Source of the DNA: Niabella drilacis
Lineage (GTDB): Bacteria; Bacteroidota; Bacteroidia; Chitinophagales; Chitinophagaceae
Assembly (NCBI RefSeq): GCF_900101395.1
Contig: NZ_FMZO01000001.1
Location: 186,001-250,000, forward strand
Direction of reading: 5' to 3'
DNA: 64,000 nucleotides
Shown in pieces: positions 1-64,000 of this stretch (position 1 is its first letter; the number at the start of each line of letters is the position of its first letter). The position numbers and the translations under genes are program-made. The notes under the pieces are model-generated. The model saw nothing but the letters and a program-made list of their open reading frames with translations, had not been told where the DNA came from and ran no database searches.

Positions 1-81
1 ATCGTTTTTTACAATACCTGTTCATAACGGGAGGGCAGCCCTGGCAGAAAAAATTATCAATTTAAGAAAAGGAATTGAATT

Positions 82-1596
82 ATGGCTTTACCAAGAGAGC
101 CGAGACAGAAAATGATCAACCTGATGTACCTGGTGCTTACGGCATTGCTGGCACTTAATGTATCATCAGAGGTCCTGAATGCGTTTAAAACGATCGACAA
201 GAGCCTGACCAACGCAAACGAGACCATCGATAAAAAAAACAAGACCATTTTTGTTTCGCTCGAAGAAAAGGCAAATGATCCCAAAACCCAGGAGCTGGCG
301 CAGGTATGGGTGCCCAGGGCTGAAAAAGCCCGGCAGCTTTCGGACGAGCTGGTCAGCTATATCGAATCGCTAAAGACCCAGATCAAAACCGCATCGGGGC
401 TCAACGCAAAAACAGGCGCTTACAAGGAGAGCAACCTGGATGTGCCCACGCGGATCATGGTCGATAAGAAACAGGGGGAGGACCTGCTGAAAAAATTGTC
501 TGGTTACAAAACAGCAGTGCTGGCAATTGATCCGGAGATCAACAATGAATTTCAGCACACGCTGCCGTTAGACCTGTCTATGCCCGAAGTAAAGAATAGC
601 AACAATAAAACCTGGGCGGCCGCCTATTTCAGGAGCACCCCTTCTGTGGCTGCCATCACCATCCTCTCCAAATTTCAGAATGATGTTAAGAATGCCGAAT
701 CACAGCTGATCGAATTTTGTCATAACAAGATCGGGGCTGTAAAAGTGGTGTATGACGAGTTCCAGGCGCTGGCAACGGCCAATGCGCAATATCTCCTTCC
801 CGGTCAGGAATTCAACATTACGGCAGGTGTGGGGGCCTTTAGTAAAAATGCCCGTCCAACGGTAACCATCGATGGCGCGGCTGTGCCGCTGAACGCAAAC
901 GGACTTGCAGAATATAAAACGGTGGCCGGTGGCCCCGGTACTTATACGAAAAAGGTCAATATTTCGTTTGTAAAACCGGATGGCACCACTTCGGTGATCA
1001 CCAGGGATATTACCTATACAGTCGCATCGCCTACCGGGCTGACGGTTAGTGCCGATGCGGTGAAAGTATTGTATGTGGGGCTGGAGAACCCGATCTCTGT
1101 GGGTGGGGGTAGTGGCAGCAGCGCAGATCAGCTGCGGGTTTCCATCAGCCAGGGTAATATTTCCGGTTCGCGTGGGAAATATACTGCCCGGGTAACCACA
1201 CCCGGCAGCGCTACGGTTACCGTAAATGATGGCAAGCATACCAGCAATTTTGAGTTCCGCGTTAAATCCGTTCCATCGCCCACCGCCATGGTTGGAGCCA
1301 GCAAAGGCGGCCGGATGCGGGTGAATGATTTTAAAGCACAGGCAGGGGTAAGGGCCGAGCTGGAGAATTTTGTGTTCGAGGGGGTTAAATTTACGGTATC
1401 CGGCTATACCATCACGTTTGCAGGTGCCGGTTATCCCGAGTTTATGCATAAGGCCGTTAGTGGCAACTCTTTTAATGCCGCCCGCTCGCTGATCGAAAGA
1501 GCGCAGCCCGGCAGCACCATCACCATTGACGAAATCAGGGCCACGGGCCCGGGCGGATCACGGACCCTGGCGCCCATAGCCTTTAACTTATATTAA
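82..1596 (+). CDS. gldM: Gliding motility / type IX secretion protein GldM
   Basis: GldM forms, with GldL, the inner-membrane motor of the type IX secretion system and spans the periplasm toward the GldKN ring. The 504-residue protein opens with the family's hallmark N-terminus (MALPREPRQKMINLMYLVLT), which includes the single membrane helix at about residues 12-32. A long periplasmic part follows: a helical stretch to about residue 220, then beta-rich domains. Length is typical. gldN lies 42 nt downstream on the same strand, matching the conserved gldKLMN order, so gldL probably lies just left of the window. Identification is by family recognition and order. Confidence 0.96.
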   Translation: MALPREPRQKMINLMYLVLTALLALNVSSEVLNAFKTIDKSLTNANETIDKKNKTIFVSLEEKANDPKTQELAQVWVPRAEKARQLSDELVSYIESLKTQIKTASGLNAKTGAYKESNLDVPTRIMVDKKQGEDLLKKLSGYKTAVLAIDPEINNEFQHTLPLDLSMPEVKNSNNKTWAAAYFRSTPSVAAITILSKFQNDVKNAESQLIEFCHNKIGAVKVVYDEFQALATANAQYLLPGQEFNITAGVGAFSKNARPTVTIDGAAVPLNANGLAEYKTVAGGPGTYTKKVNISFVKPDGTTSVITRDITYTVASPTGLTVSADAVKVLYVGLENPISVGGGSGSSADQLRVSISQGNISGSRGKYTARVTTPGSATVTVNDGKHTSNFEFRVKSVPSPTAMVGASKGGRMRVNDFKAQAGVRAELENFVFEGVKFTVSGYTITFAGAGYPEFMHKAVSGNSFNAARSLIERAQPGSTITIDEIRATGPGGSRTLAPIAFNLY

Positions 1597-1638
1597 CGGT
1601 TTTGATCAGGGCATTTGCCCATTGTAAAATATATACTG

Positions 1639-2673
1639 ATGAAATTGAACATTTTTATAGCCGCGTGTCTGACAACAGGACTGCTTTTGGTTTCAGCGCA
1701 AAGCTTTTCGCAGCGAAGCGCATATGATACGCCCGTCTCATCCGGTAAAAAGACCGCTGCACCCAAAACGGATATGCCCGCCAAAGCCAGTCAGCCGGAT
1801 CCGGATAAATCCCCGGTGACAGATAGCCTCCAGCCCAATCTTCCCATAGAGGTGGTGGAGGGCGCGCAGACCGGTGGTCTCTTTGGCGGGTCTGCAAAAT
1901 CGCTCCGCAAGGATAATATACTCGAGGATGATATGTCCGACAGCACTGCTACTCCCTTGCCCTATACGGCACTGTATGCTTCCGATGCGCTGTACCGGGT
2001 ACGGGTATGGCGCACTATTGATGCACGCACTCAAAAAAATGCCCGGTATTTTTTTAATAAAGCCATCGAAGGGGAGGACAATTCGCGGCTGATCAATATT
2101 ATGCTGAAAGCGGTAAAAGACGGTGGCGTACAGGCATTCAGTAATATCGACGACCGGTTCACCACGCCCATCAGCTACGACGAGGTGGTAAGTACTTTTG
2201 GTGGAGGAAAGGACACCGCTGCCAAATACGATATGGAAGGTAATATCGTGGGCTACCAGGTACGGAGCCGGATGGTATCAGGCGATTCTGTGTACAAATT
2301 CCGGATCAAGGAGGAATGGGTGTTTAATAAGCGCGACGGCAAAACCTATATCCGGATACTGGGTATTGCGCCATTATCGTCTTACACTACGTCCGACGGG
2401 TATACCGTTGCCAACAGCGAGCATGCGCTGTTTTGGCTTTACTACCCCGACCTGCGTAAAACGCTGGTGCGAAGCAGTATTGTAAATCCGCTGGATATGG
2501 GAGGCCGGATCACCTGGGAGGAGGTATTTGAGAACCGGCTGTTTGACAGTAAGGTGATCAAGTCCTCACTGGACGCAGAAAACGGATTTAATGAAAACCC
2601 GCTTACAGAGGCTCATGCAGTGGATATTCAGCAGCAGCTCAATAACCTGAGCCGTCGTATGTGGAGTAAATAA
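1639..2673 (+). CDS. gldN: Gliding motility / type IX secretion protein GldN
   Basis: GldN (PorN) is a periplasmic partner of the lipoprotein GldK in the ring under the outer membrane of the type IX secretion system. The product has a signal peptide (MKLNIFIAACLTTGLLLVSA), a low-complexity Pro/Lys-rich linker to about residue 75, then the conserved domain containing YALYASDALYRVRVWR-like sequence and an EEWVFNKRDGKTYIRILGIAP stretch common to GldN proteins. The ATG at 1639 is chosen over one 24 nt upstream because it places the signal peptide at the N-terminus. It directly follows gldM. Confidence 0.94.
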   Translation: MKLNIFIAACLTTGLLLVSAQSFSQRSAYDTPVSSGKKTAAPKTDMPAKASQPDPDKSPVTDSLQPNLPIEVVEGAQTGGLFGGSAKSLRKDNILEDDMSDSTATPLPYTALYASDALYRVRVWRTIDARTQKNARYFFNKAIEGEDNSRLINIMLKAVKDGGVQAFSNIDDRFTTPISYDEVVSTFGGGKDTAAKYDMEGNIVGYQVRSRMVSGDSVYKFRIKEEWVFNKRDGKTYIRILGIAPLSSYTTSDGYTVANSEHALFWLYYPDLRKTLVRSSIVNPLDMGGRITWEEVFENRLFDSKVIKSSLDAENGFNENPLTEAHAVDIQQQLNNLSRRMWSK

Positions 2674-2758
2674 AATAAGCTATGAAACGGAGCAAGACAG
2701 GGCTTTCCCGCACAGCGGCAGGAGTTCTTCCGGAGACTTTCGGAAACCAGGAAAAACC

Positions 2759-2792
2759 GCAGCAAAGCTGCAAACAAAAAAATATACGGATG
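2759..2792 (+). promoter_or_regulatory. Hairpin plus A-rich leader, copy A
   Basis: A 5-bp hairpin (GCAGC-aaa-GCTGC, 2759-2771) is followed by 18 A-rich bases ending in ATATACGG and then the ATG at 2790. The same arrangement occurs at 45939-45972 before another start codon, with 29 of 34 bases identical by my count. It is probably a shared translation-control or processing element. No known riboswitch is recognised. Confidence 0.5.
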
Positions 2793-3461
2793 CATGTAAA
2801 AAATTGGATTCTTTTGACCGGGTTTGTTGGCTGTACCCTGCTTTCGGCTGCCCAGGATAACGGGGGGCGGAAGGATTATGTGGCGCATAAAAGCAATATC
2901 GGTATCACGGCCGGTGCCCTGGGGTATTCCGGGCGCTATGCGGTAAAAACGCCGCTGGGAACGCATACTTCTTACGGGATTTCTGCATTTTATGACCACA
3001 GTATGATATTACCCTCCCAGCTCTTTGTAAGAGGGGAGTTGCTGTTTGGAGAATTGAGGGGTGATAACCGCGACGCTGAAAATGCCCGTGCGCCTTACGG
3101 GATGTTTAAGACAAATGTGCTGGAAGCTACAGTAAAAGCGCAATACGATATACTGAATGACGCGGTAACCCGGTGGTCGCCCTATATCCTTGCCGGGGCA
3201 GGCGCCTACGGGTTATTTAATTATAGCTCCAGTAACGGGTTTAAGGACCGTTCGGATAAACTGGCTTTCATTCTTCCGGTTGGCGGGGGGGTAAAATACC
3301 AGGTGAGCAGCCGGGCACGTGTTTTCCTCGAAGGCAATGTCCGGTTCCTGACAAAGAACCTGGATAACCATAACCCTGAAGGACGCAATAATCCCAATAA
3401 ATATTACTCGCTGGCGCTGGGGTTCTCCTATTCGTTACAGAAGAACAACCAGTTATGGTAA
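2790..3461 (+). CDS. Outer-membrane beta-barrel protein, OmpW/porin-family type
   Basis: A secreted protein of 223 residues with a signal peptide (MHVKNWILLTGFVGCTLLSAAQ), followed by alternating amphipathic strands rich in aromatic and Gly residues and ending in an aromatic strand (YYSLALGFSYSL). This is the pattern of small Bacteroidota outer-membrane barrels. An upstream in-frame ATG at 2682 would add 36 residues before the signal peptide, so 2790 is preferred. It lies 116 nt after gldN and could be co-transcribed with it. Substrate and function are unknown. A role in secretion is only suggested by position. Confidence 0.75.
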   Translation: MHVKNWILLTGFVGCTLLSAAQDNGGRKDYVAHKSNIGITAGALGYSGRYAVKTPLGTHTSYGISAFYDHSMILPSQLFVRGELLFGELRGDNRDAENARAPYGMFKTNVLEATVKAQYDILNDAVTRWSPYILAGAGAYGLFNYSSSNGFKDRSDKLAFILPVGGGVKYQVSSRARVFLEGNVRFLTKNLDNHNPEGRNNPNKYYSLALGFSYSLQKNNQLW

Positions 3462-3642
3462 GTCATCAGGGCATTCCCTTTGGATGCGTTAACGGCGGGC
3501 ATTCCTGCACCCCGTCATGCAAAGAGTGGCCGGGGCAGTTGCGCTCCCCTCATTCCTGAACGGCCTCCGGCAGTCCCGGAACAAACATAGGAGTCTTTAC
3601 CCTGATTTTGAAACTGACCGCTGGCTGAGGTCGGGTGGTGGA

Positions 3643-4365
3643 TCACTGACCGCCCCGCAACCGCATTTGCTGATCGGCATAACCGAATACCCGTTTCAGC
3701 AGGTCCGTTTTCCTGGATGCCAGGTTGGTCCGTATCTTTTCTTCCTCGTTGCCCACATAAAGGAACATGCCATCAATGGCGCGAGCGGCGATAAAATCAT
3801 TCAGACTGGTCTCCAGTTTTTTGCCGCCCAGGAATGGGATGGCGTTGTATGCTTTTGCAATGCTCTGGTAGTCCTTGTCGGCACCGCTGGTGCGCACGGT
3901 ATTATCCACGATGGGCCGGAACTTGGTCATCAGTTCGGGCGACATCTGGCCTTTAAAGAACTCCGTGGCTGCATGCCGGTTGTTGGTTAGTAAGATAGAG
4001 GCGGCGTCGGTAATGCTCATGTTCCTGACCGCATTCACAAAAACGGGCTTTGCTTCAGTAACAGCCTGCCCCATGGCATTGGTGAATTTTGAGGTCATCT
4101 GGTTAACCAGGGAGCTTAGCCCCAGGTCGCGCAAGGTTTTTTCGATCTTGGCTGCGTCACCGGGAAAGGCGAAGCGTACCAGCGGGTTTCCCTGGTTCGG
4201 GTTTGCAAAAGCTTCAAAACCGCTGAACAGACCCTGGGTAAGGGCTGCACGGAGTCCGTTGGCCATTTCAAGCTGAGAAAGCCCTCCGGCAACAGATTGC
4301 AGGGTGTCGCAACCGGAGAACAGTACGGAAGCACCCAATGCGAGCGAACATAATAAACGTTTCAT
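3643..4365 (-). CDS. DUF4197 domain lipoprotein
   Basis: A 240-residue predicted lipoprotein. The signal peptide ends in a lipobox-like FSGC at residues 16-19, so the protein should be lipid-anchored in the periplasm or outer membrane. The rest matches the DUF4197 family: a helical protein with conserved GLRAALTQG and AFPGDAAKIE stretches and a C-terminal segment with DGMFLYVGNEEEKIR. Function is unknown. The short leader is preceded by a perfect 15-copy heptamer array (4381-4485), unusual for a start region. The gene is convergent with the barrel gene at 2790. Confidence 0.85.
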   Translation of the reverse strand: MKRLLCSLALGASVLFSGCDTLQSVAGGLSQLEMANGLRAALTQGLFSGFEAFANPNQGNPLVRFAFPGDAAKIEKTLRDLGLSSLVNQMTSKFTNAMGQAVTEAKPVFVNAVRNMSITDAASILLTNNRHAATEFFKGQMSPELMTKFRPIVDNTVRTSGADKDYQSIAKAYNAIPFLGGKKLETSLNDFIAARAIDGMFLYVGNEEEKIRTNLASRKTDLLKRVFGYADQQMRLRGGQ

Positions 4366-4380
4366 GGATATGGATTTGAT

Positions 4381-4485
4381 GTCTGATGTCTGATGTCTGA
4401 TGTCTGATGTCTGATGTCTGATGTCTGATGTCTGATGTCTGATGTCTGATGTCTGATGTCTGATGTCTGATGTCTGATGTCTGAT
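4381..4485. repeat. Perfect tandem array, 15 copies of a 7-mer
   Basis: Fifteen consecutive copies of GTCTGAT (ATCAGAC read on the minus strand) with no interruption. The array ends 15 nt before the start codon of the minus-strand DUF4197 gene, so it lies in that gene's 5' leader or promoter. A perfect array of this length is prone to slipped-strand change in copy number. One copy changes spacing by 7 nt, which could alter promoter or ribosome access without touching the reading frame. Confidence 0.97.
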
Positions 4486-4680
4486 GAACTTACTAAGGTA
4501 CGAAGAACCTGGTTAGTACCGAACTTTAAACCTCAAACGGCGAATAACCAATCGTCAATGGTCAACAAATCCATGAAGCAGTAAAACTTCTCACTAAGCG
4601 GCTATCCACCTCTCACTCAAACCTCAGACTTCTTCCGGAGGTTCTGAACGCAAAACCAACTTCCTGCTCCCATTCCTGCT

Positions 4681-4729
4681 AAAGATCAAAGATCAACCAT
4701 TAACCATTGCTCATTTACTTCAAACCTCA
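4681..4729. repeat. Degenerate heptad array next to yqgE stop
   Basis: Seven successive 7-nt units (AAAGATC twice, AACCATT twice, then GCTCATT, TACTTCA, AACCTCA). The last overlaps the yqgE stop codon at 4727-4729. The 4486-4680 stretch between this and the perfect array holds further short words of similar type (CAAACCTC, CACTCAAACC) and no credible gene. Confidence 0.7.
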
Positions 4730-5275
4730 ATTCATCCGTGGGTCAATCGGGGCATTGACGATCAGTTTATAATCGCCCCCCAAATGATTGAGGATATTCT
4801 TCCAGAGCGCCTTTTCGTCATTGCTGAACAGGAATTCGGGGGTAGCCCTGGTTACGATCCAGGTTTTTTCCGCCATTTCAAAATCCAGCTGTCCCTCGCC
4901 CCAGCCGCTGTAACCCATGAAAAAACGTACTTTTTCGGGCGCAATATGACCTTTGGAGAGAAGGGTTGCCAGTATTTCGAAATCTCCGCCCCAGTATACC
5001 CCGCGGAGCACCTCTTTACCCCCGGGGATCTCTGCAGGGTACTGATGCAGGAAATGCAGGCTGTCCAAACCAACCGGCCCCCCCTCATAAACTGGAAAAT
5101 CAACTTCCTTCAGGTCTGGCACCAGGTCGCCAAGCCTGTGTATCGTCTTTCGGTTCATAACAAAACCCACGCTTCCCGTGGCATCATGCTCACAAAGAAA
5201 TACCACGGTACGTATAAAATTAGGGTCGTTCAGATGTGGATTCGCTATCAAAAAAGTGCCGTTTCCCGGTTCCAT
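4727..5275 (-). CDS. YqgE/AlgH family protein (DUF179)
   Basis: A 182-residue cytosolic protein recognised by the family's N-terminal pattern (GTFLIANPHLNDPNFIRTVV) and the following GSVGFVMNRK and YEGGPVG motifs. The family is widespread and its molecular function is not established. AlgH was named from alginate regulation in Pseudomonas, but a direct role is unclear. Full length. The gene is divergent from the histidine kinase at 5410, with about 130 nt between start codons. Confidence 0.92.
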   Translation of the reverse strand: MEPGNGTFLIANPHLNDPNFIRTVVFLCEHDATGSVGFVMNRKTIHRLGDLVPDLKEVDFPVYEGGPVGLDSLHFLHQYPAEIPGGKEVLRGVYWGGDFEILATLLSKGHIAPEKVRFFMGYSGWGEGQLDFEMAEKTWIVTRATPEFLFSNDEKALWKNILNHLGGDYKLIVNAPIDPRMN

Positions 5276-5379
5276 TGCGTGTTACAGTTATATAACGATT
5301 TCATTGAATGCTTCTATAAAAGCAAGTTAAAGTATAAAGGTAAACAGATTTATGGTTTTCACAGATGCAGATCGATGAT

Positions 5380-5387
5380 TATATTTG
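5380..5387 (+). promoter_or_regulatory. Putative -7 box of histidine kinase gene
   Basis: TATATTTG matches the Bacteroidota -7 consensus TAnnTTTG. It lies 22 nt before the GTG at 5410 and downstream of the ATG at 5365. If it is the real promoter, the upstream ATG is not transcribed and GTG is the start. Confidence 0.5.
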
Positions 5388-5409
5388 CTTTTATCCATTT
5401 TTAACGTTC

Positions 5410-6756
5410 GTGAAAAAATTATTTGTACTCATAATAGTTCTGATCTCACTTTCGCTCCTGGGGATCATCCTTTTCCAGGTTTCCTGGTTGAAGAACGCAG
5501 CCATTTTGCAGGAGGACCAGGTACGGCAAAAGATCGATAATGCCGTAAATGAAGTGGGGCTGGAGCTGATCCAGTTCAAAACACAATACAGTACGCCCTA
5601 CAATAACGATATCCCCCTGTTTCCCCGGTCTGCCCACGACTTTTTTAAGCGCAATACCATTCATGCCAAGATGAGTTATCAGCAGCTGTACAACCGGATC
5701 CGCAAAGCCTTCAATCATGCTGGTTTGGGAGACCTGGGATTTGAGTTCATGCTGATGCTGAGAAGTGACCAGCCCTTTGACCCGGTTGAGAAGCAGACCC
5801 CGAATTATGTTCAGGCTTACGCCGACACGATCAATAATTATGCGGCAAAGGGCGTGGGGATCGTAGTGGCGAGCGGTTCTGCCTTTGAAAACCCGGATGA
5901 AGCGCTGTTTGTGGTGGCACTCAATTATAAAAAGCTGGTATTGCGCGCACTTACCGGTAACATCCTGCTGGCAATATTATTTACACTGGTGATCATAGCG
6001 GCCTTTTTTGTAACGGTGTATACGATGCTGCGACAGAAAAAGCTCGGGGATATAAAAAATGATTTTATCAACAATATGACCCATGAGTTCAAGACGCCGA
6101 TTGCTACGATATCGCTGGCTGTGGATGCCCTGAAAAACGAAAAAGTGATGTCGAACAGGGAGCGGATGGCCTATTTCAGCGGCATTATCAAGGAAGAAAA
6201 CCAGCGGATGAACAAGCAGGTGGAGGCCATCCTCAAAGCTTCCCAGTTCGAAAAACAGGAGGTGGAGCTCGATAAGGGACCGGTACATGTGCATGAGATT
6301 ATCAAGCTGGTGGCCGATAAATTTCTCCTGCAGCTGCAGGAAAAAAGCGGCCGGGCAGAGCTGGCCCTGGCGGCTTCAAACGATCTTATCAAAGGGGATG
6401 AAGTACATTTCACCAACCTGGTAAATAATCTTATTGATAACGCAGTAAAGTATTCAAAGGAAAATGTGCCGATTCATCTGAAGATCAGCTCTTCCAATTC
6501 CGGGGATAAGCTCATCCTGAAATTTGAGGACAACGGGATCGGGATGGCCCGGGAAACGCAAAAAAGAGTTTTTGAAAAATTTTACCGGGCACATACCGGC
6601 AACCTCCATAATGTAAAAGGGTTTGGACTGGGACTTAACTACGTGAAGTCGGTAACGCAGTCACACAACGGATCTATCAAACTGGAAAGTTCGCTGGGCC
6701 GTGGAAGTACTTTTACACTGGAGTTTCCGCTGGATATGGATGCCGGCCGGAAATAG
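5410..6756 (+). CDS. Membrane sensor histidine kinase
   Basis: A two-component sensor kinase of 448 residues. A first membrane helix (VKKLFVLIIVLISLSLLGII) is followed by a periplasmic sensor region of about 155 residues and a second helix near residues 180-205. The HisKA domain carries the phospho-acceptor His at about residue 225 (NNMTHEFKTPIA), and the HATPase domain has N box NNLIDNAVKYS, G1 DNGIGMA, and GFGLGLNYVK. The GTG start at 5410 is chosen because it begins at the first helix and lies just downstream of a -7 box. No response regulator gene is adjacent, so its partner must be elsewhere. Confidence 0.9.
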   Translation: MKKLFVLIIVLISLSLLGIILFQVSWLKNAAILQEDQVRQKIDNAVNEVGLELIQFKTQYSTPYNNDIPLFPRSAHDFFKRNTIHAKMSYQQLYNRIRKAFNHAGLGDLGFEFMLMLRSDQPFDPVEKQTPNYVQAYADTINNYAAKGVGIVVASGSAFENPDEALFVVALNYKKLVLRALTGNILLAILFTLVIIAAFFVTVYTMLRQKKLGDIKNDFINNMTHEFKTPIATISLAVDALKNEKVMSNRERMAYFSGIIKEENQRMNKQVEAILKASQFEKQEVELDKGPVHVHEIIKLVADKFLLQLQEKSGRAELALAASNDLIKGDEVHFTNLVNNLIDNAVKYSKENVPIHLKISSSNSGDKLILKFEDNGIGMARETQKRVFEKFYRAHTGNLHNVKGFGLGLNYVKSVTQSHNGSIKLESSLGRGSTFTLEFPLDMDAGRK

Positions 6757-6841
6757 CCGGTGCTGCGTGTGGTACAGGTGCTGTGCTGAAGCACAGGCTG
6801 TTTTTAGCGGGTATTTGTTTACAATAAATCGTTTGACCAAA

Positions 6842-7303
6842 ATGAAAAAGATTGCATATTTTTTATGGGCATGCTGCATCGCCGGTTGTACAGGGAACGG
6901 AAATTCCGAAAAGACGGAAGGCGATACTCTTGCCTATACATATGTCCCATCTCCCATACATGATTCCGAAAAAATACCGGTAACGGATACCACAAAGTTC
7001 GAAGGTACCTATTCCGGCCTTTTGCCCTGTGCCAGCTGTGAGGGCATTGAAACCACATTGACCTTATATGACGATCATTCCTTTTTAATGAAAGAGGTTT
7101 ATAAAGATGAGCAGCCGGATACGTTTGTGAACAAAGGAAAATATGAAGTGAAGAGCAATACGCTCTATCTGAAAATGGATGGGGCCGGGGTCGAGCGCCC
7201 CGTTATGTATGCGGTACGCCCCAATTCATTGACCCAGCTCGATATGAATGGGAAAGAAATAACCGGCGCATTGGCCGGGCATTATGTATTGATGAAAAAT
7301 TAA
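6842..7303 (+). CDS. NlpE-like lipoprotein with CxxC motif
   Basis: A 153-residue lipoprotein. Signal peptide MKKIAYFLWACCIAG is followed by a lipobox Cys (AGC at 14-16). The mature part has the NlpE N-terminal pattern: YSGLLPCASCEGIETTLTLYDD with the CxxC motif, then strands typical of the small lipocalin-like barrel (FVNKGKYEV, LYLKMDG). In enterobacteria NlpE senses surface and copper stress. In Bacteroidota such proteins are annotated as copper-resistance NlpE-like, and the role here is inferred. It lies 85 nt after the kinase gene and its stop overlaps the convergent protease gene by 4 nt (shared TTAA). Confidence 0.82.
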   Translation: MKKIAYFLWACCIAGCTGNGNSEKTEGDTLAYTYVPSPIHDSEKIPVTDTTKFEGTYSGLLPCASCEGIETTLTLYDDHSFLMKEVYKDEQPDTFVNKGKYEVKSNTLYLKMDGAGVERPVMYAVRPNSLTQLDMNGKEITGALAGHYVLMKN

Positions 7304-7950
7304 GTTAGCGCCTGATGATCGGGGTGCCAGATGCTGCTGAAGTCTCCGATAACAGCCTGGTTGTTTTTAAATGAAAGCTGGTCAATGTTCAAAAGGAGGA
7401 TATCTTCCTCCCGTACTTTCCGGTAAACAGGGTTCAATGTGCCGCCCTTGGCACCGGCCGGCTGACCGGGATCGTACTGGTAAGCTGCATCTACAAGTGT
7501 TCCCCGGGGATACATAATACCCGGAACGCCCTTGCCGCGGTAGTCCAGGTCCCGGGGATGCTCCAATCCTAAGGTATGGCCATATTCATGTGCAGCAGTA
7601 GTTGAGCCCTGGTACAGGTTCTCCAGTTTAAAATACCCGGTATTGCAGCCCAACCCATCCACAAACGAAATATTGCCCTCCGCATATTCTTCAATCCTGA
7701 AATAGTTATTCCTCGGATCATCGTTCCCGAGTATTTCTTCCGGGGCGATCTCCGGCTGGTAAACGGCGCTGATCCGGAACCGGACAGGGTAGGCGGCCCC
7801 CTTCAGCCACACATAGCCTCCGGGTTCATTCCACATGGTCTCGATCTCCTCCCTGATCTGTTCAGTAAGGTTACTGCCGGCCGCATTCCCATACGTAACA
7901 ATATGCGACAGGATCAATATGGCCTGGTTATCATATTCAATAATGCCCAT
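7300..7950 (-). CDS. Metzincin-type zinc metalloprotease (peptidase M10-like)
   Basis: A 216-residue protein with the metzincin zinc site HEYGHTLGLEHP (His121, Glu122, His125, His131) and the Met-turn GIMYP (Met146), the defining pair of the M10/M12 superfamily. No signal peptide is visible: the N-terminus MGIIEYDNQAILILSHI looks like the start of the catalytic fold. The protein may therefore be cytosolic or secreted by another route. No propeptide cysteine switch is seen. Substrate unknown. It is convergent with the NlpE-like gene, sharing a TTAA. Confidence 0.82.
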   Translation of the reverse strand: MGIIEYDNQAILILSHIVTYGNAAGSNLTEQIREEIETMWNEPGGYVWLKGAAYPVRFRISAVYQPEIAPEEILGNDDPRNNYFRIEEYAEGNISFVDGLGCNTGYFKLENLYQGSTTAAHEYGHTLGLEHPRDLDYRGKGVPGIMYPRGTLVDAAYQYDPGQPAGAKGGTLNPVYRKVREEDILLLNIDQLSFKNNQAVIGDFSSIWHPDHQALT

Positions 7951-7982
7951 GCAGGAAAGTTAAGTCAAATTTTCGGGATGAG

Positions 7983-8104
7983 GCCACAGAGGCACTGAAA
8001 CACGGAATTTTTATGCTCCTTCCAACAAGGCCCTCACGGTCTGAGCATTTCCTCCGTTTTAATTCAAAAGTTCAAAGCCTTCTGTGTTTCAGTGCTTCAG
8101 TGGC
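7983..8104. repeat. Long-range inverted repeat between divergent genes
   Basis: Arms at 7983-8003 and 8084-8104 are reverse complements at 19 of 21 positions, enclosing 80 nt. The right arm ends 20 nt before the endonuclease III -7 box. A shorter related sequence (GCCTCTGTGGC) recurs at 37943-37953 in another gap, so this is probably a dispersed repeat. Confidence 0.75.
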
Positions 8105-8123
8105 AATATCCCCGTATTTTTTG

Positions 8124-8131
8124 TACGTTTG
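8124..8131 (+). promoter_or_regulatory. Putative -7 box of nth
   Basis: TACGTTTG fits TAnnTTTG and ends only 4 nt before the ATG at 8136. That spacing would put transcription start at or within a few bases of the start codon, suggesting a leaderless mRNA. Confidence 0.5.
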
Positions 8132-8135
8132 TTTT

Positions 8136-8789
8136 ATGACAAAGAAAGAACGGTATCAATTCGTGATTGACTATTTCCAGGAGCATATGCCCAATCCTGA
8201 AACAGAGCTGGTATACGATAATCCGTACCAGCTTCTGGTGGCCGTTATTCTTTCGGCACAGTGTACGGATAAGCGGGTGAATATGACCACTCCGTTTATT
8301 TTTGAAAAATATCCCGATCTGTTCAGTCTGAGCCATGCAACATTTGATGAGCTGTTCCCGTTGATCAAAAGTATCTCCTATCCCAATAACAAAACCAGGC
8401 ACCTGATCGGGATGGCACAAAAGGTAATGCAGGACTATAATGGTGCTATTCCTATGACCGTAAATGAGCTGATCACGCTTCCGGGAGTTGGAAGAAAAAC
8501 GGCCAATGTGATCACTTCGGTAGTGGAGCAGCAACCGAACATGGCAGTGGATACCCATGTTTTCCGTGTAAGCAAAAGACTGGGGCTGGTGCCCCAAAAG
8601 CTGAACACTCCGCTTGCGGTGGAAAAAGAGCTGATCAAAAATATACCGGCGGAGCTTATTCATAAAGCGCATCACTGGCTCATCCTGCATGGCCGGTATA
8701 CCTGCCTTGCAAGAAATCCAAAATGCAGGGAATGCGGACTACAGCAGATCTGCATTTATTTTCACCGGCTCTTAAAACAGCAGGGATAA
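8136..8789 (+). CDS. nth: Endonuclease III (DNA glycosylase/AP lyase)
   Basis: Excises oxidised pyrimidines and nicks abasic sites in base-excision repair. The 217-residue protein has the helix-hairpin-helix LPGVGRKTAN containing the catalytic Lys, the catalytic Asp in AVDTHVFRVSKRLGL, and a C-terminal four-Cys iron-sulfur loop with C-x6-C-x2-C-x5-C spacing (CLARNPKCRECGLQQIC). The ATG at 8136 (MTKKERYQFV) fits the family start. The open frame upstream of it runs into a repeat and is not expected to be translated. Confidence 0.96.
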   Translation: MTKKERYQFVIDYFQEHMPNPETELVYDNPYQLLVAVILSAQCTDKRVNMTTPFIFEKYPDLFSLSHATFDELFPLIKSISYPNNKTRHLIGMAQKVMQDYNGAIPMTVNELITLPGVGRKTANVITSVVEQQPNMAVDTHVFRVSKRLGLVPQKLNTPLAVEKELIKNIPAELIHKAHHWLILHGRYTCLARNPKCRECGLQQICIYFHRLLKQQG

Positions 8790-9275
8790 TTTATTTTCCG
8801 GCGGGTATACTAATTGGCAGGTCTGAACGTTTAAGTAATGTCGATCAGGCAAGGAAAGCCTTCTTATTACTTGTATATATTATGCATGAGTCCTCAAAGA
8901 ACGGTACCCGTTTTTGAGCAATGATTGTAATGCACAACCGGTTAATGCCCGCATCAATTTGAAAAATGGTCCCGGATTTACTGGAGATGAGCAGTATTGG
9001 CATACAGATTGCTGTATCATTATATGATTTTGCAATAACGTTTTAGCGAACCCTGTTGAAGCATGATGTATAACCTCTTGCAGGCCATGAATCGATTGTT
9101 TCAGATTCTTTTTCATTGGATCGCATCCGTTTATATGAGTAATGTACCGGTATAACCGTGTTTGATTTGGTGCAAGGCCATTTTTGTCCTCGTGGAGTTG
9201 TGCCGGGCACCCGGAACAGGCTATTGCCCGTTATTGCGGAACATCAGGATCCTTTAAACTATTTTTTGATTATAT
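8790..9275. other. Non-coding gap upstream of susC-like gene
   Basis: About 490 nt. A 78-codon open frame on the minus strand (8880-9116) has no recognisable domain and is not called. A near-match to a -7 box (TA followed by six T and G, with a 3-nt spacer) sits at about 9261-9269, just before the SusC start. Nothing else identifiable is seen. Confidence 0.5.
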
Positions 9276-12200
9276 ATGAGAAATCGTAAACGCTTGCCTG
9301 GGTTTATCTCAGGTGCTCGTACCAGGGTGCGGGGGTATTTTATTGCAACCGTTTTACTGGGGGCATTGCCGGCGGTAAAGGGGAACACTACTCCGGCCGT
9401 CCTGTTTCAGCAAACAAAGATAACGGTAACCGGAAAGGTTACAGACGACAAAGGAGGTGCATTACCGGGTGTAACAGTACAGGTAAAAGGAACACAGACT
9501 GCTGTGGTAACAGATGAGGCCGGGGCCTTTTCCATAAACCTGGACAATGGCAATGCAACCCTGGTATTCAGTGCCATTGGGTATGCCAATCATGAGGAGC
9601 GGGTCGGTGGTAAAACCGACCTGGGAACCATCGCACTGCAGCCCTCCAAGGCAACTGCTTTGGATGAAGTGGTGGTGATCGGTTACGGTACGGCCAGGAA
9701 GCAGGACCTTACCACAGCCGTTGTTAGTGTAAACAGCAAAGATTTTATCCCGGGGGCGGTCAATAACCCGATGCAGCTCGTTGACGGGAAGGTTGCAGGG
9801 GTAACGGTATCTCAGACGGCTGTTGGAGATCCTAACGCGGGTGTAAACCTGCAGGTGCGTGGCGCAGGTTCGTTTAAATCGGGCAATGGCCCGCTGGTGG
9901 TTATTGACGGGATGCCCGGTGGCGATCTCCGGAACCTGTCGCAACAGGATATTGCTTCCATTACCGTGTTAAAAGACGCCGGTTCTGCCGCCATTTATGG
10001 AGCAAGGGGAGCAGGTGGTGTGATCCTGGTTCAAACAAAAAGAGGCCGTGCCGGCAGAGTGTCCCTGAACTATGATGGGTATATAGACCATGATGTAGTG
10101 GCAAAGAAACCGGAGATCCTGTCGGCGCAGGAGTTCCTGGAGCATAAGCGGGATAAAGACTTTGGGTCGGTTACGAACTGGTATGATGCATTGGTCCGCA
10201 AAAACAATATGGGGCAGAACCATTATCTTTCAGCAAGCGGTGGAAATGAAAATACGCAATTCAGGATATCCGGTAACTACAGAACCAAAGAGGGGATTGA
10301 TATTGCTACAGATCGCAAGGAATATGGATTACGCGCCAATTTCCTTCAAAAGGCATTGGACGGCATCCTGGAGATTGGTGGAAATTTTTCTTACCGTACG
10401 GCTAATGAAGCCTATACCAACTACGGTGCATTTAAGCAGGCGGTGCGGCTGAACCCGACAATCCCGGTAATGGATCCCAATAATCCCATTATGTATAACA
10501 CCTTGCAGGGATACGACACATATAACCCGGTACAGGACCTGCTTACGCGTATTTCGGGCGCAGAGCAGGAATATGCAGTTATTGATCTTAATGTAAAACT
10601 GCACCTGACGAAGGATCTGAATACCGTGCTGAATTTTACCCGGCAGGGACACACGATGCTGAAACAGGAATACTGGAACGCAAAATCATCCGAATCAGTT
10701 GTAAACGGATATATCGGAAGAGCGCGCATTCAGAATGAAAAATGGGTAGACTATAACCTGGAGTGGCTGGCTAATTATTCCAAAAAAATTAATGATCATG
10801 ATATCCAGGCCGTGGCGGGATACAACTACCAGGAGTTTAATAATTATGGATCCTGGTTACAGAACCGCAGGTTTCCAAGCGATTATTTTGAATATAACAA
10901 TATCGGTCAGGGGAATTGGGGCAATGGGCAGCCCATCAACATGGGGGATGTAATGAGCTCCTGGAAAAGTAAGGAACAGGATATTTCATTTCTGGCAAGG
11001 GCAATGTATAATTACCGGCAAACATACTTTCTAACGCTTTCCGGTAGGTATGAAGGCAATACAAAGTTTGGTCCCGGAAACAAATGGGGATTCTTCCCGG
11101 GAGTTTCCGTTGGCTGGAAGCTGGTGAATGAGAATTTCCTCAAGGACAATGCAACCATCAATGATCTTAAACTGCGGTTTTCCTATGGAGGAACCGGCAG
11201 AAACGGATTCGACCGGTATATAGCCCTGGCAAAGTACAGCCCTTACGGACAATACCTGAATGATGCTGGGCAATGGGTCCGCGTGTTTGGTCCGGGAAAT
11301 AACGAGAATCCTGATCTCAGATGGGAAAAGCAGATCGCCTACAATCTTGGTGTGGACTTTGCCTTGTGGAGCAGCAAGTTGTCCGGTAGCCTTGATTTTT
11401 ATTACCGCAAAGGCAGGGACCTGATCAATGACTACCTGGTGCCGGTGCCCCCTTATTTGCACGACCGGATGTTTGTGAATGTGGGTACACAAAGTAATAA
11501 AGGGGTGGAGCTGGTGTTGAACTGGGATGTTGTAAGAAGCGGAGATTTTTCTTATAACACCAATTTTACCGCGTCCTATAACCGTACAAAGATGGATCAG
11601 TTTTCAAGCGATAAGTTTAAAGCAGATGAGCGCACTTTGTACGACCTCCCTTCGCCCGGGAACCCCGGTCCTGCATTTATGCTGAGAGAAGGGTTTGATG
11701 TAGGAAACTTCTGGGGCTACCGGTATGCCGGTGTAGATGACAAAGGCAATATCCTGATCTGGAAAGATGCCAAAGTGGGCGGTGAAAAAATTGATGCGAC
11801 CAACCAGGGGCAGGAAAGTGATAAAGCGATTATCGGTAATGGTATGCCCAAATATGAAGCGGCATGGGGACATACACTGGGGTACAAGGACCTGGACCTG
11901 ACATTGTTCTTCCGCGGAAAATTCGACTATGACATTCTGAACCTTTACCAGATGTACTATGGATTGCAGGCGGAGCCCGGAGTGAACCTGCTTAAAGACG
12001 CCTATACCCGGAACGGACAGATAAAATCGGGGAAGGTGATTACAGACTATTTCCTGGAAAACGGGAATTATGTACGACTGGATAACCTGACACTCGGCTG
12101 GACCAAAAAAATGAAGGAGAATAAGGCAAGGTTGGGCAACTTCAGGGTTTATGCAACGGTTCGTAACGTATTCACCATAACCAAATATTCGGGTATTGAT

Positions 12201-12302
12201 CCTGCGGCTGTAAATGTAACGGGGCTGGAGCCGGGTATTGGCAGCCTGGATCTTTATCCTACAACCCGCTCTTACACCCTGGGACTGCAATTGAATTTTT
12301 AA
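9276..12302 (+). CDS. SusC/RagA family TonB-dependent outer-membrane transporter
   Basis: A 1008-residue TonB-linked transporter. After an N-terminal signal region ending near residue 35 it has a carboxypeptidase-regulatory-like domain (about residues 50-120, KVTDDKGGALPGVTVQVKGT). Next come a TonB-box/plug segment (DEVVVIGYGTARKQDLT), a plug with VRGAGSF and LKDAGSAAIYGARGAGGVILVQT, and a C-terminal barrel ending LGLQLNF. SusC proteins import oligosaccharides or other nutrients captured by the partner SusD, encoded 13 nt downstream. No hydrolase, ECF sigma factor or anti-sigma gene is adjacent, so the substrate cannot be inferred. Confidence 0.95.
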   Translation: MRNRKRLPGFISGARTRVRGYFIATVLLGALPAVKGNTTPAVLFQQTKITVTGKVTDDKGGALPGVTVQVKGTQTAVVTDEAGAFSINLDNGNATLVFSAIGYANHEERVGGKTDLGTIALQPSKATALDEVVVIGYGTARKQDLTTAVVSVNSKDFIPGAVNNPMQLVDGKVAGVTVSQTAVGDPNAGVNLQVRGAGSFKSGNGPLVVIDGMPGGDLRNLSQQDIASITVLKDAGSAAIYGARGAGGVILVQTKRGRAGRVSLNYDGYIDHDVVAKKPEILSAQEFLEHKRDKDFGSVTNWYDALVRKNNMGQNHYLSASGGNENTQFRISGNYRTKEGIDIATDRKEYGLRANFLQKALDGILEIGGNFSYRTANEAYTNYGAFKQAVRLNPTIPVMDPNNPIMYNTLQGYDTYNPVQDLLTRISGAEQEYAVIDLNVKLHLTKDLNTVLNFTRQGHTMLKQEYWNAKSSESVVNGYIGRARIQNEKWVDYNLEWLANYSKKINDHDIQAVAGYNYQEFNNYGSWLQNRRFPSDYFEYNNIGQGNWGNGQPINMGDVMSSWKSKEQDISFLARAMYNYRQTYFLTLSGRYEGNTKFGPGNKWGFFPGVSVGWKLVNENFLKDNATINDLKLRFSYGGTGRNGFDRYIALAKYSPYGQYLNDAGQWVRVFGPGNNENPDLRWEKQIAYNLGVDFALWSSKLSGSLDFYYRKGRDLINDYLVPVPPYLHDRMFVNVGTQSNKGVELVLNWDVVRSGDFSYNTNFTASYNRTKMDQFSSDKFKADERTLYDLPSPGNPGPAFMLREGFDVGNFWGYRYAGVDDKGNILIWKDAKVGGEKIDATNQGQESDKAIIGNGMPKYEAAWGHTLGYKDLDLTLFFRGKFDYDILNLYQMYYGLQAEPGVNLLKDAYTRNGQIKSGKVITDYFLENGNYVRLDNLTLGWTKKMKENKARLGNFRVYATVRNVFTITKYSGIDPAAVNVTGLEPGIGSLDLYPTTRSYTLGLQLNF

Positions 12303-12315
12303 GTATTAACAACGA

Positions 12316-14019
12316 ATGAAAATGAAAAAGTATCAATCGCTTTTATATATAACAATACTTGCTGCATCATTATTATGCGGATGTGTAAAGTTAGATGAGG
12401 AACTATTCAGTGATTTGCCTGCAGCAGGTTATTATACGGATAAGAATGCCGTGGAGGCCGCTGTAGTGCGTCCCTACGAGCACGGCCAATGGTGCGGATG
12501 GGATGGAGACCGCTGGATACTGCAGGAGTTATCGGCCGACCAGTTTGTATGGACGCAGAAAGGAAAACATGGCTATGATGATGGCCAGTGGATCCGGATG
12601 CACGGCCATAACTGGGATGTACGGCAGGGACAGATCTATGGCGGATGGACCGGACCCTATCAGGGTATTATGCAGTGCATCACGATCGGTGGCGATATTG
12701 AAAAACTTGATTATGCAACCATGGGGTTGACCCCGGAGGATAAAAAACGGCACCTGGCAGAGCTAAAGACATTGAAAGCCTGGTTTTATATTTTTCTATT
12801 AGATTTTTTCAGGAAGGTGCCCATTATACAAAACGTAGGAGAGTCCCAGCCGCAATCAGAGCCGGAGCAGGTCTTTGCTTATATTGAAAAAGAATTAAAA
12901 GATGCATTGCCCGATCTTCCTAAGAACAGTACCGTGCCCGGGCGCTGGGACCAGGGAGGGGCAGCTGCTCTATTGGTAAGGCTCTATCTGAATGCTGAAA
13001 AATGGATCGGCAAGCCCAAATATACCGAATGCGCGCAGTGGGCCCAGGATATCATTAATGGTAAATATGGTACCTATTCACTGGACACCGATTACCGGGG
13101 GCCGTTCAGGTCCGGTGTGGGCGGATACCGTTCCCCGGAGAACATCTTCGAGTTTCCGCACAAACTGGATATCTATAATTTTGGCTGGATGTATAACGCT
13201 ATGCAGCACTATGCTATGCGGTATGCCCTCGATAATGACTGGGGCAGCTGGAACGGGGTGCATCTTACCCCTTCAAGAGACCTGGACGGGAATATTTATG
13301 CCGGTTTTAAATTGGGAAAGCCCTATGAAAAATACGCGGCAACCGATAAGCGGAAACAAGCGTTCCGGACTACATCGGCAACCGGAGATTATGAAGGCTT
13401 TTTCATGGTCGGGCAGGTTTATGAGTATAACGCCGCAAAGGGTTTTGGATATGACAGCACAAAAAAGGTGAACGGATCAGAAGAATACAACGGGCAACCT
13501 TTGCGGTTTGTAGACCAGGTGGGACGCTTTTCAGAAAAGCCGGGCGGCCGCTGGGCAGAGGGATCGCATGTTGCTACAGGGGAGGAAAACTCTGGGGTAC
13601 GGTTATTGAAATTCCCCTGGCTGCAAAAATCCAAGGGGCTTTTTATGTCCAATTCAGCTCCCGAAATTCGCCTGGCAGAAATATACTATTCCCTTGCTGA
13701 ATGTAAGTACCGGGCGGGCGATAAAGCCGGGGCTGCCGTATTGATTGATGCGGTTAAAAAACGTAATTTTTCAACAGCCAACTGGCCCGCGCAAAGTTAT
13801 GTAGCCAACCCCGGTAAACTGACCGATGATGAATTTATAGATGAGCTGGGGCGCGAATTTATCGGCGAACGGCACAGGAGACCGGATCTGATACGGTGGA
13901 ACCGCTTTGGCAATGCATGGTGGGATAAGGCTGCGGATGCAAAGGATAAAACGGTATTTCCTATTCCTCAGAAAGCGATCGATGCCAACCCTGATTTTAT
14001 AAAACCCAATGGCTATTAA
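12316..14019 (+). CDS. SusD/RagB family nutrient-binding lipoprotein
   Basis: A 567-residue outer-membrane lipoprotein (signal peptide then LLCGC lipobox near residue 22) of the SusD family, the lid that captures ligand for the SusC-like transporter encoded immediately upstream. The helical TPR-like core is visible (LAELKTLKAWFYIFLLDFF; PEIRLAEIYYSLAEC), as is the typical C-terminus (REFIGERHRRPDLIRWNRF, then PIPQKAIDANP). It is co-transcribed with the SusC gene. A strong hairpin terminator follows at 14041-14077. Confidence 0.95.
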   Translation: MKMKKYQSLLYITILAASLLCGCVKLDEELFSDLPAAGYYTDKNAVEAAVVRPYEHGQWCGWDGDRWILQELSADQFVWTQKGKHGYDDGQWIRMHGHNWDVRQGQIYGGWTGPYQGIMQCITIGGDIEKLDYATMGLTPEDKKRHLAELKTLKAWFYIFLLDFFRKVPIIQNVGESQPQSEPEQVFAYIEKELKDALPDLPKNSTVPGRWDQGGAAALLVRLYLNAEKWIGKPKYTECAQWAQDIINGKYGTYSLDTDYRGPFRSGVGGYRSPENIFEFPHKLDIYNFGWMYNAMQHYAMRYALDNDWGSWNGVHLTPSRDLDGNIYAGFKLGKPYEKYAATDKRKQAFRTTSATGDYEGFFMVGQVYEYNAAKGFGYDSTKKVNGSEEYNGQPLRFVDQVGRFSEKPGGRWAEGSHVATGEENSGVRLLKFPWLQKSKGLFMSNSAPEIRLAEIYYSLAECKYRAGDKAGAAVLIDAVKKRNFSTANWPAQSYVANPGKLTDDEFIDELGREFIGERHRRPDLIRWNRFGNAWWDKAADAKDKTVFPIPQKAIDANPDFIKPNGY

Positions 14020-14040
14020 TACAGGCTGTTCCGTTTCTTA

Positions 14041-14077
14041 AGTATAAAGGCCGTTTCATTGAAACGGCCTTTATACT
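14041..14077. terminator. Bidirectional terminator, susD-like / M42
   Basis: A perfect 17-bp stem (AGTATAAAGGCCGTTTC and its complement) with a 3-nt loop, between the convergent SusD-like gene and the M42 peptidase gene. A/T-rich flanks on both sides fit termination in both directions. Confidence 0.9.
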
Positions 14078-14091
14078 ATTTGAATAAAAGA

Positions 14092-15219
14092 TCACAAATA
14101 ACTCAGGTCCGTCTTTGGCGTTAATGCCAGCAGGGTTTCATACATCAGCCGGATGGTATTTTCAACGTCCTTTTTATGGATCATTTCAACCGTGGTATGC
14201 ATGTAGCGCAGTGGCATGGATATCAATACCGAAGGACAGCCATCATTGGCATAGGCAAAGGAATCCGTATCGGTTCCGGTGCTGCGGCTCAATGCCCTCC
14301 ATTGTACGGGGATCTTGTTTTTTTCAGCAATGTTTTCAACAAAGCCCAGCAATTTGTTGTGCACGGCAGGGGCGTAGGCCAGCGAAGGACCATTGCCGCA
14401 TAGCACATCGCCTTCGATATTTTTGTTGATCATCGGCGTATTGGTATCGTGGGTGACATCCGTTACAATAGCAATATCCGGTTTGATCCGGCGGGCGATC
14501 ATTTCCGCGCCCCGTAGCCCGATCTCCTCCTGAACGGCATTGACCACGTATAAACTATAGGGCAGGACCTTTTTATTCTCCTTCAGCAATCGGGCTACTT
14601 CGGCAATCATAAAGCCGCCGATCCGGTTATCAAAAGCGCGTCCTACAAAATGGTCGCCGGCCAGCTCATCAAACCCATCCTGGTAGGTCACCACAGCGCC
14701 TACATGAATGCCCAGGGCTTCTATCTCTTTTTTGCTGCGGGCACCGCAATCCAGCCATATGTTTTCTGTTTTGGGCTGTGTTTCGTTTTCTTTACCGATA
14801 CGGGTATGGATGGCCGGCCAGCCGAAAACGGCTTTCACAGGCCCTTTTTTGCCGTGGATAAAAACGCGCTGTGCCGGTGCTATCTGGTGGTCGGCGCCCC
14901 CATTCCTTTTTACATAAATCAGGCCTTTGTCGGTAATATAATTGACAAACCAGCCGATCTCATCGGCGTGCGCCTCGATCACCACTTTAAAGGGCTGGCC
15001 TGGGTTAATGATCCCCACCGCAGTGCCATAGGGGTCTACAAACTGCTCGTCAATATAGGGCGCCAGGTAATTGAGCCACAATTGCTGCCCCCAGGATTCA
15101 AAGCCAACAGGAGAGGCATTATTAATATAGTTTTTCAAAAAATCAAGTGCCGGGCCTGTTAATGCCGGTTTGGAAGCTTTTGCTTTTTTCCCTTTTTCTT
15201 TCGTATTTGATTTTGCCAT
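14092..15219 (-). CDS. M42 family metallopeptidase (aminopeptidase)
   Basis: A cytosolic co-catalytic metallo-aminopeptidase (M42, glutamyl/leucyl aminopeptidase type), usually a large tetrahedral complex degrading peptides. Visible family marks are EAHADEIGWFV (metal ligands), a bridging region GRAFDNRIGG, QEEIGLRGAE (catalytic Glu pair), TDVTHDTNTP, and TGTDTDSFAYANDG followed by SMPLRYMHTTVEMI. A Lys-rich N-terminal extension precedes the fold. Two in-frame ATGs (15228 and 15219) are possible; MAKSNTKEKG at 15219 is preferred. No signal peptide. Confidence 0.93.
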   Translation of the reverse strand: MAKSNTKEKGKKAKASKPALTGPALDFLKNYINNASPVGFESWGQQLWLNYLAPYIDEQFVDPYGTAVGIINPGQPFKVVIEAHADEIGWFVNYITDKGLIYVKRNGGADHQIAPAQRVFIHGKKGPVKAVFGWPAIHTRIGKENETQPKTENIWLDCGARSKKEIEALGIHVGAVVTYQDGFDELAGDHFVGRAFDNRIGGFMIAEVARLLKENKKVLPYSLYVVNAVQEEIGLRGAEMIARRIKPDIAIVTDVTHDTNTPMINKNIEGDVLCGNGPSLAYAPAVHNKLLGFVENIAEKNKIPVQWRALSRSTGTDTDSFAYANDGCPSVLISMPLRYMHTTVEMIHKKDVENTIRLMYETLLALTPKTDLSYL

Positions 15220-15345
15220 AGTGATCATTTAGTGGATCCAAACCTACAGAAAATTTGTTAAGAATAAGAAGGCAGTTCCAGTTTTCAGCGATTCGTTGTC
15301 AGTATTTGAAAATCCGGATTCAACATGGGGTATAAAACGGATCGG

Positions 15346-15469
15346 ACCTGAAACCTGAAGTTCTAAACCCGGAACGCTTCCCTGGCAGCCAGCTATCAGC
15401 GCCGGTTATCAGTTGATCTTCGGCATGGAACGGATCGGGCGTTAAACTTTGAACCTTAAACTTTAAACG
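15346..15469. repeat. Two short heptad arrays upstream of def
   Basis: ACCTGAA occurs twice in tandem at 15346-15359, and four 7-nt units (TTAAACT, TTGAACC, TTAAACT, TTAAACG) at 15442-15469. Both lie in the 320-nt gap between the divergent M42 and def genes. They belong to the same heptad-periodic class seen in the ribosomal operon. Confidence 0.65.
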
Positions 15470-15528
15470 AACACAGGCGCTTTCAGTATCAGATCCGCGC
15501 CGGAACAGGTTCTCAACCTTATTTTCGG

Positions 15529-15536
15529 TAACTTTG
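15529..15536 (+). promoter_or_regulatory. Putative -7 box of def
   Basis: TAACTTTG fits TAnnTTTG and ends 4 nt before the ATG at 15541, the same spacing as at nth. A leaderless or nearly leaderless transcript is implied. Confidence 0.5.
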
Positions 15537-15540
15537 CCAA

Positions 15541-16116
15541 ATGATATTACCAATCGTTGCCTATGGCAATCCTGTTTTAAGAAAAGTAGCGGAAGAAATA
15601 GATCCGCAGTACCCGGGGCTGGAAGCATTGATCGATTCTATGTGGGAAACCATGTATGCCAGTAACGGGGTGGGGCTGGCTGCGCCGCAGATCAATAAGG
15701 CGATCCGGCTGTTTGTGGTAGATAGTAGACAGATCATTGAAAATCTGGAAGAAGATGAAAAGGATCTGTATCCCGGTGACGAAGGTATTCAGCAGGCTTT
15801 TATCAATGCACATATCAAAACACTGGAAGGAGCGCTTTGGAGCTACAATGAAGGATGTTTAAGCATTCCGAAAGTGCGCGAAGATGTAAAACGCAACGAA
15901 ACGGTGACCCTTACCTACCAGGATGAAAACTTTGAACAGCATACCCGCACTTTCAGCGGAATTACCGCCCGGGTCATTTTGCATGAATATGATCATATTG
16001 AGGGTAAATTGTTTATCGACTACCTGCCTCCTTTAAGAAAAAAGCTCATCAAGGGCAAACTCAATGATATATCCAGCGGGAAGATCCGTGTGGATTACAA
16101 GATGTCGTTTCAATAA
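15541..16116 (+). CDS. def: Peptide deformylase
   Basis: Removes the formyl group from the N-terminal Met of nascent proteins. The 191-residue enzyme has all three deformylase motifs: GVGLAAPQ, EGCLSIP with the metal-binding Cys, and HEYDHIEG with two metal-binding His and the catalytic Glu. The Tyr in motif III replaces the more common His/Leu. Length is normal. A -7 box lies immediately upstream. The next gene follows after 32 nt on the same strand. Confidence 0.97.
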   Translation: MILPIVAYGNPVLRKVAEEIDPQYPGLEALIDSMWETMYASNGVGLAAPQINKAIRLFVVDSRQIIENLEEDEKDLYPGDEGIQQAFINAHIKTLEGALWSYNEGCLSIPKVREDVKRNETVTLTYQDENFEQHTRTFSGITARVILHEYDHIEGKLFIDYLPPLRKKLIKGKLNDISSGKIRVDYKMSFQ

Positions 16117-16148
16117 AACATTGTTTCCTGTTTTCTTAATTCCGGGTT

Positions 16149-16922
16149 ATGCGCATCAATATGTTCCTCTTTTTGCTTCTTATCGCATTGGGTGGTAATG
16201 CCCAGCCCCGCAGCTATACCGTCGGAAATGCGCATTCGCACAATGATTACGAGCAGGACCGGCCTTTTTGGGCGGCTTATGAGGCCGGTTTTGGTTCTGT
16301 TGAAGCGGATGTGTTCCTGGTAAACGGCAACCTGCCTGTAGCGCATAATGCCGGGGACATCCGGCCGGGCAATGACCTGAAAAGCAGGTACCTGGAGCCC
16401 TTAAAGGCCTGTATCCAAAAAAATAAAGGGTCGGTTTATGCAGACCGGCACAAAAGACTCAATCTTTTAATTGATTGTAAAACAGAAGGGCGCGCCACCC
16501 TGGCGGCGATCATTGATGTTTTAAAACAATATCCGGAGATAACCGGCAATAAAAGGATCCGGGTGGTGATCACCGGCAACAGGCCCCACAAGGATTCCCT
16601 GTTCATGTACCCGGCATTCATTTGGTTCGATGGTGAGCTGACCAACAAATATACCGGCAGGAACCTGGCCCGGGTAGCCCTTTTTTCCGCCAATTTCCGG
16701 AACTACGCACAGTGGAATGGGGCCGGAACACCGGATGCAGCCTCGGAGGCCGCCCTGCAGCAACAGATCCGGTATGCCCATAAACTGGGGAAACCCATCC
16801 GCTTTTGGGGCGCCCCGGATACTGAAAATGCCTGGAAGACCTTTCAACGGTTGGGCGTAGACTATATTAATACGGATAAAATTGCGGAATTGAGCCAATA
16901 TCTGGAAGCGAACCGGTTTTAA
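16149..16922 (+). CDS. Secreted GDPD/PI-PLC-like phosphodiesterase family protein
   Basis: A 257-residue protein with a signal peptide (MRINMFLFLLLIALGGNAQ) and a TIM-barrel pattern of the glycerophosphodiester phosphodiesterase / PI-PLC-like superfamily. It has NAHSHNDYEQDRPF with early catalytic-type His, then GSVEADVFLVNGNLPVAH with a Glu/Asp pair and second His, and a late GVDYINTDK. This resembles the AIM6-like subfamily rather than classical GlpQ. Substrate is unknown. It ends in a 4-nt overlap (TTAA) with the convergent lipoprotein gene. Confidence 0.75.
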   Translation: MRINMFLFLLLIALGGNAQPRSYTVGNAHSHNDYEQDRPFWAAYEAGFGSVEADVFLVNGNLPVAHNAGDIRPGNDLKSRYLEPLKACIQKNKGSVYADRHKRLNLLIDCKTEGRATLAAIIDVLKQYPEITGNKRIRVVITGNRPHKDSLFMYPAFIWFDGELTNKYTGRNLARVALFSANFRNYAQWNGAGTPDAASEAALQQQIRYAHKLGKPIRFWGAPDTENAWKTFQRLGVDYINTDKIAELSQYLEANRF

Positions 16923-17398
16923 TGCTCTTTTAACCGGATGTTGCCCTGTTCGGTCCTGTCTACTGCAATCAGCAGGATGGGGCGTATGGAAAAGGACTGC
17001 CGGTCGGACCTTCTGTTGATGTAGGAAAAGGTCATATCGCCGGAGGAGCTGCGCTGAAGGCTCACCGGAATAAGGAGGGTTGCGGTATCCGTTTCCTGCT
17101 TTACAACCGCAACAACGTATTCCTGTTCAAAATGAACAGGGGTGGGCCGGCCTTTCATGGTTGCTGCCGCACCAAATAGTTTCTCAAAGACTTCTTTTGA
17201 TGTGATCTTGGCCGGAACAGCCTGGCCTGTTGCGGTGTTTTTGAGGAAATAATGTTCCAGAACCTTATAAGGAACTTCCCCACGGACCGTTTTATGGACC
17301 GGGCTATCAGCTTCGGGTGTTTTGGACGTGTTGCCCGGATGTTGACATGCGGTAAGAAACAACCCCGCTGCAAGGAAGATTTTAACGTTAATGGTCAT
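16919..17398 (-). CDS. Hypothetical lipoprotein
   Basis: A 159-residue predicted lipoprotein. Starting at the ATG at 17398, signal peptide MTINVKIFLAAGLFLTAC ends in a lipobox Cys followed by a polar linker. The body (about residues 40-159) is beta-rich with an EVPYKVLEHYFLKN segment and no family I recognise. An ATG 21 nt upstream would put extra hydrophobic residues before the signal peptide. Function unknown. Confidence 0.65.
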   Translation of the reverse strand: MTINVKIFLAAGLFLTACQHPGNTSKTPEADSPVHKTVRGEVPYKVLEHYFLKNTATGQAVPAKITSKEVFEKLFGAAATMKGRPTPVHFEQEYVVAVVKQETDTATLLIPVSLQRSSSGDMTFSYINRRSDRQSFSIRPILLIAVDRTEQGNIRLKEH

Positions 17399-17681
17399 AT
17401 ATAATAAAGGTAGCAACAAAATTCCGGCCGTAACCAGGGCCCTGCCCGGCGGATATCGTTTTTATCAGTTCGGGGAAAAATGTATTCAATTGATTTTGAA
17501 ATGATAGTGCTGCGTTGGGATCATTTTCAGGTCTTTTTATGCACAACGGTTTCGTGGTATCGGACTGTTCCGGATATACTTTTTTTTTAAAACAGAAGAA
17601 CGGTACCGGGTTCCGGTTAAGTTTTTTACCGTTAAAAATGAAATATCTGGTTAAAAATTAGTTTATTTCAAAAATCCAAGC

Positions 17682-17717
17682 TACATTTGCACTCCCAAAT
17701 AAAATTGGGTTTATCCA
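17682..17717 (+). promoter_or_regulatory. Promoter and hairpin leader of the S10 operon
   Basis: TACATTTG (17682-17689) is a good -7 box in an otherwise gene-free 319-nt gap. Immediately downstream a small hairpin (CCCAA/TTGGG) followed by TTTA precedes the rpsJ ATG at 17718. This is the only strong promoter candidate ahead of the ribosomal protein operon. Confidence 0.65.
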
Positions 17718-18023
17718 ATGTCACAGAGAATCAGAATTAAATTACAGTCTTACGATCACAACCTGGTTGATAAATCAGCTGAAAAAATCGTAAAAACAGT
17801 GCGCAGCACTGGTGCAGTTGTTACAGGGCCTATTCCTTTGCCCACTCACCGTAAAATTTTTACTGTGTTGCGCTCTCCACACGTAAATAAAAAGAGCCGT
17901 GAGCAGTTCCAGTTAGCGACTCACAAAAGATTATTGGATATCTACACCTCTTCTTCCCGTACTGTAGATGCGCTGTCGAAGCTGGATCTGCCGAGCGGTG
18001 TGGAAGTTGAGATCAAAGCCTAA
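17718..18023 (+). CDS. rpsJ: 30S ribosomal protein S10
   Basis: Ribosomal protein uS10 of the small-subunit head, 101 residues. Recognised by [20 protein letters not shown] and [25 protein letters not shown]. It is the first gene of the S10-spc operon here. rpsL, rpsG and fusA, which often precede it, are not upstream. A long 281-nt gap with a structured RNA candidate separates it from rplC. Confidence 0.99.
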
Positions 18024-18168
18024 GTCCCGGCCGGCGTAAATGCCTGTGGCATCAGTTCTTTTTAAAATATTTTTATCTCTCAATCCTGCCAATAGCGGGA
18101 GAAAAGAGCTCTGAAATCCAACTTCATAAGTATCAAACGAAGTAAAACATAAAAACAAGCCATTCAGG

Positions 18169-18237
18169 GTTTGTTTACTACCGGTACTTCCTAATTCCGC
18201 AATAAGCGGAAAACAACGGAAAAGGTCGGTAGCAAAC
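18169..18237 (+). promoter_or_regulatory. Structured RNA candidate between rpsJ and rplC
   Basis: Nested pairings can be drawn by eye: an outer stem GTTTG (18169-18173) with CAAAC (18233-18237), stacked on CTACCG (18178-18183) with CGGTAG (18227-18232), enclosing a hairpin TTCCGC-aataa-GCGGAA (18195-18211). A further small hairpin CACGC/GCGTG follows before rplC. Position in the S10 operon fits an autoregulatory or processing leader, but no known r-protein leader class is recognised. Confidence 0.5.
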
Positions 18238-18304
18238 GGGGATCGATATCACGCCAATTGCGTGAAAGTCCCAATAATCCTGCAGGGCGTAAAACTACAT
18301 AACA

Positions 18305-18922
18305 ATGAAAGGTATTATTGGGAAAAAATTGGGAATGACCAGCATCTACGATCCCTCAGGTAAGCAAACTGCCTGCACGATCATTGAGGCCGGTCCTTGT
18401 GTTGTAACGCAGGTAAAAACAACAGATTCAGACGGTTATAACGCCTTACAGATTTCTTTCGGCGATAAAAAAGAAAGCCGCACTACACAACCAGAGAAAA
18501 ACCACTTCGCTAAAGCTAACACTTCTGCAAAAAAATTCTCCAAAGAGTTCAGAGATTATTCCTTAGAAAAAAATCTTGGTGATACCATTACTGTAGACAT
18601 CTTCGAAGAAGGTGAAAAAGTTGATGTTGTAGGTACAACAAAGGGTAAAGGTTTCCAGGGCGTTGTAAAGCGTCATGGCTTCCACGGGGTAGGTGAGCAG
18701 TCACACGGTCAGCACGATCGTCAGCGCGCTCCCGGTTCTCTGGGTAACTCTTCCGATGCCAGCCGTGTAATGAAAGGTATGCGCATGGCAGGCCGCATGG
18801 GTGGCGACCGCGTAAAGCTGAAAGGTTTGAAAGTGGTAAAGATCTTCGCTGAAAAAAATTACATCCTGGTGAGCGGTTCTGTACCGGGCCATATCGGTTC
18901 CATTGTTTTCATCCAAAAATAA
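18305..18922 (+). CDS. rplC: 50S ribosomal protein L3
   Basis: Ribosomal protein uL3, which nucleates early 50S assembly and reaches the peptidyl transferase centre. 205 residues, with [16 protein letters not shown] at the N-terminus, the long loop [30 protein letters not shown] (described by its ends GFQGV and RAPGS), and [16 protein letters not shown] at the C-terminus. Normal length. Confidence 0.99.
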
Positions 18923-18958
18923 GACCCGGTATCCTGTAACATATAAAATTTTTTGAAA

Positions 18959-19600
18959 ATGCAAATTGAAGTTTTAAATATAGAAGGTAAAAGCACCGGT
19001 CGTTCTGTTGAACTGCCTGATGATATTTTTGGAGCGGAGCCTAATGACCATGTAATTTATCTGGCTGTAAAACAGTTTTTAGCTGCACAGCGTCAGGGAA
19101 CCCACAAAGTAAAAACCCGTGCGGAAGTACAGGGCGCCAGCCGGAAGCTGCACAAACAAAAAGGAACCGGTGGCAGCCGTAAAGGTAATATCCGGAACCC
19201 TTTATACAAAGGTGGTGGTACCATTTTTGGACCCAAACCCCGCGACTACAGCTTTAAGCTGAACAAGAAAGTAAAAGATCTGGCAAAGATCTCTGCACTT
19301 TCCTATAAAGCAAAAGCCAACGCGATCCTGGTGGTAGAAGATATCAGCCTGGAAGCGCCTAAGACAAAAACATTGACCACTGCTTTAGGCAAATGGAATG
19401 TAGGCGATAAAAAATCAATGTTCGTTTTAGCGGAGCCCAATGAAAATATTGAATTGTCGTTGCGCAACGTACCTTCTGTGCTGGCTTTGCCGCTGAGCGA
19501 TATCAACACATATGATATTGTAAACTCAGAGGTACTGGTACTTTCTGAAGGTGCTGCAAAAATATTTTCTGAAGATTTAGAAGAGGCTGTAGAAGCTTAA
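18959..19600 (+). CDS. rplD: 50S ribosomal protein L4
   Basis: Ribosomal protein uL4, 213 residues. It lines the exit tunnel with its extended loop (KQKGTGGSRKGNIRNPLYKGGG). In several bacteria L4 also represses the S10 operon; whether it binds the structured gap upstream of rplC here is untested. The ATG at 18959 (MQIEVLNIEG) is preferred to an upstream in-frame TTG. Confidence 0.98.
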   Translation: MQIEVLNIEGKSTGRSVELPDDIFGAEPNDHVIYLAVKQFLAAQRQGTHKVKTRAEVQGASRKLHKQKGTGGSRKGNIRNPLYKGGGTIFGPKPRDYSFKLNKKVKDLAKISALSYKAKANAILVVEDISLEAPKTKTLTTALGKWNVGDKKSMFVLAEPNENIELSLRNVPSVLALPLSDINTYDIVNSEVLVLSEGAAKIFSEDLEEAVEA

Positions 19601-19629
19601 GAGTTTAACCCCGAAAAAAAGATTTGGTC

Positions 19630-19929
19630 ATGAAACCATCTGAAATATTAATCAAACCGATTTTAACCGAAAAAGCAAATGCCCAGCAGGAAAAACTGCG
19701 CCGGTATGCTTTTAAGGTAGCAAAAAAATCAAACAAGCTGGAAATTAAAAAGGCAATTGAAACTTTTTATGGTGTTACCGTTACCAGCGTAAATACAGTT
19801 GTTGCCCCTGCAAAGAATAAAACCCGCTATACAAAGGCAGGATTTATCCAGGGACGTAAATCCGGTTACAAAAAAGCATATGTAACGGTTGCAGAAGGCG
19901 AGGAGATCGACCTGTACGCAAATATCTAA
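19630..19929 (+). CDS. rplW: 50S ribosomal protein L23
   Basis: Ribosomal protein uL23, 99 residues, at the tunnel exit where signal recognition particle and trigger factor dock. Recognised by KPSEILIKPILTEKANA and the FYGVTVTSVNTVVAPAKNK region. The ATG at 19630 is preferred to the TTG 6 nt upstream. It follows rplD by 29 nt. Confidence 0.98.
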   Translation: MKPSEILIKPILTEKANAQQEKLRRYAFKVAKKSNKLEIKKAIETFYGVTVTSVNTVVAPAKNKTRYTKAGFIQGRKSGYKKAYVTVAEGEEIDLYANI

Positions 19930-20000
19930 TTTCTGAACAGAAGGGCAATCAGCCGCCGCGAAGTGTTGAATCAAAATAAATGTTTCGGTAACGGGAATAA

Positions 20001-20030
20001 ACCTGAAACCTGAAACTTGAAACCTGAAAC
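20001..20030. repeat. Heptad array before rplB
   Basis: Four tandem 7-nt units (ACCTGAA, ACCTGAA, ACTTGAA, ACCTGAA) ending 7 nt before the rplB ATG. The array replaces any Shine-Dalgarno-like sequence. Confidence 0.85.
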
Positions 20031-20037
20031 AAATAAA

Positions 20038-20877
20038 ATGTCAGTAAGAAAGTTTAAGCCGGTAACAGCCGGTACGCGTTGGAGAATCGGGAATTCCTAT
20101 TCCGAGGTGACTACCAACAAGCCTGAAAAAAGCCTGTTAGAATCCAAGAAGAGCACAGCTGGACGGAACTCTTCAGGGCATTTGACCATGCGTTACAGAG
20201 GTGGTGGTCATAAAAAGAAATATCGTATTGTTGATTTTAAGAGAGATAAGCACGATGTGGCAGCTAAAGTAGCAAGCATCGAATACGATCCGAACCGTAC
20301 GGCATTCATCGCGTTGCTGGAATATACTGATGGTGAAAAACGATATATCATCGCTCCCCAGGGGCTGGTTGTAGGTGCTGAGGTGATCAGTGGTAACGCT
20401 GTTGCTCCTGAGATCGGTAATGCGCTGCAGCTGAAAAACATGCCGCTGGGTACCAATGTGCATAATATTGAACTGAATCCGGGTCAGGGTGGAAAGATCT
20501 CCCGCAGTGCCGGTGCATCTGCCCAGCTGACCAACAAGGAAGAGAAATATGCAGTATTGAAAATGCCTTCCGGTGAACTGAGAAAAGTGCTGATCAACTG
20601 TTTTGCTACAGTAGGGGTGGTGAGCAATAGCGACCATAGCCTGCAAAGCATGGGTAAGGCCGGTAGGAACCGTTGGAAAGGTATCCGCCCGAGAAACCGG
20701 GGTGTGGCCATGAACCCTGTAGATCACCCGATGGGTGGTGGTGAAGGCCGTGCTTCCGGAGGTCACCCGCGCAGCCGCACCGGTAAATACGCAAAAGGTG
20801 AAAAAACAAGAACGGTGGGTAAATCAAGTGATAAACTCATCATTCAGCGTAAAAACGGTAGCAAACTGGCTAAATAG
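20038..20877 (+). CDS. rplB: 50S ribosomal protein L2
   Basis: Ribosomal protein uL2, needed for subunit association and peptidyl transferase activity. 279 residues, with [18 protein letters not shown] near the N-terminus and the catalytic-centre loop [20 protein letters not shown] near the C-terminus. The ATG at 20038 ([10 protein letters not shown]) is chosen. The in-frame ATG at 20017 would translate through the heptad array and is unlikely. Confidence 0.98.
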
Positions 20878-20879
20878 TA

Positions 20880-20907
20880 ATCAGAAATCAGTAATTAGAA
20901 ATCAGAA
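20880..20907. repeat. Heptad array before rpsS
   Basis: Four 7-nt units (ATCAGAA, ATCAGTA, ATTAGAA, ATCAGAA) fill most of the 40-nt gap between rplB and rpsS. Confidence 0.85.
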
Positions 20908-20917
20908 ATAAAAAAAT

Positions 20918-21187
20918 ATGGCTCGTTCGATAAAAAAAGGTCCTTATGTAGCAACTCACCTCGAAAAAAAGGTGCTGGCTATTAATGATGGAAAAGGAAA
21001 AAAGGCTGTAATTAAAACCTGGAGCCGCCGCTCTACAATTACACCTGATTTTGTAGGCCACACTTTTGCAGTGCATAACGGAAATAAATTTATTCCGGTA
21101 TATGTTACAGAGTTTATGGTAGGACACAAATTGGGTGAATTTGCACCCACCCGCAACTTTAAGGGACATGCGGGCGACAAGAAGTAA
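20918..21187 (+). CDS. rpsS: 30S ribosomal protein S19
   Basis: Ribosomal protein uS19 of the 30S head, 89 residues. [18 protein letters not shown] and the C-terminal [20 protein letters not shown] are diagnostic. Normal length and operon position between rplB and rplV. Confidence 0.99.
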
Positions 21188-21284
21188 CATTCAATAAAAG
21201 CATTAATATATAAAAGATCGTTTGATTGTTTACCCGGGATGTGCAAGCAGATCAGTTGTAAACTTCAAACCTCAAACTTAAATA

Positions 21285-21761
21285 ATGGAAGCAGTAGCAA
21301 AACTTAGAAATTATCCAACTTCACCTCGTAAAATGAGGTTGTTGGCTGATTTGATTCGCGGCCAAAGAGTGGATCTGGTGTTGGCCGAACTGGAGCACAA
21401 TCCCAAACATCCTGCAGTACCTTTGCGGAAGCTGGTATTGAGTGCCATTGTAAACTGGAAACAGGCCAATGAAGGAGAAGATGAATCCGGCTTAGTGGTG
21501 AAGACCATTTACGTGGATGGTGGCCGTACCTTAAAGCGTATGCGCCCTGCTCCGCAAGGCCGTGGCTACCGGGTTCGCAAGCGTAGCAATCATGTTACCC
21601 TGGTGGTAGATGTAGCTGGTGAAGATAAGAAAGCTGCGAAGAAAGCAAAAGCCGCTGCGAAAGCTGCACCTGCTGAAGTAGCAGAAGCAGCAAGTGTAAA
21701 AGCTCCTGCCAAGAAAAAGGCTGCTGCAAAAAAGTCAACTAAAGAATCTAAAAAAGCATAA
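21285..21761 (+). CDS. rplV: 50S ribosomal protein L22 with Ala/Lys-rich tail
   Basis: Ribosomal protein uL22, whose hairpin lines the exit tunnel. The core (about residues 1-112) carries [19 protein letters not shown] and the tip [20 protein letters not shown]. Residues from about 118 on form an Ala/Lys-rich extension ([20 protein letters not shown] and more), making it 158 residues against about 110-115 for compact homologues. Three 7-nt units precede the start at 21261-21281. Confidence 0.98.
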
Positions 21762-21770
21762 CCAATAAAT

Positions 21771-22529
21771 ATGGGTCAAAAAGCAAATCCAATTGGTAAC
21801 AGGTTAGGCATCATCCGTGGATGGGAATCTAACTGGTATGGAAGCAAAAAAGATTTTGCTTCTAAGTTAATCGAAGACAACAAGATCAGAACATACCTGA
21901 ATGCCCGTATCAACAAGGGAGGTATTTCTAAAATTGTTATCGAAAGAACCTTAGGTAAATTAATCATCACCATTCATACGTCTAAACCCGGGATCATTAT
22001 TGGTAAAGGCGGTGGCGAGGTAGATCGCATCAAGGAAGAATTGAAGAAGCTGACTCAGAATGACGATGTGCAGATCAATATCCTGGAGATCCGTCGCCCC
22101 GAAACAGATGCTATGATCGTTGGCGATACCATCGCACGCCAGATCGAGAACCGGATCAACTTTAAGCGCGCAACCAAGATGGCGATTGCTTCTGCATTGC
22201 GCATGGGCGCCGAAGGGATTAAGGTGAAATTAAGCGGTCGTTTGGGTGGTGCTGAAATTGCCCGTAGCGAAGAATTCAAACAGGGACGTGTGCCATTGCA
22301 TACCTTCCGGATGGATATCGATTATGCCAATGTATTTGCTCAGACCGTTTATGGTAAAATCGGGATCAAAGTTTGGATCTGTAAAGGTGAAGTGCTGGCG
22401 AAGCGTGATCTGAACCCCAACTTTATTTCAGGAAATGATAAGAATGTAGGTGGTGGTGAAAGAAGGGAACATCGCAGGGATGACCGCAGAGGCGATCGCC
22501 GTGGCGGTGGAAGAGACAAAAGGAATTAA
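21771..22529 (+). CDS. rpsC: 30S ribosomal protein S3 with charged tail
   Basis: Ribosomal protein uS3 at the mRNA entry site. 252 residues: an N-terminal domain ([20 protein letters not shown]), a KH domain with [19 protein letters not shown], and a C-terminal domain. The last 30 or so residues form an Arg/Asp/Gly tail ([18 protein letters not shown]), as in other Bacteroidota. It starts 9 nt after rplV. Confidence 0.99.
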
Positions 22530-22541
22530 TAATATATAAAA

Positions 22542-22594
22542 CAGTTTGAAATCTGAGATCCAGTAAATCTCAAATCTCAAATCTCAAATCTCAA
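22542..22594. repeat. Heptad inverted repeat before rplP
   Basis: The right arm (about 22565-22594) holds four copies of a 7-mer (AATCTCA type). The left arm (22544-22559, TTTGAAATCTGAGAT) is its rough complement, so the gap can fold into a hairpin with a short loop. It ends 4 nt before the rplP ATG. Confidence 0.8.
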
Positions 22595-22598
22595 TAGA

Positions 22599-23021
22599 AT
22601 GTTACAACCGAAGAGAACAAAGCACAGGAAAATGCAAAAAGGTCGCATGAAAGGCGACGCGAAAAGAGGTACTACCATTTCGTTTGGTTCTTATGCTTTA
22701 AAGGCCCAGGATTCTCACTGGATTACGGATCGTCAGATCGAGGCTGCCCGCCAGGCGCTTACCCGTAGCATGAAAAGGGAAGGGAACGTATGGATCCGCA
22801 TTTTCCCCGACAAGCCCATCACTAAAAAACCTGCAGAGGTTCGTATGGGTAAAGGTAAAGGTAATCTTGAATATTGGGCAGCTGTTGTACAACCCGGCCG
22901 CATCATTTTTGAGGTAGACGGTGTAAGCGAGGAAGTGGCACGCAGAGCGTTGGAGCTGGCGTCTGGCAAATTGCCGATCAAGACCAAGTTTACCATGCGG
23001 AGGGATTTGGTAACGCACTAA
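22599..23021 (+). CDS. rplP: 50S ribosomal protein L16
   Basis: Ribosomal protein uL16, positioned at the A-site tRNA elbow. 140 residues with [19 protein letters not shown] at the start and [20 protein letters not shown] and LPIKTKF later. Full length; it follows rpsC after a 69-nt repeat-filled gap. Confidence 0.99.
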
Positions 23022-23022
23022 T

Positions 23023-23112
23023 TTGAAAATTTGGAAATGAGCTGATTTGGAAATAATGGCTCATTGAGAATACAATTTTCAAATTTTCAAATTCACAAAT
23101 TTTCAAATTAAG
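23023..23112. repeat. Octad-type inverted repeat before rpmC
   Basis: The left arm (23023-23057) carries TTTGAAAATTTGGAAA-type words. The right arm (about 23073-23111) carries four 8-nt units of AATTTTCA type. The arms are roughly complementary around a 15-nt loop. Same class as the heptad arrays, with period 8. Confidence 0.75.
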
Positions 23113-23117
23113 TAAAG

Positions 23118-23339
23118 ATGTCAAAGAAAAAAGAATTTATCGACAGCGTAAAAGGGTTAGGCACTGAAGATTTAAAGGTGCAGTTGGAGCAGTCCAAGCA
23201 ACGCCTGAAAAAGCTGGAATTCGCACACGCGATCTCTCCGCTCGAGAATCCGATGTCGATCCGTGCGCTACGCAAAGATATCGCCCGCATTGAAACGTTT
23301 TTAAAACAAAATAAAAACAGCGAAGCTGCAAAAGCGTAA
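23118..23339 (+). CDS. rpmC: 50S ribosomal protein L29
   Basis: Ribosomal protein uL29 near the tunnel exit. 73 residues, two long helices, recognised by LKVQLEQSKQRLKKLEFAHA and NPMSIRALRKDIARIETFL. Operon order rplP-rpmC-rpsQ is conserved. Confidence 0.97.
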   Translation: MSKKKEFIDSVKGLGTEDLKVQLEQSKQRLKKLEFAHAISPLENPMSIRALRKDIARIETFLKQNKNSEAAKA

Positions 23340-23372
23340 CAGCAATTTTGTACAAGCCAAAAGGTAAATAAA

Positions 23373-23630
23373 ATGTCTGAAAGAAATTTAAGAAAAACAA
23401 GGATAGGAGTGGTTACCAGCAATAAGATGACGAAGACCATCACCGTTGCTGTGGAAAGAAAAGTAAAGCACCCTATTTACGGGAAGTTCCTGAAGAAAAC
23501 TACCCGGTTTCATGCGCATGACGAGAAGAATGAATGCAGCATTGGTGATACGGTGAAGATCATGGAAACCCGCCCGCTGAGCAAACTGAAGCGTTGGAGA
23601 TTGGTTGAGGTGATTGAAAAAGTAAAATAA
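23373..23630 (+). CDS. rpsQ: 30S ribosomal protein S17
   Basis: Ribosomal protein uS17, an OB-fold protein binding 16S rRNA. 85 residues with [39 protein letters not shown] and [17 protein letters not shown]. Normal length. Confidence 0.99.
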
Positions 23631-23773
23631 GGATTGGGTATTGGACCGATGGCTATCGGGATCCGTATTCAGGATTAGAAAACAGATAATATTTTTTAAA
23701 ATAGATTTTGGGGAATGAGGATCTCAACACTCCCCCGAAGCCTCGGGGCTCAAAATCTCAAATCTTTAATAAG

Positions 23774-24142
23774 ATGATTCAGCAAGAAAGCCGGTTGAAC
23801 GTGGCTGATAATAGCGGTGCAAAAGAGGTACTTTGCATTCGTGTACTGGGCAACAGCGGTCAGCGCTATGCAAAAATTGGCGATAAGATCGTTGTAACGG
23901 TTAAAGACGCTACTCCGGCAGGGGGTATAAAGAAAGGGACCGTAGCTAAAGCGGTGATCGTACGTACAACCAACAAACTGCGTCGTAAAGATGGCTCTTA
24001 CATCCGTTTTGATGATAATGCCGTTGTGATCCTGAACGCAGCTGATGAGCCAAGAGGTACCCGTATTTTCGGGCCGGTAGCCCGGGAACTTCGGGATAAA
24101 GGATACATGAGGATTGTGTCATTAGCTCCCGAGGTGTTATAA
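23774..24142 (+). CDS. rplN: 50S ribosomal protein L14
   Basis: Ribosomal protein uL14 at the subunit interface. 122 residues with [30 protein letters not shown] and [20 protein letters not shown]. The ATG at 23774 matches the family start; an in-frame ATG 66 nt upstream is not needed. The gap upstream has AAATCT-type words and a possible hairpin. Confidence 0.98.
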
Positions 24143-24149
24143 ATGAGCC

Positions 24150-24235
24150 CAATGCCTAATGCAAATGCTGAAGGCATCCATCCATAAAAAATAGCGTTAA
24201 GCCTTGAGCCTTTCGCATTAAGCATAAAGAAAGCA
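24150..24235. repeat. Heptad inverted repeat before rplX
   Basis: The left arm (about 24150-24176) reads in 7-nt steps CAATGCC, TAATGCA, AATGCTG, AAGGCAT. The right arm (about 24194-24235) reads GTTAAGC, CTTGAGC, CTTTCGC, ATTAAGC, ATAAAGA. The arms are roughly complementary to each other. The repeat word differs from those at other gaps. Confidence 0.7.
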
Positions 24236-24242
24236 TAAAAAA

Positions 24243-24602
24243 ATGAGCAAAAGATTTAAACCCAAGTACAATATTAAAAAAGGTGATCTGGTTATTGTTA
24301 TCAGCGGAGCCGCAAAACCCCGCAAAGATGATAATGGTAAGTTTGAATATAAACCCCGGTTGGTGAAAGAAGTCCTTGTAGACGAAGGAAAAGTGCTGGT
24401 GGAAGGGGTAAACATTAAAACCAAACATACCAAACCCTCTGCCCAGAATACAAAGGGCGGTATTGTAAAAGTAGAAGCTCCGATTCATATCAGCAATGTG
24501 ATGTTATGGGATGCAAAGGCTAAAGCACCTTCTAAGGTAAAGCGTGAGCGTGAGGCTGGTAAGACATTGCGCATCTTTAAAAAATCAGGAGAGAAAATCT
24601 AA
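24243..24602 (+). CDS. rplX: 50S ribosomal protein L24
   Basis: Ribosomal protein uL24, an assembly initiator with a KOW motif. 119 residues, with YNIKKGDLVIVISGAAKPRK and EGVNIKTKHTKPSAQNTKGG. Normal length and position between rplN and rplE. Confidence 0.98.
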   Translation: MSKRFKPKYNIKKGDLVIVISGAAKPRKDDNGKFEYKPRLVKEVLVDEGKVLVEGVNIKTKHTKPSAQNTKGGIVKVEAPIHISNVMLWDAKAKAPSKVKREREAGKTLRIFKKSGEKI

Positions 24603-24634
24603 TCTTTTGTGTATCGCAAATAAAGTAATAGACC

Positions 24635-25201
24635 ATGAGTACTAAAACATATATCCCCAGGCTGGCTACAAAATATAAGAATGAAGTAGCCCCGGCATTA
24701 GTGAAGAAGTTTGCTTACAAATCGGTAATGCAGGCTCCTAAACTGGAAAAGATCTGCATCAACCGTGGTGTAAATGGTGCCGTAACTGATAAAAAACTGG
24801 TTGATGTTGCGGTTGATGAGCTGACAACGATCACCGGACAAAAAGCAGTGGTGACCAATTCTAAAAAAGATATCTCCAACTTCAAGTTGCGCAAGAGTAT
24901 GCCGATCGGCGCCCGCGTAACCCTGCGCGGCGAGAAAATGTATGAATTCCTGGATCGCCTGATCGCTGTAGCATTACCCCGTGTACGTGACTTTAAAGGG
25001 ATCAATGAAAAATCCTTTGATGGCCGCGGAAACTATACCATGGGTGTTACAGAGCAGATCATTTTCCCCGAGATCGACATCGATAAGGTGAACAAGATCA
25101 CCGGTATGGACATCACATTTGTGACTACCGCCGACACCGATGAAGAGGCGTACGAACTGTTGAAGGAACTGGGAATGCCTTTCAAAAACGCTAAAAAGTA
25201 A
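24635..25201 (+). CDS. rplE: 50S ribosomal protein L5
   Basis: Ribosomal protein uL5, which binds 5S rRNA and contacts P-site tRNA. 188 residues with [38 protein letters not shown] and [20 protein letters not shown]. Normal length. Confidence 0.99.
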
Positions 25202-25274
25202 TATTATAAAATAACAAATCACAGGTTCCGGGGCATCATCACCCGGGGATCCGGATTTTAGAATTGAATCAAAC

Positions 25275-25544
25275 ATGGCAAAAACTTCAATTAAAGCCCG
25301 TCAGGTAAAAAGAGAAAAAATGGTGGAGCAATACGCCGCTAAAAGAGAAGAGCTTAAAAAAGCCGGCGACTATGCCGCTTTGGATAAACTTCCGAAGAAC
25401 TCTTCCAAAGTGCGTTTGAAAAACCGTTGCCAGTTAACGGGCCGTCCTAAAGGATATGTACGTTATTTTGGTATTTCCAGGGTTGCCCTGCGGGATATGG
25501 CATTGAATGGTAAAATTCCAGGATTGAAAAAAGCGAGCTGGTAA
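25275..25544 (+). CDS. rpsN: 30S ribosomal protein S14 (zinc-independent form)
   Basis: Ribosomal protein uS14, 89 residues, the long form without a zinc ribbon: only one Cys ([19 protein letters not shown]) is present instead of the four of the short zinc-binding form. The C-terminus [20 protein letters not shown] is typical. A GC-rich hairpin (CCGGG/CCCGG, about 25227-25244) lies in the upstream gap. Confidence 0.98.
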
Positions 25545-25630
25545 TTTCAGCTGCACAAAGCCGTAAGACAGGGTATGGGCTTTTAAAATAAACCACCCAC
25601 TAAATTTTGAACTGATATAACTCATATAAA

Positions 25631-26029
25631 ATGGTAACAGATCCAATTGCAGATTTTTTAACAAGAATACGTAATGCTCAAATGGCGGGTCACCGTATTG
25701 TGGATATTCCTGCATCTAACCTGAAAAAACGCATGACGGAGATCTTATACAACCAGGGATATATCCTGAAGTATAAGTTTGAAGAAGATAATAAGCAAGG
25801 CGTAATTAAGATCGCATTGAAATACGATGCTACTACCAAGCAGCCGGCGATTCACAGCCTGGAAAGGGTAAGCCGCCCGGGTTTGCGCCAGTATGCCAAG
25901 CCTGCGGAGATCCGCCGGGTGAAGAACGGACTGGGTATCGCTATCCTGTCTACCTCCAAGGGGGTGATGACCGACAAAGATGCGCGCTCCCAGAATGTGG
26001 GCGGTGAGGTTCTTTGCCACATTTACTAA
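25631..26029 (+). CDS. rpsH: 30S ribosomal protein S8
   Basis: Ribosomal protein uS8 of the 30S platform. In E. coli it represses the spc operon by binding near rplE. 132 residues with DPIADFLTRIRNAQMAGH and the C-terminal LGIAILSTSKGVMTDKDAR and GGEVLCHIY. Normal length. Confidence 0.99.
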   Translation: MVTDPIADFLTRIRNAQMAGHRIVDIPASNLKKRMTEILYNQGYILKYKFEEDNKQGVIKIALKYDATTKQPAIHSLERVSRPGLRQYAKPAEIRRVKNGLGIAILSTSKGVMTDKDARSQNVGGEVLCHIY

Positions 26030-26044
26030 AATGTGCGCATGAGA

Positions 26045-26182
26045 TAATTTGAAAATTTGAAAATGGTTTTCAGGTTATAATCACAAGGGGATGAATGGAA
26101 ATCTTAAGTTTTTTATACGATAACTGAAAGCATTCAGATCTACATTTTCAGAATTATTCAAATTTTCAAATTTTCAAATCAA
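26045..26182. repeat. Inverted A/T-rich octad repeat before rplF
   Basis: The left arm at 26045-26066 (TTTGAAAATTTGAAAA core) and right arm at about 26141-26182 (three CAAATTTT-type units) face each other across about 75 nt. The right arm ends 5 nt before the rplF ATG. Confidence 0.75.
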
Positions 26183-26186
26183 GATT

Positions 26187-26741
26187 ATGTCTCGTATAGG
26201 TAAACAACTGATCGCCATCCCTGAAGGAGTAACAGTTACAGTAAACAATGAGAATGTGGTTACTGTTAAAGGTAAAAAAGGGGAGCTGAAAGAGGCGGTG
26301 AATGCAGATATCAAAGTAGAAGTAAAAGACGGTCAGGTTGCGATCACCCGTCCTTCGGATCAGATCCATCACCGGGCGCTGCATGGCCTGACCCGTGCGC
26401 TGGTAGCGAACCTGGTTGAAGGGGTTACCAACGGCTTTGAAAAGAAAATGGAACTGGTGGGTGTAGGTTATAAAGCCACCAACCAGGGCAACCAGCTGGA
26501 TCTTTCTTTAGGATATTCTCATAACATCATTTTTGATATTCCTAAAGAACTGACCGTTGCTACAGAAACGGTAAAAGGACAAAACCCGACCATCACGATC
26601 AGCGGCAGCGATAAACAACTGGTGGGTGCTGTATGTGCCAAGATCCGCAGCCTTCGCAAGCCCGAGCCTTACAAAGGAAAAGGGGTACGCTTTGTAGGAG
26701 AAATTGTACGTAAGAAAGCAGGTAAGTCTGCAGGTAAATAA
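26187..26741 (+). CDS. rplF: 50S ribosomal protein L6
   Basis: Ribosomal protein uL6, two repeated domains near the sarcin-ricin loop. 184 residues with MSRIGKQLIAIPEGV, VVTVKGKKGEL, GVGYKA and the C-terminal signature PEPYKGKGVRFVGE. Normal length. Confidence 0.99.
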   Translation: MSRIGKQLIAIPEGVTVTVNNENVVTVKGKKGELKEAVNADIKVEVKDGQVAITRPSDQIHHRALHGLTRALVANLVEGVTNGFEKKMELVGVGYKATNQGNQLDLSLGYSHNIIFDIPKELTVATETVKGQNPTITISGSDKQLVGAVCAKIRSLRKPEPYKGKGVRFVGEIVRKKAGKSAGK

Positions 26742-26746
26742 ATAGT

Positions 26747-26809
26747 GTTTAAGGTTTGAGGTTTAAAGTTGAACACTAAACTTCAAACCTTAAACCTTGA
26801 ACTTGAAAC
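26747..26809. repeat. Heptad inverted repeat before rplR
   Basis: The clearest case. The left arm reads GTTTAAG, GTTTGAG, GTTTAAA, GTTGAAC. After a few bases the right arm reads in 7-nt steps with AAACTTC, AAACCTT, AAACCTT, GAACTTG. Left and right are near complements, giving a possible stem of about 28 nt. A second small hairpin (CCCTG/CAGGG) lies between this and the rplR ATG. Confidence 0.88.
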
Positions 26810-26850
26810 ATAAAAATCCCTGGCAGCATCAGGGAAACAAATAAAAGACA

Positions 26851-27207
26851 ATGTCAAACGTAAAAGTTAAAAGAAGAACCAGCATCCGCCGCTCTATTCG
26901 TCAGAAAATCAGCGGTACTTCAGAAAAACCGAGACTGGCAGTATTTCGTAGCAATACGGATATTTATGCCCAGTTGATCGACGATAACAAGGGAGTAACC
27001 ATTGCTGCGGCCTCTACGAAAGACAAGGATATCAAGGCGCAGCCGGGTACCAAATCTGAAAAAGGCAAGCTGGTTGGCGCGGCCATCGCCCGTAAAGCAG
27101 CAGACCTGAATGTAAAAGCGGTAGTTTTTGACAGAGGCGGCTACCTGTACCACGGGCGTGTTAAGGCTGTGGCTGAAGGTGCAAGAGAAGGTGGTTTGCA
27201 ATTTTAA
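26851..27207 (+). CDS. rplR: 50S ribosomal protein L18
   Basis: Ribosomal protein uL18, a 5S rRNA binder. 118 residues with [38 protein letters not shown] and the C-terminal [20 protein letters not shown]. Normal length. Confidence 0.99.
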
Positions 27208-27233
27208 AAAGTTATTCAATCTAAAACGAAATA

Positions 27234-27752
27234 ATGTCAACAGTTAATTTCAACAATGTTAAGGCGGGCGATCTTGAATTAAAAGACAAGGTGGTAGCTA
27301 TTAATCGTGTAGTAAAAACAACCAAGGGCGGTCGTGCATTCAGCTTTTCTGCATTGGTTGTTGTAGGGGATGGTAACGGAGTTGTAGGACATGGCCTGGG
27401 AAAGGCAAAAGAAGTTCAGGAAGCAATCACAAAAGGAATAGAGGATGCCAAGAAAAACCTCATTAAGGTTCCGATCATGAAAGGTACTATTCCTCACGAT
27501 CAGTGGGCGAAAGAAGGTGCTGCAAAGGTAATGGTGAAACCCGCATCTGCCGGTACCGGTGTAATTGCCGGAGGCTCTATGCGTGCCGTATTGGAAGCAG
27601 CAGGTCTTACGGATGTGCTGGCAAAGAACCTGGGTTCTGCTAACCCGCATAACGTGGTAAAAGCTACCTTTAAAGCATTGGCAATGATGCGTGAGCCGGT
27701 ACATGTTGCAAAAACCCGCTCATTAGGCTTAAAGAAAGTATTTAACGGATAA
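27234..27752 (+). CDS. rpsE: 30S ribosomal protein S5
   Basis: Ribosomal protein uS5, part of the mRNA entry channel and important for decoding accuracy. 172 residues with the S5 signature [20 protein letters not shown] and [14 protein letters not shown], then the C-terminal domain ([20 protein letters not shown]). Normal length; it follows rplR by 26 nt. Confidence 0.99.
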
Positions 27753-27757
27753 GAAAA

Positions 27758-27828
27758 GTTTAAGGTTTGATGTTTAAAGGGCAATGTGCTGAGCAGACTT
27801 TAAATGTTGAACTTTAAACCTTAAACAT
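27758..27828. repeat. Heptad inverted repeat before rpmD
   Basis: The left arm (27758-27778) reads GTTTAAG, GTTTGAT, GTTTAAA. The right arm (about 27798-27828) carries complementary ACTTTAAA / CCTTAAAC words. The loop is about 18 nt. The array ends 6 nt before the rpmD ATG. Confidence 0.82.
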
Positions 27829-27834
27829 ATTGAT

Positions 27835-28014
27835 ATGAAAAAGATAAAAGTTACGTTAGTAAAAAGCCCGATCGACCGCCCGGAACGGCAAAAGCTTACA
27901 TTAAAAGCATTGGGATTGAATAAAACCAACAGTAGCAAGGAAGTAGAAGCTACTCCACAGATCCTGGGTATGATCCGCAAAGTGGAGCATATGTTAAAAG
28001 TTGAAGAATTGTAA
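27835..28014 (+). CDS. rpmD: 50S ribosomal protein L30
   Basis: Ribosomal protein uL30, 59 residues (MKKIKVTLVKSPIDRPERQK, then LGLNKTNSSKEV and QILGMIRKVEHMLKVEEL). The small size is normal for bacterial L30. It sits between rpsE and rplO as expected. Confidence 0.97.
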   Translation: MKKIKVTLVKSPIDRPERQKLTLKALGLNKTNSSKEVEATPQILGMIRKVEHMLKVEEL

Positions 28015-28030
28015 ATCCGGATCCGTGCGC

Positions 28031-28060
28031 TATATTTGCACGTCTTCCTGCCTGGCAGGA
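28031..28060 (+). promoter_or_regulatory. Internal promoter with hairpin before rplO
   Basis: TATATTTG (28031-28038) matches the -7 consensus. It is followed at 28046-28060 by a compact palindrome (TCCTGCC-t-GGCAGGA) and a second possible stem nearer rplO. The layout parallels those before rpsJ, secY and map. Confidence 0.5.
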
Positions 28061-28114
28061 TATCATTTAACAAGCGAGCTCCCGCTTTTGGAGCGTAAGT
28101 AAAAAAGTAAAGCA

Positions 28115-28564
28115 ATGAAATTACATGAATTAAGGCCTGCAAAAGGTGCAGTACACAAAGAAAAAAGAATTGGTCGTGGTGAAGGAAGCGGTTTCGGCGG
28201 AACCTCCACAAAAGGTAATAAAGGGGGGCAGAGCCGTGCCGGTTACAAGCGGAAAATAGGACATGAAGGCGGCCAGATGCCGATCCAGCGCCGTACACCT
28301 AAAAGAGGCTTTAAGAACCCGGACAAAATTGTTTATAAGATCATTAACATTGGCCAGGTAGATCAGTGGGCTGAAACACATAACATTTCTGATTTTTCTG
28401 CTGAGAATCTTTACAACATGGGCTTTATTGGTAAGACCGACAAAGTAAAGGTTTTGGGTAACGGGGAAATTAAAGGCAAATTTGCATTTAAGGTTCACGC
28501 CATCAGCGAAAAAGCGAAAGCTGCCATCGAAGCTGCCGGTGGATCTGTTGAGATATTGAACTAA
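28115..28564 (+). CDS. rplO: 50S ribosomal protein L15
   Basis: Ribosomal protein uL15, 149 residues. The Gly-rich N-terminus (GRGEGSGFGGTSTKGNKGGQ, then RAGYKRKIGHEGGQMPIQRR) and the C-terminal KFAFKVHAISEKAKAAIEAA mark the family. Normal length. Confidence 0.99.
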   Translation: MKLHELRPAKGAVHKEKRIGRGEGSGFGGTSTKGNKGGQSRAGYKRKIGHEGGQMPIQRRTPKRGFKNPDKIVYKIINIGQVDQWAETHNISDFSAENLYNMGFIGKTDKVKVLGNGEIKGKFAFKVHAISEKAKAAIEAAGGSVEILN

Positions 28565-28575
28565 TTTCTCAAAAA

Positions 28576-28604
28576 TAGATTTGGACGCACGTAGTGCGTC
28601 TTTT
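28576..28604 (+). promoter_or_regulatory. -7 box followed by terminator-like hairpin before secY
   Basis: TAGATTTG (28576-28583) fits the -7 box. Directly after it comes a perfect 7-bp stem GACGCAC-gta-GTGCGTC and TTTT. A transcript starting here would begin with a terminator-like hairpin. It could equally be the terminator of the rplO-side transcript. Confidence 0.55.
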
Positions 28605-28638
28605 AATTTTGGAGAATTGACAATTTAAGAAGAATCAG

Positions 28639-29979
28639 GTGAAAAAACTAATTACTACACTTAAGAATATATGGAGCATCGAAGAGCTAAGGAGTAAAAT
28701 TCTTTTCACTTTATTGCTGATCTTTATTTACCGGATCGGAAAGTATATTCCGCTTCCCGGCATTAACCCGGTTACCCTGGAAGCGCTGCAGAAAAATAAT
28801 GCGCAGAACGGGATCCTGGATCTGATCAATACTTTTGCAGGAGGCGCCTTTGAGCAGGCCTCTATTTTTGCGCTGGGGGTTATGCCTTATATCACGGCAT
28901 CCATCTTCATGCAGCTGATGACCGTATTGGTGCCCTCCTTCCAGAAAATGCAGAAAGAGGGTGAAAGCGGACGTAAGAAGATTAACCAGATCACACGGTA
29001 CCTGACTGTTGTGGTAACTTTTGTACAGGCCTTCGCTTACCTGGCGTATTTGCAGCAAACCTCCGGACCTGCTATCATGGCCGGATATGGAAGCTTTTAT
29101 TTTTCCCTGACCACCGTTATCCTGTTGACCACCGGTACACTGTTTGTAATGTGGCTGGGTGAAAAGATCACTGATAAAGGGCTGGGCAACGGGGTATCCC
29201 TGATCATCATGGTGGGGATCCTTGGCCGTCTTCCGCAGTCGCTGGCTCAGGAACTTACGTTCCGTTCAACCAGGACCGGGGATATCCTGATCTTTATTAT
29301 TGAGATTGCTCTTTTTGTAGCGATCATCCTGGGATCCATTATGCTGGTTCAGGGGGTAAGAAAAGTTCCGGTGAACTACGCCAAGCAGATCGTGGGCAAC
29401 CGGCAGTTTGGCGGAGCACGGCAGTTCCTGCCCCTTAAGGTGAATGCCGCCGGGGTAATGCCGATCATCTTTGCGCAGGCAATTATGTTTGTACCCACCC
29501 TGTTTACGATGGGAAGTAAGAACGCTGACCTGGGGAGGATGTTTACGGATCATACCAATGGCTGGTATATGCTGATTTATGCAGTGGTTGTGATCGGGTT
29601 TACGTTCCTTTACACGGCGCTGATCTTTAATCCCAAGCAGATCTCGGATAACCTCAAGCAGAACAATGGTTTTGTACCAGGTGTTAAACCGGGGCAGCCT
29701 ACAACAGATTATATCGGTACCATTATGGACCGGATCACTTTTCCAGGTGCGGTATTGCTGGCTTTTGTAGGGATCTTACCTGGTTTGATCCAGAAGCTTT
29801 TCGGCATGACCATGGGCTTCTCCATGTTCTTTGGCGGAACCTCGCTGCTGATTATGGTAGGGGTGGTACTGGATACATTACAGCAGATTGAGACCCAGCT
29901 GATGATGCGCCAGTACGACGGTTTGATGAAAAGCGGCCGTATCCAGGGACGCCAGAGTTCTTCAGCCATCCAGATTTAA
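28639..29979 (+). CDS. secY: Preprotein translocase subunit SecY
   Basis: The pore subunit of the Sec translocon, 446 residues with about ten membrane helices. Family marks include YRIGKYIPLPGINP near the N-terminus, FALGVMPYITASIFMQLM, and the C-terminal TFPGAVLLAFVGILPG region. It starts with GTG at 28639, which places the usual KKLITTLKNIWSIEELR start at the N-terminus. It follows rplO as in the spc operon. Confidence 0.98.
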   Translation: MKKLITTLKNIWSIEELRSKILFTLLLIFIYRIGKYIPLPGINPVTLEALQKNNAQNGILDLINTFAGGAFEQASIFALGVMPYITASIFMQLMTVLVPSFQKMQKEGESGRKKINQITRYLTVVVTFVQAFAYLAYLQQTSGPAIMAGYGSFYFSLTTVILLTTGTLFVMWLGEKITDKGLGNGVSLIIMVGILGRLPQSLAQELTFRSTRTGDILIFIIEIALFVAIILGSIMLVQGVRKVPVNYAKQIVGNRQFGGARQFLPLKVNAAGVMPIIFAQAIMFVPTLFTMGSKNADLGRMFTDHTNGWYMLIYAVVVIGFTFLYTALIFNPKQISDNLKQNNGFVPGVKPGQPTTDYIGTIMDRITFPGAVLLAFVGILPGLIQKLFGMTMGFSMFFGGTSLLIMVGVVLDTLQQIETQLMMRQYDGLMKSGRIQGRQSSSAIQI

Positions 29980-29998
29980 TTCGTTATAAGAAAATCGA

Positions 29999-30038
29999 TA
30001 ACTTTGCAGTCCCGCAACGGTAGTTGCGGGACTTTTTT
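29999..30038 (+). promoter_or_regulatory. -7 box followed by intrinsic-terminator hairpin before map
   Basis: TAACTTTG (29999-30006) is followed 1 nt later by a perfect 11-bp stem (30008-30018 with 30023-30033, loop GGTA) and six T (30033-30038). The ATG codons at 30040 and 30049 follow immediately. Either it terminates the secY transcript or it is a promoter-proximal attenuator for map. Confidence 0.7.
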
Positions 30039-30048
30039 AATGAACAAT

Positions 30049-30858
30049 ATGGTAAAAATCAAATCGGAAGACCAGGTGGAACTGATGCGCAGGAGCGCAT
30101 TATTAGTAAGTAAAACACTCACAGAGATTGCAAAGATCCTGAAACCGGGCATCACAACCATAAGCCTGGATAAGACCATCGGAGAGTTTATTGGCGATCA
30201 TAACGCTATTCCATCTTTTCTCAATTATAACGGGTACCCGTTCAATTCCTGTATATCGGTAAACGATGTAGTGGTACATGGCTTCCCCAATAAAACCGAG
30301 CTGAAACCGGGGGATATTGTGTCGATCGATGTAGGAGTGATCCTGGACAAATGGCATGGTGATCATGCATATACCTTCGCTATAGGAGAACCTGCCCCTG
30401 AAGCCCAGCAGCTGATTGCTGTTACCAAGGAGTCGCTGTACAAAGGGATTGAAAAGGCTACTACCGGGCACCGGATCGGGGATATTGGTTTCGCCATCCA
30501 GTATTATACAGAAAAGGAACATGGCTATGGTGTGGTACGGGAGCTGGTAGGACATGGGCTGGGGCAAAAAATGCACGAAGATCCGCAGGTGCCTAATTAT
30601 GGAAAAAGAGGTACGGGGATGAAGCTCCAGAGCGGGATGGTGCTGGCCATTGAGCCGATGATCAACCTGGGCACAAAGGACGTGTTTACAGAAAGCGATG
30701 GCTGGACCGTGCGTACCAGGGACGGCAGTCCTTCCGTTCACTTTGAGCATGATGTATGTATCCGGCCGGGAAAAGCCGATGTGCTTTCAAATTACGCAAC
30801 GATAGAAGAGGCCGAAAGGCAGAACCCGGAACTGTTTGTCTGTACGCTGAAATCCTGA
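30049..30858 (+). CDS. map: Methionine aminopeptidase, type I
   Basis: Removes N-terminal Met after deformylation. 269 residues with the five metal ligands in family context: SIDVGVILDKWHGDHAYTF (Asp pair), GHGLGQKMHEDPQVPNYG (His), LAIEPMINLG (Glu) and SVHFEHDVCI (Glu). Two ATGs, 30040 and 30049, are possible; MVKIKSEDQVELMRRSALLV is the better family start. It follows secY, but the usual infA-rpmJ-rpsM genes do not come next. Confidence 0.96.
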   Translation: MVKIKSEDQVELMRRSALLVSKTLTEIAKILKPGITTISLDKTIGEFIGDHNAIPSFLNYNGYPFNSCISVNDVVVHGFPNKTELKPGDIVSIDVGVILDKWHGDHAYTFAIGEPAPEAQQLIAVTKESLYKGIEKATTGHRIGDIGFAIQYYTEKEHGYGVVRELVGHGLGQKMHEDPQVPNYGKRGTGMKLQSGMVLAIEPMINLGTKDVFTESDGWTVRTRDGSPSVHFEHDVCIRPGKADVLSNYATIEEAERQNPELFVCTLKS

Positions 30859-30904
30859 GTTCCGGGATAACGCATTTCCGTCATAAAAACGTTAATAATA
30901 GAAT

Positions 30905-32221
30905 ATGAAAATTGCAGTTATTGGAACCGGCTATGTGGGGTTGGTAACGGGTACCTGTTTTGCAGAAACCGGTAACCAGGTAATTTGTGTGGATGTAAAT
31001 GAAGAGAAGATCGAGGCTTTAAAAAAAGGGATAACGCCCATTTATGAGCCAGGCCTGGAGGTGTTGCTTACCCGGAATATACGGGAGGAGCGGATCAGTT
31101 TTACCAATGACCTTGAAGCAGCTGTGCAGGATGCATTGGTGATCTTCCTGGCGCTTCCCACACCTTCCGGTGAGGATGGCTCGGCAGATCTGAAATATGT
31201 ATTACAGGTTGCTGCACAGCTTGGAGACCTGATCACTTCCTACAGAGTGGTGGTTAATAAAAGTACCGTGCCCGTGGGCACAGCAGAAAAGGTTGCTGCA
31301 ATTTTGTCGGAGAAACTGCCTGCAGAGTTGTTTGATGTGGTTTCTAACCCCGAATTTCTGAGAGAAGGGGTGGCGGTTGACGATTTCCTGAAACCTGAAA
31401 GAGTAGTTGTGGGCGCCGGGTCCGAACGGGCTGCCAAGATCATGGAGGAGCTGTATAACCCGTTTGTGCGCCAGGGAAATCCTGTTTACTTTATGGATAC
31501 CCGCAGCGCCGAAATGACCAAGTATGCAGCTAATTCGTTCCTTGCTATGAAGATCTCCTTTATGAATGAGATCGCCAACCTTTGCGAACGCACAGGTGCC
31601 AATGTAGACTGGGTGCGTATCGGGATCGGGAGCGATCAACGGATCGGGAAGCGTTTCCTTTTTCCCGGTATCGGTTATGGAGGCAGCTGTTTTCCAAAAG
31701 ATGTGCTGGCACTGAACCTTACGGCAAAGGAGCATGCCTATGATTTTAAGCTGTTGCAGTCGGTGCTGGAGGTGAACAGGCTGCAGAAGGGGCGGATCAT
31801 TGAAAAGCTCCGGGCTTATTTCCGCAATGAGCTTAACGGAAAGCTGCTGGCCGTATGGGGACTGGCTTTTAAGCCGGAAACCGATGATATCCGGGATGCT
31901 CCTTCGATCGATATTATTGAGGCATTGTTGGCGGAGGGCGCTACGGTAAAAGTATATGACCCCGTTGCAATGGATAATATACACCGGAAGTTCGGAGATC
32001 AGCTTGGCTATTCGGCCAACCAGTACGAGGCGCTGCAGGATGCAGATGCATTACTGATACTGACCGAGTGGAGCGAGTTTCGCAATCCTGATTTTGAGAA
32101 AATGAAAATGCAGCTAAAAACGCCGGTTGTTTTTGACGGTCGCAATGTATATGCATTGGAGAAGATGAAAGAACAGGGCTTTTACTATGAGAGTATGGGG
32201 CGTAACACCGTGCCTTTCTGA
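30905..32221 (+). CDS. UDP-glucose 6-dehydrogenase family protein
   Basis: An NAD-dependent sugar-nucleotide dehydrogenase oxidising UDP-glucose to UDP-glucuronate, or a close relative. 438 residues: Rossmann start MKIAVIGTGYVGLVTGTCFA, catalytic Cys in FPGIGYGGSCFPKDVLAL, Lys in EMTKYAANSFLAMKISFMNE, and a C-terminal domain with WGLAFKPETDDIRDAPSI. These fit the Ugd/TuaD branch best. It follows map by 46 nt and ends in a strong terminator. A role in surface polysaccharide synthesis is inferred from the family only. Confidence 0.92.
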   Translation: MKIAVIGTGYVGLVTGTCFAETGNQVICVDVNEEKIEALKKGITPIYEPGLEVLLTRNIREERISFTNDLEAAVQDALVIFLALPTPSGEDGSADLKYVLQVAAQLGDLITSYRVVVNKSTVPVGTAEKVAAILSEKLPAELFDVVSNPEFLREGVAVDDFLKPERVVVGAGSERAAKIMEELYNPFVRQGNPVYFMDTRSAEMTKYAANSFLAMKISFMNEIANLCERTGANVDWVRIGIGSDQRIGKRFLFPGIGYGGSCFPKDVLALNLTAKEHAYDFKLLQSVLEVNRLQKGRIIEKLRAYFRNELNGKLLAVWGLAFKPETDDIRDAPSIDIIEALLAEGATVKVYDPVAMDNIHRKFGDQLGYSANQYEALQDADALLILTEWSEFRNPDFEKMKMQLKTPVVFDGRNVYALEKMKEQGFYYESMGRNTVPF

Positions 32222-32254
32222 TAACTGCGCCCGCAAACAGTAAAACTATAAAAG

Positions 32255-32287
32255 AAGCCGCCTGCTCATTGAAGCAGGCGGCTTTGT
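32255..32287 (+). terminator. Intrinsic terminator after UDP-glucose dehydrogenase
   Basis: A perfect 12-bp stem (AAGCCGCCTGCT and complement, 32255-32266 with 32273-32284) with a 6-nt loop, then TTTG. It lies 34 nt after the stop codon. Confidence 0.9.
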
Positions 32288-32541
32288 TATTCGTACTATG
32301 CAAATACATACTGCGGGCAGATGATGGTATTCCGGAGGTGTTCGAAACTGTGGCAAATCTTCCGGATGTCCCGAACACGGGGGATATACATTGCTATAAC
32401 GAAAATATTGGTTTACAGAATTTGGATGCGTTTGTGCTGCCAACTATGCGGAACCGCATTTTTATAGTTAATTTTACCTGTTTCGTCCTCAGTTTAAAAA
32501 TTGAAAATACCTGGGGCGTTTTGCTAAAAAAAGATCGTAAC

Positions 32542-35016
32542 GTGGCGCGTTTTGAAGGGTCTGCAGGGTACCGGATTATTGATGAGTGGATGCAGCGTGT
32601 ATCCAGGCGCCCCTTCCATTTTCAAAAGGAAACCTGGAAGCAGTTTGAGAACGGGCGCTCAGGCCTGGTCATTGCTCCAACAGGTTTTGGAAAAACGTTC
32701 TCCGTATTCCTGGCTTTAGTGATCCATTATTTGAACCACCCCGGGGCCTATGGTCCGGGGCTGAAGTTATTGTGGGTAACTCCATTGCGGTCACTGGCTA
32801 AAGACCTGGGAAGGGCCATGAAGACGGCGCTGGAAGAAATAGGGCTGGATTGGGAGGTAGGAGTGCGTAACGGGGATACGCCGGCAGCGGAACGCCAGCG
32901 TCAGAAAAAGAAAATGCCCGAAGTGATGATCATCACCCCGGAAAGCCTGCACCTGCTTTTTGCTCAAAAAAATAATACTGCTCTTTTTACATCGCTGCAA
33001 TGTATTGCGGTAGATGAATGGCATGAGTTGCTGGGGAGTAAACGGGGCGTGCTTACCGAACTGGCCATAGCCCGTTTAAAGGGAGTGGCCCCCGGGCTTA
33101 GGGTTTGGGGCATTTCCGCAACGATCGGGAATGTGGACGAAGCTCTGGAAGCGCTGCTGCCTGGTACATCAGGCTCGCGGGTAAAGATACAGGCAAAGGA
33201 GCAAAAGAAGACCTCCATTCTGTCCATTATACCGGATCATATCGGGGAGTTGCCCTGGGCGGGGCATTTAGGTACCCGGCTGGCGGCACGGCTGTTGCCG
33301 GTGATCGAAAAGAGCAATACGACCCTGATCTTTACCAATACCCGCGGGCAGTCCGAACTGTGGTACCAGGTACTGTTAAGCGCTGCGCCCGATCTGGCGG
33401 GGCAGCTGGCCCTGCATCATGGATCGGTGGATGCGGAACTGCGTGCGTGGATCGAAGACCGGCTGCACACCGGCCAGCTGAAAGTGGTGATCTGTACTTC
33501 TTCGCTGGATCTGGGCGTCGATTTTAAACCGGTGGATACCGTTATACAGATCGGGTCGCCCAAGGGGGTTGCGCGTTTTTTGCAACGGGCAGGCCGCAGC
33601 GGCCATTCCCCGTTTGAAACCTCCAGGATCTATTTTTTGCCCACCCACTCACTGGAGCTGGTGGAAGCTGCAGCGCTGAAGGAGGCTGCCAGGGAAAAGA
33701 TCATAGAGGACCGGGTGCCACTGGTGTTTACGTTTGATGTATTGGTGCAATACCTGGTAACGCTGGCCGTAGGAGAAGGTTTCAGGGAAAAGGAGTTGTT
33801 TGAGGAAGTAAAACAAACCTACTGTTTCAGGGAGCTGGCGCCGGAGGAATGGCAATGGTTACTGCGATTTGTAACCAGGGGAGGCGAAGTGCTGCATGCG
33901 TATGATGAGTTTCAGAAAGTGGTCGTGGAGGAAGGTGTTTACCGGGTAAAGAGCCGGAAGATCGCCATGATGCACCGGATGAACCTGGGAGTGATCGTTA
34001 GTGATCCTATGTTAAAGGTGAAATATTTGTCGGGGGGCTATATCGGTATGGTAGAGGAATACTTTGTTGCCCGTTTGCTGCCCGGTGATACTTTTGGCCT
34101 GGCAGGAAAAGTGGTGGAGTTTGTGATGATCAAAGATATGACGGTGCTGGTGCGGCACAGTAAGGCTAAGCGGGCCATCACCCCAAGCTGGATGGGGGGC
34201 AGGCTGCCGCTTTCCTCCAACCTGAGTGCTTTATTACGGCATAAGTACACAGATGCGTTGAACCCCGGCACCCGCGACAGGGAGCTGAAAGCATTGTACC
34301 CTTTATTTGTACAGCAGCAGCAGGTATCCCATGTTCCGCGGGAAGATGAGTTCCTGATCGAACTGATCGAAACAAAAGACGGGCATCATATTTATATGTA
34401 CCCGTTTGAAGGGCGGCTGGTGCATGAAGTGATGGCCGCATTGGTGGCTTATCGTTTCAGCAGGATCCAGCCTATTACCTTTTCCATGGCGATGAATGAT
34501 TATGGCTTTGAGCTGCTCAGCGATCAGCCGTTGAAATTTACCAGGGAACAACTGGACACCGTTTTTTCAACCGAAAACCTGACCGCCGATATCAGCAAAA
34601 GCATCAACGCTGCGGAGATGGCAGGCCGTAAATTCCGGGACATTTCGGTCATTGCCGGCCTGGTGATGCGTAATTACGCCGGACAGCTAAAAAACAATAA
34701 AAACCTTCAGTCGTCTTCGGGGCTGATCTTCCGGATCTTTGAGCAATATGACCCGGAAAATCTTTTATTAAGACAGGCTTTCGACGAAGTGTTTTATCAG
34801 CAGTTGGAGGAGCCGCGGCTGATGGCAGCTTTACAGCGCATATTAAGGAGTAAAATAGTGATCATCAGGGCTGCGGCGTTTACGCCACTGAGCTTTCCTA
34901 TAAAAGTGGATAGCCTTCGTCAGAATTTGAGCAGTGAAGAGCTGGATACCCAGATCCGGCGGATGCAGGAAGAAGCCGGGTATAAATCGAAAGGAAAAAA
35001 TGCCGGGAACCGATAA
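32542..35016 (+). CDS. Lhr-type, ligase-associated DEXH box DNA helicase
   Basis: A superfamily 2 helicase of the bacterial Lhr-core group, often encoded with an ATP-dependent DNA ligase, an exonuclease-like protein and the phosphoesterase PdeM. Motifs: Q-like FHFQKETWKQF, motif I APTGFGKT, Ia TPLRSLAKDL, II VDEWHELLG (DEWH box), III ISATIGN, IV TLIFTNTRGQSELW, V CTSSLDLGVDF, VI FLQRAGRSGH. A winged-helix and C-terminal Lhr region follow. Start is uncertain: GTG 32542 or TTG 32521 fits the family N-terminus. Longer frames from 32269 begin inside a terminator. The stop overlaps the phosphoesterase gene by 17 nt. No ligase gene is adjacent. Confidence 0.9.
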   Translation: MARFEGSAGYRIIDEWMQRVSRRPFHFQKETWKQFENGRSGLVIAPTGFGKTFSVFLALVIHYLNHPGAYGPGLKLLWVTPLRSLAKDLGRAMKTALEEIGLDWEVGVRNGDTPAAERQRQKKKMPEVMIITPESLHLLFAQKNNTALFTSLQCIAVDEWHELLGSKRGVLTELAIARLKGVAPGLRVWGISATIGNVDEALEALLPGTSGSRVKIQAKEQKKTSILSIIPDHIGELPWAGHLGTRLAARLLPVIEKSNTTLIFTNTRGQSELWYQVLLSAAPDLAGQLALHHGSVDAELRAWIEDRLHTGQLKVVICTSSLDLGVDFKPVDTVIQIGSPKGVARFLQRAGRSGHSPFETSRIYFLPTHSLELVEAAALKEAAREKIIEDRVPLVFTFDVLVQYLVTLAVGEGFREKELFEEVKQTYCFRELAPEEWQWLLRFVTRGGEVLHAYDEFQKVVVEEGVYRVKSRKIAMMHRMNLGVIVSDPMLKVKYLSGGYIGMVEEYFVARLLPGDTFGLAGKVVEFVMIKDMTVLVRHSKAKRAITPSWMGGRLPLSSNLSALLRHKYTDALNPGTRDRELKALYPLFVQQQQVSHVPREDEFLIELIETKDGHHIYMYPFEGRLVHEVMAALVAYRFSRIQPITFSMAMNDYGFELLSDQPLKFTREQLDTVFSTENLTADISKSINAAEMAGRKFRDISVIAGLVMRNYAGQLKNNKNLQSSSGLIFRIFEQYDPENLLLRQAFDEVFYQQLEEPRLMAALQRILRSKIVIIRAAAFTPLSFPIKVDSLRQNLSSEELDTQIRRMQEEAGYKSKGKNAGNR

Positions 35017-35650
35017 AATAACCATTTTTTACGATGCAATGCCCCTGGTGCTCTCAGCCGGGCGGGCCGTCTACTGGCCGGAAAAGAAAATGCTGATCCT
35101 GTCGGACCTGCACCTGGGAAAAACGGGCTATTTCCGGGCTCATGGTATCCCTGTTTCCTCTGCTGTGCTGACGGATGACCTCCGGCGTTTAGGACATCTT
35201 ATCCATGAATTTAAACCGGAGCAGGTGCTTGTTGCCGGTGATATGTTCCACCACCGGTTCAATAACGATGTACATTTGTTTCAAGACTGGCGGCAGTCTT
35301 ATAAAGAGCTCTCTTTCCTGTTGGTGCCCGGTAACCACGACCGGCATATGGATATCGATTATGCCGGTATTCAGGTAACCGTTACGCCGGAGACCTACGG
35401 GCTTGGGGAAATACATTTTGTACATGAAATGCAAGCGGAGCAAGCAGGCCGGTTTACTATTTCAGGACACCTGCATCCGGGGTATCGGATCTCCGGAAAA
35501 GCAAAGCAATCCTTATGCCTGCCTTGTTTTATCAGGGGCCGCCATCACCTGATATTGCCGGCCTTCAGCCAGTTCACCGGTCTGTATACCGGGGCGTCGG
35601 CCGGCCACACCTGTTATGTGATCAGTGAAAATAAACTATTTGAGTTTTAA
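35000..35650 (+). CDS. pdeM: Ligase-associated DNA damage response endonuclease PdeM-like
   Basis: A calcineurin-like metallophosphoesterase of 216 residues. Metal-binding motifs are LILSDLHLGKTGYFR (D-x-H), LVAGDMFHHRF (GD-x-x), LVPGNHDRH (GNHD), and a late SGHLHPGYRI (GHxH). This matches the PdeM family encoded next to Lhr-type helicases. Start ATG at 35000 lies inside the helicase gene, so the two are translationally coupled. It probably acts on DNA ends in repair; the exact substrate is inferred from the family. Confidence 0.9.
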   Translation: MPGTDKITIFYDAMPLVLSAGRAVYWPEKKMLILSDLHLGKTGYFRAHGIPVSSAVLTDDLRRLGHLIHEFKPEQVLVAGDMFHHRFNNDVHLFQDWRQSYKELSFLLVPGNHDRHMDIDYAGIQVTVTPETYGLGEIHFVHEMQAEQAGRFTISGHLHPGYRISGKAKQSLCLPCFIRGRHHLILPAFSQFTGLYTGASAGHTCYVISENKLFEF

Positions 35651-35808
35651 AAACCGTTGCACCCACGAGGGGGGAACCGTCATCGGCTACCAGCTTTCCG
35701 CAATCAGCCTTTGGTCAGCTCTGCCAGTGTCACAGGCACAGCGATCCTCACTTCGCTATCATCCCCCTGAGGCAAGAATCAGCACGGCGCCGCAGGAGGT
35801 TAAAGATG

Positions 35809-37077
35809 TTATTTTAACCGGTATTTCCGTTGTACTCTTGAGCTGTTAAAATATTTGTTGATCTGTTCCTCCGACATATTTTCCGCCATTTCTGTAGGTA
35901 CTTCCCCCAGTTGAGCCTGGCTTTGACGAAGCTCCTTTTTCAGGGTTTCCGTTTTGGAAGCGATGTTCGGATCGCGGTCGCCCGATAGTTTACAGTCAAA
36001 AACCACGTATTCGAGGCGCTTGATATTTGCCCGGAGCTGCCCGGCCTGGTTTTGCTCTACCGTTTTTGAAGGAACTGCGGCCTCCCGTATGGGTATGGCC
36101 AGGGCACCGGCTCCGGCCAGCACCTTTGGAGTCGCTACTTTGTTGTTGTTGACGGTTGTGGATATCACGGTTCCGGTAGTAGTGGTGGTGGCTGTGGTAA
36201 TATCAAAGCCAGATCTCCATGTTTTGGTGGATTTCAGTTTTTTATCCAGCTGCAAAAAGGTATACTTATACCGCAGCAGCCAGCGGTTCATATTTTCCAG
36301 GGCGTCATTATACTCCCGGGTGGCGATATCAAAGTTGAGCGCATTCCGTACTATTACCTTTACGCGGGCCGTGTCCGTAAAATTGAACTGGGTGGTGCCA
36401 ATAAACACCAGGTTTACAATCTTTACCTGGCCCGAGTCTTTTTCGCCCACGAAATCATAGCCGGGGGTCCACTCAAATGTATCGTCGCAGGATTTGGGCA
36501 GTTTAAAACCGCCTATGGAAATATTGCTGGTAACGAGGATCCGTTCGATGGCAAAATTTCCATTGTCGCAGAGAACATTAAAAGACAGCTTGCTGCCTTC
36601 CTCTACGTATACCGGGCTAACCACAGACGGCTTGATGCGGGGAAAAATGATATCGGTACTGTAGAACGAGATCGTAAAAGAAGTGTCTACCCGGTCATGA
36701 GGATCCGACAGGCTTTGTACGCCGATCTGCACGGGATATTTGGTGTCATATTTCAGCCTGCCGGACATAAAAAGCGATTTATTGGACTTGAAGGAAAGGG
36801 TGCCCTCATCCTTGTCGATCCGCAGGCCGGATGGGGCGTCTTTCAGGAACCAGTAATAATTTTTTTGAGGCTTATTGATCTGCAGCCTGTAGGACAGGTT
36901 GGAATCCACGTGCAGGGAAAAATAAGGATACAGGTTAATGATCCGCAGCGCGGTATCAGCGTGGCGGACAATATTGGAAACTGTGGGAAGGTTTACGGAG
37001 TCATTTGTAACCTGGGCATGGAGGGCGCCGCAAACGGATAGCACAAAGGCTGTAAAAATTACAATTTTTTTGAGCAT
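35809..37077 (-). CDS. Secreted protein of unknown function with Ig-like regions
   Basis: A 422-residue protein with a signal peptide (MLKKIVIFTAFVLSVCGALHAQ). The first 250 or so residues are beta-rich, with cadherin/Ig-like features (GLRIDKDEGTLSFKS; TFEWTPGYDFVGE; a TARVKVIV strand end). About residues 255-300 are helical (DALENMNRWLLRYKYTF). A Thr/Val-rich linker (TTATTTTTGTVISTTVNNN) leads to a charged helical C-terminus. I do not recognise a named family. ATG codons at 37083 and 37077 are both possible. It is probably monocistronic, since the Hsp20 terminator lies upstream. Confidence 0.7.
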   Translation of the reverse strand: MLKKIVIFTAFVLSVCGALHAQVTNDSVNLPTVSNIVRHADTALRIINLYPYFSLHVDSNLSYRLQINKPQKNYYWFLKDAPSGLRIDKDEGTLSFKSNKSLFMSGRLKYDTKYPVQIGVQSLSDPHDRVDTSFTISFYSTDIIFPRIKPSVVSPVYVEEGSKLSFNVLCDNGNFAIERILVTSNISIGGFKLPKSCDDTFEWTPGYDFVGEKDSGQVKIVNLVFIGTTQFNFTDTARVKVIVRNALNFDIATREYNDALENMNRWLLRYKYTFLQLDKKLKSTKTWRSGFDITTATTTTTGTVISTTVNNNKVATPKVLAGAGALAIPIREAAVPSKTVEQNQAGQLRANIKRLEYVVFDCKLSGDRDPNIASKTETLKKELRQSQAQLGEVPTEMAENMSEEQINKYFNSSRVQRKYRLK

Positions 37078-37153
37078 GATCATAATGGGCGGTTAAAATG
37101 ATTTGCGAATTTACTGGTTTATGACGAACTCCGACGGAATAAGGTTTACATGA

Positions 37154-37185
37154 AATAAAAAAGCCCATTGTAGAAACAACGGGCT
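37154..37185 (-). terminator. Terminator of hsp20-family gene
   Basis: Read on the minus strand, AGCCCGTTGT-ttct-ACAATGGGCT forms a 10-bp stem with one G-T pair and is followed by TTTTTTATT. It lies about 50 nt after the Hsp20 stop. Confidence 0.8.
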
Positions 37186-37236
37186 CTAAACCAAAACTAA
37201 CTGCTTATGAGAAAAATTTCTATGCTTTTATTTTCA

Positions 37237-37683
37237 TTAAAGAACTTCTATATCTTTTGACGCTGTTTTAGTAGTTTCCTTTTTCTGGATCGTTACTATT
37301 AAGATACCATTAACATATTTGGCTTCGATCTTATCTGTATCTACTTTGTCATCAACAGTGAAAGTTCTTTTAAAGGAACGGGTCCGGAATTCTTTACGAA
37401 TGGTTTTATCCGTTGTAGCCGCTGTTGTTTCATTTTGATCACCGGAGATCGTAAGCACCTGCTGGTCCAGGTTGATCTTAAAATCGCTTTTATCAAACCC
37501 GGGGGCCACTACTTCGATCTGGTATTCGTTTTCTTTCTCAGTAATGTTCACCGGCACAAAACCCTTGTGAGCCGGATTTTTAACCTCAGGTTTAAAAAGG
37601 GTGGGTATTTCGGTTATAAAATCATCCACCAGGCTGGTTAAGGTTCTTTCAAAAGGAGTTCCGTTAAATTTTACGTTTGTCAT
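37237..37683 (-). CDS. Hsp20/alpha-crystallin small heat-shock protein
   Basis: An ATP-independent holdase chaperone of 148 residues. The alpha-crystallin domain (about residues 40-140) has FVPVNITEKENEYQIEVVAPG, NLDQQVLTISG, FKRTFTVDDKVDTDKIEAKY and the closing NGILIVTIQKKE motif. The ATG at 37683 (MTNVKFNGTPFERTL) fits the family; upstream in-frame codons would add a basic extension. No CIRCE-like operator was seen. Confidence 0.94.
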   Translation of the reverse strand: MTNVKFNGTPFERTLTSLVDDFITEIPTLFKPEVKNPAHKGFVPVNITEKENEYQIEVVAPGFDKSDFKINLDQQVLTISGDQNETTAATTDKTIRKEFRTRSFKRTFTVDDKVDTDKIEAKYVNGILIVTIQKKETTKTASKDIEVL

Positions 37684-38008
37684 TGCTATTCGTTTTATTT
37701 TTTTAAAAATCTTGATTTGTATAGCAGGGATCAAATCAGGATCCAATTGAATAAATCGGAAAAAATGGCGCTATTCTCCTTGTTTCTAATGACAAAATGT
37801 CTTTAATGTAGGTATTTATACTTAGTCTTGTCAGTAAAAAGGAGGGCTGAAGCTCAGAAACAGGGATTGCTTCCTCCTGTTTTTGCGTATTCATGACAAC
37901 CGGGGAACCAGGGGCAGAAATCGAGGGGCTTCGGTGCTCCGGCGCCTCTGTGGCAAAAAATCAGCTTCGCGTGCCCGTTCCCCGGAAACTTTGCTCCAAC
38001 TTTTTGTC

Positions 38009-38016
38009 TATTTTTG
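38009..38016 (+). promoter_or_regulatory. Putative -7 box of bacilliredoxin gene
   Basis: TATTTTTG fits TAnnTTTG and lies 28 nt before the ATG at 38045. Confidence 0.5.
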
Positions 38017-38044
38017 CGTTATCGTTTTAAAATCTATATAAAAT

Positions 38045-38461
38045 ATGTATCCACAGGAAATAGTGATCCCAATGATGGAGGAATTGACTGATAATGGTTT
38101 CGAAAACCTGTCTACTCCGGAAGCGGTAGAAGCTTCTTTGGCAAAAAAAGGCACCAATCTTCTGGTGATCAATTCAGTATGCGGATGTTCCGCCGGAACC
38201 GCCCGCCCCGGTGTTTTGCTGGCTGTAGCCAATACCGATAAAAAGCCGGACCATCTTACCACCAGCTTTGCCGGGTTTGACCTGGATGCGGTAAGCAAAG
38301 TGCGTGAGCACCTGCTGCCATATCCGCCATCTTCTCCTTCCATTGCGTTATTTAAAGATGGGGAGTTAGTGCATTTTATTGAGCGCCATCAGATCGAAGG
38401 ACGTTCTGCACAAATGATCGCCCAGAACCTGGTTGCTGCTTTCGACGAATATTGCAATTAA
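38045..38461 (+). CDS. Bacilliredoxin (BrxA/BrxB, YphP family)
   Basis: A small thioredoxin-fold protein, 138 residues, with the CGC active site (INSVCGCSAG) that defines the family, an N-terminal MYPQEIVIPMMEELTDNGF, and LVHFIERHQIEGRSA near the end. In Bacillus these reduce bacillithiol mixed disulfides. The thiol used here cannot be told from the sequence. A terminator follows at 38485. Confidence 0.93.
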   Translation: MYPQEIVIPMMEELTDNGFENLSTPEAVEASLAKKGTNLLVINSVCGCSAGTARPGVLLAVANTDKKPDHLTTSFAGFDLDAVSKVREHLLPYPPSSPSIALFKDGELVHFIERHQIEGRSAQMIAQNLVAAFDEYCN

Positions 38462-38484
38462 TTTCCCGCCGGGTTAATGAACAG

Positions 38485-38518
38485 AAGGTCCTGCATGGAA
38501 GCATGGAGGACCTTTTTC
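38485..38518 (+). terminator. Terminator after bacilliredoxin gene
   Basis: Stem AAGGTCC (38485-38491) with GGACCTT (38508-38514), extended inward by CATG pairing, then TTTCTTT. Confidence 0.75.
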
Positions 38519-38595
38519 TTTGCCCTCATCAAAGAGGATGGCCCCATCCTGCCGGAAAGGGAAAACTTTTAAGTGTTTAAACCTTAAACCAGTAT

Positions 38596-38603
38596 TATAT
38601 TTG
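38596..38603 (+). promoter_or_regulatory. Putative -7 box of lgt
   Basis: TATATTTG lies 24 nt before the lgt ATG at 38628. A short palindromic heptad-like sequence (GTTTAAACCTTAAAC) lies just upstream at about 38574-38588. Confidence 0.55.
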
Positions 38604-38627
38604 TAATATTGTGCTCAACTTTAACGC

Positions 38628-39914
38628 ATGTATCCAAACCTATATTACGTATTTAAAGATTTTTTCGGGATTGAGTGGAACTTTCTGCATTTTGTGAATT
38701 CCTTTGGTTTTTTTGTAGCGCTGGCGTTTATTATCTGTTCTATTGTACTGGCCCGGGAACTTCGCAGGAAAGGAAAGGAAGGGGTATTGGGCCCGGTAGA
38801 GGAAAAAGTGGAAGTGGGAAAACCTGCTACCGCGGGGGAACTGGCCGTTAACTTTGTCCTCGGATTTGTGCTTGGATATAAAATCATTGGCTTATTCCTG
38901 GCAAACGGGAGTGCTATTAATCCCCAGGAATATATTTTTTCCTCCCAGGGAAACTGGCTGGCCGGGATTGCGCTGGGACTGGTATTTGCATTTGTAAAAT
39001 GGCGCGAAAAGAATAAACAGAAACTTGCCAAGCCCGAAACGCGCACCATCAGGGTATGGCCGCATGACCGGGTGGGGGAGATTACGATGATCGCAATCAT
39101 CTTTGGATTGCTGGGCGCCAAGCTTTTTGATACTTTTGAGAACTGGGATTCATTTATCAAGGATCCGGCTTCTATTTTTTCTATGTCGGGGCTCACTTTC
39201 TATGGGGGGCTTATCTGCGCCGGTATTGCGCTTTGGTGGTATACCCGCAAACACCAGATACCGTTCCCGCATTTTCTTGATGTAATGGCGCCGGTAATGA
39301 TGCTGGCTTACGGCCTGGGGCGTATTGGCTGCCAGGTTTCCGGCGACGGCGACTGGGGAATTTATAACGCAGCTTTCAAAACATCGGGCGCAGGGGGTAT
39401 TGCCCCGGCTACGATCAATGATTTTCAGACCACGGTAACGCAGCAAACCGGCTTCTTTGCACATAATTCCACACACCATGCTTTTTTCCCCAAGCCCGGC
39501 TTCCTGAGCTTTTTGCCGGATTGGTTTTTTGCCTATGATTTTCCGCATAATGTAAACGAAACCGGAGTTCCGCTCAGTAACTGTGTGGGAAAATATTGTA
39601 ATCACCTGCCGGTGCCGGTATTCCCTACCTCGCTTTACGAAATTATTATGGGCCTGCTTCTGTTCGGATTGCTGTGGGCCATCCGGAAACGCTTTAAAAT
39701 ACCAGGGATGCTTTTTGGCGTTTACCTGATATTGAACGGTTTAGAGCGGTTTTTTATTGAAAAGATCCGGGTAAATGTGAAGATGGATTTCCTGGGAATG
39801 CAGATCACCCAGGCAGAGCTGATCTCCTTCCTTATGATCATTGGCGGTATTGTGATGATGGTCCTGCTAAAGCGCGGCTACAAGGGAAAGGATTCCTTTT
39901 TAAAAACGTCATAA
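38628..39914 (+). CDS. lgt: Prolipoprotein diacylglyceryl transferase
   Basis: Transfers diacylglycerol from phosphatidylglycerol to the lipobox Cys, the first step of lipoprotein maturation. The protein has 428 residues, longer than the roughly 290 of E. coli Lgt. It has at least seven membrane helices, the family signature around GLGRIGCQVSGDGDWG, and a conserved ending FPTSLYEIIMGLLLF and LNGLERFFIEKIRVN. The extra length lies in an N-terminal loop (about residues 40-70) and an insert at about 245-325, as in other Bacteroidota. Confidence 0.94.
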   Translation: MYPNLYYVFKDFFGIEWNFLHFVNSFGFFVALAFIICSIVLARELRRKGKEGVLGPVEEKVEVGKPATAGELAVNFVLGFVLGYKIIGLFLANGSAINPQEYIFSSQGNWLAGIALGLVFAFVKWREKNKQKLAKPETRTIRVWPHDRVGEITMIAIIFGLLGAKLFDTFENWDSFIKDPASIFSMSGLTFYGGLICAGIALWWYTRKHQIPFPHFLDVMAPVMMLAYGLGRIGCQVSGDGDWGIYNAAFKTSGAGGIAPATINDFQTTVTQQTGFFAHNSTHHAFFPKPGFLSFLPDWFFAYDFPHNVNETGVPLSNCVGKYCNHLPVPVFPTSLYEIIMGLLLFGLLWAIRKRFKIPGMLFGVYLILNGLERFFIEKIRVNVKMDFLGMQITQAELISFLMIIGGIVMMVLLKRGYKGKDSFLKTS

Positions 39915-39996
39915 CCTGATAGTAACTATCTTTTAAAAAAACTGTTATATTACAGATAAGTTCCTGCGGCCGGATGGTTTTTCGCAAAATCTGTTG

Positions 39997-40004
39997 TATC
40001 TTTG
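39997..40004 (+). promoter_or_regulatory. Putative -7 box of rpoD
   Basis: TATCTTTG fits TAnnTTTG. The predicted leader of about 75 nt contains a small hairpin (TCCGA/TCGGA, near 40047-40061) before the ATG at 40086. Confidence 0.55.
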
Positions 40005-40085
40005 AATGTTTTTAAAAAAACTGTTAATATTGTTCTATAGGAAATCCGAACCCTTTTCGGACGGCTATTATAATTAAATTCTATT

Positions 40086-40943
40086 ATGCGCCAGCTAAAA
40101 ATTGCTACACAAATTACTAACCGTGACTCTCAGGCGGTCGAAAAATATCTGCAGGAGATCTCAAAGATCTCTATGATCACGCCCGAAGAAGAAACAACAC
40201 TGGCTCAGAAGATAAAAATGGGTGATCAGCGTGCACTGGATAAACTGGTTCAGGCTAACCTCCGTTTTGTGGTTTCTGTGGCCAAACAATACCAACACCA
40301 GGGACTTTCATTAAGCGATCTGATCAATGAGGGGAACCTCGGCCTGATCAAGGCTGCGCAGCGTTTTGATGAAACAAAGGGCTTTAAATTTATCTCGTAC
40401 GCGGTTTGGTGGATCCGTCAGTCTATCTTGCAGGCCCTGGCCGAGCAGGGAAGGTTGGTGCGTTTGCCGCAAAATAAAATTGGTACCTATAATAAGGCTA
40501 ACAAGGCCTACATGGCCTTTGAGCAGGAACACGAGCGGGAACCTTCTACAGAAGAATTGTCAGAATTGCTGGAAATGAGCGAAACAGAGATCAACAATAT
40601 CTTCCAGAGCAATACCCGTCATACCTCGCTGGATGCACCTGTTCATGAAGCGGAGGATGTGGCCATGGGGGATCTGCTGGAAGGTGGCTCGGATACGGAT
40701 GATGATGTGATGAAGGATTCCCTGCGCAACGAGATCCGCCGTGTACTCAAGTCGCTTTCCCCGAGGGAGGCTGAAATCGTAAATGCGTATTTTGGCCTGG
40801 ATGGAGAAAACGGGGTTACCATTGAGCAGATCGGGCAGAAATACGACCTTACCAAAGAACGGATCCGCCAGATCAAGGAACGCGCGATCAAGCGCTTACA
40901 AAAAGCACGCTACAGCAGTGCGTTGAAGTCCTACCTGGGTTAA
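40086..40943 (+). CDS. rpoD: Primary sigma factor RpoD (sigma-70 family)
   Basis: The housekeeping sigma factor of Bacteroidota, 285 residues and lacking region 1.1. Region 1.2 begins NRDSQAVEKYLQEISKISMI. Region 2 has VVSVAKQYQHQGLSLSDLIN and FISYAVWWIRQSILQALAEQ. Region 3 is intact, and region 4.2 is DLTKERIRQIKERAIKRLQK. It would recognise the -33/-7 promoters reported elsewhere in this window. It is monocistronic, with its own promoter and terminator. Confidence 0.97.
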   Translation: MRQLKIATQITNRDSQAVEKYLQEISKISMITPEEETTLAQKIKMGDQRALDKLVQANLRFVVSVAKQYQHQGLSLSDLINEGNLGLIKAAQRFDETKGFKFISYAVWWIRQSILQALAEQGRLVRLPQNKIGTYNKANKAYMAFEQEHEREPSTEELSELLEMSETEINNIFQSNTRHTSLDAPVHEAEDVAMGDLLEGGSDTDDDVMKDSLRNEIRRVLKSLSPREAEIVNAYFGLDGENGVTIEQIGQKYDLTKERIRQIKERAIKRLQKARYSSALKSYLG

Positions 40944-40969
40944 GCGTTTTAAGACCATATAGTATTTGA

Positions 40970-40999
40970 CAGCTCCGGAAAGTTCCGGGGCTGTTTTGT
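40970..40999 (+). terminator. Terminator after rpoD
   Basis: Stem CAGCTCCGGAA (40970-40980) with TTCCGGGGCTG (40983-40993), one G-T pair, followed by TTTTGTTTT. Confidence 0.85.
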
Positions 41000-41016
41000 T
41001 TTAATACCTGTATGGA

Positions 41017-41118
41017 ATGTTGAGGATTTTTTTAATAGATCCCAACGGGATCATTATTGCAAAGAACCTGAGCGGGGAAGCCCTGCAGGACCGCCTGTCT
41101 GCGATCCTGGGGAAGTAA
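41017..41118 (+). pseudogene. C-terminal fragment of thioredoxin-fold (AhpC/TSA or TlpA-like) protein
   Basis: A 33-codon frame just after the rpoD terminator encodes MLRIFLIDPNGIIIAKNLSG followed by EALQDRLSAILGK. This closely resembles the last strand and helix of TlpA/ResA-type thiol-disulfide oxidoreductases (the FLIDPxGxIxAKxLxGexL pattern). The rest of the domain and the CxxC site are absent upstream. It is most likely a deletion remnant. Confidence 0.6.
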
Positions 41119-41294
41119 CCCCGGATAGGTTCCTGGTTTGGGGTTTGATGTCAGGTCCTGTGTACATGCTTGATGTTGAATTTCTACTCTGGATAGTCAT
41201 CGCATGTGCGTCAAGATAAAAAGCAGGTCTATTGCAATAAAATGTAGTATGAATAAGCCTTTGGAAGCTAAAAAGACCTGATCTTTTCATAGCA

Positions 41295-41618
41295 GGCGCA
41301 GCGCGCCGCAAATAATGGTAACAAGAACTTCCAGGGACATGCCCGTAGCCGCAGCGCGGCGGGAATCGTTTCGGAGGAGACTTAGAGCCTGTTTAAAATT
41401 CATTCAATGGCTTTATTATGGCTGTTTTGGGCTGCAACTGCGTTAAATTTTTCGCCATAGTGGCCTACTATGCCTGCAAAATTTTCCTTGTTTCGCTCCA
41501 AAATAGCTTCATAATAAATTCCATCAATAAAATTTAAACAGGCTCTTATAGTACCGGTGCGCTGCACCTCTGTTCCGTCTCCTGTTCGGTGCTAATAAGC
41601 GCAACGCTGCGCTGCAGC
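41295..41618. repeat. REP-like cluster of four 5-bp hairpins around a palindrome
   Basis: Four 13-nt hairpins with trinucleotide loops: GGCGC-agc-GCGCC (41295-41307), GCCGC-agc-GCGGC (41348-41360), GGTGC-gct-GCACC (41556-41568) and GCTGC-gct-GCAGC (41606-41618). The two left ones have loop AGC and the two right ones loop GCT, so the set is arranged as mirror images about the 163-bp palindrome. AGGAGAC/GTCTCCT words accompany both sides. This is the architecture of REP/BIME-type elements. Confidence 0.75.
41384..41546. repeat. 163-bp imperfect palindrome (MITE-like)
   Basis: Begins AGAGCCTGTTTAAA and ends with its complement (TTTAAACAGGCTCT type). Each half of about 81 nt is roughly the reverse complement of the other, with scattered mismatches. 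No transposase is encoded. A non-autonomous palindromic mobile element or a long RNA hairpin are both possible. Confidence 0.85.
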
Positions 41619-41741
41619 TTTGGCCTTTAACCACTATTCCTAAAATTAACCTGACGCGCATGCGATAGCTATCGGGATCCACTTTTCAAATTTTCAAATT
41701 GCCCCAGGTTTCACGTTCGATTTCACTTCGTACCTATAAAT

Positions 41742-41804
41742 CTATTAACTATGAACTATTGACCGTCGCCCATGAACCATTGACTTCCATTTTCACATTT
41801 CCAC
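41742..41804. repeat. Heptad array upstream of SDR/RmlD-like gene
   Basis: Nine successive 7-nt steps (CTATTAA, CTATGAA, CTATTGA, CCGTCGC, CCATGAA, CCATTGA, CTTCCAT, TTTCACA, TTTCCAC) ending about 32 nt before the ATG at 41837. Same class as in the ribosomal operon. Confidence 0.75.
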
Positions 41805-41836
41805 ATTTTTAAATTTTATCTCGTTATTATTGTATT

Positions 41837-42727
41837 ATGAAAATCTTGGTAACAGGCTCAAACGGGCTGGTCGGAAGTTATGTGGTACAACAGTTACTGG
41901 ATGCCGGTCATACGGTATTCGCATCTTCGCGAATGCCGGATCTGTCGGCATTTGACGGGCGGCCCGGTTACCGGTTCGTTCAGATGGACTTTACCGATCC
42001 GTATGCGCTGGATGCCGCATTTGAAGCCATTCAGCCCGAAGTAGTGGTGCATGGCGGCGCTATGAGCAAACCGGATGATTGTGAAAAGGACCAGGCCGAA
42101 GCCTATAAGATCAATACCGTTGGAACCGTACAGCTGCTGCTGAACGCTGCAGCGCACAGGAGCTTTTTTGTCTTTTTATCTACCGATTTTATTTTTAACG
42201 GGCAGGGAGGAATGCATACAGAGAATGACCCGGCAGGCCCGCTCAGTTATTATGGCCGTACCAAGCTGGAAGCGGAAGAAGCTGTACGGGAGTACGAATA
42301 TCCCTGGGCTATTGTACGGACGGTATTTGTATATGGGAAACCCCTGTATGGCCGCGATTGCTTTGTTACAATGATCTCCAAAAAGATCCGGAACCGGGAG
42401 GCCTACCGCGTGGTGAACGACCAGGAGCGGACACCTACTTATGCCGGTGACCTGGCAAAAGGTATTGCGGCGATCATTGAAAAAAAAGCAACGGGGATTT
42501 TTCATCTTTGCGGTGAAGATCAGCTGTCGCCCTATGGTATGGCCACCAGGGTAGCAGCGTACCTGGGACTGGACGCGCCGTTGCTGGAACCGGTAACCAC
42601 GGCTTCATTAAATGCACTGGCCCGGCGTCCGCTAAAAAGCGGGCTGGATATCTCCAGGGCAAAACAGGTACTGGGATATGCACCGGTGTCTTTCCGCGAG
42701 GGACTGGAGAAAACGCTGGGTGGTTGA
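41837..42727 (+). CDS. RmlD-like NAD(P)-dependent sugar-nucleotide reductase/epimerase family
   Basis: An extended short-chain dehydrogenase of 296 residues. The Rossmann motif GSNGLVGSYVVQQL is at the N-terminus, the catalytic Thr is in FLSTDFIFNG, and the YxxxK pair is in SYYGRTKLEAEEAV. The overall pattern is nearest dTDP-4-dehydrorhamnose reductase (RmlD), but no other rhamnose-synthesis gene is adjacent and the substrate is not certain. It is convergent with DUF1684, with only 6 nt between stop codons. Confidence 0.85.
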   Translation: MKILVTGSNGLVGSYVVQQLLDAGHTVFASSRMPDLSAFDGRPGYRFVQMDFTDPYALDAAFEAIQPEVVVHGGAMSKPDDCEKDQAEAYKINTVGTVQLLLNAAAHRSFFVFLSTDFIFNGQGGMHTENDPAGPLSYYGRTKLEAEEAVREYEYPWAIVRTVFVYGKPLYGRDCFVTMISKKIRNREAYRVVNDQERTPTYAGDLAKGIAAIIEKKATGIFHLCGEDQLSPYGMATRVAAYLGLDAPLLEPVTTASLNALARRPLKSGLDISRAKQVLGYAPVSFREGLEKTLGG

Positions 42728-42733
42728 TGTCGG

Positions 42734-43324
42734 CTACTCTTTGGCAAATTGCTTTTCACCGGCCGCAACTGTGATCCTGAGGTGGTTTTCTTTGGGAGGC
42801 AGCGGGCAGCTGTATTTCCCGGTCACATAAGCGCAATAGGGATTGTAAGCCTTGTTAAAGTCTAAGATGATACGCCCGTTCCGGATATCCGAGATCTTCA
42901 GATCCAGGTATCTTCCCGTTTCATAGCTGTCCTTTCCATTTGTGGCATCTTTGAAAGGCAGGAACAGGTAATCAAAGTATTCGTTATGTTGTAACAGGAA
43001 CTGGGATTGGTATACCGCCAGTTTTTGTTTACGCCCGTTCAGCGTGAATTTCAGCCATCCGTAGATGCGGTATTGTTTGGACTTGCCGTTGGAGGTTGGT
43101 ATGGAGATCCACGGACTATCGGTTACTTTTTTGAAGTGAGCGGTTACCCGGTAGCTCTTGTTAACCGGGAAAAAGCGAAATTGTTTTTTATGATCTCCTG
43201 TCACCACCTGGTGGTTCTTTACGTATGCCGCTATAAAATGGTCGATGCTGTCTTTGTAGATATCCTGGGCGCTTGCCAGAGCGGCAGACAGTACGATAAA
43301 AGTGCAAAATAAAATTCGTTTCAT
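42734..43324 (-). CDS. DUF1684 family secreted protein
   Basis: A 196-residue protein with a signal peptide (MKRILFCTFIVLSAALASAQ) and the DUF1684 pattern, ending in the diagnostic DFNKAYNPYCAYVTGKYSCP and PPKENHLRITVAAGEK. The function of the family is not established. It is the last gene of an apparent minus-strand operon arcA-ctlX-DUF1684, 10 nt after ctlX. Confidence 0.88.
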   Translation of the reverse strand: MKRILFCTFIVLSAALASAQDIYKDSIDHFIAAYVKNHQVVTGDHKKQFRFFPVNKSYRVTAHFKKVTDSPWISIPTSNGKSKQYRIYGWLKFTLNGRKQKLAVYQSQFLLQHNEYFDYLFLPFKDATNGKDSYETGRYLDLKISDIRNGRIILDFNKAYNPYCAYVTGKYSCPLPPKENHLRITVAAGEKQFAKE

Positions 43325-43334
43325 ATTGATTTTT

Positions 43335-44264
43335 TTAACGGGGATGGTGGGGCTGTTGCAAGGGTAGAAAGACCTCTGCGATCATGCAACGGGCACTGCC
43401 CCCGCCATTCTGTTCAATAGTGCTGAGCGGGGTATGTAAAATGGGATTATAGGTTTCCAGTTGCTGTCGCTGCAGGGCTGTCAGCGATCCAAACGCTGCA
43501 GAAGACATGACCAGGAACCGTTGCCCGCCGGCATTCCTTACCTGCAGGGCATTTCCTGCAAAGTGTTCCATTTGACTGAGAGTGATGGGGATGACGGTCT
43601 TCCCGGTGCTGGCAAGGGATTGCAGCACACGGTCCCGCTCCGCCGGATCGGTGATACTATCCGGGGCAATGAGGGCATAGTCTTCGGCCACGCTCATCAT
43701 AACATTGGTATGGTATACCGGAGTGCCGTTCTTATCGGCTGCATGAAAAAGCACCGGGGTAAAATCGAGCACTTCACAAAAATCAAGCAACACCCGTTCG
43801 TCGGTACGGGGCGAAAGGCAGGCATAAGCTTTCTGGTGTACCCGGTCCAGCACCATGCTGCCGGTGCCTTCCAGGAACAACTGCTCTTTTTCGTAGCCGG
43901 TCAGGTCTACCTTGGAGTAGATGATGAACTGCTCCTTCAGCTGGTCGGTAACGCCTTTGGACCGCTCTGCTCTCCGGTTGGGGGCAAACATCGGGTAAAG
44001 TACGATCTGCCCGTCATCGTGCATGGAGATCCAGTTATTGGGGAAAACGGAGTCGGGTGTATACGGCTGTGGCTGATCCTGTATCACGCAAACATCGATT
44101 TGATGCTGTTTCAGCAGGGCCACCAGCCCGTCAAATTCCTGCTGGGCTTTTTCGTTTACATTCCAGTCGTTATCCTTTTTTTGAAACGCATTGTTCACGG
44201 CTGTTTCAGGATTGAAGCCAAAGGCAATGGGCCGGATCATCAGTAGATGAGAGGTTGTTTGCAT
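43335..44264 (-). CDS. ctlX: CtlX-like citrulline/amidinotransferase-superfamily hydrolase
   Basis: A guanidine-modifying enzyme superfamily member (arginine deiminase/dimethylargininase fold) of 309 residues. N-terminal MIRPIAFGFNPETAVNNAFQ and PDSVFPNNWISMHDDGQIVL (substrate-binding Asp/Asn region), a central His in FHAADKNGTPVYHTNVMMSV, and the C-terminal active-site Cys in GGGSARCMIAEVFLP are visible. This matches proteins annotated as citrulline utilisation hydrolase CtlX. It follows arcA by 67 nt, consistent with sequential use of arginine. Confidence 0.87.
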   Translation of the reverse strand: MQTTSHLLMIRPIAFGFNPETAVNNAFQKKDNDWNVNEKAQQEFDGLVALLKQHQIDVCVIQDQPQPYTPDSVFPNNWISMHDDGQIVLYPMFAPNRRAERSKGVTDQLKEQFIIYSKVDLTGYEKEQLFLEGTGSMVLDRVHQKAYACLSPRTDERVLLDFCEVLDFTPVLFHAADKNGTPVYHTNVMMSVAEDYALIAPDSITDPAERDRVLQSLASTGKTVIPITLSQMEHFAGNALQVRNAGGQRFLVMSSAAFGSLTALQRQQLETYNPILHTPLSTIEQNGGGSARCMIAEVFLPLQQPHHPR

Positions 44265-44331
44265 ATCGAAAAAATTTGATGCCGCCGCGGGGCGGTCTTA
44301 TCATAATACATGCCGGCAGATGGCAGGGCTC

Positions 44332-45762
44332 TTAAATACTATCGCGCAACAGGGGCATGCTCATACAATGAAAGCCGCCCCTGGCCCTCGAAAGTTCTGC
44401 CGACGGTATGGTAATAAAAGTATTGCGCATTTTTTGAGGATCTGTTGCGCCGCTTTCCAGCTGCGGCAGCAGCTCTTTAATGTCGATGATCCGGAACCCG
44501 GCCTTGCGAAAAGCCTCCAGGGTTTTATCGTTCCGGTCATAGCCTACAACCACACCGTCTTTCAGCGCCAGCAGGTTACAGCTGTCGGTCCACTGCTCCC
44601 GGAGGTCAAAAGGGAACTCATCATTGCCGGAATGAATGATGGTTACAGCTCCTTTTACGTTCAGATCCTTTTTACTGATGTCGGTCAGCAGGTCTTCCAG
44701 GCTGGCAAAGCGGACCGGCCGGGACGGGTCCTTCTTCCGGAACTGGATAATGGAAACGGCCATCTCCGGTTTATGGTCTTCAATGGCTCTCAGGATCACA
44801 TCGCTCATTTCTTTTTTTACCCTTTTTTTCGAAAAGGCGCCGAGCATAACCCAGGTGTCTTTTTTTACCTGGGTAAAGATCGTGTCGATGTGCATGTATT
44901 CCCGTTTCTGGGGGATCTGTACGAGGGTCACTTTTTCAACGATGTTCTTTTTAAAAAGAGTTGTGGCCACCTGGTGGGCTGCCGCCCTGCTGGTCCGTTC
45001 GCTGATCCCGATCACCACATGGTTGCTGCTTACAACCATTACATCCCCTCCCTCAAGGGTAACATTATATTCATCCGCATCTACCGGCAACAGGAAGTGA
45101 TAAGGGCTGTCGGAAAGCTCAATGATGTTGTTCCGGTAGTCCTTAAACAGCGGGTGATTGAAAAATATATATTTCATTAGCAATGCCTCCCGCAGCCGTG
45201 CTTTTTTGGCGGGTTTATTTAAAAGGATATGATCCCTGATAACAATGCCGATGTCCCGGGTAAAAATAAAGTTGGGAACGGGGGGAAACAGCATTTCGAG
45301 ATCATTACCGGTTCCGCTGATAAAGATCTTGGCCAGCTCCTCCGGTTTCTGGGTCAGCAGCAGTTCCTGGGTTAGGTAAGAACAGTTCTCGATGGCGCAA
45401 ACAGAGGCCACCAGCTTTTGTTTAATGGCAGCACTGCGGAGAATATCCGCCAGCAGCACCTGTATTTCGATCACGTTCTTTGAATGATGAAAACCCGCCC
45501 TTCCGGGCTTATAGAACTGGTAGTTGTTGCTGGGGTGGTCAACAGCCTCCAGGCGCCCTTTGATCACTGCCGGGTCCAGGAAGTATAAGAGCAGTTTTGT
45601 GTAATAATCGTATTCCTTCCGGCGAATGGTATCCAGGTGTACAATATCCTCAAAAAGCCAGTCCTGCGCTTTTGAGGGAATGACCTTCCCGATACCGCTA
45701 TCGGGGCTGTGCACCAACAGCTTTCTTAACAAGCCGATTTCCGAGGTTACGTTTATTTGCAT
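44332..45762 (-). CDS. arcA: Arginine deiminase family protein
   Basis: Probably hydrolyses arginine to citrulline and ammonia. 476 residues. The guanidine-group deiminase fold shows FTRDIGIVIRDHILL, EGGDVMVVS, HIDTIFTQ and the C-terminal catalytic Cys in GGFHCMSMPLLR. The ATG at 45762 (MQINVTSEIGLLRKLLVHSP) fits the family start and lies 34 nt after a -7 box. No ornithine carbamoyltransferase or carbamate kinase is adjacent, so this is not the classical ADI pathway. The partner is the CtlX-like gene. Confidence 0.9.
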   Translation of the reverse strand: MQINVTSEIGLLRKLLVHSPDSGIGKVIPSKAQDWLFEDIVHLDTIRRKEYDYYTKLLLYFLDPAVIKGRLEAVDHPSNNYQFYKPGRAGFHHSKNVIEIQVLLADILRSAAIKQKLVASVCAIENCSYLTQELLLTQKPEELAKIFISGTGNDLEMLFPPVPNFIFTRDIGIVIRDHILLNKPAKKARLREALLMKYIFFNHPLFKDYRNNIIELSDSPYHFLLPVDADEYNVTLEGGDVMVVSSNHVVIGISERTSRAAAHQVATTLFKKNIVEKVTLVQIPQKREYMHIDTIFTQVKKDTWVMLGAFSKKRVKKEMSDVILRAIEDHKPEMAVSIIQFRKKDPSRPVRFASLEDLLTDISKKDLNVKGAVTIIHSGNDEFPFDLREQWTDSCNLLALKDGVVVGYDRNDKTLEAFRKAGFRIIDIKELLPQLESGATDPQKMRNTFITIPSAELSRARGGFHCMSMPLLRDSI

Positions 45763-45796
45763 ATAGAGTCCATTAAAGGCGAATGCCTGGTATAAA

Positions 45797-45804
45797 CAAA
45801 AATA
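45797..45804 (-). promoter_or_regulatory. Putative -7 box of arcA operon
   Basis: On the minus strand TATTTTTG matches TAnnTTTG, 34 nt upstream of the arcA ATG. Confidence 0.5.
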
Positions 45805-45938
45805 AGGGAATGAATGTTTGCCGTCAAAGTTCTGTAATTTAATTAGCTTGCATCCGCAATGAAACGGGGAGGACGCATTTTCCGGGCAGGAGAATGCATC
45901 AATGTCGTTTCCGCCGTTTCCCGGGTGGTCCAAAAATC

Positions 45939-45972
45939 GCAGCAGGGCTGCAGGCAAACAAATATACGGATG
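45939..45972 (+). promoter_or_regulatory. Hairpin plus A-rich leader, copy B
   Basis: GCAGC-agg-GCTGC (45939-45951) followed by 18 nt ending ATATACGG and the ATG at 45970. Nearly the same as 2759-2792, with the same spacing. The upstream 80 nt of both loci also form in-frame reading frames that begin MKR and end NIRM, suggesting the shared region extends further. Confidence 0.5.
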
Positions 45973-46848
45973 AAAAAAGCGTTCTTACAATTACATATAG
46001 CGGTGTTACTGGCTGGGTTTACGGGCATTTTAGGAGAGTTGATTACGCTGAATGAAGGGCTATTGGTCTGGTACCGGCTGATGATCGCAGCGGTGACGCT
46101 TTGGGTATGGATGCGTATTACCGGAAAACTGCAGAAGTTGTCTTTTAAAGAAGCGCTTAAAATATCGGGCATAGGCTTTTTGTCGGCATTGCATTGGGTG
46201 TTTTTTTATGCCTCCATCAAGTATGGAAATGTGTCGATCGGGTTGGTCTGTCTTTCAGCCGTAGGCTTTTTTTCGGCGATCCTGGAGCCCCTGCTCAACC
46301 GGGTACCCATAAAAAAAACAGAGCTGATCCTGGGCCTTTGCTCCGTATTCGGGATTTACCTCATCTTTCATTTTGATGCGCAATATAAACTGGGGATCAT
46401 ACTGGGTTTTATCTCTTCCTTTTTTGCCGCTTTGTTCCCGATCCTGCTGAAGTTCTCGATGAAACGGGTCAATATGCAAACCGTGCTTACCTGGCAGATG
46501 ACCGGGGGATTTATTACCCTGTCGCTGGTAATGCCTTTCTATCTCCGGATGTTTCCTGTTGCAACCTTGCTGCCGTCCCTGAGCGATTTCCTGTGGCTGC
46601 TGGTATTGGCCTGGCTCTGTTCGGTAGTGGCATTCCAGTTCTCAATGAGCGCGCTGAAAAAGCTTTCGGCCTTTACCGTAAGCCTGTCGTACAACCTGGA
46701 ACCGTTGTACGGCATCCTGATGGCATTTATTATTCTTAAGGAGAACAAATCGCTGAATAACGGATTTTACCTCGGGTTTACTATTATCAGCCTTACGCTT
46801 ATCCTGCATGCGGTGATCTTAAAACGGAACAACCGGAAGGCGGCTTAG
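45970..46848 (+). CDS. EamA/DMT-family membrane transporter
   Basis: A 292-residue integral membrane protein with about ten hydrophobic helices in two EamA repeats (for example WVFFYASIKYGNVSIGLVCL in the first and VVAFQFSMSALKKLSAFTVS in the second). The family exports amino acids, nucleosides or other metabolites; the substrate is unknown. The start at 45970 puts the first helix at the N-terminus. It is divergent from arcA, so a link with arginine or citrulline export is possible but only positional. Confidence 0.87.
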   Translation: MKKAFLQLHIAVLLAGFTGILGELITLNEGLLVWYRLMIAAVTLWVWMRITGKLQKLSFKEALKISGIGFLSALHWVFFYASIKYGNVSIGLVCLSAVGFFSAILEPLLNRVPIKKTELILGLCSVFGIYLIFHFDAQYKLGIILGFISSFFAALFPILLKFSMKRVNMQTVLTWQMTGGFITLSLVMPFYLRMFPVATLLPSLSDFLWLLVLAWLCSVVAFQFSMSALKKLSAFTVSLSYNLEPLYGILMAFIILKENKSLNNGFYLGFTIISLTLILHAVILKRNNRKAA

Positions 46849-46862
46849 GGATTTGGGGGGTA

Positions 46863-46904
46863 GAGTGAGAAGTAGAAAGTGAGAAGTGGAGAGTGAAAGG
46901 TAGA
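46863..46904. repeat. Heptad array between EamA and ppk2 genes
   Basis: Six 7-nt units (GAGTGAG, AAGTAGA, AAGTGAG, AAGTGGA, GAGTGAA, AGGTAGA) starting 15 nt after the EamA stop. The words are purine-rich, unlike those in the ribosomal operon, but the period is the same. Confidence 0.75.
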
Positions 46905-46984
46905 GACATTTACACGTTTTCAAATGCTCAATTCAAAGGCAGCGCACAGTTGAACAAGAATTTAGTATCTTCAGTGATCAACTA

Positions 46985-47875
46985 ATGAATCCGCACATGA
47001 AACCTGTTTTAGCAGCGCAGTTTAAGACCGACAAAAATTTTAAGTTAAAAAATTATCCTTCCGATATTTCATCCCGCATAAAAGCAACCGATGCAAAGGA
47101 GCGCTTGAAAGAGGTACGGAAGGAGCTGGCTGCTTTCCAGGAAAAATTGTATGCACATAACCGGTACAGTGTTCTGGTTTGCCTGCAGGGAATGGATACG
47201 GCCGGTAAGGATAGCCTTATCCGCGAAGTGTTTGAAGCGTTTAACGTAAGAGGCGTAGTGGTCAGCAGCTTTAAAACGCCCTCTGCGCTTGAACTGCAGC
47301 ATGACTATCTCTGGCGTCATGCCATTGCATTACCGGAAAAAGGCAAGTTTGGCGTATTTAACCGGACCCATTATGAAAATGTATTGGTGACCCGGGTTCA
47401 TCCGGAATACCTGCTGAACGAAAAGATCCCTGGAATTGAAAATGTAAAGGACCTGCCCAAAGATTTCTGGGAAAAACGTTTTGGACAGATCAATCATTTC
47501 GAAGAACAGCTGGTGGAGAACGGAACCCTCCTGTTTAAATTTTTCCTCAATCTTAGCAAGAAAGAGCAAAAGTTCCGCTTGCTGCGAAGATTGGAGAAAG
47601 AAAAACACCAGTGGAAATTTTCTCCCGGCGACCTGGCGGAAAGGCAGTTATGGACCCGTTACATGGATTGTTATGAAGAAGCCATCCGGCATACAAGCCC
47701 CCCCAGGGCCCCCTGGTATGTGATCCCGGCGGATGATAAAGATATCTGCCGCTACCTGGTTGCTTCCATCCTCCTTGAGCAATTGACAACCTATAAGGAT
47801 ATTGCGTATCCCAAACCTGAAAAAGCTATAAAAGAGCATATCCGGCAATATAAACAGCAGCTGGAGCAGGAATAA
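46985..47875 (+). CDS. Polyphosphate kinase 2 family protein
   Basis: A PPK2-family polyphosphate:nucleotide phosphotransferase of 296 residues that moves phosphate between polyphosphate and nucleotides in the cytosol. The Walker A motif is GMDTAGKDSLIREVF, the lid-region Arg are present, and the Walker B-type region is GKFGVFNRTHYENVLVTRVH. The C-terminal half carries ERQLWTRYMDCYEEAI and PWYVIPADDK. Nucleotide preference (AMP or ADP; adenine or guanine) cannot be read from sequence alone. Confidence 0.93.
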   Translation: MNPHMKPVLAAQFKTDKNFKLKNYPSDISSRIKATDAKERLKEVRKELAAFQEKLYAHNRYSVLVCLQGMDTAGKDSLIREVFEAFNVRGVVVSSFKTPSALELQHDYLWRHAIALPEKGKFGVFNRTHYENVLVTRVHPEYLLNEKIPGIENVKDLPKDFWEKRFGQINHFEEQLVENGTLLFKFFLNLSKKEQKFRLLRRLEKEKHQWKFSPGDLAERQLWTRYMDCYEEAIRHTSPPRAPWYVIPADDKDICRYLVASILLEQLTTYKDIAYPKPEKAIKEHIRQYKQQLEQE

Positions 47876-47914
47876 AGAACTACAGGCGGCTTATATCCTA
47901 TTTGAATAGTAGAC

Positions 47915-47922
47915 TAAATTTG
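47915..47922 (+). promoter_or_regulatory. Putative -7 box of cytochrome c cluster
   Basis: TAAATTTG fits TAnnTTTG, about 90 nt before the ATG at 48012. The leader contains a short self-complementary stretch (TAACTTTAAGTTA). Confidence 0.5.
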
Positions 47923-48011
47923 CTATAACTTTAAGTTATGGGCTATTGGCTTTATTCATTACTGCATTTCTGCAGACAGACTTAGTTTTGTTGTATAAAA
48001 GATACAGCAGT

Positions 48012-49004
48012 ATGAAAGCTTTTTTGATACCGGCCCTTATATTTTTAATAATGATCGTTATAGTGCTTGCGGAAAACGGATGCACGGAGGAGGAGGCGCA
48101 TGATCAGCCTTTGCAAAAAGGAACTGCCGGTGCGGAAGCCGTGGCGCCTGCCTGGACGGGCTGGAACCATTACCAGATCCCCGATTATACAGCAGAGGGA
48201 AAACAGGTCCGGTACGGGTACGAACTGATCGCTAACACGGCACACTACCTGGGGCCGAAGGGGACCGTGGCTGCGCTCAGCAATGGCATGAACTGCCAGA
48301 ACTGTCACCTTAAAGGGGGGACCGTTCCTTTTGGAAATAACTTTGGAAAGGTGTTTGCCACCTATCCCCAATACCGGGCACGCAATAACGGGATCCAGGA
48401 TATCTACGCCCGGATCAACGATTGCTTCCAGCGAAGCCTTAACGGGCAAAAACTGGATACCGCATCTAAAGAGATGCAGGCTATCTATGCCTATCTCCGG
48501 TGGCTGGGTGATGGTGTGCCCAGGGGCAAAGCATTACCCGGAACCTCCATTATGAAACTGAAGTTTCTGGACAGGGCGGCGGACCCTACCAAAGGAAGGA
48601 GCGTGTACCAGGCCCGCTGCATAACCTGCCACGGAGAGGATGGCGCCGGTCAGCCGGATGCTGAAGGAACCGGTCATTTGTATCCGCCTTTATGGGGTGC
48701 CGGCAGTTTCAATGACGGGGCAGGACTATTCCGTTTACGCAGTATGGCCGGCTTTATAAAAAATAATATGCCGCTGGGCACTACCTACCGCAATCCCCAG
48801 CTTACGGATGAAGAGTGCTGGGATGTGGCAGCTTATATCGACAGCCAGCCGCGCCCGGCATTTGACCAGCATGAAGATTGGGCGCTGCTGGCGAAAAAGC
48901 CACTGGATGCGCCCTATGGGCCGTATATTGACAGTTTTTCTGAGCGGCAGCATAAATATGGCCCTTACGGCCCGATCGAGCTGGCACAGGCTGCATTAAA
49001 ATGA
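48012..49004 (+). CDS. TsdA-like dihaem cytochrome c
   Basis: A 330-residue exported cytochrome c with an N-terminal hydrophobic anchor or signal (MKAFLIPALIFLIMIVIVLA) and two haem sites, CQNCH near residue 95 and CITCH near residue 205. The context around the first haem (SNGMNCQNCHLKGG, then GNNFGKVFATYPQYRARN, NDCFQRSLNG) and around the second (KGRSVYQARCITCHGEDGAG, YPPLWGAGSFNDGAGLFR) matches the thiosulfate dehydrogenase TsdA group. Thiosulfate/tetrathionate conversion is therefore likely but not proven. The DsrE-like gene follows 43 nt later. Confidence 0.88.
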   Translation: MKAFLIPALIFLIMIVIVLAENGCTEEEAHDQPLQKGTAGAEAVAPAWTGWNHYQIPDYTAEGKQVRYGYELIANTAHYLGPKGTVAALSNGMNCQNCHLKGGTVPFGNNFGKVFATYPQYRARNNGIQDIYARINDCFQRSLNGQKLDTASKEMQAIYAYLRWLGDGVPRGKALPGTSIMKLKFLDRAADPTKGRSVYQARCITCHGEDGAGQPDAEGTGHLYPPLWGAGSFNDGAGLFRLRSMAGFIKNNMPLGTTYRNPQLTDEECWDVAAYIDSQPRPAFDQHEDWALLAKKPLDAPYGPYIDSFSERQHKYGPYGPIELAQAALK

Positions 49005-49047
49005 GTATTTTAGACGGGCATTTTTGTTTTCACTAAAAAAAAAGACA

Positions 49048-49512
49048 ATGAAACAGATGGTACTGGTTGTTGGGTGTTTGATGCTGAGCTGGGCCGCATC
49101 TGCCCAGCAACTGACAAAGAAAGAAGAAAAGAACAGGAGTTTTGCAGGTGCAGTGGCCCGGCAACAGCAATACCGGGTGATCTATCAAATGGATAGCGGG
49201 GATCCCAGGATCATCGAAAAAGTACTGCGCAACCTCAATAATGCATTAAATGATCCAAGACTGAAGGGGAAATTGCAGGCCGAGCTGGTTGCATTCAGTG
49301 GCGGTACAGATGCCTTCTTAAAGGAAAGTAAGTATAAGGACGCATTAAAACAGCTTGTAGACAAAGGTGTGATCGTGGCACAATGCGCCAATACCCTGAA
49401 AGAGCGGAAGATCGACCGGGAGCAGATCTATGACTTTATTGGCCTGGTACCAAGCGGCAATGGAGAGCTGATCCTGCGCCAGGCAGAGGGATGGTCGGTG
49501 ATCAAACCCTGA
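49048..49512 (+). CDS. Exported DsrE/DsrF-like sulfur-relay protein
   Basis: A 154-residue protein with a signal peptide (MKQMVLVVGCLMLSWAASAQ) and a DsrE-like fold: YRVIYQMDSGDPRIIEKVLR, ELVAFSGGTDAFLKE, and LVDKGVIVAQCANTLKERKI with a conserved-position Cys, then VPSGNGELILRQAEGWSVIK. DsrE-type proteins carry persulfide sulfur on such a Cys. Export to the periplasm and a TsdA-like neighbour suggest handling of periplasmic sulfur compounds. Confidence 0.85.
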   Translation: MKQMVLVVGCLMLSWAASAQQLTKKEEKNRSFAGAVARQQQYRVIYQMDSGDPRIIEKVLRNLNNALNDPRLKGKLQAELVAFSGGTDAFLKESKYKDALKQLVDKGVIVAQCANTLKERKIDREQIYDFIGLVPSGNGELILRQAEGWSVIKP

Positions 49513-49618
49513 TATGCCCGGAACAATCAGCTCTGAAGAACAACTACCGGGAAGCATATGAGCGCCCGGCCTGTATTGTAAAGAGCCGTACTGATATGAA
49601 GTAAAAAAAGAATCAGCA

Positions 49619-50530
49619 ATGAAAAGGAAATTCATGATCCTGGCCCTTTGCCAGGTATGTGCCGGTTTTGCAGCGGCACAGGAGCACCGTTTTGACCCTC
49701 CCTGGAACACACCCCCACAAAGCGCAGTAATGTTTACCGTGCCGGGTGTTAATAACACGCCCGACCTGTATGGTGATATTAATGACCCTCAGCTGGTGGT
49801 TTTTTTTGCAGGAAACCAGTTTATGTGTATCGATGAACTGCTGGGAGCATTTAAAAAAGCCTATCCGCGTTACACGCGCATATTTGCAGAAACCTTGCCA
49901 CCGGGGATCCTGGCAAAGCAAATAGAGGGCGGATCTTTGACCATGGGTAACCTGCGTATTACCCTGAGGCCGGATGTGTACACTGCCGGTAAAACCCGGA
50001 TAGATGCAATGGCCCGCCTGTTTACAGATACCGCGGCTTATGCCTACAATAAGCTGGCCATAATGGTGCAAAAAGGTAATCCCAGAGGGATCGGAGGATT
50101 AAAAGACCTCGGAAGAAAAGAGGTATTGGTAGCCATGCCTAATCCTCAATTTGAAGGTATCGGCAAAAGAATAGAAGCGGCCTATGTTAAAGCCGGGGGA
50201 GAGCCGCTTAAAAACAGGATCATGGATACAAAAGTAAAAGACAGCACAACGCTGCTTACCCAGATCCATCACCGCCAAACGCCGATGTGGGTATTGTATG
50301 GGAAAAGCGATGCAGGGCCTGTCTGGTATTCGGAGGCATATTACCAGGCAATGATCGGTCATCCGGTAGAACTGGTACCGATACCGGATCATGAAAACAT
50401 CCAGGCAACCTATATGGCAGGCCGGCTGAAAGCGGCACCGCATCCGCAGGCTGCGAAGGATTTTATGCGCTTCTTAAAAAGCGCCTCTGCAAAAGCCATT
50501 TATAAAAAATACGGATTTACCACACCCTGA
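49619..50530 (+). CDS. ModA-like periplasmic substrate-binding protein
   Basis: A 303-residue exported binding protein (signal peptide MKRKFMILALCQVCAGFAAA). The two-lobed type II binding fold is suggested by LVVFFAGNQFMCIDELLGAF, YAYNKLAIMVQKGNPRGIGG, LKDLGRKEVLVAMPNPQFEG and the C-terminal AAKDFMRFLKSASAKAIYKK plus YGFTTP. This is the layout of molybdate/tungstate-type binding proteins. No permease or ATPase gene follows; the transcript ends at a terminator. It may work as a stand-alone binder in the sulfur-redox cluster. Confidence 0.75.
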   Translation: MKRKFMILALCQVCAGFAAAQEHRFDPPWNTPPQSAVMFTVPGVNNTPDLYGDINDPQLVVFFAGNQFMCIDELLGAFKKAYPRYTRIFAETLPPGILAKQIEGGSLTMGNLRITLRPDVYTAGKTRIDAMARLFTDTAAYAYNKLAIMVQKGNPRGIGGLKDLGRKEVLVAMPNPQFEGIGKRIEAAYVKAGGEPLKNRIMDTKVKDSTTLLTQIHHRQTPMWVLYGKSDAGPVWYSEAYYQAMIGHPVELVPIPDHENIQATYMAGRLKAAPHPQAAKDFMRFLKSASAKAIYKKYGFTTP

Positions 50531-50562
50531 GCGATCGGCTGAGGGGTTGCACTCCATACAAT

Positions 50563-50599
50563 AAAAGCGGTCTTACTTCATTTGAAAGACCGCTTTTTT
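50563..50599 (+). terminator. Terminator after ModA-like gene
   Basis: A perfect 12-bp stem AAAAGCGGTCTT (50563-50574) with AAGACCGCTTTT (50586-50597), continuing into T-rich sequence. The next 248 nt to the glycoside hydrolase gene hold no gene and no clear -7 box. Confidence 0.9.
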
Positions 50600-50847
50600 A
50601 TTGGGAAACAGGTTGTTTTCAGGTAGGTACAGGACGGTTATATGGTGCAAGTTTTATTTATTCGTGCCCCCGCAGGATCAAAACGGAGTTTGCCATTACT
50701 GCGGGAGGCAGGACCCTTTTATATACAGCAATCAATTACTTTGACCGAGTTCACAACTGCGAAGTATTCTTCGGACGTTCATTAATCAATTGCTTATTTG
50801 AGTAGGAAGCGGTTTTGCCCGGATGTATAATGAAAAAAGAATAACAG

Positions 50848-52590
50848 GTGAAACGATCGTTTATTTGCTTTGCTTTTTTATGTGGCCTGGGGCTTTATTG
50901 CAGGGGCCAGGCTCTTAGTGGTATTGATGACCTGGGCAGGGTGTTGCCGCTGCATAACGCTGTTGGCAGCGTAAAGACAGGAAAACAGGTGGGCCTGTTT
51001 TATTTTTTGTGGCAGGGAGATGTGCATTCAAAAACGGCTGAGCGCGTTTGGGACCTGAGCGAAATCTATCTTAAAACCCCCGATGTTTTTCACGATTTTA
51101 ATCATCCCGGGTGGGGCGGTGGCGCCGGTGTGGCAGGAAGGTATTATTTCTGGGGCGAACCTGTTTACGGGTACTACAGAGGCGACGACTATTGGGTGCA
51201 CCTGAAAAATATACAATTGCTGACAGATGCCGGCGTGGATTTTTTAGTGATCGATGCTACGAATAAATTGATTTACCCAACCCAGTCAGACGCGCTCTTT
51301 AAAGCAATAGAAGCCGTTCGGATACAGGGCAAAAATCCTCCCAAGGTAGTGTATTACACTAACACCGCTTCCGGCGCAGCAATGCAGGATATCTTCGATA
51401 CTTATTATAGAGAAGGAGCGCCGCATCGCTATCCGGACTGTTGGTTTTATCTTAACGGGAAACCCTTGATAATAGGCTTGTCGGCCGAAGCAAAAGGAAA
51501 GAATTATGAGCAGTTTTTTACTTTCCGGGAGTCGCAATGGCCTAATGAAGCAAAAAAGGAAAACGGCTGGCCCTGGATCGAATTTCAACGTCCGCAACCC
51601 GTATACTATAATAAAAAAGGAGAGAAGGAGATCATCAACGTTTCCACTGCGCAACATCCCAACCTGGATGCTTCAATGGGCGGGTCTGCATTTTATGGCC
51701 GCTCCGGGAACTGGGGCCGTAGCTTCCGGAAAGGCTCTCCGGGCAACCCCGCAAAAGACCTGTTCTATGGGTATAATATCCAGGAACAGTGGGATTTTGC
51801 CATCGGACAGGATGTTCCGTTTGTATTTGTTACAGGATGGAATGAGTGGATCGCCGGTAAATGGCGCCGGCAATCGGGAGATAAGAATCAGGCATTGTTT
51901 GTGGACCAGGCCAGCCCTGAGTACAGCAGGGATATTGAGCCCTCATTAACAGCCGGGCTGCGGGATCACTATTATATGCAGCTGATCGGAAATATCCGCC
52001 GGTATAAAGGAACGTCTGCAACCTCGCCCATATTTCGAAAAGATGCGATCCGCAACTGGAACGACTGGAAGACGGTACCGGCAGCTTATGAAGATTACAC
52101 GGGTGATGTCATACACCGCTCACACCCGGGTGCGCAGACTGATCCTGCTGTTGTTTATACAAATACCACCGGCAGGAATGATTTAAAAACTGTTAAGGTT
52201 GTTACCGGGAAGGAACAGCTGTATTTTTATGCAAGCACTGTGGATACCTTAACGGCTGCCTCGGGAGACAACTGGATGACGCTCTGGCTCAATACAGACC
52301 AGTCCTACACTTCCGGCTGGTACGGGTATGATTACCGGGTCGTTGCCGGTAATCAATTGCAGCGGTTTATTGATGAAACCTGGCAAACGATTGCAACGGT
52401 AGCATTCACAATGCAGGGAAACCAGCTGATGATCGCAATACCTTATGCTTTTATAGGTGTGCCCGGGAAGGATGGCTTTTTAGAGCTTAAATGGTCGGAC
52501 AACATGCAGAAAGCAGATCCATTGGATTGGTATACCAATGGGGACGCTGCGCCGGGTGGCCGGATGAATCTGCTGCTGCACTTTAAGTAG
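50848..52590 (+). CDS. GH99/GH71-like secreted glycoside hydrolase
   Basis: A 580-residue exported protein (signal peptide after a GTG start: KRSFICFAFLCGLGLYCRGQ). Residues of about 40-380 form a TIM-barrel pattern like GH99/GH71-like and WbsX-type proteins: GLFYFLWQG, DAGVDFLVIDATNK, PDCWFYLNGKPLIIGLSAEA, PFVFVTGWNEWIAG. The last 150 or so residues are beta-rich and may bind carbohydrate (TLWLNTDQSYTSGWYGYDYR). It heads a three-gene run with GH106 and GH78 rhamnosidases. Substrate specificity is unknown. Confidence 0.75.
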   Translation: MKRSFICFAFLCGLGLYCRGQALSGIDDLGRVLPLHNAVGSVKTGKQVGLFYFLWQGDVHSKTAERVWDLSEIYLKTPDVFHDFNHPGWGGGAGVAGRYYFWGEPVYGYYRGDDYWVHLKNIQLLTDAGVDFLVIDATNKLIYPTQSDALFKAIEAVRIQGKNPPKVVYYTNTASGAAMQDIFDTYYREGAPHRYPDCWFYLNGKPLIIGLSAEAKGKNYEQFFTFRESQWPNEAKKENGWPWIEFQRPQPVYYNKKGEKEIINVSTAQHPNLDASMGGSAFYGRSGNWGRSFRKGSPGNPAKDLFYGYNIQEQWDFAIGQDVPFVFVTGWNEWIAGKWRRQSGDKNQALFVDQASPEYSRDIEPSLTAGLRDHYYMQLIGNIRRYKGTSATSPIFRKDAIRNWNDWKTVPAAYEDYTGDVIHRSHPGAQTDPAVVYTNTTGRNDLKTVKVVTGKEQLYFYASTVDTLTAASGDNWMTLWLNTDQSYTSGWYGYDYRVVAGNQLQRFIDETWQTIATVAFTMQGNQLMIAIPYAFIGVPGKDGFLELKWSDNMQKADPLDWYTNGDAAPGGRMNLLLHFK

Positions 52591-52634
52591 CCGTGTTTAC
52601 TTTATACAGGGTGGGGCAGGACGGTTGTCTGCCT

Positions 52635-52642
52635 TAAATTTG
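52635..52642 (+). promoter_or_regulatory. Putative -7 box of GH106 gene
   Basis: TAAATTTG lies 32 nt before the GH106 ATG at 52675, allowing transcription independent of the upstream hydrolase. An unusual GGAGGA lies at about 52661-52666, resembling a Shine-Dalgarno site, rare in this window. Confidence 0.45.
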
Positions 52643-52674
52643 ATTTATTTGTAAGAACCGGAGGAATATTAGTT

Positions 52675-55600
52675 ATGAGAGTTTGCCATTTATACCTGAC
52701 AGGATTGTGTTTTTTGTTGTTGGGAGCGTGTAGCACTGCCAAAAAGAACGGCAGCGACTGGAATACTGTGGAGCGTGTATTTACAACAGTGCCCGATTCC
52801 ATTCAGACCAGTGTGTACTGGTACTGGATATCCGATAACCTCTCAAAAGAAGGGGTTGTTAAGGACCTGCAGGCAATGAAGGCTGTTGGTATTAACCGGG
52901 CATTCATCGGTAATATAGGGTTAAGTGATCTGCCGGGCAATGCTTACGGTAAAGTAAAAATTTTTACAGATGAATGGTGGGATATTTTGCATACCGCATT
53001 AAAGACTGCCACCGAACTGAAAATCGATATCGGCATTTTCAATAGCCCGGGATGGAGCCAGTCGGGCGGGCCCTGGGTAAAACCCGGCCAGGCCATGCGG
53101 TATCTGGCAACAACGGATACCCTGGTAACCGGTGGCCGCCGTTTCCAGGCTCAATTGCGGGTTCCGGATAAAGACTTTCAGCCGGTACAGGTGCTGGCTT
53201 TTCGCGCGCCTAAGGATTATGGTCTAACAATAACAGCGGCAGGTTCCAAATTTCAATCAAACCTGAAAAGCCCGGCACTGCAAAACATTTTTGACAAAGA
53301 TGTAAATACAGAAGTTGCTTTGGAAAAAGGGCAGACAAATGAAATTACAATAACGACAGATAAGGCGTTTACTGCAAGAAGTTTTACCGTGTACCCCGGC
53401 CGGCGTAATATGGCCTTCGATGTAGTGCTGGAAGCCAGGAAAGGAAATGATTTTGTACCGGTTAGAGCATTCCGGCTGGACCGGAGCAACAATAATCTGA
53501 ATGTGGGATTTGAACCGTTTGCCCCGGTAACGGTTTCTTTTGATGCAGTGGAGGCAAGGGAATATAAAATCCTGGTCAAGAATGTGCAGGGCGATGGAGG
53601 AATAGCTGAAGTGGAAATTGCCGCGGCTCCGCGGGTGGAACGTTTTAAAGAGAAAACGTTGGTACGCATGCATCCTACACCGCTTCCGTACTGGCACGAC
53701 TATCAGTGGGAGCCGCAGGCTGCCGTACAGGACCCCGCTTATGTGGTAAAACCCGGGGATGTGCTGAATCTTACAGGTAATGTTGATAAAAGCGGTGTAC
53801 TTAACTGGGAGGTTCCAGAAGGACATTGGATCATTCTGAATTCAGGAATGGTGCCTACAGGAGTAACCAACGGTCCGGCAAGTCCCGAAGGAGTAGGACT
53901 TGAGATTGATAAAATGAACCAGGAACATGTGCTGGCGCATTTTAATGCTTTCATTGGTGAAATTTTGCGGAGGATACCTGAACAGGATCGCAGCGCATTT
54001 AAAGTTGCTGTGCAGGACAGCTATGAAACCGGAGGCCAGAACTGGACCGATGCGTTTGCGGCCAGGTTCAAAAAGGTATACGGCTATGACCCGGTACCTT
54101 TTTCGCCGGTATTTCACGGGTTTGTAGTAGGCAGCCAGGAACAGTCGGATCGTTTTTTATGGGACGTACGCCGGCTCATTGCTGATATGGTGGCCTATGA
54201 ATATGTAGGTGGTTTGCGTGATATAAGCCATAAACATGGGTTGACCATCTGGCTGGAAAATTACGGGCACTGGGGATTTCCCGGGGAGTTCCTGCAATAT
54301 GGCGGGCAATCAGATGAAATCGGAGGTGAGTTCTGGAGTGAGGGGGAATTGGGGAATATAGAGAACCGGGCTGCATCATCTGCCGCACATATTTACGGGA
54401 AAACAAAAGTGTCGGCAGAATCGTTTACAGCGGCGGGCAATACTTTTGGCCGGTACCCGGCTATGTTTAAGGAGCGGGGTGACCGCTTTTTTGCAGAGGG
54501 GATCAATAATACGTTGCTGCATGTATACATTCATCAGCCTTATGAAGGCAAATTACCTGGCGTAAATGCCTGGTTTGGGAACGAGTTCAATCGCTTCAAC
54601 ACCTGGTTTTATGATATGGGCGGTTTTATGCATTATATAAAAAGGAGCAATTACCTGCTGCAGCAGGGACGTTATGTAGCAGATGTGGCCTACTTTATAG
54701 GAGAGGATGCCCCCAAAATGACAGGAGTACAGGATCCTGCAATGCCCAAAGGGTATGCCTTCGATTATATGAATGCAGAAGTGCTGCTGAAAAGGGTAAC
54801 CATGAAGAATGGCCGCTTTACCCTTCCTGACGGACTTTCCTACAAAGTATTGGTACTGCCAAAGCTGGAAACCATCCGGCCCGAAGTGTTGCGTAAAGTT
54901 GAAGCATTGGTTAAAGCAGGAGGCGTAATATTAGGCCCCCGGCCGAAGCGCTCACCAAGTTTGGCAAACTATGCGGAGGCCGACCGGGAAGTGCAGCAAC
55001 TTGGGGCGGCGCTGTGGAACGGTGTTGATGGAAAAACCAGGACGGAAAATAAATATGGGAAAGGATTGGTGCTGAACGGGCTAACACTCGATGCGGCAAT
55101 GGAGCACCTTGCTATGGTTCCGGATGTAGCGCTTAAAAAGAACGACCCGGTTGTTTACCTGCACCGTACACTGAAGGATGGCGAGCTGTACTTTATAGCC
55201 AATCAGTCCGATAAAAAGATCAGCGCAACACCAGCGTTCCGGACTTCCGGAAGGGTGCCGGAATTGTGGGATGCGGTAAAAGGCACCATGAGGGAGCTGC
55301 CGGAGTTTACGGATAACGGCAGGCAGATTACCGTGCCGCTGGAGCTGGATAAATTTGAAAGCGCCTTTATCCTTTTTCGCAAATCCAAGTCAACGGAGCA
55401 AAATGGGAAACGTAATTTTCCGGCCCCGGAAAAAGTAATACCGGTTTCCGGTACCTGGGATGTGGCTTTTCAAAGCCCGGTTACAGGTAGTTTCAGTGTT
55501 AAGATGGATGAGCTGACAGATTGGTCCAGACACCGGGACTCGGCAATCAAGTATTTTTCCGGCGCGGCAACCTATAAAATTTCGTTACCCAGGTTAACCG

Positions 55601-55908
55601 TAGCCAAGGGCCAGAAAGTGCTCCTGGATTTGGGTGAACTGGTAGCTATCGGAACCGTTTCGGTAAATGGCAAAGAGGTAGGCAATGTATGGACCGCTCC
55701 TTATAAGCTGGATATCTCGGATTATCTGACCAAAGAGGACAACATATTGGAGGTTAGAGTTGTCAATACCTGGGTGAACCGGCTGATCGGGGACCAGCGT
55801 CTGCCTGCAGAGAAACGGAGCACATGGACGATCGTTAATCCTTACAACAGTAAAAGCCCGTTGCACAAAGCGGGATTAACGGGGCCGGTAACACTTGAGA
55901 TCTATTAA
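52675..55908 (+). CDS. GH106 family alpha-L-rhamnosidase-like lipoprotein
   Basis: A 1077-residue lipoprotein (lipobox LLLGAC near residue 19). N-terminal SVYWYWISDNLSKEGVVKDL and IGIFNSPGWSQSGGPWVKPG are typical of GH106. A large barrel region includes HGLTIWLENYGHWGFPGEFL and SDEIGGEFWSEGELG, rich in conserved acidic residues. The C-terminal beta-sandwich (VSVNGKEVGNVWTAPYKLDI, then NILEVRVVNTWVNRLIGDQR) is also typical. It probably releases terminal rhamnose from plant or microbial glycans at the cell surface. A GH78 gene follows 57 nt downstream. Confidence 0.9.
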   Translation: MRVCHLYLTGLCFLLLGACSTAKKNGSDWNTVERVFTTVPDSIQTSVYWYWISDNLSKEGVVKDLQAMKAVGINRAFIGNIGLSDLPGNAYGKVKIFTDEWWDILHTALKTATELKIDIGIFNSPGWSQSGGPWVKPGQAMRYLATTDTLVTGGRRFQAQLRVPDKDFQPVQVLAFRAPKDYGLTITAAGSKFQSNLKSPALQNIFDKDVNTEVALEKGQTNEITITTDKAFTARSFTVYPGRRNMAFDVVLEARKGNDFVPVRAFRLDRSNNNLNVGFEPFAPVTVSFDAVEAREYKILVKNVQGDGGIAEVEIAAAPRVERFKEKTLVRMHPTPLPYWHDYQWEPQAAVQDPAYVVKPGDVLNLTGNVDKSGVLNWEVPEGHWIILNSGMVPTGVTNGPASPEGVGLEIDKMNQEHVLAHFNAFIGEILRRIPEQDRSAFKVAVQDSYETGGQNWTDAFAARFKKVYGYDPVPFSPVFHGFVVGSQEQSDRFLWDVRRLIADMVAYEYVGGLRDISHKHGLTIWLENYGHWGFPGEFLQYGGQSDEIGGEFWSEGELGNIENRAASSAAHIYGKTKVSAESFTAAGNTFGRYPAMFKERGDRFFAEGINNTLLHVYIHQPYEGKLPGVNAWFGNEFNRFNTWFYDMGGFMHYIKRSNYLLQQGRYVADVAYFIGEDAPKMTGVQDPAMPKGYAFDYMNAEVLLKRVTMKNGRFTLPDGLSYKVLVLPKLETIRPEVLRKVEALVKAGGVILGPRPKRSPSLANYAEADREVQQLGAALWNGVDGKTRTENKYGKGLVLNGLTLDAAMEHLAMVPDVALKKNDPVVYLHRTLKDGELYFIANQSDKKISATPAFRTSGRVPELWDAVKGTMRELPEFTDNGRQITVPLELDKFESAFILFRKSKSTEQNGKRNFPAPEKVIPVSGTWDVAFQSPVTGSFSVKMDELTDWSRHRDSAIKYFSGAATYKISLPRLTVAKGQKVLLDLGELVAIGTVSVNGKEVGNVWTAPYKLDISDYLTKEDNILEVRVVNTWVNRLIGDQRLPAEKRSTWTIVNPYNSKSPLHKAGLTGPVTLEIY

Positions 55909-55965
55909 TTAAAGAATACACTGAAATTTGACGAAGACTGCTGACAGCGTTTAAAAAATAAACAG

Positions 55966-57705
55966 ATGAAAAGAAGAGTATTGTTCCTCGTGCTGGGGCT
56001 ATGTGGATTGTGTTTGCTGCCGGGTATTGCCACAGCTCAGGCAAGGCCGGCAGAACGGAAGCTGAAAAGTCCGCTTACGAGGGAATACGTGTATCCGGCA
56101 AGAATTGTTTGGCAGCAAGGCCAGGTTAAGGGCGCAGAGCAGTTGCTGAAGGAAGGTATCGGACAGGCCAGTTTGAACAATTCCGACGTGGTGGTATTAA
56201 AAACGACGGGGAAGGCCCCTGCCAGCATTTTGCTGGATTTTGGAAGAGAAATGAATGGCGCGCTTGAGATTATAACGGGCATGTGGCCCGCGCCCAATAA
56301 CCCCAGGAAGGTACGTATCCGCTTTGGAGAATCGGTGAGCGAAGCAATGGCCGAACTGGGTGCGCATGGATCTACCAACGATCACGCTATCCGGGACTTT
56401 AACCTGATGGTGCCCTGGCTGGGGAAAGTGCAAAGCGGTGAGTCCGGTTTCCGTTTTGCAAGGATCGATCTGCTGGATGTTAATGCCGAAGTTCATTTGA
56501 AAGAAGTGCGGGTGATTTCCACCTACAGGGATATCCCCTACCTGGGATCGTTTAAATGCAGTAATGAGCGGTTGAATAAGATCTGGAACGTTGGGGCCTA
56601 TACCGTTCACCTGAATATGCAGGATTATTTGTGGGATGGGATCAAACGCGATCGCCTGGTATGGGTAGGGGATCTTCACCCGGAAGTGTCTACGGTGAAC
56701 TCCGTTTTTGGGTATAACGAAGTAGTGCCTAAGAGTCTTGACCTGGCCCGCAATACGACACCGCTGCCGGGGTGGATGAGTGGTATCAGTACCTACTCCA
56801 TGTGGTGGATCATTATCCAGCATGAGTGGTATATGCATCATGGAAACCTCTCATATCTGAAAGAGCAAAAAGAATACTTACAGGGATTACTGAAGCAGAT
56901 TACCGGCAAAGTAGTGAACGGTGTGGAAAAAATGGATGGGAACCGCTTCCTCGATTGGCCTTCCAGCAAGGATACCGTAGCTATTCATGCAGGTTTACAG
57001 GCAATGACCATATGGAGCCTCGAATGCGGTGCGAAGCTAAGTGCCATCCTGGGAGACGCCGCCACAGCAAAGCAATGCCGCGAGACGGCAGCGGAAATGC
57101 GGAAAATAGTGCCGCCGCACAACAACAGCAAGCAGGCGGCCGCGTTGCTTTCCCTGGTAGGGATGATGGATGCGGGTAAGGCTTATTCAGATGTGTTGTC
57201 GGTTGGCGGGGCAAAGAACTTTTCCACGTTCTATGGGTATTATATGTTGGAGGCAATGGCCAAAGCCGGAAAATACAAGGAGGCAATGGATATTATGATG
57301 CAGTATTGGGGCGGCATGCTCGACCTGGGCGCTACTACTTTCTGGGAAGACTTTAACATTGACTGGATGAAAAATGCGGCCCGTATAGATGAGCTGGTGC
57401 CGGCCGGGAAAGTAGATGTTCATGCCGCCTACGGGGACTATTGTTATGTAGGCCATCGTCATAGTTTCTGCCATGGATGGGCATCCGGTCCTACGGTATG
57501 GTTATCGGAACATGTCCTGGGGTTAAAGGCGGTAGCACCGGGGGGAAAAGTGTTCCGCTTAAAACCACATTTGGGAGATCTTGCTTTTGCAGAGGGCACT
57601 TTTCCCACAAAGCTGGGCGTCATACGGGTAAAGCATGTAAAAGATAAAAAAGGGAAAGTGGTCACCACGGTACAGGCCCCAAAAGGGATCCGGATTTTAA
57701 GATAA
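55966..57705 (+). CDS. GH78-like alpha-L-rhamnosidase
   Basis: A 579-residue exported protein (signal peptide MKRRVLFLVLGLCGLCLLPG, then IATAQA). The (alpha/alpha)6-barrel of GH78 is marked by YLWDGIKRDRLVWVGDLHPE, corresponding to the general-acid region, and by GATTFWEDFNIDW. The C-terminal KLGVIRVKHVKDKKGKVVTT is a beta domain. It is shorter than many GH78 enzymes, which carry more N-terminal beta domains. With the GH106 gene it forms a rhamnose-releasing pair. Confidence 0.88.
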   Translation: MKRRVLFLVLGLCGLCLLPGIATAQARPAERKLKSPLTREYVYPARIVWQQGQVKGAEQLLKEGIGQASLNNSDVVVLKTTGKAPASILLDFGREMNGALEIITGMWPAPNNPRKVRIRFGESVSEAMAELGAHGSTNDHAIRDFNLMVPWLGKVQSGESGFRFARIDLLDVNAEVHLKEVRVISTYRDIPYLGSFKCSNERLNKIWNVGAYTVHLNMQDYLWDGIKRDRLVWVGDLHPEVSTVNSVFGYNEVVPKSLDLARNTTPLPGWMSGISTYSMWWIIIQHEWYMHHGNLSYLKEQKEYLQGLLKQITGKVVNGVEKMDGNRFLDWPSSKDTVAIHAGLQAMTIWSLECGAKLSAILGDAATAKQCRETAAEMRKIVPPHNNSKQAAALLSLVGMMDAGKAYSDVLSVGGAKNFSTFYGYYMLEAMAKAGKYKEAMDIMMQYWGGMLDLGATTFWEDFNIDWMKNAARIDELVPAGKVDVHAAYGDYCYVGHRHSFCHGWASGPTVWLSEHVLGLKAVAPGGKVFRLKPHLGDLAFAEGTFPTKLGVIRVKHVKDKKGKVVTTVQAPKGIRILR

Positions 57706-57731
57706 TACCTGTTAAGAACGGCAACCGGAAC

Positions 57732-57773
57732 TAATGATGGCAGCAGGTGCATGCCTGCGCATTTTCATCATTA
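57732..57773. terminator. Two-tier hairpin after GH78 gene
   Basis: Outer 8-bp stem TAATGATG (57732-57739) with CATCATTA (57766-57773), inner stem GCAGG (57743-57747) with CCTGC (57754-57758). No clear T-tract, so it could be a 3' stabiliser rather than a terminator. Confidence 0.45.
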
Positions 57774-58477
57774 AGGCCCCGGATGGCGCCACCGGCCTAT
57801 GGTTCAGGCATCGCAGGAAGCGCTGTAGCTATGCAGCACCCGGTTGCGCCGGTATTTCAGTGAGCACTATATTTTAAACACGCAACAGCCGCGGCGCCTG
57901 CGCCGGTGTTACCCCTTCCGTTTCATAAGGGGCTTTTGAATCATTCCTGATTTTATAATAAGGCCCTTCCCGTTTTGACCGGTTTGCTGTGAGCCTGCAG
58001 CGCTTAGCCTGGCGCCCGTCTGATGGTAACCGGGAAAACCCGGAACACCAATACCCGCCATTTCATAGAAGCTTTGCTGATAAGAATGGCCGCGTTTTCT
58101 GCGGTAAATTGCTCTAAAAGGCTCCGGCAGGTATTTACCAGTGGAAACGTAAAAAGCAGCTTTCGGCCGTTCATTGCAGGATCTTTTTCCCGGCGGGCAA
58201 TCGACCGGCGCCCGGGTATCATTGATGGCACGCAACTTCGGTTGTTTTTCTCCTTCTTCTTAATAATTGCAGCAGCCATCCGTGGAGCTGTTTCTGCAAT
58301 GGTTGAACGTCGGTGTAGGATTTACATTTATATCCGGATTTATTTACAGGGAGAGATGATAACTGATCTGTGCCAAAGGAGCGTTTACCGGAGAAATCAT
58401 GTTTTTTAATGATTGCCGGCAGCCCTTCGCGCACCTACTTTTACAATATAAAAGTTAACAACCAAAAATCACATAAA
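57774..58477. other. Gene-free gap before propeller lipoprotein
   Basis: About 700 nt. Several overlapping frames of 60-128 codons are open on both strands, but none shows a recognisable domain, normal codon use or a good start. GC-rich small palindromes (for example CGGCGC-ct-GCGCCG near 57890) are present. No promoter is assigned with confidence. Confidence 0.5.
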
Positions 58478-59584
58478 ATGAAAAAGATCCACTGGGTCAT
58501 CCTTACCTGTTGCGCAACAATGCTCTTCGCATTGGGGTGTAAAAAAGAAGAAGCTGTTTCAACGGCGATCACAACGGCTTCGGCCAATGCCGGTAATGCT
58601 GCCCGGAAGGCCGCCGGCGGTGAAACCATGATGCTTGATAACGGGAATATAAATTCCGGCGCCTCGGCCACAGTCATCTCCGGTAATGATGTATATACTG
58701 CCGGCTGGGACAATGTTGGCGGCAACGCTGTGGCCACCTATTGGAAAAACGGAACGGCCGTTCATCTTTCTGATGGAACGCATCAATCAGAAGGCCGTGG
58801 CATCACGGTTTCAGGCCATGATGTATATGTAGTGGGTACGGAACGCATTGGCAATACTGATGTGGCTACCTATTGGAAAAATGGTGTAAAGACCAACCTG
58901 TCCAATACCATGTCAGTGGCTTATGATGTAGCGGTGTCAAATGGTGATGTGTATATTGCCGGGGGTGCGCGGACTGGCCTTGTCGGGGTGGCTAAATATT
59001 GGAAAAATGGCATCCCTGTTGCGATTGGCGATAGTACCTATTTCAAAATTGCTGAGGCAATATCCATCGCCGTTGTTGACACTGATGTATATGTGGCCAC
59101 AACAGAAGTAACCGGCCCGCAGCTTGACCAGGCCACCGCCAAATACTGGAAAAACGGGGTTGCTACCTCGCTGTCGGATGGCGTGCATAATTCTTATGCC
59201 CATAAAATAGCCGTAGTGGACGGCGACGTTTATGTATGTGGCTACCAGGGCAGCGATGCTTATAATGTGGCCACTTACTGGAAAAATGGCACTGCTGTGG
59301 TCCTTACGGATGGTACATCCGCTTCTATCAGCACCGGCATTGCCGTACAGGGTAACAGGGTTTATGTTGCCGGCAATGTAGATTTCAACCACCCCGGCAG
59401 GTTTCCCAAAGCCGTTTACTGGAAAGATGGCACCCCGATAGCGCTTACAGACGGTACCAGCCGGTCGGTAGCCTTTTCCATGGCATTGCATGGCAATACC
59501 CTGTACGTTCCCGGCTATAAAGACTTCAACGGTATACGTGCAGCAACCATCTGGAAAAATTGCAAGAACTGCGGCACATTTTAA
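58478..59584 (+). CDS. Seven-repeat beta-propeller-like lipoprotein
   Basis: A 368-residue lipoprotein (MKKIHWVILTCCATMLFALG then Cys). After an Ala/Thr-rich linker it consists of seven repeats of about 42-48 residues. Each has the pattern DVYVxG..., then AxYWKNGxxxxLxDGT; the last is modified to ATIWKNCKNCGTF. Seven such units would close a seven-bladed propeller exposed at the cell surface. The repeats are very alike. No catalytic residues are evident. The ATG at 58478 is chosen because it starts the signal peptide. Function unknown; binding is a reasonable guess. Confidence 0.8.
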   Translation: MKKIHWVILTCCATMLFALGCKKEEAVSTAITTASANAGNAARKAAGGETMMLDNGNINSGASATVISGNDVYTAGWDNVGGNAVATYWKNGTAVHLSDGTHQSEGRGITVSGHDVYVVGTERIGNTDVATYWKNGVKTNLSNTMSVAYDVAVSNGDVYIAGGARTGLVGVAKYWKNGIPVAIGDSTYFKIAEAISIAVVDTDVYVATTEVTGPQLDQATAKYWKNGVATSLSDGVHNSYAHKIAVVDGDVYVCGYQGSDAYNVATYWKNGTAVVLTDGTSASISTGIAVQGNRVYVAGNVDFNHPGRFPKAVYWKDGTPIALTDGTSRSVAFSMALHGNTLYVPGYKDFNGIRAATIWKNCKNCGTF

Positions 59585-60392
59585 GCATGGGCTGTTGATC
59601 AGCAGCTGCTGAAAAGTTGGTGGGTTTATTGGCCCGGCTGCGGTGCCTGTGGCAGCTGTCTTGCCACGCTCGTTTCATCGTTCGGACTATAGGGCATCAT
59701 GGGTTGTTAAAACAATCCGTAACAACCTGTGATAAGTCATTCATTTAGCAGGGCATTTCTTTTTATGCTTTTCGGCAGCGTTAGGGCACCAAAGGAAAGC
59801 TTCGCCGTGGTCACTTACAGGCCATCAAAGGATGAAAAAAAGAAAAGAGAAGCCGGTGGGCTTTTGGAGAACCATGGGGCAAAGGTTGATATTGTGTTAT
59901 CAGTATTTTTTCGGTTGTTAGAAGGCGATACCGATAGCAGAACGGGTTTTCAGAACTATATCCGTCGCTGTTATTTGTAGAGAAGCATAACCTGCCGGTA
60001 CTGGTGCCGGCAGCCAGGGACAGCTGTCCGCCCAGGCGATTGTAAACCGGGCGGAAGATGCATCGCAAGTCTGTAAAGCCCGGTTAACGGAACGGGTTAA
60101 TCGCGACCGGTCCTGGAAATTAGATGACAAGAAAAATAAAGGCAGATCGCTTTTTCAATACAAGCCCGGTTATTTCCGGCAAACCCGTATTTCTCTGGCG
60201 CCGGGCCTTTTGCCCGCTAAAGACTGGCCTTGGAATTAAACCGCCCGTTTCCTGCTTATTACTGCCACCGGTATGCAGAGCTTCACTGGTGCAATATCCC
60301 CCAAATCCAGCACGGATAGGATGAACAGCCGAAATTGCCGGCGCCGCTGAAAAAAATCAATAACATTTTTTTGTCATCAGATAGCCAACCCT
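59585..60392. other. Gene-free gap before tRNA-Ser
   Basis: About 800 nt with no credible gene. A frame at 59729-59980 (83 codons) has no recognisable domain. A palindrome (CTGCCGG/CCGGCAG) lies near 59992-60013. This may be decayed sequence next to the tRNA-linked island. Confidence 0.45.
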
Positions 60393-60400
60393 TACTTTTG
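60393..60400 (+). promoter_or_regulatory. Putative -7 box of tRNA-Ser
   Basis: TACTTTTG fits TAnnTTTG and ends 4 nt before the mature tRNA 5' end. Confidence 0.6.
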
Positions 60401-60404
60401 CCGC

Positions 60405-60489
60405 GGAGAGCTGGCAGAGTGGTCGAATGCGGCGGTCTTGAAAACCGTTGACTGTAACAGGTCCGGGGGTTCGAATCCCTCGCTCTCCG
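60405..60489 (+). tRNA. tRNA-Ser (anticodon UGA)
   Basis: An 85-nt class II tRNA: acceptor stem GGAGAGC / GCTCTCC with discriminator G at 60489, D arm TGGCAGAGTGGTCGAATGCG, anticodon arm CGGTCTTGAAAACCG with anticodon TGA, a long variable arm as expected for Ser, and T arm GGGGGTTCGAATCCCTC. CCA is not encoded. A recombinase remnant lies directly downstream, so its 3' end is a likely attachment site. Confidence 0.97.
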
Positions 60490-60505
60490 CTTTTAACTCT
60501 GAAAG

Positions 60506-60745
60506 TCAGATAACTATAAGTTCGGGGGACCAAAACAGGGACACTTGCCTATCAAATAGCTTTATTGCTTCAGCTTTCGCCTGATCCGATACGTCGATAT
60601 ATGGCTTCATGGATTTATAATTGCTGTGCCCGGTCCGCTTCATTACAACTTGCAGTGCAATACCCAGCATTAGCGCGTTACATACTAAAGGTCCTACTGC
60701 CCGTATGTGTGCGTAATAGAGCGTATTTAGGTAATACTTCATCGA
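60506..60745 (-). pseudogene. Decayed C-terminal fragment of tyrosine recombinase (integrase)
   Basis: On the minus strand the C-terminal catalytic part of a Bacteroidota phage-type integrase is visible: ALMLGIALQVVMKRTGHSNY with the box His, then KSMKPYIDVSDQAKAEAIKL with the nucleophile Tyr. The preceding box II segment (RFDEVLPKYALLRTHTGSRT then F) is in another frame, about one base out, and has Ser where the catalytic Arg of HTxR is expected. The N-terminal two thirds are absent. It abuts tRNA-Ser, as integrases of tRNA-targeting elements do. Confidence 0.8.
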
Positions 60746-60829
60746 ACCGGGTTATGTAGTGTATTGTTGTAAAACTTTTCCATAAGCTATTTTGAAAAAT
60801 TGCCGTTCGCTGCTCTATAAAGAAAAGCA

Positions 60830-61543
60830 TCATTTCGAAATTGCAAGTTTATCAAGAAACCGAAATAGCTTTCCGTTCATCACTGTATAATCAAAACTGC
60901 GGATTTCATCGGGTTTTTGGACAAATTTGTGCGTAGTGCTATTAGTTAAAAAATCTTCATCTTCTGCGATGAGCAATTCTATTACTTCCGGTGTAAGTTC
61001 CATGTGGCATTGAAAGCCATAAACAAGATTACTGTATGCTATTATCTGTCTTGGGCAGCCTATACTTGTTGCTAATATTTTGCTTTCCGGTGTAAGCCCC
61101 GGCATATCGCTGTGCCAATGTCCGACAGGTAATATTGAGCCGAAGTGATTTACTTTTTCGTCTTTCAAGCCGTCTTTTGTAAGTTGTATCGGGAATACGC
61201 CAATTTCTTTTTCAGGGCTATTTTCTGTTTTTGCTCCCAACGCTTCGCCAATAAGTTGCGAACCTAAACAAACACCTACAACTGCTTTTCCCGCGGTAAT
61301 TGTTTTTTGTATTAAAGCAATCTCGGCTTTTGCGTTAAAATGGGGACATTCTTCGTTGGTGGTTTGGGGGCTCTGCGGGCCACCCATGACTACCAACATA
61401 TCAATATTCCCGGCTGTGTTAGGTAATGGTTGGTTCTCATACACTTTTGAAAAAGTAATAGTATGGTTTCTTTCCTTTGCCCATCCATAGTATGCTCCCG
61501 GAGCTTCAAAGATTTCGTGTTGTATAAAATGTACTTTCATTGT
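60830..61543 (-). CDS. Class I glutamine amidotransferase (GMP synthase-like domain)
   Basis: A stand-alone GATase1 protein of 237 residues: catalytic Cys in VVGVCLGSQLIGEALGA and the His/Glu of the triad in YGFQCHMELTPE, with MLVVMGGPQSPQTTNEE before them. Such proteins hydrolyse glutamine or modify small amines; no synthetase partner is encoded here. The ATG at 61543 (MKVHFIQHEIFEAPGAYYGW) lies 4 nt after the YggS-like stop and is preferred to in-frame ATGs at 61564 and 61600 that overlap that gene. Last gene of the minus-strand operon. Confidence 0.85.
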   Translation of the reverse strand, partial: TMKVHFIQHEIFEAPGAYYGWAKERNHTITFSKVYENQPLPNTAGNIDMLVVMGGPQSPQTTNEECPHFNAKAEIALIQKTITAGKAVVGVCLGSQLIGEALGAKTENSPEKEIGVFPIQLTKDGLKDEKVNHFGSILPVGHWHSDMPGLTPESKILATSIGCPRQIIAYSNLVYGFQCHMELTPEVIELLIAEDEDFLTNSTTHKFVQKPDEIRSFDYTVMNGKLFRFLDKLAISK

Positions 61544-61547
61544 ACGT

Positions 61548-62282
61548 TCAGTTTTTATTTTCATTCCAATAGTAGCTATCGGGATAAATTCTCTGCCCAA
61601 AAATTGCCGTACCTACCCTTACAATCGTTGCTCCTTCTGCTATGGCAGTTTCCATATCGCCACTCATTCCCATTGATAGTTCCTGCATTTCCACGTTTGG
61701 AATATTTAAGGATATTATTTCTTGTTGAATTTTTCTAAGCAAACGAAAACATTCACGCACTTTCTCGGTTTCAGCACTGAACAGACCTATGGTCATTAGA
61801 CCTTTTATCTTAAGCGTTTCAAACTTTGCAACTTCTTTTACCAGCTCAATGACATTATTGGGATGTACACCAAATTTGCTTTCTTCGTTTGAGGTATTTA
61901 CCTGTATCAAAACCTCAATAGTTTTGCTTTCAAATAACAATCGTTGATGCAATTTCTCCGCTAAATCCAAACGGTCAAGCGACTGGATGCAGGATACATT
62001 GTACTTCAACAGGTCTTTTATTTTATTAGTTTGCAAATGCCCTATGAAATGATTGGTGTGCGGAACTTCCTGCAAAGCCTCATACTTTTCTTTGATTTCC
62101 TGTATCTTGTTTTCTGCTATCAATGTATGCCCTGCCTGTAAAGCAATTTTAATACGATCGGCAGATACGGTTTTGGTTGCCAATAATAGTTTTACTTCAT
62201 CGGGATTTCTGTTGCTATGCTTACAGGCGTTATTTATCCGCTCCTTTATGACGGCTATATTTTCTAAAATTTCTTCGCCCAT
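61548..62282 (-). CDS. YggS/PLPBP family pyridoxal-phosphate homeostasis protein
   Basis: A PLP-binding protein of 244 residues with an alanine-racemase-like barrel. It carries the PLP Lys in LLLATKTVSADRI, the ENKIQEIKEKYEAL helix (GENRVQE in other members), FIGHLQTNKIKDLL, VNTSNEESKFGV, GLMTIGLF, ELSMGMSGDMETAI and VRVGTAIFGQR. Members buffer PLP and affect amino-acid metabolism. The start overlaps the AAA+ gene by 19 nt. It is probably a second, island-borne copy, but other copies cannot be seen here. Confidence 0.92.
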   Translation of the reverse strand: MGEEILENIAVIKERINNACKHSNRNPDEVKLLLATKTVSADRIKIALQAGHTLIAENKIQEIKEKYEALQEVPHTNHFIGHLQTNKIKDLLKYNVSCIQSLDRLDLAEKLHQRLLFESKTIEVLIQVNTSNEESKFGVHPNNVIELVKEVAKFETLKIKGLMTIGLFSAETEKVRECFRLLRKIQQEIISLNIPNVEMQELSMGMSGDMETAIAEGATIVRVGTAIFGQRIYPDSYYWNENKN

Positions 62283-63001
62283 ACTTCCACGTTTTTTTGT
62301 TTTTCTTCCAAATTCTTAATCAATTCCGATTTCACGACTGTGAAAGTGTGGTCTTTAGCTTCGGCAAATGATATACCGTACTTTCGTTCTATGTCTTGTA
62401 ATTCCTTTGGAAAACGTAATAAAAGATTGTTGTAATATTCATCTAAAACCTCTTTGGCAGGCATTTGAAAACTTATTCGCAACTGAAAACGTCTTAATAA
62501 TGCCGTATCAATAATTTCGGGATGATTGGTGGCACATATTAATAAGGCATTATTGGGAAAATAATCTATTAACTGGATAATGGTGTTTACCAATCTTCGC
62601 ATTTCGCCTACGTCTTTATCGTCATTTCCTCTTGCTTTCCCTATCTGGTCAAATTCATCTAAAAACAGAATGGCTTTTTCCCTGCCAGCCTTATCAAAAA
62701 TCTGTTTGATATTCTGTGAGGTCTCGCCAATGCGTGAACATACTACATTGCTTAAATCGAGTATCAGGATGTTCTTTCCCAATGCCTGCGCAATGGCTTT
62801 GGCGGTCATTGTTTTGCCACAACCCGAGCTGCCGTGAAGCAATAGTTTATTGTTTACCGGCAGTCCATATTGATTTAATTCATCAAAATAGGTGTGTTCT
62901 TTTATAAGCTGTTCAATACTTTTTCGGTTGACTTCATCAAGGAATATATCCTTTAGAGATACCTGTTCTTTGTCGTTTATAATAAGGTTAAATACGTTCA
63001 T
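62264..63001 (-). CDS. AAA+ ATPase, single-domain, proteasomal/26S-like type
   Basis: A 245-residue AAA+ protein: Walker A LHGSSGCGKTMTAKAIA, Walker B AILFLDEFDQIGKA, sensor 1 ALLICATNHPE, arginine finger region TALLRRFQLRISF. A short N-terminal helical segment precedes the ATPase core, and a charged helical tail follows it. In mobile elements such small ATPases often pair with a subtilase. No protease gene is present here. Its gene overlaps the YggS-like gene, so the two are probably translated together. Confidence 0.88.
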   Translation of the reverse strand: MNVFNLIINDKEQVSLKDIFLDEVNRKSIEQLIKEHTYFDELNQYGLPVNNKLLLHGSSGCGKTMTAKAIAQALGKNILILDLSNVVCSRIGETSQNIKQIFDKAGREKAILFLDEFDQIGKARGNDDKDVGEMRRLVNTIIQLIDYFPNNALLICATNHPEIIDTALLRRFQLRISFQMPAKEVLDEYYNNLLLRFPKELQDIERKYGISFAEAKDHTFTVVKSELIKNLEEKQKNVEVWAKKF

Positions 63002-63051
63002 AGTTTCTCTGATACATATAATAGACTGCTACAATGCAATTGTCAGGGGTA

Positions 63052-63693
63052 CTAAAATGTGTATGGATTTACGTTTAAGTTCTGTTTTTTCATTTCGTGT
63101 TCAGGGCAATCAATTCTTAGGTCTGTAACCTGTAGCTCTTGATTAAGCAGTTTGCAAAAATGCTTTTGCCCTTTATCGGATGATTGATAATAAGCGCACG
63201 ACATACACATCCTTTGGACAGTAATCACTTCCGATTTATTTAAGTGCCGTATAATATTAAGTAAACTTAAAAGCAGGTTTTCCTTATCCTCCTGGTGTAG
63301 GTTATTAATTGGGGTTCTGATTTCTTTTGTGAAAAGTGATACTTTATCTGTAATCGCTTCCCCCTTTTTTGTCAGATTTATAATATAGCTTCTTGTGTCG
63401 TTCAGCAAGTAATCTTTTTTGATGAGATTTTTTTGCTCCAATGTTTTAATCGTGTCACTAATAGTAGCTTTGGTCATATTAAATTCATCAGCCAAATAGC
63501 TCACTTTTCTTTTCTCCTCACTGTGATGAAGTAAGAAAATCATAACCTGCACCTGAATAGGGCTTAAAGAAAATTTCTTGCTTTCCTGCCATAACAAAAC
63601 ACGGAAAGCCTGAGATATTCTCTCCAAAGAAGCAACAATCTTGCTTTCTATGCTATTGTTCTGCTGTTTCAGGTCGAAATCAGACGTGCTCAT
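63052..63693 (-). CDS. MarR-family regulator with C-terminal four-Cys motif
   Basis: A 213-residue winged-helix regulator. The MarR core is seen in KFSLSPIQVQVMIFLLHHSE, VSYLADEFNMTKATISDTIK (recognition helix) and the wing DYLLNDTRSYIINLTKKGEA. A C-terminal extension (about residues 160-205) has the pattern C-x2-C-x13-C-x15-C ending CPEHE, likely a zinc or iron-sulfur site not found in typical MarR proteins. It lies between the DUF2024 and AAA+ genes and may control both. A partly symmetrical A/T-rich site (AAGT...ACTT around GTGTAATATAC) lies just upstream at about 63700-63718. Confidence 0.85.
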   Translation of the reverse strand: MSTSDFDLKQQNNSIESKIVASLERISQAFRVLLWQESKKFSLSPIQVQVMIFLLHHSEEKRKVSYLADEFNMTKATISDTIKTLEQKNLIKKDYLLNDTRSYIINLTKKGEAITDKVSLFTKEIRTPINNLHQEDKENLLLSLLNIIRHLNKSEVITVQRMCMSCAYYQSSDKGQKHFCKLLNQELQVTDLRIDCPEHEMKKQNLNVNPYTF

Positions 63694-63723
63694 ATAATTT
63701 TAAGTTTGTGTAATATACTTGAA

Positions 63724-63987
63724 TTAATTGCATCCCTGCATTTCTATAATGTGATAGCCCTTTGCTTTAACCGATTTTTTTATCTCCGGGGAAGCCTCTT
63801 CAATATGGCAAAACTGGCATTCTTTTGAAGTTAATGATTGTGCTTCCTGTCCCTTCGTTTTAAGGTACTCCTTTCCATAGCCGTAAATTACAGCTGCATC
63901 ATTTATTGCTACCGGCACAAGGATATCAAAGTGCATTATTAGACCATCCATCCTTGTTACATACGTGTCCCAAACTGTTACCTGCAT
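63724..63987 (-). CDS. DUF2024 family protein with CxxCH motif
   Basis: An 87-residue protein of the DUF2024 family: MQVTVWDTYVTRMDGLIMHF, VAINDAAVIYGYGKEYLKTK, then SKECQFCHIEEASPEI and a C-terminal GYHIIEMQGC. No signal peptide, so the CQFCH is unlikely to bind haem c and may bind metal or take part in thiol chemistry. Function of the family is unknown. First visible gene of the minus-strand set; its promoter is near or beyond the window edge. Confidence 0.82.
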   Translation of the reverse strand: MQVTVWDTYVTRMDGLIMHFDILVPVAINDAAVIYGYGKEYLKTKGQEAQSLTSKECQFCHIEEASPEIKKSVKAKGYHIIEMQGCN

Positions 63988-64000
63988 TCTTTATATTTTA

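Follow-up and report, generated by a model that had tools for sequence, protein, structure and literature searches.

Heptad arrays between ribosomal protein genes

The window analysed here, a stretch of 64,000 nucleotides from Niabella drilacis, carries on its plus strand a ribosomal protein (RP) operon of which positions 20038-27834 hold rplB, rpsS, rplV, rpsC, rplP, rpmC, rpsQ, rplN, rplX, rplE, rpsN, rpsH, rplF, rplR, rpsE and the leader of rpmD. Gene names were taken from the earlier inspection or assigned by position in the list of open reading frames, and tblastn searches with the translations revealed the same gene order in relatives. An inspection of the letters alone had led to the prediction that many gaps between these genes hold short tandem arrays with a period of 7 or 8 nt, often arranged as complementary arms. 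Comparison with shuffled sequence confirmed the periodicity: across the 18 gaps between rplW and secY, self-match at lag 7 was 0.400 as compared to 0.282 after shuffling (z 9.4). The shuffled control was likewise exceeded at lags 8 and 14 (z 5.8 and 3.7, respectively) and slightly at lag 6 (z 2.4), with lags 9-13 at or below chance. The operon gaps hence carry heptanucleotide simple sequence repeats, understood as 7-nt tandem units above chance.

Arrays were located with two detectors, Tandem Repeats Finder, which is the stricter, and a laxer home-made repeat score for degenerate arrays. The following features were identified (score, laxer repeat score; z, stability of the predicted fold relative to shuffled gaps).

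19999-20030, plus strand: rplW-rplB gap, single array of unit AAACCTG, 4.6 copies (score 21, z -1.3), ending 7 nt 5' of the rplB ATG at 20038, without a clear left arm
20879-20909, plus strand: rplB-rpsS gap, single array of unit AATCAGA, 4.4 copies, without hairpin (score 18, z 0.4)
21220-21270, plus strand: rpsS-rplV gap, weak hairpin, GTTTGATTGTTTAC / GTAAACTTCAAAC (score 10, z -1.6 and -2.2 in two runs)
22544-22594, plus strand: rpsC-rplP gap, hairpin (22544-22582) and array of AAATCTC (22565-22594, 4.3 copies); z -2.2, 5/200 shuffles equally stable
23022-23109, plus strand: rplP-rpmC gap, period-8 arms, left AATTTGAA, right AATTTTCA, helix 23022-23107 (z -3.8)
24152-24225, plus strand: rplN-rplX gap, degenerate heptad hairpin, AATGCCTAATGC.. 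/ ..GCATTAAGCAT (score 14); z -3.2, 1/200 shuffles equally stable
26047-26179, plus strand: rpsH-rplF gap, period-8 arms at both gap ends flanking an inner motif that is conserved in relatives (z -1.6 / -1.7)
26747-26802, plus strand: rplF-rplR gap, strongest hairpin, left GTTTAAGGTTTGAGG.., right ..CCTTAAACCTTGAAC, 23 pairs; z -7.0, 0/200 shuffles equally stable
27758-27819, plus strand: rpsE-rpmD gap, hairpin starting 5 nt past the stop codon and ending 15 nt short of the rpmD ATG; z -4.0, 0/200 shuffles equally stable

Tandem Repeats Finder supported period 7 before rplB, rpsS, rplP and rplR (26747-26770 and 26777-26802) and also the period 8 predicted before rpmC (23020-23038 and 23074-23109) and rplF (26046-26064 and 26144-26179). 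The arrays before rplV, rplX and rpmD are too degenerate for this program and were recovered by the laxer score only (10, 14 and 10, respectively), and the array proposed before rplN was not substantiated (score 7, fold z about -1). The notion that each locus uses its own word is partly correct, as AAATTTTC is common to the rpmC and rplF gaps and AAACCTT to the rplR and rpmD gaps. Complementary arms, claimed for at least six gaps, were recovered before rplP, rpmC, rplX, rplR and rpmD (fold z < -2, 200 shuffles); the rplV and rplF gaps are weaker, and those before rplB and rpsS possess one arm only. A hairpin end 4-40 nt before the ATG, as originally proposed, applies to rpmD and fails for rplR, where the distance is 48 nt.

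Searches for known elements gave no assignment of the arrays. Intrinsic terminators, sought as stems with a T run behind them on the coding strand, were absent from them, the two plus-strand sites detected in 19900-28700 (28046-28060 and 28583-28601) lying outside, and none of the nine matches to Rfam 15, including its ribosomal-protein leaders, within positions 15000-36000 (E up to 5) reached the gathering score.

Distribution within the genome

In a 1.26 Mb sample of this genome, intergenic regions contained 59 period-7 segments as compared to 1.1 in shuffled sequence, with one gap containing a run of N left out. These segments comprised 43 in 502 co-directional, 11 in 112 convergent and 5 in 125 divergent gaps (shuffled expectation 0.6, 0.2 and 0.3, respectively); gaps were delimited by a home-made gene caller, so that some gap ends are uncertain and genes of the size of infA or rpmJ may have been missed. 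Arrays were present in 9/14 S10/spc gaps versus 36/279 other co-directional gaps (Fisher 2.5e-5), the latter possibly still including a few RP gaps. RP operons outside S10/spc, selected by anchor gene, showed a similar frequency of 8/13 versus 36/279 (Fisher 1.1e-4), where two gaps of the L33-DUF4295-ftsY operon, originally found via their arrays, were excluded and rpoA-rplQ, counted among the eight, is a borderline case (T-rich, score 9). The arrays are genome-wide but concentrated in RP operons. An unsupervised 7-state hidden Markov model trained on intergenic DNA learnt GC-rich patches and not heptads.

Conservation of position and change of sequence

The relatives compared here are the best 80 of 573 matches, nearly all titled Chitinophagaceae, Bacteroidetes or a genus of theirs and many of them metagenome bins; counts over them are not independent. 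Three genomes (L004, L005 and L006) already belong to the Niabella set and do not enter these counts. Among their 206 S10/spc arrays, 97 start less than 10 nt past a stop codon and 110 end less than 10 nt before a start codon. The claim that period and position are kept while the sequence is not therefore holds across relatives, for array positions as well as for the co-varying halves described below. Loss of the arrays in close relatives had been named as an argument against the idea; single arrays are indeed often lost or replaced, and the array class persists. In five close relatives, for instance, the rplP-rpmC gap measures just 14 nt. Gaps are shorter in outgroup Bacteroidia, where little lag-7 signal is seen, and neither this outgroup nor E. 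coli, whose gaps are also shorter, carries arrays.

Adjacent gaps, and likewise sister species, have words that vary at most positions. A loose T-N-A-A core is common among the words, more so than among controls of equal base counts (z 9.3; TNAA 58% versus 30%). A stop-codon role of the T-N-A part was considered and is unsupported, since co-directional arrays mostly have C or T as the middle base. Pairs of non-orthologous RP gaps with long similar stretches numbered 26/6,917 within a genome and 269 between genomes (rate 0.00042), the within-genome rate being about nine times higher; both counts include the two copies of duplicated genomes (L004/G002 and L006/G008).

Pairing of array halves

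Folding of gaps of 40-250 nt yielded z < -2 for 70/109 heptad RP gaps of Niabella and for 176/249 of relatives (the best 80 of 573 matches). For Niabella fold, swap, covariation and word counts, genome G002 was left out as its gaps are identical to those of N. aurantiaca (L004). Within the N. drilacis genome, 6/9 heptad gaps of S10/spc were structured by this measure as compared to 5/36 outside RP operons (Fisher 0.003). The predicted helix starts at a median of 5 nt past the stop codon and ends at a median of 16 nt before the start codon (n=246), the latter value being 32 nt for heptad RP gaps of at least 100 nt (n=133). One-armed RP gaps include those before rplB and rpsS as well as S9-S2 and S12-S7. 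Among 77 genomes, eight lack any heptad gap, and about half of their RP gaps are still structured.

The two halves were compared by swapping them in 343 heptad gaps of 55-250 nt. As a pairing partner of the left half, the right half of the same gap outperformed 79% of orthologous right halves and 78% of right halves from the same genome. This co-variation was absent at rplO-secY (0.46), rplW-rplB (0.51) and rpsN-rpsH (0.53). Within alleles, covariation by alignment and RNAalifold was weak, with 11 double changes in 7 pairs and 21 broken cells at rpsE-rpmD; informative pairs are few because repeats align badly. As a statistical pattern, the halves change jointly while the word varies freely, which suggests that in RP-gap heptads the folding shape may outweigh the letters.

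Two further measures of folding were considered. The number of unpaired nucleotides outside minimum free energy domains was not below that of shuffled gaps but rather above it, and a shortening of the path between genes is therefore unsupported by that measure. Sense versus antisense folding energy was uninformative as support, since divergent gaps shift likewise.

Origin and possible function of the arrays

The original prediction left a choice between selection on structure and a local copying process, and named ribosome loading, RNase processing and a modular RNA-binding protein as merely possible roles. Our results appear to favour both selection and copying, as two layers, with arrays occurring genome-wide and pairing being typical of RP operons. 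We propose, at a probability of roughly 0.5, that slippage makes the arrays and that RP operons retain those able to form a hairpin from stop to start codon. The period and distribution, observed in this genome and in many Chitinophagaceae, are most simply explained by slippage: 7-nt slippage together with copying between sites would generate heptads and some octads and keep them uniform. RP operons would then mostly retain arrays whose left arm past the stop codon can pair with a right arm before the start codon. The folded array could act as a splint which hides much of an inflated gap and keeps a median of 16 nt free ahead of the ATG, and a splinted gap may behave as a short one and permit translational coupling; perhaps it also protects the mRNA. 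A precedent for such coupling is provided by E. coli, where translation of S7 is reported to be coupled to that of S12 across an intercistronic region (PMC10931766). Against the proposal stand the shorter, array-free gaps of outgroup Bacteroidia and E. coli, the one-armed RP gaps, the gaps lacking co-variation, the 32-nt median distance to the start codon in long gaps, the weak covariation within alleles and the measure of unpaired nucleotides. Tentatively, and with less conviction, we extend it to word-free splint hairpins as a class of intercistronic elements, in which selection would keep only the pairing of the ends, slippage and copying would rewrite the letters, and sister species would come to carry unrelated words.

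A purely mutational origin, in which slippage and strand-switch copying yield both direct heptads and inverted arms and high transcription of RP genes raises the rate without any benefit, is the most serious competitor, albeit a somewhat doubtful one. It would account for arrays in every gap class, for the replacement of whole arms between close species and for the roughly ninefold excess of similar stretches at non-orthologous RP gaps within genomes. It also agrees with atp/nuo gaps, of which 2/10 carry arrays and which do not differ significantly from the gaps of RP operons outside S10/spc (8/13; p 0.09), and with the heptamer excess and the idea of polymerase slippage already published (as cited in PMC4679880 and PMC4692102). 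Mutation alone, however, does not readily explain why just 5/36 arrays outside RP operons lie in structured gaps, nor why RP gaps are structured in heptad-free lineages too.

Two other explanations appear improbable. Arrays might be binding sites for a multimeric protein that recognises RNA or DNA one 7-nt unit at a time and regulates ribosomal-protein synthesis, as S1, Csp or Csr family proteins were proposed for TAACTGA arrays (MacGregor 2015, PMC4679880). The proximity to start codons and a word grammar common beyond composition are in line with this; however, a sequence reader is expected to fix the very positions that vary between adjacent gaps and sister species. That the hairpins are small non-autonomous mobile elements inserting between genes is similarly hard to credit: a 127-nt element with a common loop does occur in both rpsC-rplP and rplP-rpmC of one genome (G007; 86% identical), and five relatives have an rplP-rpmC gap of only 14 nt, but the arms agree at a minority of sites, inspection by eye revealed no common end sequence, and the terminal-repeat elements of N. 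drilacis look quite different.

That bacteria contain heptamer repeats in excess had been noted before, without an agreed role. Here, dozens of related genomes swap the word at the same place with the pairing largely kept, and this repeated replacement permits a direct test of mutation versus function. Provided that pairing is under selection, the arrays show how operons tolerate inflated gaps and how RNA structure can persist without sequence conservation; should the proposed retention of end pairing irrespective of the word be correct, they would represent a regulatory or architectural RNA element without conserved sequence, invisible to homology searches.

Relation to known heptamer repeats

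Paired, co-varying and RP-centred heptad arrays were not found in the literature searched, although bacterial heptamer repeats as such are known. Mrazek et al. (2007), as cited in PMC4679880 and PMC4692102, described an excess of heptanucleotides among long simple repeats in bacteria; period 7 is favoured and slippage proposed as here, whereas pairing or operon bias is not described in these citations. A close parallel is the TAACTGA system, direct repeats reported from marine Beggiatoaceae, from cyanobacteria and from a few Bacteroidetes (MacGregor 2015, PMC4679880), likewise intergenic tandem arrays of heptamers, often few nucleotides from a start codon and in some cases in ribosomal-protein operons; a position within several nucleotides of the start codon was also found for 110 of the 206 S10/spc arrays of relatives. 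Other heptamer repeats, next to those of TAACTGA, were reported from Gramella, A. sublithincola and Elizabethkingia (PMC4679880). According to the parts of that report considered here, the TAACTGA system uses one fixed word in direct repeats, apart from a single indirect set of the main genome, and no particular RNA structure was predicted. Unlike it, the Niabella arrays comprise many words and paired, co-varying arms. TAACTGA, in any rotation or strand, is absent from the Tandem Repeats Finder units of this operon, and the 1.26 Mb sample yielded one canonical word, AACTGAT (2/92 N-free arrays), which is its rotation.

Xanthomonas carries GGGAATC heptamers and Nostoc GGGGA(T/C)T (PMC4692102). 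They are also intergenic, vary widely in length and sequence between close relatives and include an inverted example; as described there, they differ in being G-rich and quadruplex-forming, with one word type per group studied. In the cyanobacterial tRNA-Leu intron, degenerate heptanucleotide repeats of strain-variable copy number fold as the P6b stem, an RNA hairpin with heptads in either arm (PMC3488679). That stem occupies a single intronic site, in contrast to the operon-wide gaps of Niabella.

Heptad arrays in the S10/spc operon and across the genome

The 18 gaps between rplW and secY of the S10/spc ribosomal-protein operon in the host genome (6.1 Mb) showed a self-match at lag 7 of 0.400 versus 0.282 in 500 dinucleotide shuffles (z 9.4), and lag 8 was likewise in excess (z 5.8), in agreement with the original prediction of tandem arrays with periods of 7 and 8 nt. 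Further signals occurred at lags 14 (z 3.7) and 6 (z 2.4), and lags 9-13 were at or below chance against the same shuffles. The clearer arrays were detected directly by Tandem Repeats Finder. The proposal that each gap uses a distinct word held only in part, as some words are common to several gaps. Paired left and right arms were recovered in five gaps by RNA folding against 200 shuffles each (rplF-rplR, z -7.0; rpsE-rpmD, -4.0; rplP-rpmC, -3.8; rplN-rplX, -3.2; rpsC-rplP, -2.2), whereas the gaps before rplB and rpsS contain a single arm.

Using our own gene caller, we sampled 1.264 Mb of this genome with 739 N-free intergenic stretches. At an array score ≥ 11, we counted 43 period-7 segments among the 502 co-directional gaps (0.6 in shuffled sequence), 11 among the 112 convergent gaps (0.2) and 5 among the 125 divergent gaps (0.3). 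Since these segments occur throughout the sample, 54 of the 59 lying outside S10/spc, heptads extend beyond this operon. Periods 14 and 21 ranked next; period 8 was weaker (10, 2 and 1 segments in the three gap classes), and small excesses were found in convergent gaps at periods 10 and 20 (4 segments each) and in divergent gaps at periods 5 (4 segments), 11 (3) and 20 (3). About 1.0 Mb of coding sequence contained 8 period-7 segments. Phase-aligned words share a T-N-A-A core (z 11.6 for 59 co-directional arrays versus column-permuted words; z 9.3 versus intergenic 7-mers of identical base counts). The longest heptad array of the window, a perfect TGATGTC array of 15.7 copies, lies at 4377-4486.

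Concentration in ribosomal-protein operons

With a score ≥ 9 at period 7 or 8 as threshold, 9 of the 14 usable S10/spc gaps in the host genome carried arrays, compared with 36 of the 279 other co-directional gaps that measured 40-250 nt (Fisher 2.5e-5). Other ribosomal operons were selected via an anchor gene, prior to any inspection of the gaps in them; anchors were located by Pfam searches and the remaining gene names read from protein starts. Here, 8 of 13 gaps ≥ 40 nt carried arrays (Fisher 1.1e-4), namely rpsM-rpsK, rpsK-rpsD, rpsD-rpoA, rpoA-rplQ, L13-S9, S9-S2, S2-tsf and S12-S7, and five of these eight folded with z < -2. No heptad array was found in the host gaps L11-L1, L1-L10, L10-L12, S18-L9 and L35-L20 (loci L234 and L237 for L11-L1-L10-L12 and L35-L20). 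The strongest heptad hairpin elsewhere in the sample separates L33 from a small protein, presumably DUF4295, and an array is likewise present in the following gap, upstream of ftsY; since it was the arrays that had led to this operon, neither gap is counted among the 8 of 13. The atp and nuo operons had arrays in 2 of 10 gaps, a share below 8 of 13 that does not differ significantly (p 0.09).

Structure and co-variation of the gaps

Among S10/spc gaps of 40-250 nt, 98 of 167 were structured (fold z < -2) in the Niabella genus set (17 genomes including the host) and 439 of 821 in the relatives (best 80 of 573 matches). Outside S10/spc, structure was found in the host genome in 55 of 281 co-directional gaps (two of the 281 from the L33 operon), 27 of 66 convergent gaps and 5 of 74 divergent ones. 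For heptad gaps, the structured share was 70 of 109 in S10/spc of Niabella, 176 of 249 in that of the relatives and 5 of 36 outside ribosomal operons of the host. In structured heptad S10/spc gaps, the median distance from the stop codon to the largest domain is 5 nt and that from the end of this domain to the start codon is 16 nt (n=246); the latter distance is 32 nt in gaps ≥ 100 nt (n=133). Gap structure is wider than heptads, since in the 8 of 77 genomes that lack any heptad gap, half of the gaps on average were still structured, and so were 17 of 49 gaps of 40-250 nt in an outgroup of 20 same-class loci (19 from other families, L206 from the same family).

RNAduplex pairing of each left half with its own right half was compared with substitutes from the same gap of other genomes, from other gaps of the same genome and from shuffling. 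In 343 heptad gaps, the own partner beat 79% of orthologous, 78% of same-genome and 80% of shuffled partners, and 28% ranked among the best 5% of orthologous partners, related species being non-independent samples. The corresponding values were 67%, 68%, 70% and 21% for all 809 gaps and 57%, 59%, 60% and 14% for the 374 gaps scoring < 7. Among well-sampled gaps, co-variation was strongest at rpsE-rpmD (n=44), where the own partner beat 88% and 45% ranked in the best 5%; the swap test did not find it at rplO-secY, rplW-rplB and rpsN-rpsH. Against random right halves of their set, co-directional host gaps outside S10/spc reached 56% (14% in the best 5%; n=242) and their heptad subset 64% (17%; n=36).

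Range, turnover and origin

S10/spc gaps have a median length of 59 nt in the host and relatives (best 80 of 573 matches) and 87 nt in Niabella. Median lengths in the outgroup are 2.5-37.5 nt with a lag-7 z of only 2.1, and the E. coli equivalents measure -1 to 33 nt, except rpsQ-rplN (164 nt). These short gaps with little lag-7 signal indicate that the arrays belong to a gap inflation in the group of Niabella and its relatives.

Array forms in two gaps of Niabella genomes (G numbers denote genomes of the genus set)
rpsC-rplP, short AAATCTC form: host, G001, G009
rpsC-rplP, long CACATT form: N. aurantiaca, G012, G010, G007
rplF-rplR, GTTT form: host, N. aurantiaca, G001
rplF-rplR, AATTTGAA form: G012, G010, G009, G003, G007

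All four combinations of forms are present, so that no one tree can fit both gaps unless forms were exchanged or gained more than once. The S3 proteins of N. aurantiaca and the host are 99% identical. The rplP-rpmC gap is only 14 nt long in N. aurantiaca, G001, G012, G009 and G003; in G007 it has one element in common with rpsC-rplP (86% over 127 nt). Non-orthologous ribosomal gap pairs with ≥ 60 nt in common numbered 26 of 6,917 within genomes (rate 0.0038) and 269 between genomes (0.00042).

As a statistical pattern, the arrays retained in ribosomal operons are mostly those with arms able to pair across the gap. The main rival account, that a copying process alone generates inverted arms in highly transcribed DNA, seems rather unlikely to us; the within-genome sharing and the genome-wide arrays speak for it, the low share of structured heptad gaps outside ribosomal operons (5 of 36) against it. 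We give a probability of about 0.5 to slippage as the source combined with retention of pairing arrays as splint hairpins. Slippage would supply heptads, ribosomal operons would retain those pairing across the gap, and the fold would remove the added gap length and leave the start region open, a presumed benefit by which translational coupling may be maintained. Coupling across a gap has a precedent in the E. coli S12-S7 region (PMC10931766), and translational coupling has been reviewed (PMC12548453). Heptamer repeats are on record for Beggiatoaceae, cyanobacteria, Xanthomonas and a few Bacteroidetes (PMC4679880, PMC3488679, PMC4692102). Searches of the open-licence literature, including passages of PMC3569382 and PMC7247131, brought up no account of heptad arms that pair with each other in Chitinophagaceae ribosomal operons.

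Conserved motifs and other elements

19944-19969, rplW-rplB gap: conserved GGCAATCA(A/G)CCGCCGCGAAGTGTTG before rplB, 25 of 87 gaps (strict pattern)
26030-26186, rpsH-rplF gap: two motif forms before rplF (strict patterns)
26817-26835, rplF-rplR gap: conserved hairpin, GGCAGNATC core flanked by stems that change, 58 of 80 gaps
28074-28100, rpmD-rplO gap: conserved hairpin GCGAG-stem-CG(n)AAGT, 58 of 77 gaps (Niabella and best 80 of 573 matches)
40944-41836: terminal-repeat element of about 168 nt, AGAGCCTGTTTAAA..TTTAAACAGGCTCT

The rpmD-rplO hairpin, whose stems vary (GGG/CCC, CTCC/GGAG, CCTC/GAGG), is a candidate ribosomal-protein leader; a search of window positions 15000-36000 gave no Rfam match for it. 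In G014 and G011, the two halves of its stem are separated by additional repeat sequence. The GGCAGNATC hairpin is a candidate leader element before rplR. At rpsH-rplF, 12 of 79 gaps have the form ATACATTAAG..CTGA(N)CGGTT with an outer stem; the form AAGTT..TATACG..AACTGA, present in 10 of 79, often has heptad arms on its flanks. Five near-identical copies of the terminal-repeat element were seen in the 1.26 Mb sample, along with at least three other such families.
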